Source: Spirochaetales bacterium
Lineage (GTDB): Bacteria > Spirochaetota > Spirochaetia > Treponematales > UBA12059
Reading direction: 5' to 3'
DNA: 10,768 bases
NCBI GenBank assembly: GCA_004525355.1
Contig: SPCK01000038.1
Span: 1-10,768 of the forward strand
The position numbers and the translations under genes are program-made. Positions 1 through 10,768 of this stretch are shown here, one piece after another (positions within the stretch are counted from its first letter, which is position 1; each line of letters begins with the position of its first letter). The notes beneath the pieces were generated by a model, which was not told the DNA's origin, did no database searches, and saw only the letters and a list, made by a program, of their open reading frames with translations.

Positions 1-13
1 CACCAAGTTCCAG

Positions 14-34
14 GTTACCCGTTACTCGTTACTC
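14..34. repeat. Three tandem 7-bp units over the stop codon of the HU-fusion gene
   Basis: The units are GTTACCC, GTTACTC and GTTACTC. Each carries TTA, which is TAA on the minus strand, at 29-31, 22-24 and 15-17. Because the unit is 7 bp, the three stops fall in three different frames just after the end of the HU-fusion gene. The first of them is the real stop. The array is directly visible but short, so it may be chance or simple slippage. Confidence 0.5.
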
Positions 35-922
35 GTCATCCTCCTCGTCCTCGTCCCCGCTTGACAGGAAGGTAGGATCGACACTGGCACATTTTTCCTT
101 GACCGCCTGGGAGAAATTGAATTTGGGGACCATGGTTGCCGCTTTGGCGTTCACCAGGAGATCCTCGCCCGTCTTGAGGTTCTTGACGATCCTCGCCTTG
201 CGCGCAGCCTGGTAGCGAAGGAACGTGCTTCCGAGTTTCCCGACGGAAACCCGCTCGCCAAGCAGCATACCGGTCTCGATCATGGACAGGTAATCTTCAA
301 TGATACCGCGGACCAATATCTGGGTGGCGCCGTTTTTACGCGCGACGTAGTTGATGATGGCCTTGGCGGTAAATTGGTCCACCTCATCGGCGCCTTCGAG
401 CGTGAGGGTCCGATTCAGCTTGATGAAACCGTTCGTCAGGTAAACAGTCGCCTCGCGCACGCGGCGCTCCTGCTCGTCGGGACTGATACCGGCGGGACAG
501 ATGGCGATTCGATACAGGGAAGACGATCGCTTGAGCGGCGATCCGTCGAAGGAGGCGACCACATCCACCTTGGCAGCGGCCAGGAGGTTGACCTTGTCAC
601 CCCGTACCAACTGGGGTACGTCAGCCCTCAGCTTTATCGATGCGTATTCCAGCCAGCGGTCCCTGCCCCGACGAGGGCCCAGGCTTATCAGCGAGCCTGA
701 ATAGGTGAGGAATATGGCCGCGCGCGCATCGTCCGGTTCCATCAGGTCTATTGATTCCATTCCCAAGGCGGCGGTCTGGGCCGAAAACAGCCGGTATTTC
801 TCAAGCCATATGGCAGCAAGCCGTTCCCTTGCCTGTTCGTCACCAGCCTTGCCTGCGTCGGACAGAAGAGCGTCAAGTTGTAGCCGTATCTGCGGCGGAA
901 GTCCTTCAATCGGATTCTGCAT
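29..922 (-). CDS. Unrecognised N-terminal domain fused to an HU/IHF-like DNA-binding domain, acidic tail
   Basis: This 297-residue protein is probably cytoplasmic and nucleoid-associated, since no signal peptide or membrane segment is seen. Residues 1-175 form a domain I do not recognise; it is shared with the divergent neighbour at 1048 (matching blocks LTYSGSLISLGP, EYASIKLRADVP and FIKLNRTL). Residues about 183-277 resemble HU/IHF: two helices, then VSVGKLGSTFLRYQAARKAR, a beta-arm with KNLKTGEDL, and a closing VPKFNFSQAVKE. In HU the arm tip reads RNPxTG with a DNA-intercalating proline; here it reads KNLKTG, with Leu249 in that place. The last residues, DEDEEDDE, form an acidic tail. The start is ATG at 922 because GGAGG lies 8 bases upstream; a TTG seven codons earlier has no such site. 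The HU call is by eye from motif order, with no structure or search behind it. DNA binding is inferred. Confidence 0.72.
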   Translation of the reverse strand: MQNPIEGLPPQIRLQLDALLSDAGKAGDEQARERLAAIWLEKYRLFSAQTAALGMESIDLMEPDDARAAIFLTYSGSLISLGPRRGRDRWLEYASIKLRADVPQLVRGDKVNLLAAAKVDVVASFDGSPLKRSSSLYRIAICPAGISPDEQERRVREATVYLTNGFIKLNRTLTLEGADEVDQFTAKAIINYVARKNGATQILVRGIIEDYLSMIETGMLLGERVSVGKLGSTFLRYQAARKARIVKNLKTGEDLLVNAKAATMVPKFNFSQAVKEKCASVDPTFLSSGDEDEEDDE

Positions 923-930
923 GATCGTTG

Positions 931-935
931 CCTCC
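931..935 (-). promoter_or_regulatory. Shine-Dalgarno that fixes the start of the HU-fusion gene
   Basis: On the minus strand this reads GGAGG, 8 bases before ATG at 922-920. It lies inside the longer frame that would begin with TTG at 943, so it argues for the shorter protein. Confidence 0.75.
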
Positions 936-1035
936 GAACTCAATATAACCCATTTTTGACCAATTTTGCAATTTTTATTTTTTTTCCGCGTTATTCCATT
1001 GATAATTCGATTGGTATGGTAGTATTCTTCAAGAC
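936..1035. promoter_or_regulatory. AT-rich divergent promoter region between the two paralogues
   Basis: This spacer is markedly AT-rich compared with its surroundings and has a long T-rich tract at about 969-985. On the minus strand TTGCAA (971-966) is 18 bases from TATATT (947-942), a possible sigma70-type promoter. It would start transcription almost at the Shine-Dalgarno, so it may not be the real one. On the plus strand TTGATA (999-1004) is followed 15 bases later by TAGTAT (1020-1025), a weak match. The assignment as a divergent promoter region rests mainly on gene layout and base composition. The individual boxes are guesses. Confidence 0.45.
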
Positions 1036-1041
1036 AGGAGG
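1036..1041 (+). promoter_or_regulatory. Strong Shine-Dalgarno of the HU-less paralogue
   Basis: AGGAGG lies 6 bases before ATG at 1048. It is a near-perfect ribosome binding site and supports that start. Confidence 0.85.
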
Positions 1042-1047
1042 ATTGCC

Positions 1048-1572
1048 ATGAACGCTTTCGATTCTCTGAGCCCCGAAATCCAGGATCACCTCAGGCAGAT
1101 AGCAAAAACATCCGGCCTGGCGCCAACCGAGGACAGCCATGAGCGCATGGCGGCCGCATGGCTCGAAAAGCTGGACATCTTCGAGAAGGCCGTGAAGGAT
1201 AACAAGCTCGTGGAGGTTGCCTTCTTCGGGCGGGCCGAGGAACGGGGGGCACTGGTACTCACGTTCTCTGGCTCACTGCTCAATGTAGGACCGTTGGTCG
1301 ACGGTGCGCGTCGCTGCGAGTACGCCTCCATCGGTATGCGCGCCGACGTGCCACCCACGGCTACTGACGAATCCTCCGAGCTGGCCGCCGATCTTGAGTT
1401 GGAGGAACCCGCCCAATTCGTCAAAGGACCGATCAAGACCAGTTCGCCACTCTACAAGATAGCCGTTGCCAAGGATGAACTCGAACCGAACGATGAAGAA
1501 GCGCTCTTGACACAGGTCACCCAGGAGCTCGCCGAGGATTTTATCGAAGTCAACAAGACGCTCATTGGTTAA
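1048..1572 (+). CDS. Stand-alone copy of the unrecognised domain, paralogue of the HU-fusion protein
   Basis: This 174-residue soluble protein belongs to no family I recognise. It aligns along its whole length with residues 1-175 of the divergent HU-fusion protein. Shared landmarks are AAAWLEK versus AAIWLEK near residue 36, LTFSGSLLNVGP (71-82), EYASIGMRADVP (91-102), TSSPLYKIAV (131-140) and a C-terminal FIEVNKTL versus FIKLNRTL. It ends exactly where the HU part begins in the other protein, so it looks like a complete single-domain protein and not a broken fusion. It is acidic, with a DE-rich stretch at about 107-120. It is the first gene of the plus-strand run, 18 bases ahead of the phosphoesterase gene and in the same frame. 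Its role is unknown; dimerisation with the HU-fusion protein through the shared domain is a reasonable guess. Confidence 0.8.
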   Translation: MNAFDSLSPEIQDHLRQIAKTSGLAPTEDSHERMAAAWLEKLDIFEKAVKDNKLVEVAFFGRAEERGALVLTFSGSLLNVGPLVDGARRCEYASIGMRADVPPTATDESSELAADLELEEPAQFVKGPIKTSSPLYKIAVAKDELEPNDEEALLTQVTQELAEDFIEVNKTLIG

Positions 1573-1590
1573 CGGCAAGCGGTACCGGGC

Positions 1591-2607
1591 ATGTCTCTTC
1601 GCGACTCGATCGTACGCGCCTTTCTCAGGGAGAAGCCGCCTCCCGCCGGCGAATACCAAGCGCTGGCGGAAGCGGCGACAGCGGTTCTTTCCGGCGAGCC
1701 TGCGGCGATACGCCCCGTGGACGCTCGCGACCTACCCGGGGGTATCGTTCGGCTGGACCCGGATCTGCCGACGATAATCGTGCCGGACCTACATGCCAGG
1801 ACGGGTTTCTTCCTGAGCCTGATGGAAAGCCCATTGCCCGGTGGCGCGACCGTCAGCAATGCCCTGGCAGCCGGTGAACTGCAGATGTTGTGCCTGGGTG
1901 ATGGGTTCCATGCCGAATCGAGGGCTATCGATCGATGGCGATCGGCTTATGACGAGTTCATCGATGGCTATACGGATTCGCCTGCCATGGACAGGGAAAT
2001 GGCCGAGAGCATGGGCTTGATGGAAATGGTCATGCTTTCCAAACTGGCCTTTCCCGACCGGTTCCACTTCCTCAAGGGGAATCACGAGAATGTCCTCAAC
2101 GAGGAAGGTAACGGCAATCACGCATTCAGGAAATTCGTGCTCGAGGGGGAAATGGTCGCCACATATCTGTCCCGGTTCTACGGCGAGGCCTTCATGGAAC
2201 GGTATGCAGCCTTTGAACGGAACCTGCCCCTGTTCGCGATTGGCTCGCGCTTCCTCGCATCCCACGCGGAACCCGAGCGTCCCTATTCAGAGTCCGAACT
2301 CGTAAACGCCCGCCTGGATCCCGACGTCGTGCTCGGGCTCACCTGGACGGACAACGGCGCGGCGGAACCCGGGTCCGTATTCGCCCTGCTGTCACGGTTC
2401 CTGCCCGATCTGGAGCGACCGCGTTACTTTACCGGTCACCGTACCATATCCGGCCTGTACCGCGAGCGCTCCGGAGGGTATCATCTACAGATACACAATC
2501 CAGGGAAATACGTCGTGGCCTGGGCGATGCCGGACAGGGATATAGAGCCCGATCTGGACATCGGTGAAATTAGAGATATTAGCGGCCGCGTCGCCGCAGG
2601 CCGTTGA
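1591..2607 (+). CDS. PPP-type metallophosphoesterase (calcineurin-like), variant motifs
   Basis: This 338-residue protein lacks a signal peptide or membrane segment. The order of metal-binding motifs matches the calcineurin-like PPP superfamily: PDLHAR at 65-70 (usual GDxHG; Asp66 and His68 kept), LGDGFHAE at 102-109 (usual GDxVDRG; Asp104 kept, the DRG part lost), LKGNHE at 161-166, SHAEP at 224-228 and TGHR at 281-284. All expected metal ligands are present, so it is probably an active phosphatase or phosphodiesterase. The loss of the DRG arginine suggests an altered substrate pocket. The kinase gene begins 14 bases downstream, so protein dephosphorylation opposing that kinase is the natural reading, though the substrate is not shown by the sequence. 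No good Shine-Dalgarno precedes ATG 1591, which may mean translational coupling to the gene upstream. The next upstream in-frame codon of note is that gene's stop. Confidence 0.85.
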   Translation: MSLRDSIVRAFLREKPPPAGEYQALAEAATAVLSGEPAAIRPVDARDLPGGIVRLDPDLPTIIVPDLHARTGFFLSLMESPLPGGATVSNALAAGELQMLCLGDGFHAESRAIDRWRSAYDEFIDGYTDSPAMDREMAESMGLMEMVMLSKLAFPDRFHFLKGNHENVLNEEGNGNHAFRKFVLEGEMVATYLSRFYGEAFMERYAAFERNLPLFAIGSRFLASHAEPERPYSESELVNARLDPDVVLGLTWTDNGAAEPGSVFALLSRFLPDLERPRYFTGHRTISGLYRERSGGYHLQIHNPGKYVVAWAMPDRDIEPDLDIGEIRDISGRVAAGR

Positions 2608-2610
2608 TTG

Positions 2611-2615
2611 AGGAG
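2611..2615 (+). promoter_or_regulatory. Shine-Dalgarno that fixes the kinase start
   Basis: AGGAG sits 6 bases before ATG 2622. A TTG at 2604 would add six residues and overlap the phosphoesterase stop, but it has no ribosome site, so 2622 is preferred. Confidence 0.75.
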
Positions 2616-2621
2616 TCCCGT

Positions 2622-4232
<1,611 letters not shown>

Positions 4233-4302
4233 GAATTGAGGTTTTTCATAAATGCAGGAGCATTTTGAAAAAGCTACCCAAACAGTACTTAGATTGCTTA
4301 GC

Positions 4303-4325
4303 GGTTCCTTTAATTGTCAGGAACC
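4303..4325. repeat. Inverted repeat, 7-bp arms
   Basis: GGTTCCT (4303-4309) and AGGAACC (4319-4325) are perfect complements around a 9-base loop. Outer pairing of ATTGC with GCAAT would extend it across unequal internal loops of 5 and 4 bases. It has no T-run and so is not a standard terminator. Confidence 0.55.
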
Positions 4326-4339
4326 ACACGCAATTGCAT

Positions 4340-4376
4340 AGCCAATTTCAAAAGTCGGTTGCTTTTGAAATTGGCT
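4340..4376. repeat. Perfect 15-bp inverted repeat with 7-base loop
   Basis: AGCCAATTTCAAAAG (4340-4354) is exactly complementary to CTTTTGAAATTGGCT (4362-4376), with loop TCGGTTG. CAATTG words stand on both sides of the palindrome. Neither strand has a U-tract after the stem, so it is not an ordinary intrinsic terminator. A perfect 15-bp stem is unlikely by chance in a spacer this short. Candidates are a dispersed palindromic (REP or MITE-like) element, a processing site, or a protein-binding operator. Confidence 0.75.
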
Positions 4377-4431
4377 CAATTGATACGCGGGGCACGGCAT
4401 GCACGCCGCCAGCGAACATCCTGCACCTGAT

Positions 4432-4437
4432 AAGGAG
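4432..4437 (+). promoter_or_regulatory. Shine-Dalgarno that fixes a GTG start
   Basis: AAGGAG lies 6 bases before GTG 4444. The longer frame from ATG 4399 lacks a comparable site and would add a polar 15-residue leader, so GTG 4444 is preferred. Confidence 0.75.
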
Positions 4438-4443
4438 CTTATC

Positions 4444-5337
4444 GTGTCGTTGACCCTGAAACGAATCTTCATGGCAGTATTTGGTTTGCTCGGCGCCCTT
4501 GCCCTGTGGCCCTGCCTGCTCACGCTGCAATTCCTCCAGCCGCGATTCCCCGGCTATCTGGTATTTACCTTGGCCCAAGGCATGGTTCTCGGGCTTGTGT
4601 TCGGCGCCTTCTTCGGTTCCTTCGAGGGCGTGGTGGTTTCCTCCCGCCCCAAGGCGTTCAAGGGATTTGCCTTCGGAGCCGTATTCGGAGCCTTGGCAGG
4701 AGCCGTCGGCGTGCTGGGCGGGCAATTCTTCCTGTTCGCGGCCGGGTCAATCATGTGGCGTAGCGCCAGCGCCCGTAACTCGGTCGGCCTGGCCGTCGCA
4801 GGAGGATTGGCATGGACCATTGTGGGGCTGTTTCTGGCCTTGATCGAGGGAGTCCGCGCCCGTTCTTCCCGAAAGCTCCTGGTAGGTCTGGCTGGAGGAG
4901 CCATCGGCGGGCTGGCCGGAGGGACCGCCCTTTCCGCCCTTTCATACTTCTACCCCGATGAGCCACTGTCACTCCTGGCCGGGCTATTGTTGTTCGGCCT
5001 GCTCCTCGGCGGTTTCTATTCGCTCTTCGAAAACCGTTTCTCCTCAGGGGCGCTTATGCTCTTGAATGGGCCGCTGAAAGGCAAGGAATACTACATACTG
5101 AGCAAGAAGATGCGCATCGGCTCGGCGGCTGACTGCGATATCGTGCTCAAGGGCTATCCGGAGGTCGAGGTCCTTCATGCCACCGTGTACCTGAGAGACG
5201 GCAAGGTTTTCATAGAGCAGGAAAAACCTTCTGCCCGACTGCTCCTGAACGACGAACCGCCGGCCGGCCGGTCACTCAGGCCCGAAGACGTACTTGCCGT
5301 AGGCAAGGCAAAATTCATTTATGGCTACTTCTCCTAG
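4444..5337 (+). CDS. Polytopic membrane protein with C-terminal FHA-like domain
   Basis: This 297-residue protein has about six hydrophobic, glycine- and alanine-rich segments (roughly 8-30, 39-58, 74-98, 113-133, 144-168 and 174-192), followed by a soluble domain at about 203-297. That domain matches the FHA pattern: MRIGSAADCDIVL at 223-235, LHATVYL at 244-250, then LLLNDEPPAGRSL and an EDVLAVGKAKFIYGY ending. In a standard FHA domain the first motif reads IGR and the second SRxH; here the Arg is Ser227 and the Ser-Arg pair is absent, with only His245 kept. Phosphothreonine binding is therefore doubtful. With an even number of helices, both ends would be cytoplasmic, placing the FHA-like domain on the same side as the kinase. 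The vWA/FHA gene starts 15 bases downstream. I do not recognise the membrane part. Confidence 0.82.
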   Translation: MSLTLKRIFMAVFGLLGALALWPCLLTLQFLQPRFPGYLVFTLAQGMVLGLVFGAFFGSFEGVVVSSRPKAFKGFAFGAVFGALAGAVGVLGGQFFLFAAGSIMWRSASARNSVGLAVAGGLAWTIVGLFLALIEGVRARSSRKLLVGLAGGAIGGLAGGTALSALSYFYPDEPLSLLAGLLLFGLLLGGFYSLFENRFSSGALMLLNGPLKGKEYYILSKKMRIGSAADCDIVLKGYPEVEVLHATVYLRDGKVFIEQEKPSARLLLNDEPPAGRSLRPEDVLAVGKAKFIYGYFS

Positions 5338-5352
5338 CAGAAGGACGGAACC

Positions 5353-6804
5353 ATGCGTACCATCAAATATACGATATTCATGCTACTGACCCTCGCAGCC
5401 GCGATCAGCGCCCAGGCCCAGGGGCTTTCCATTACACAGATAGGAACCGAGCGCCTGTTGTCCTTCCAGGAAACGCGGCTGTACCTGTCCGCGCCGGCAC
5501 TCGGGTTTCCCAGTGATATCGAAAGCGGCGGAATTCGGGTATTTGAATCCGGAGACGGCATCGACTTCCAGTCCAGGCCGATTAAACGCATATCCCTGAA
5601 CCCCAACGCCGAGGAAGGCATATCGTTCTTTCTGTTGGTGGACAACTCCGGCAGCATGTGGACGGACATGGCCGGGAAGGAAAGCGGCAACCGTGCGGAT
5701 CTTCGCGTCGAACAAGCCAAATACGCGGCCAAAGCCTTCCTGTCCAGGCTTGGTCCCCGGGACAGGGTCGGCCTGGCAGTATTCAATACACGATACTGGA
5801 ACGCCGCGCTACCGGGCGCAGCTCCCGAAGAAGTCTCCCGCGCGCTCGACGAACTGAGCCGTCCCGTATCCGAGGACGCCTATACGGAACTCTACCTGTC
5901 CATGGAACGCGCCTTGCAGGATTTTTCCTCCGAACCCGGGAGACGGGTACTGATCGTGCTTTCGGACGGCGAGAATTTCCCGTACGCCCTTACCACGGGC
6001 AAGCCCAACCCGGAGACGGGCCTGCGCAGCGCCGTGCCAGCCGATGTAATCGACTCCGCCGTGCGCGACGGCGTAAGCATATACGCTGTACGCCTCGGAG
6101 ACGTCAGGGATCCCCTGCTCGGCACGGTTGCGGCCGAGTCCGGCGGTCGTTCCTTCGACGCGATGGACGGCGAGGAACTTTCCGGCATCTATGACGGCAT
6201 CCGACGCGACGTGTTGGCCGAGATCGCGGTGGATTACCAAGCCGGCATGGATCGCGGTGAGAAACGCTGGGTTCGCACGATTGTACTGGGTGCCGATGGC
6301 CGGGACTACGTGGCGACGCGCCATTACTATGCGGGAACGGTACTCGGGCAGAACGCCGCGGAACCCAAGGGTTATTACGTACTCTTCATCCTGGTAGCCG
6401 TCCTGTTCTGGCTTGCCTTGGTGCTCTTCAAGCTCGAGCGGGAAACCGACCAAGCCGGGCTCCGCCTCCTGTTCTCTTCCAAGGGACAACCAACGCGTTT
6501 CTTCGCGCTCGCCGGCCAACAGACGGTCATCGGCGCGGCTCCCAACGCTGACGTCAGCATCGTTGGGAATCCTTCACTGAAAGCCTCGCACGCAACGATA
6601 CTCTTCGACGAGGGCAGGAATGCGTACACCGTAGTATCCGATGCGCCGATTACCGTAAACAACCAGACTGTTACCAAGCGGCGACTTGAATCAGGGGACG
6701 TGATAAACATGGCCGGCACAGTCGTGGTATTCGACGAAACCCTCGCGAAGGTCACGAAAAAAAAGAAAACCCCGGCAGGCGGCCGCAAGAAGAAAAAATC
6801 CTGA
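5353..6804 (+). CDS. Secreted and membrane-anchored vWA protein with cytoplasmic FHA-like domain
   Basis: This is a 483-residue protein with a clear order of parts. A signal peptide covers 1-22 (positive start, hydrophobic core, AQA before the likely cut). A von Willebrand A domain at about 90-287 has a complete metal site: DNSGS at 97-101, Thr178 in AYTELY, and Asp205 in LSDGEN. A beta-rich stretch leads to a membrane helix (about 341-360). A C-terminal FHA-like domain (about 382-462) holds TVIGAAPNADVSI and ASHATI, and a lysine-rich tail ends the protein. The usual FHA Arg is Ala395 here and the usual Ser is missing. The topology puts the vWA domain in the periplasm and the FHA-like domain in the cytoplasm, so it could pass information across the membrane. 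AAGGA 7 bases before the ATG supports the start. It is last in the plus-strand run. Bat-type aerotolerance proteins were considered, but they lack this FHA tail. Confidence 0.88.
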   Translation: MRTIKYTIFMLLTLAAAISAQAQGLSITQIGTERLLSFQETRLYLSAPALGFPSDIESGGIRVFESGDGIDFQSRPIKRISLNPNAEEGISFFLLVDNSGSMWTDMAGKESGNRADLRVEQAKYAAKAFLSRLGPRDRVGLAVFNTRYWNAALPGAAPEEVSRALDELSRPVSEDAYTELYLSMERALQDFSSEPGRRVLIVLSDGENFPYALTTGKPNPETGLRSAVPADVIDSAVRDGVSIYAVRLGDVRDPLLGTVAAESGGRSFDAMDGEELSGIYDGIRRDVLAEIAVDYQAGMDRGEKRWVRTIVLGADGRDYVATRHYYAGTVLGQNAAEPKGYYVLFILVAVLFWLALVLFKLERETDQAGLRLLFSSKGQPTRFFALAGQQTVIGAAPNADVSIVGNPSLKASHATILFDEGRNAYTVVSDAPITVNNQTVTKRRLESGDVINMAGTVVVFDETLAKVTKKKKTPAGGRKKKKS

Positions 6805-6980
6805 AGCCGGCCCCAGGCAAGAAGGCCGGAATAGGCGCACGCTTGACGCAGGCCGGATAGCCGGCGCGCGAGCGGGCAAGCGGAAATACTCCCGGGCGCG
6901 TCTGCTTGTTTTCGCCGCGGCCGGGACGGACGCGGCCATGAGCCGACCCCGGCGCACGGGAGATTGCAGCGGCGCACGCG

Positions 6981-6998
6981 GTCGGGCCTTGGCCCGAC
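6981..6998. repeat. GC-rich palindrome in the convergent spacer
   Basis: GTCGGGCC and GGCCCGAC are perfect complements separated by TT. In RNA a seven-pair stem with a CUUG loop is possible; CUUG is a known stable tetraloop. No U-tract follows, so a role as terminator for the plus-strand genes is uncertain. Confidence 0.5.
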
Positions 6999-7029
6999 GC
7001 GCCCATCTCTACCAACTTGGCCATGCAAG

Positions 7030-7062
7030 AAAAAAGGCGACGCGGGGAGGTTCCGCGTCGCC
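7030..7062 (-). terminator. Intrinsic terminator of the sugar importer operon
   Basis: On the minus strand a perfect 10-bp GC-rich stem (GGCGACGCGG and CCGCGTCGCC, 7062-7036, 7-base loop) is followed directly by six Ts (7035-7030). It lies 84 bases after the permease stop. On the plus strand the stem is followed by TGAATATC, so it is not a good terminator for that direction. Confidence 0.9.
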
Positions 7063-7146
7063 TGAATATCACCTCCGTCGGGTAGCTCCCCGCCGGGTCA
7101 AGCCCATCATATCACCCCACTCTGCCAAAGCTCCGAAAGTCGTAGA

Positions 7147-8331
7147 TCAGCGCTTGGCCTTCCTGGTGTACACGTCGAAGATGACCGCTGCGGCCAGGAC
7201 AGCGCCGCGAACGATATACTGCGAGGAAATGTCCGTACCCATGAGATTCATTCCGCTGGTCAACGACATGTACACGATGGCACCTACCAGGGATCCAGTC
7301 ACCTTGCCTACACCGCCCGCCGCGGAGACGCCGCCGATATACGCGGCAGCGATGGCGTCCAGCTCGAAAAGCGTGCCCGCGGTAGTCGTCGCGGATTGCA
7401 GGCGGGACGCGAACAAAATGCCCGAGAGTCCGGCCAGCATGCCCATGGAGCCGAATACCATCAAGGTTATCTTCTTGACGCTTATACCGGAGAGCTCCGC
7501 CGCTTCCGGATTTCCGCCTACCGCGTAGATGTGGCGGCCGAGCACCGTCTGCTGGGTTATGAAATCGTACAGGACCACGACGAACAGCACGATGACGATG
7601 GTCCACGACAGGCCGTTGTAGCCAGCCAGGTTCCAGGTGATGAGCAGCAGCAGCACCGAGATGAACACAAGCTTGATAATGAATACGCCCTTTGGCAGAA
7701 CCTCGAAATCGTAGGCTATCTTGCTCTTGCGGTCCCGAACGGACCTGAACAGGAACCAGATATTGACAATGATTCCCAGGAGGAGGGTCAGTTTGTGCAT
7801 GCCGTCGAATATTTCGATTTCCGGGAAGATATCGGGAATATAACCGTTTCCTATCGCGTTGAAGACATTGTCCGTAATGATGATGGTGCCCGTCTTGAGC
7901 GTTACCATCAGGAGGGCGCCGCGGTAGATCAGCCAGCCGGCCAGGGAAGCCACGAACGACGGTATGCCGAGCTTGGCCACGAGAAGACCGGTGGCCAAAC
8001 CTGCCAGCACGCCCAAGCCAAGTACCAAGGGAATCGCGATGCCGACCGGGAGTCCCCAGGACGTCATGGCAATAGCTGCGACGGCACCGAGGAACCCCGC
8101 CAGGAAGCCGACCGATAAGTCTATATGCCTGATGACGATGACCAGGGTCATGCCGATGGCGAGTACGGCGATATAGCCCGTCTGGTTCATCAGGTTGGAT
8201 ATATTGCGCGAGGAAATGAAAATGCCCTGGGTCATGACCGTGAAAAAGGCCATGATGACAAAGAGGGCGATGTACATACCGTAATCACGGATGTTGTGGC
8301 GCAGGGTCTTGCGCAGATCGGCGATGATCAT
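7147..8331 (-). CDS. gguB: Sugar ABC transporter permease, GguB/XylH type
   Basis: This 394-residue inner-membrane protein belongs to the branched-chain/ribose-type permease family (BPD_transp_2). It forms the channel for monosaccharide import. Many hydrophobic helices are visible (for example 18-36, 53-68, 76-90, 97-119, 181-196, 218-235, 241-257, 289-308 and 345-360). The conserved cytoplasmic coupling region reads IYAVGGNPEAAELSGI (268-283), and the family motif around DAIAAAYIGGVSAAGGVG (325-342) is intact. The length is normal for GguB or XylH. AGGAGG on the minus strand, 8 bases before the ATG, supports the start. It follows the ATPase gene by 21 bases and precedes the terminator, so it is the last gene of the operon. 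GguB is preferred over XylH because of the ChvE-like binding protein in the same operon; the two families are close. Confidence 0.93.
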   Translation of the reverse strand: MIIADLRKTLRHNIRDYGMYIALFVIMAFFTVMTQGIFISSRNISNLMNQTGYIAVLAIGMTLVIVIRHIDLSVGFLAGFLGAVAAIAMTSWGLPVGIAIPLVLGLGVLAGLATGLLVAKLGIPSFVASLAGWLIYRGALLMVTLKTGTIIITDNVFNAIGNGYIPDIFPEIEIFDGMHKLTLLLGIIVNIWFLFRSVRDRKSKIAYDFEVLPKGVFIIKLVFISVLLLLITWNLAGYNGLSWTIVIVLFVVVLYDFITQQTVLGRHIYAVGGNPEAAELSGISVKKITLMVFGSMGMLAGLSGILFASRLQSATTTAGTLFELDAIAAAYIGGVSAAGGVGKVTGSLVGAIVYMSLTSGMNLMGTDISSQYIVRGAVLAAAVIFDVYTRKAKR

Positions 8332-8352
8332 AGACTGTTCCTCCTGATTCCT

Positions 8353-9873
8353 TTACATCGTTGCCAGGCGCATGACCGATTCCTGGTCCGCTTCAGCGGC
8401 AGACACTTCTCCGGTTATGCGTCCCTGCGAAACCACGTACACCCTGTCGCTCATTCCAAGGACTTCGGGTAATTCAGACGAAATCATGATGATGCTCATG
8501 CCTTGTGCGACCAAATCGTTCATTATCATGTAGATTTCATATTTTGCGCCGACATCGATTCCACGGGTGGGCTCATCGAGGATCAGGACCCGCGGATTGA
8601 CGTACAGCCACTTGGCGATGGATACCTTTTGCTGGTTACCGCCGCTCAAGTTCAATACCTTCTGGTCAATGCTCGGCGTCTTGATGCGCAAAGCGTCCCT
8701 GTATTTATTGGCTACCTTGATCTCGGCATTGTCGTCGATGGTTCCGCGCCGGCTGAGCGCCTTGAGGTTTGCCAGCGTGATATTCTCCTTCACGTCCTGG
8801 ATGAGGACCAATCCGTTGCCCTTTCTGTCCTCCGAGGCGTATGCCAAACCGGCCTTGATCGCGTCTTTGGGCGACTGGAACCGCATGGCCTGACCGCCGA
8901 CGAACACTTCGCCGCTCGTCTTGTACTCGTCGGGGTTTCCGAACAGGCTTCGCGCCAGCTCGGTCCTGCCTGAACCCATGAGGCCTGCGAAACCGACGAT
9001 CTCTCCCTTGGCGACCTTGAATGAAATATCCTTGAGCACTGCCCTGCCGAGCGTTTGGTCCCAGGCATTCCAGCCCCGCGCTTCAAACACCACCTCGCTA
9101 GACCGCTCGTGTTTGCGCTTGGGAAATACATCGTCAATTTCTCGCCCGACCATGTGCTTGATGAGCACCGGTTCGGTCACCGCGCCCTCCGTGGCTGAAA
9201 GCGTGCATATAGTCTCGCCGTCGCGAAGCACGGTTACCGTGTCCGCGATACGGATTACTTCCTTGAGCTTGTGGGAAATCATGATGGACGTAACGCCCTG
9301 GCGCTTGAGGTCCTTCAGGATATCCAGGAGATTGTCGCAATCGGCTTCATTGAGCGCCGCCGTCGGTTCATCAAGGATGAGGAGTTTGACATCGCGGGAC
9401 AATGCCTTGGCTATCTCGACGAGCTGCTGCTTCCCGACGCCCAGGTCCTTGACCCTCGTTGCCGGTTCCACGTCAAGGTTGACGCGCGCGAGCATCTCCT
9501 TGGCGCGTTTGAGAGTCTCGTTCCAGTCGATACTGATGCCCTTGGTGATTTCATTTCCGAGGAGAATGTTCTCGAATACCGTCATCTCGGGAACCAGGGC
9601 AAGTTCCTGGTAAATGATGGCGATGCCGACCTTCTCGCTGTCGGCGATGTTTCTGAACCTTTGCGGGATGCCGTCGAGCAGTATCTCGCCACTGAAATCC
9701 CCGTGGGGATACACGCCGCTCAGGACTTTCATGAGCGTCGACTTGCCGGCGCCATTCTCTCCGACCAGGCAGTGTATCTCTCCCCTGGCTACGCCGAAGC
9801 TTACCTCCGACAATGCCTTGACGCCGGGAAAGGTCTTGGTAATGGATCTCATCTCCAGGATGGGTTTGTTCAT
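8353..9873 (-). CDS. gguA: Sugar ABC transporter ATP-binding protein with two nucleotide-binding domains, GguA/XylG type
   Basis: This 506-residue cytoplasmic ATPase energises sugar uptake. The first domain has Walker A GENGAGKST (38-46), Q-loop YQE (88-90), signature region GVGKQQLVEI (145-154) and Walker B LLILDEP (164-170). The second has the degenerate P-loop GLMGSGRTE (297-305; Arg303 replaces Lys, as is usual in this family), signature LSGGNQQ (409-415) and Walker B VLILDEP (429-435). The second site is probably the weaker hydrolysing one, as in the ribose and xylose transporters. The start is ATG 9873, preceded by GGAGG; ATG at 9894 would add seven residues and has no ribosome site upstream. 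The N-terminus then reads MNKPILEMRSITKTFPGVKA, which is typical of the family. Sugar preference cannot be read from this subunit. Confidence 0.94.
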   Translation of the reverse strand: MNKPILEMRSITKTFPGVKALSEVSFGVARGEIHCLVGENGAGKSTLMKVLSGVYPHGDFSGEILLDGIPQRFRNIADSEKVGIAIIYQELALVPEMTVFENILLGNEITKGISIDWNETLKRAKEMLARVNLDVEPATRVKDLGVGKQQLVEIAKALSRDVKLLILDEPTAALNEADCDNLLDILKDLKRQGVTSIMISHKLKEVIRIADTVTVLRDGETICTLSATEGAVTEPVLIKHMVGREIDDVFPKRKHERSSEVVFEARGWNAWDQTLGRAVLKDISFKVAKGEIVGFAGLMGSGRTELARSLFGNPDEYKTSGEVFVGGQAMRFQSPKDAIKAGLAYASEDRKGNGLVLIQDVKENITLANLKALSRRGTIDDNAEIKVANKYRDALRIKTPSIDQKVLNLSGGNQQKVSIAKWLYVNPRVLILDEPTRGIDVGAKYEIYMIMNDLVAQGMSIIMISSELPEVLGMSDRVYVVSQGRITGEVSAAEADQESVMRLATM

Positions 9874-9883
9874 AGTATCCCGG

Positions 9884-9888
9884 CCTCC
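9884..9888 (-). promoter_or_regulatory. Shine-Dalgarno that fixes the ATPase start
   Basis: GGAGG on the minus strand lies 10 bases before ATG 9873. It falls within the longer frame beginning at 9894, arguing for the inner start. The spacing is slightly long. Confidence 0.6.
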
Positions 9889-9999
9889 ATTCATTCATAG
9901 GCAGAAGGGAGCCGGATGGCCCCGATCCGCAAATCATGCAACTGCAACAAACGCTCGGTATCACGTCATATCGGTACGACAAGTACCCAACAATACCGT

Positions 10000-10022
10000 A
10001 GAAAGGATAATGAATCCTTTCT
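10000..10022 (-). repeat. Stem-loop, 9-bp perfect arms
   Basis: AGAAAGGAT (10000-10008) and ATCCTTTCT (10014-10022) are exact complements around a 5-base loop. It is the third main hairpin downstream of the binding-protein gene. No U-tract follows on the minus strand. Confidence 0.65.
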
Positions 10023-10031
10023 GCCATGGCA

Positions 10032-10061
10032 ACGCCGGCAAACCAAATGGCCTACCGGCGT
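10032..10061 (-). repeat. Stem-loop, 7-bp perfect arms
   Basis: ACGCCGG (10032-10038) and CCGGCGT (10055-10061) are complementary with a 16-base loop. It is the second hairpin downstream of the binding-protein gene. Confidence 0.5.
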
Positions 10062-10075
10062 CTCCTCAAGCAATT

Positions 10076-10110
10076 GGCCGCACGGCGTTCGACTGACGCG
10101 CCATACGGCC
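10076..10110 (-). repeat. Strong 3' hairpin 12 bases after the binding-protein stop
   Basis: In minus-strand RNA GGCCGUAUGGCG (10110-10099) pairs with CGCCGUGCGGCC (10087-10076) in a continuous 12-bp stem with two G-U pairs and an 11-base loop. AAUUGC follows, not a U-tract. The position just past the stop codon fits an mRNA 3'-protecting structure or a leaky terminator. Confidence 0.65.
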
Positions 10111-10122
10111 TTTCATCATTTC

Positions 10123-10768
10123 TTACTGTAGGCCGGAGAAGTACGACGAAGGATAGTAGCCGGAATCCACGATGGCGGCTTTCACGTTGTCCTTGGTTAC
10201 GGTGGTGATGGCGGAGGGCTTGGCCGGCACATCGATCTTGCCGTTGTTGTAGGTCGTCGTCTTCGCGGGAGCGCCACCCTTGAGATAGGCGATGGCGGCC
10301 GCGATGGCATCGTTCACGAGGACGCGGACATCCTTGAGAACGGTCATGGACTGCTTGCCGTCGATGATGTACTGGACAGATGCGACCTCGGCATCCTGGC
10401 CAGTGATGTAATAGGTCTTGACCCTGCGATCGGCACGGAAGACGTCGGCGATGGCTCGGGCGGTACCGTCGTTCGGGGCGCAGATGTACACGGTGCCCTT
10501 CATTGAGGTGGTGGCCTTGGTCAGGTCGGCTTCAGCCTTGTTCTTGGCAAAGGAGAAGTCCCAGTTGGTGGTGACCTGTCCGATGATCTTGCCGAGCTGC
10601 TCGCGGCTCAGTTTCGCGGTCTTGGAGAGGGCAACGGCCTCGGCGGAATTGCGCACGATGAACGTACCGTCGGCGATCTTGGGCTGGAGCACGCTCCACG
10701 CGCCATCGAAGAAGATGAAGGCGTTGTTGTCGGACGCGGCGCCCGCGTACAGGTACAGGTTGTTGCCC
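10123..10768 (-). CDS. chvE: Sugar-binding periplasmic protein, ChvE type, C-terminal 214 residues
   Basis: This is the extracytoplasmic receptor of the importer. The N-terminus, including any signal or lipoprotein peptide, lies beyond the right edge; the frame is open to the last base, beginning GNNLYLYAGAASDNNAFIFF. Segments typical of ChvE-like multiple-sugar receptors are present: NNAFIFFDGAW, ICAPNDGTARAIAD, YYITGQDAEVASVQYIIDGK followed by QSMTVLKDVR, and a C-terminal DSGYY. ChvE of Agrobacterium is known to bind several aldoses (galactose, glucose, arabinose, xylose) and sugar acids, so a broad range is possible here, but the ligand cannot be settled from half the protein. It is the first of the three genes in the visible operon. 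The internal GTG at 10692 is not a start; similarity continues upstream of it. Confidence 0.92.
   Translation of the reverse strand, partial: GNNLYLYAGAASDNNAFIFFDGAWSVLQPKIADGTFIVRNSAEAVALSKTAKLSREQLGKIIGQVTTNWDFSFAKNKAEADLTKATTSMKGTVYICAPNDGTARAIADVFRADRRVKTYYITGQDAEVASVQYIIDGKQSMTVLKDVRVLVNDAIAAAIAYLKGGAPAKTTTYNNGKIDVPAKPSAITTVTKDNVKAAIVDSGYYPSSYFSGLQ

Follow-up and report, generated by a model that had tools for sequence, protein, structure and literature searches.

The window, the whole 10,768-nucleotide stretch of DNA analysed here, contains an old pair of paralogues in which one domain occurs joined to an HU/IHF part, within a single clade of such fusions, and also in separate, mostly acidic stand-alone copies. 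The stand-alone gene usually heads a same-strand row encoding a metallophosphatase, a Ser/Thr kinase, a membrane FHA protein and a vWA-FHA protein, and the fusion gene usually lies divergently from it. Judged from the sequences, our tentative best explanation, to which we give slightly less than an even chance, is a spirochaetal phospho-signalling locus in which the HU fusion would be the DNA-facing end and the acidic copy would either pair with it or compete against it. The features of the window are collected in Table 1.

Table 1. Features of the window, with positions counted from its first nucleotide.
Feature	Position	Strand	Remarks
Fusion gene	29..922	(-)	297 aa with ATG 922 as start; shared domain at the N terminus, then a short linker, the HU/IHF domain and an acidic tail
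HU/IHF domain (PF00216) of fusion	89..370	(-)	Leu at intercalating-proline position
Shared domain of fusion	395..922	(-)	Predicted helix-helix-8 strands-long helix; matched by no described family
Divergent intergenic region, AT-rich	923..1047	.	125 bp, 36% GC
T-tract/TTGATAATTC block	977..1008	.	Common to some relatives; abuts promoter-like -35 (999)
Stand-alone copy of shared domain	1048..1572	(+)	174 aa, net charge -16, computed pI 4.4
Calcineurin-like metallophosphatase	1591..2607	(+)	Metal-site motifs conserved in relatives
Hanks-type Ser/Thr kinase	2604..4232	(+)	Full catalytic motifs; TM segment and start codon ATG 2622 (both by eye); C-terminal part
Gly-rich protein ending in an FHA-like domain, multi-TM by eye	4399..5337	(+)	
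Protein with vWA and FHA-like domains and TM between them (by eye)	5353..6804	(+)	

The paralogue pair and its two parts

The divergent paralogues of the original prediction, with a domain present once alone and once fused to HU, are both encoded at the positions given, and BLASTP aligns them with 59/171 identical residues (35%), 0 gaps, 102 bits and an E-value of 2e-31. Their local alignment score is 261, compared with a mean of 32.6 (sd 5.0, maximum 57) in 2000 shuffles of the stand-alone sequence. Since the 171-residue alignment contains no gaps and scores far above the shuffles, both proteins carry one continuous homologous domain. The predicted extent of about 170 residues thus holds, whereas the five or more separate blocks into which the likeness had been divided do not. 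The shared domain comprises about 176 residues. In the numbering of the 304-aa ORF its alignment with the stand-alone protein stops at fusion residue 180 and the HU match starts at 192, so the stand-alone copy indeed ends at the domain border. This longest fusion ORF (29-943, minus strand) has its first start, a TTG, at 943, which is an unlikely translation start; ATG 922 is the likely one because GGAGG lies 8 bases upstream (by eye) and the database entry P0072 has 297 aa. Hence the fusion is 297 aa long and the intergenic gap (923-1047) measures 125 bp.

PF00216 matches residues 192-285 of the 304-aa ORF at 40 bits against a cut-off of 22.4 (E 4.7e-10, profile positions 2-89 of 90), and the stand-alone protein matches nothing in Pfam or NCBIfam at E<=1, in line with the claim that only the minus-strand protein has an HU part. 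At E<=0.01 a profile of the fusion matched 34 distinct PDB sequences, whose names are those of HU, IHF or related histone-like proteins. The predicted model of the fusion (mean pLDDT 85.8) retrieved HU structures with Foldseek, the best being 1p71_A (E 5.3e-06, TM 0.76 on the target). Together with the above-cut-off PF00216 score, this supports the HU-like fold anticipated for the C-terminal part. In HU/IHF proteins a proline at the tip of the beta-arm inserts into DNA, although this residue is not universal in the family. At the corresponding position the 53 fusion rows hold Pro (21), Leu (20), Ile (10) or Phe (2), with Leu 256 in the window, and the beta-arm residue R251 is invariant (53/53). 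Given the HU match, the HU-like predicted fold and the invariant R251, and allowing for the varying intercalating position, the fusion likely binds DNA. The genome from which the window derives holds a second HU-family match that lacks the shared domain (G000:C229:15590-15847, locus L095), so that this genome already has a general HU.

The stand-alone protein is predicted to fold into a helical hairpin followed by eight strands and, at the C terminus, a long helix (mean pLDDT 91.1, pTM 0.87). That its domain belongs to no described family agrees with the absence of any profile match in the Pfam and NCBIfam libraries searched. A Pfam scan of 54 diverse members returned 8 families with one member each (best E 0.0027) and no family common to the members. 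The shared domain matched no PDB sequence, and the fold search with its predicted structure gave no clear match to a solved fold and none to a known sensor. Conservation is pronounced at particular residues. In stand-alone numbering, W38, K41, T72, S74, G75, S76, R88, Y92, S94, R98, D100, V101, P102 and S133 are kept in at least 56/59 fusion and at least 52/53 stand-alone rows, and F165 and N169 in at least 56/59 fusion and 52/52 stand-alone rows. Nine residues (K41, S74, G75, S76, R88, Y92, R98, D100 and S133) are each found in 59/59 fusion rows and in 52 or 53 of the 53 stand-alone rows.

The two copies differ consistently in charge. In all 37 named loci with rows for both proteins, some of which are close relatives and not independent, the stand-alone protein has a lower net charge than its fusion partner, both in total and along the predicted C-terminal helix. 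The domains in the window carry -16 (stand-alone) versus +1 (fusion), and the medians are -19 (n=53) versus -5 (n=58). For the C-terminal helix the medians are -6 in the stand-alone copies, 51/53 being negative, versus +1 in the fusions, where 36/58 are positive and 9 negative. Here the fusions keep Q158 (58/59), R161 (59/59), R163 (55/59) and N171 (57/59), while the stand-alone copies mostly have E150 (41/52) and E163 (35/52) and are otherwise variable. The 37/37 result lends support to a pair of unlike partners. As far as charge can indicate, the contrast would fit mutual attraction between the two proteins, or a decoy in competition with DNA.

Distribution and history of the pair

Homology searches at E<=0.001 yielded 71 matches with the stand-alone query, 344 with the fusion query and 112 with a profile. 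Where an organism was given among the matches listed (the best 120 of 344 for the fusion query), the name was that of a spirochaete, of a member of the Magnetospirillaceae (P0042, P0117) or, for P0009, simply "bacterium". We collected 63 loci in named genome contigs using one peptide pattern, by which divergent relatives can be missed; 62 have spirochaete names and one (L056) is labelled Neomarinimicrobiota. Presence within the phylum is patchy, as 47/392 sampled genomes have any copy; for the window's own family the figure is 7/12 listed. Each of the six single-contig genomes with any copy holds both a fusion and a stand-alone gene, at separate places in G130 and G349; the HU part was confirmed in five of them and G203 was judged by ORF length. 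Over 291 aa the fusion of Spirochaeta thermophila DSM 6578 (P0154) shows 100% identity to that of L007, a locus in which stand-alone, phosphatase and kinase genes lie next to the fusion gene. A plasmid search with the fusion and a phage search with the stand-alone protein gave no match, and a mobile-element reading was dropped.

For the phylogenetic tree, 163 locus domain rows passed a length filter of 140 residues, the window copies having been dropped. The 120 rows from L032 on were taken (L003-L031 were left out), two identical rows were removed and two window rows were added, again giving 120. Of these, 58 fusions fall into one starred clade, joined by one apparent stand-alone row, L070_N_1, which may itself be a fusion because the row is cut by the contig end. 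Fifty stand-alone rows are grouped with weak support (80/81, drawn open). Outside the main groups are three long-branched stand-alone rows, six distant short proteins (type II) and two proteins with another C-terminal part, all in placements that are unsure on account of their long branches. Across 4 groups the labels change 4 times, one more than the minimum of 3, and on its simplest reading the tree would imply a single old duplication and a single fusion to HU.

Over 36 loci, the distances among fusion domains correlate with those among stand-alone domains (r 0.85; partial r 0.51 given the kinase; 0/1000 permutations as high). The partial values for fusion and kinase (0.44) and for stand-alone protein and kinase (0.41) are nearly as strong, so the correlation mostly reflects shared history. 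Median pairwise domain identity across these loci is 41% for the fusions and 48% for the stand-alone copies.

Some loci show other architectures. In L106:4942-5964 and L113:5153-6103, the HU part is replaced by another C-terminal part of about 115 residues that looks alike in both by eye. At L098:5092-7023, an HU gene (99 aa) and then the gene for an HU protein of 374 aa come after a distant stand-alone copy of type II. By eye, this longer protein seems to have a membrane segment and a stretch resembling LysM; Pfam found no LysM in it at E<=0.01. This split arrangement again links the shared domain with HU.

Gene neighbourhood and intergenic region

A recognised fusion is present in 53 of the 63 named loci and a stand-alone gene in 48. 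Where there is room upstream, the stand-alone gene has a divergent fusion partner in 35/42 loci, including the partner in L070 that is cut by the contig end. The original prediction had a kinase and a phosphatase directly beside the pair. In the window, a phosphatase-like and then a kinase gene follow the stand-alone gene, and the survey of neighbourhoods extends this co-occurrence to relatives: among loci with room, the same strand downstream of the stand-alone gene carries a kinase in 40/43 (best phmmer match to the window kinase at E<=1e-5), a phosphatase in 32/43 and FHA-type genes in 37/43.

The exceptions are of several kinds. The divergent fusion is absent from L052, L055, L056, L057, L078, L079 and L080, the kinase from L073, L076 and L078, and in 8/43 (L046, L047, L048, L050, L051, L052, L055, L070) a kinase is present with no phosphatase beside the stand-alone gene. 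In L079 and L080 the fusion gene is convergent with the row and lies at its distal end. L055 and L085 are labelled as the same isolate, as are L052 and L086, and in both cases the fusion is on another contig than the stand-alone gene. In 15/63 named loci a fusion was found with no stand-alone gene in the available stretch, which may be too short to tell. FHA genes also occur outside the kinase row: they directly flank the fusion in L081, L082 and L083, lie next to one gene of the pair in L079 and L080, and are divergent from stand-alone copies in L073, L076, L078 and L104. Those of L073 and L104 were scanned by Pfam and also carry a LuxR-type HTH (GerE); in L076, L078 and L080 the FHA assignment is by similarity only. 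As several of these nine loci are close relatives, they represent perhaps only three separate arrangements. A neighbour cluster (c1) considered as all FHA was rejected, as the 10 members scanned comprised 6 FHA and 4 GGDEF proteins.

Further neighbours were noted. In L087, L089, L090 and L105, fusions without the kinase genes have diguanylate cyclase (GGDEF) genes in their vicinity. L043:7136-10026 contains a second kinase and phosphatase pair beside the first, in opposite orientation. In the window itself, 7147-10767 on the minus strand encodes an ABC transporter, presumably of the sugar type, consisting of a permease, a double ATPase and a partial periplasmic binding protein.

Catalytic motifs are conserved in both enzymes of the row. 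The catalytic Lys, Glu, HRDxKxxN, DFG and activation-loop Thr of the kinase are conserved in at least 90% of 47 aligned ORFs over 250 aa, among them that of the window. Calcineurin-like (PPP) phosphatases hold their metals through DxH, GD, GNHE, H and GH, and these motifs are conserved in at least 90% of 35 aligned ORFs; PF00149 scores 14 bits on the window phosphatase, below its cut-off of 21.5. The two large neighbours score 25.4 and 27.9 bits with PF00498 (FHA), above the cut-off of 20.7. FHA domains that read phospho-threonine have an Arg after the first Gly, a Ser three before the His, and an Asn. The vWA-FHA proteins keep the Asn and have the Arg in 2/34 and the Ser in 2/34, and the Gly-rich membrane proteins keep the Asn and have the Ser in 3/30, while in 29/30 the residues listed include no Arg. 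The lack of the canonical Arg and Ser from most of these domains counts against a simple scheme in which the kinase marks and the FHA domain reads; judging by these residues, the FHA domains of both membrane proteins may instead be scaffolds.

The intergenic region has one promoter-like site on each strand; positions 1-2700 contain 2 such sites, with 1.3 expected by chance. Many of 31 intergenic regions compared lack the T-tract/TTGATAATTC block. A motif search used 16 of the 31, picked by eye for likeness and with kinship ignored, and an intergenic alignment used 4. Kinship being ignored throughout, the real sets scored 266, 243 and 406 (12 restarts) versus 176-189, 125-147 and 239-254 in five block shuffles each (4 restarts). 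With up to 3 mismatches, the block pattern occurs at 4 places in the window's own genome (that of the window with 1 mismatch, the others with 3) versus 1 in a reversed control. A regulon defined by this block was rejected, these matches revealing no repeated site, and the conserved block could be ordinary promoter sequence.

Possible functions of the locus

In the explanation we tentatively favour, the fusion would dimerise through its HU part and bend DNA. The stand-alone copy would pair with the shared domain of the fusion or compete for it and, being strongly acidic, could weaken or redirect DNA binding. By modifying either the shared domain or the stand-alone protein, the kinase and phosphatase would determine this balance, so that a membrane or periplasmic signal would alter transcription or the structure of the nucleoid, probably also at the divergent promoter that separates the two genes. 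A bolder form of this proposal, which the sequences make possible and which we consider on balance doubtful, is a dedicated pathway in which the membrane kinase and phosphatase would control a chromosome-bending protein through the new domain, joined to HU in one protein and free as an acidic decoy in the other.

Several other explanations have to be weighed. The nine near-invariant residues could be the putative site of a ligand- or phosphate-binding sensor, with the fusion and the stand-alone protein as separate outputs that never pair. Their conservation in both groups speaks for such a sensor, as do the diguanylate cyclase genes near the fusions of the four loci named above, but the fold search gave no clear match to a known sensor and the consistent charge difference would be left unexplained; we regard it as unlikely. 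The divergent layout and the T-tract block beside a promoter-like site would also suit a fusion that is mainly a local repressor or architect of the divergent promoter, with the stand-alone protein as antagonist or co-factor and the kinase acting elsewhere. However, the fusion lies away from the stand-alone gene in L079, L080, L085 (with L055), L086 (with L052), G130 and G349, and the block is absent from many intergenic regions, which makes this quite improbable.

We give little credence to a general nucleoid protein with an acidic DNA-mimic or chaperone and no phospho-control. The HU fold and the acidic stand-alone copy are what it would lead one to expect, yet the linkage with kinase and FHA genes is repeated and the genome already has another HU match. 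Finally, the neighbourhood might have been inherited by linkage, with pair and kinase functionally unrelated. Kinase distances do follow the same history as the pair, but the linkage persists at the low median domain identities reported above and other FHA genes recur beside the shared domain, so that this seems very improbable.

The locus we favour combines known and apparently new elements. HU fusions and kinase-FHA loci are already known; neither the shared domain nor the fused/free pair nor their joint locus turned up in the libraries and literature searched. PknH-EmbR is a known kinase-FHA-transcription factor pair and resembles this locus in linking a Ser/Thr kinase with FHA and a DNA-binding output (putative here), but here the output is of the HU type and the FHA parts reside on separate proteins, mostly without the Arg. 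The fusion shares with HU/IHF proteins (PF00216) the fold, the invariant beta-arm Arg and a score above the Pfam cut-off. It differs by the preceding domain of about 176 residues, by the Leu in place of the intercalating Pro in the window, and by a conserved paralogue that has no HU part. HU-HIG and HU-CCDC81 proteins (PF18291, PF18175), which are mostly from Bacteroidetes, likewise join HU to other domains; the fusion has a different partner domain and scores 13 bits with PF18291, below the cut-off of 26.2.

Treponema denticola TDE_2259, another HU-family protein of a spirochaete to which an uncharacterised part is joined, has an N-terminal HU-like part (PF14848) and a C-terminal PF14734 (PMC12724145). 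The order of the parts is reversed in our fusion, whose added domain has no Pfam match. A 2017 HU survey describes one clade with long N-terminal extensions averaging 40 residues (PMC5683647). Our literature search did not find the architecture of shared domain plus HU with a free copy; mention in a 2017 HU/IHF superfamily paper is possible.

Phosphorylated histone-like proteins offer a further parallel. A phospho-mimic at Thr37 of Deinococcus radiodurans HU changed DNA binding (PMC9900698), which makes phospho-control of the HU fusion plausible, and phosphorylation of Mycobacterium tuberculosis HupB is mentioned in another paper (PMC9599588). Such modification is only proposed for the fusion. 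In contrast to these proteins, the fusion has a dedicated locus and an acidic partner, and the position equivalent to Thr37 is Lys or Arg in 49/53 fusion rows (hand alignment).

To our knowledge, the route from membrane Ser/Thr kinases to the bacterial chromosome is largely open. The conserved and compact gene set described here offers a testable kinase-to-chromosome route, with a new domain and an apparently built-in acidic partner, and S. thermophila DSM 6578 is a named strain that carries the fusion. If the dedicated pathway were true, it would be a two-part switch coupling envelope signals directly to nucleoid architecture.
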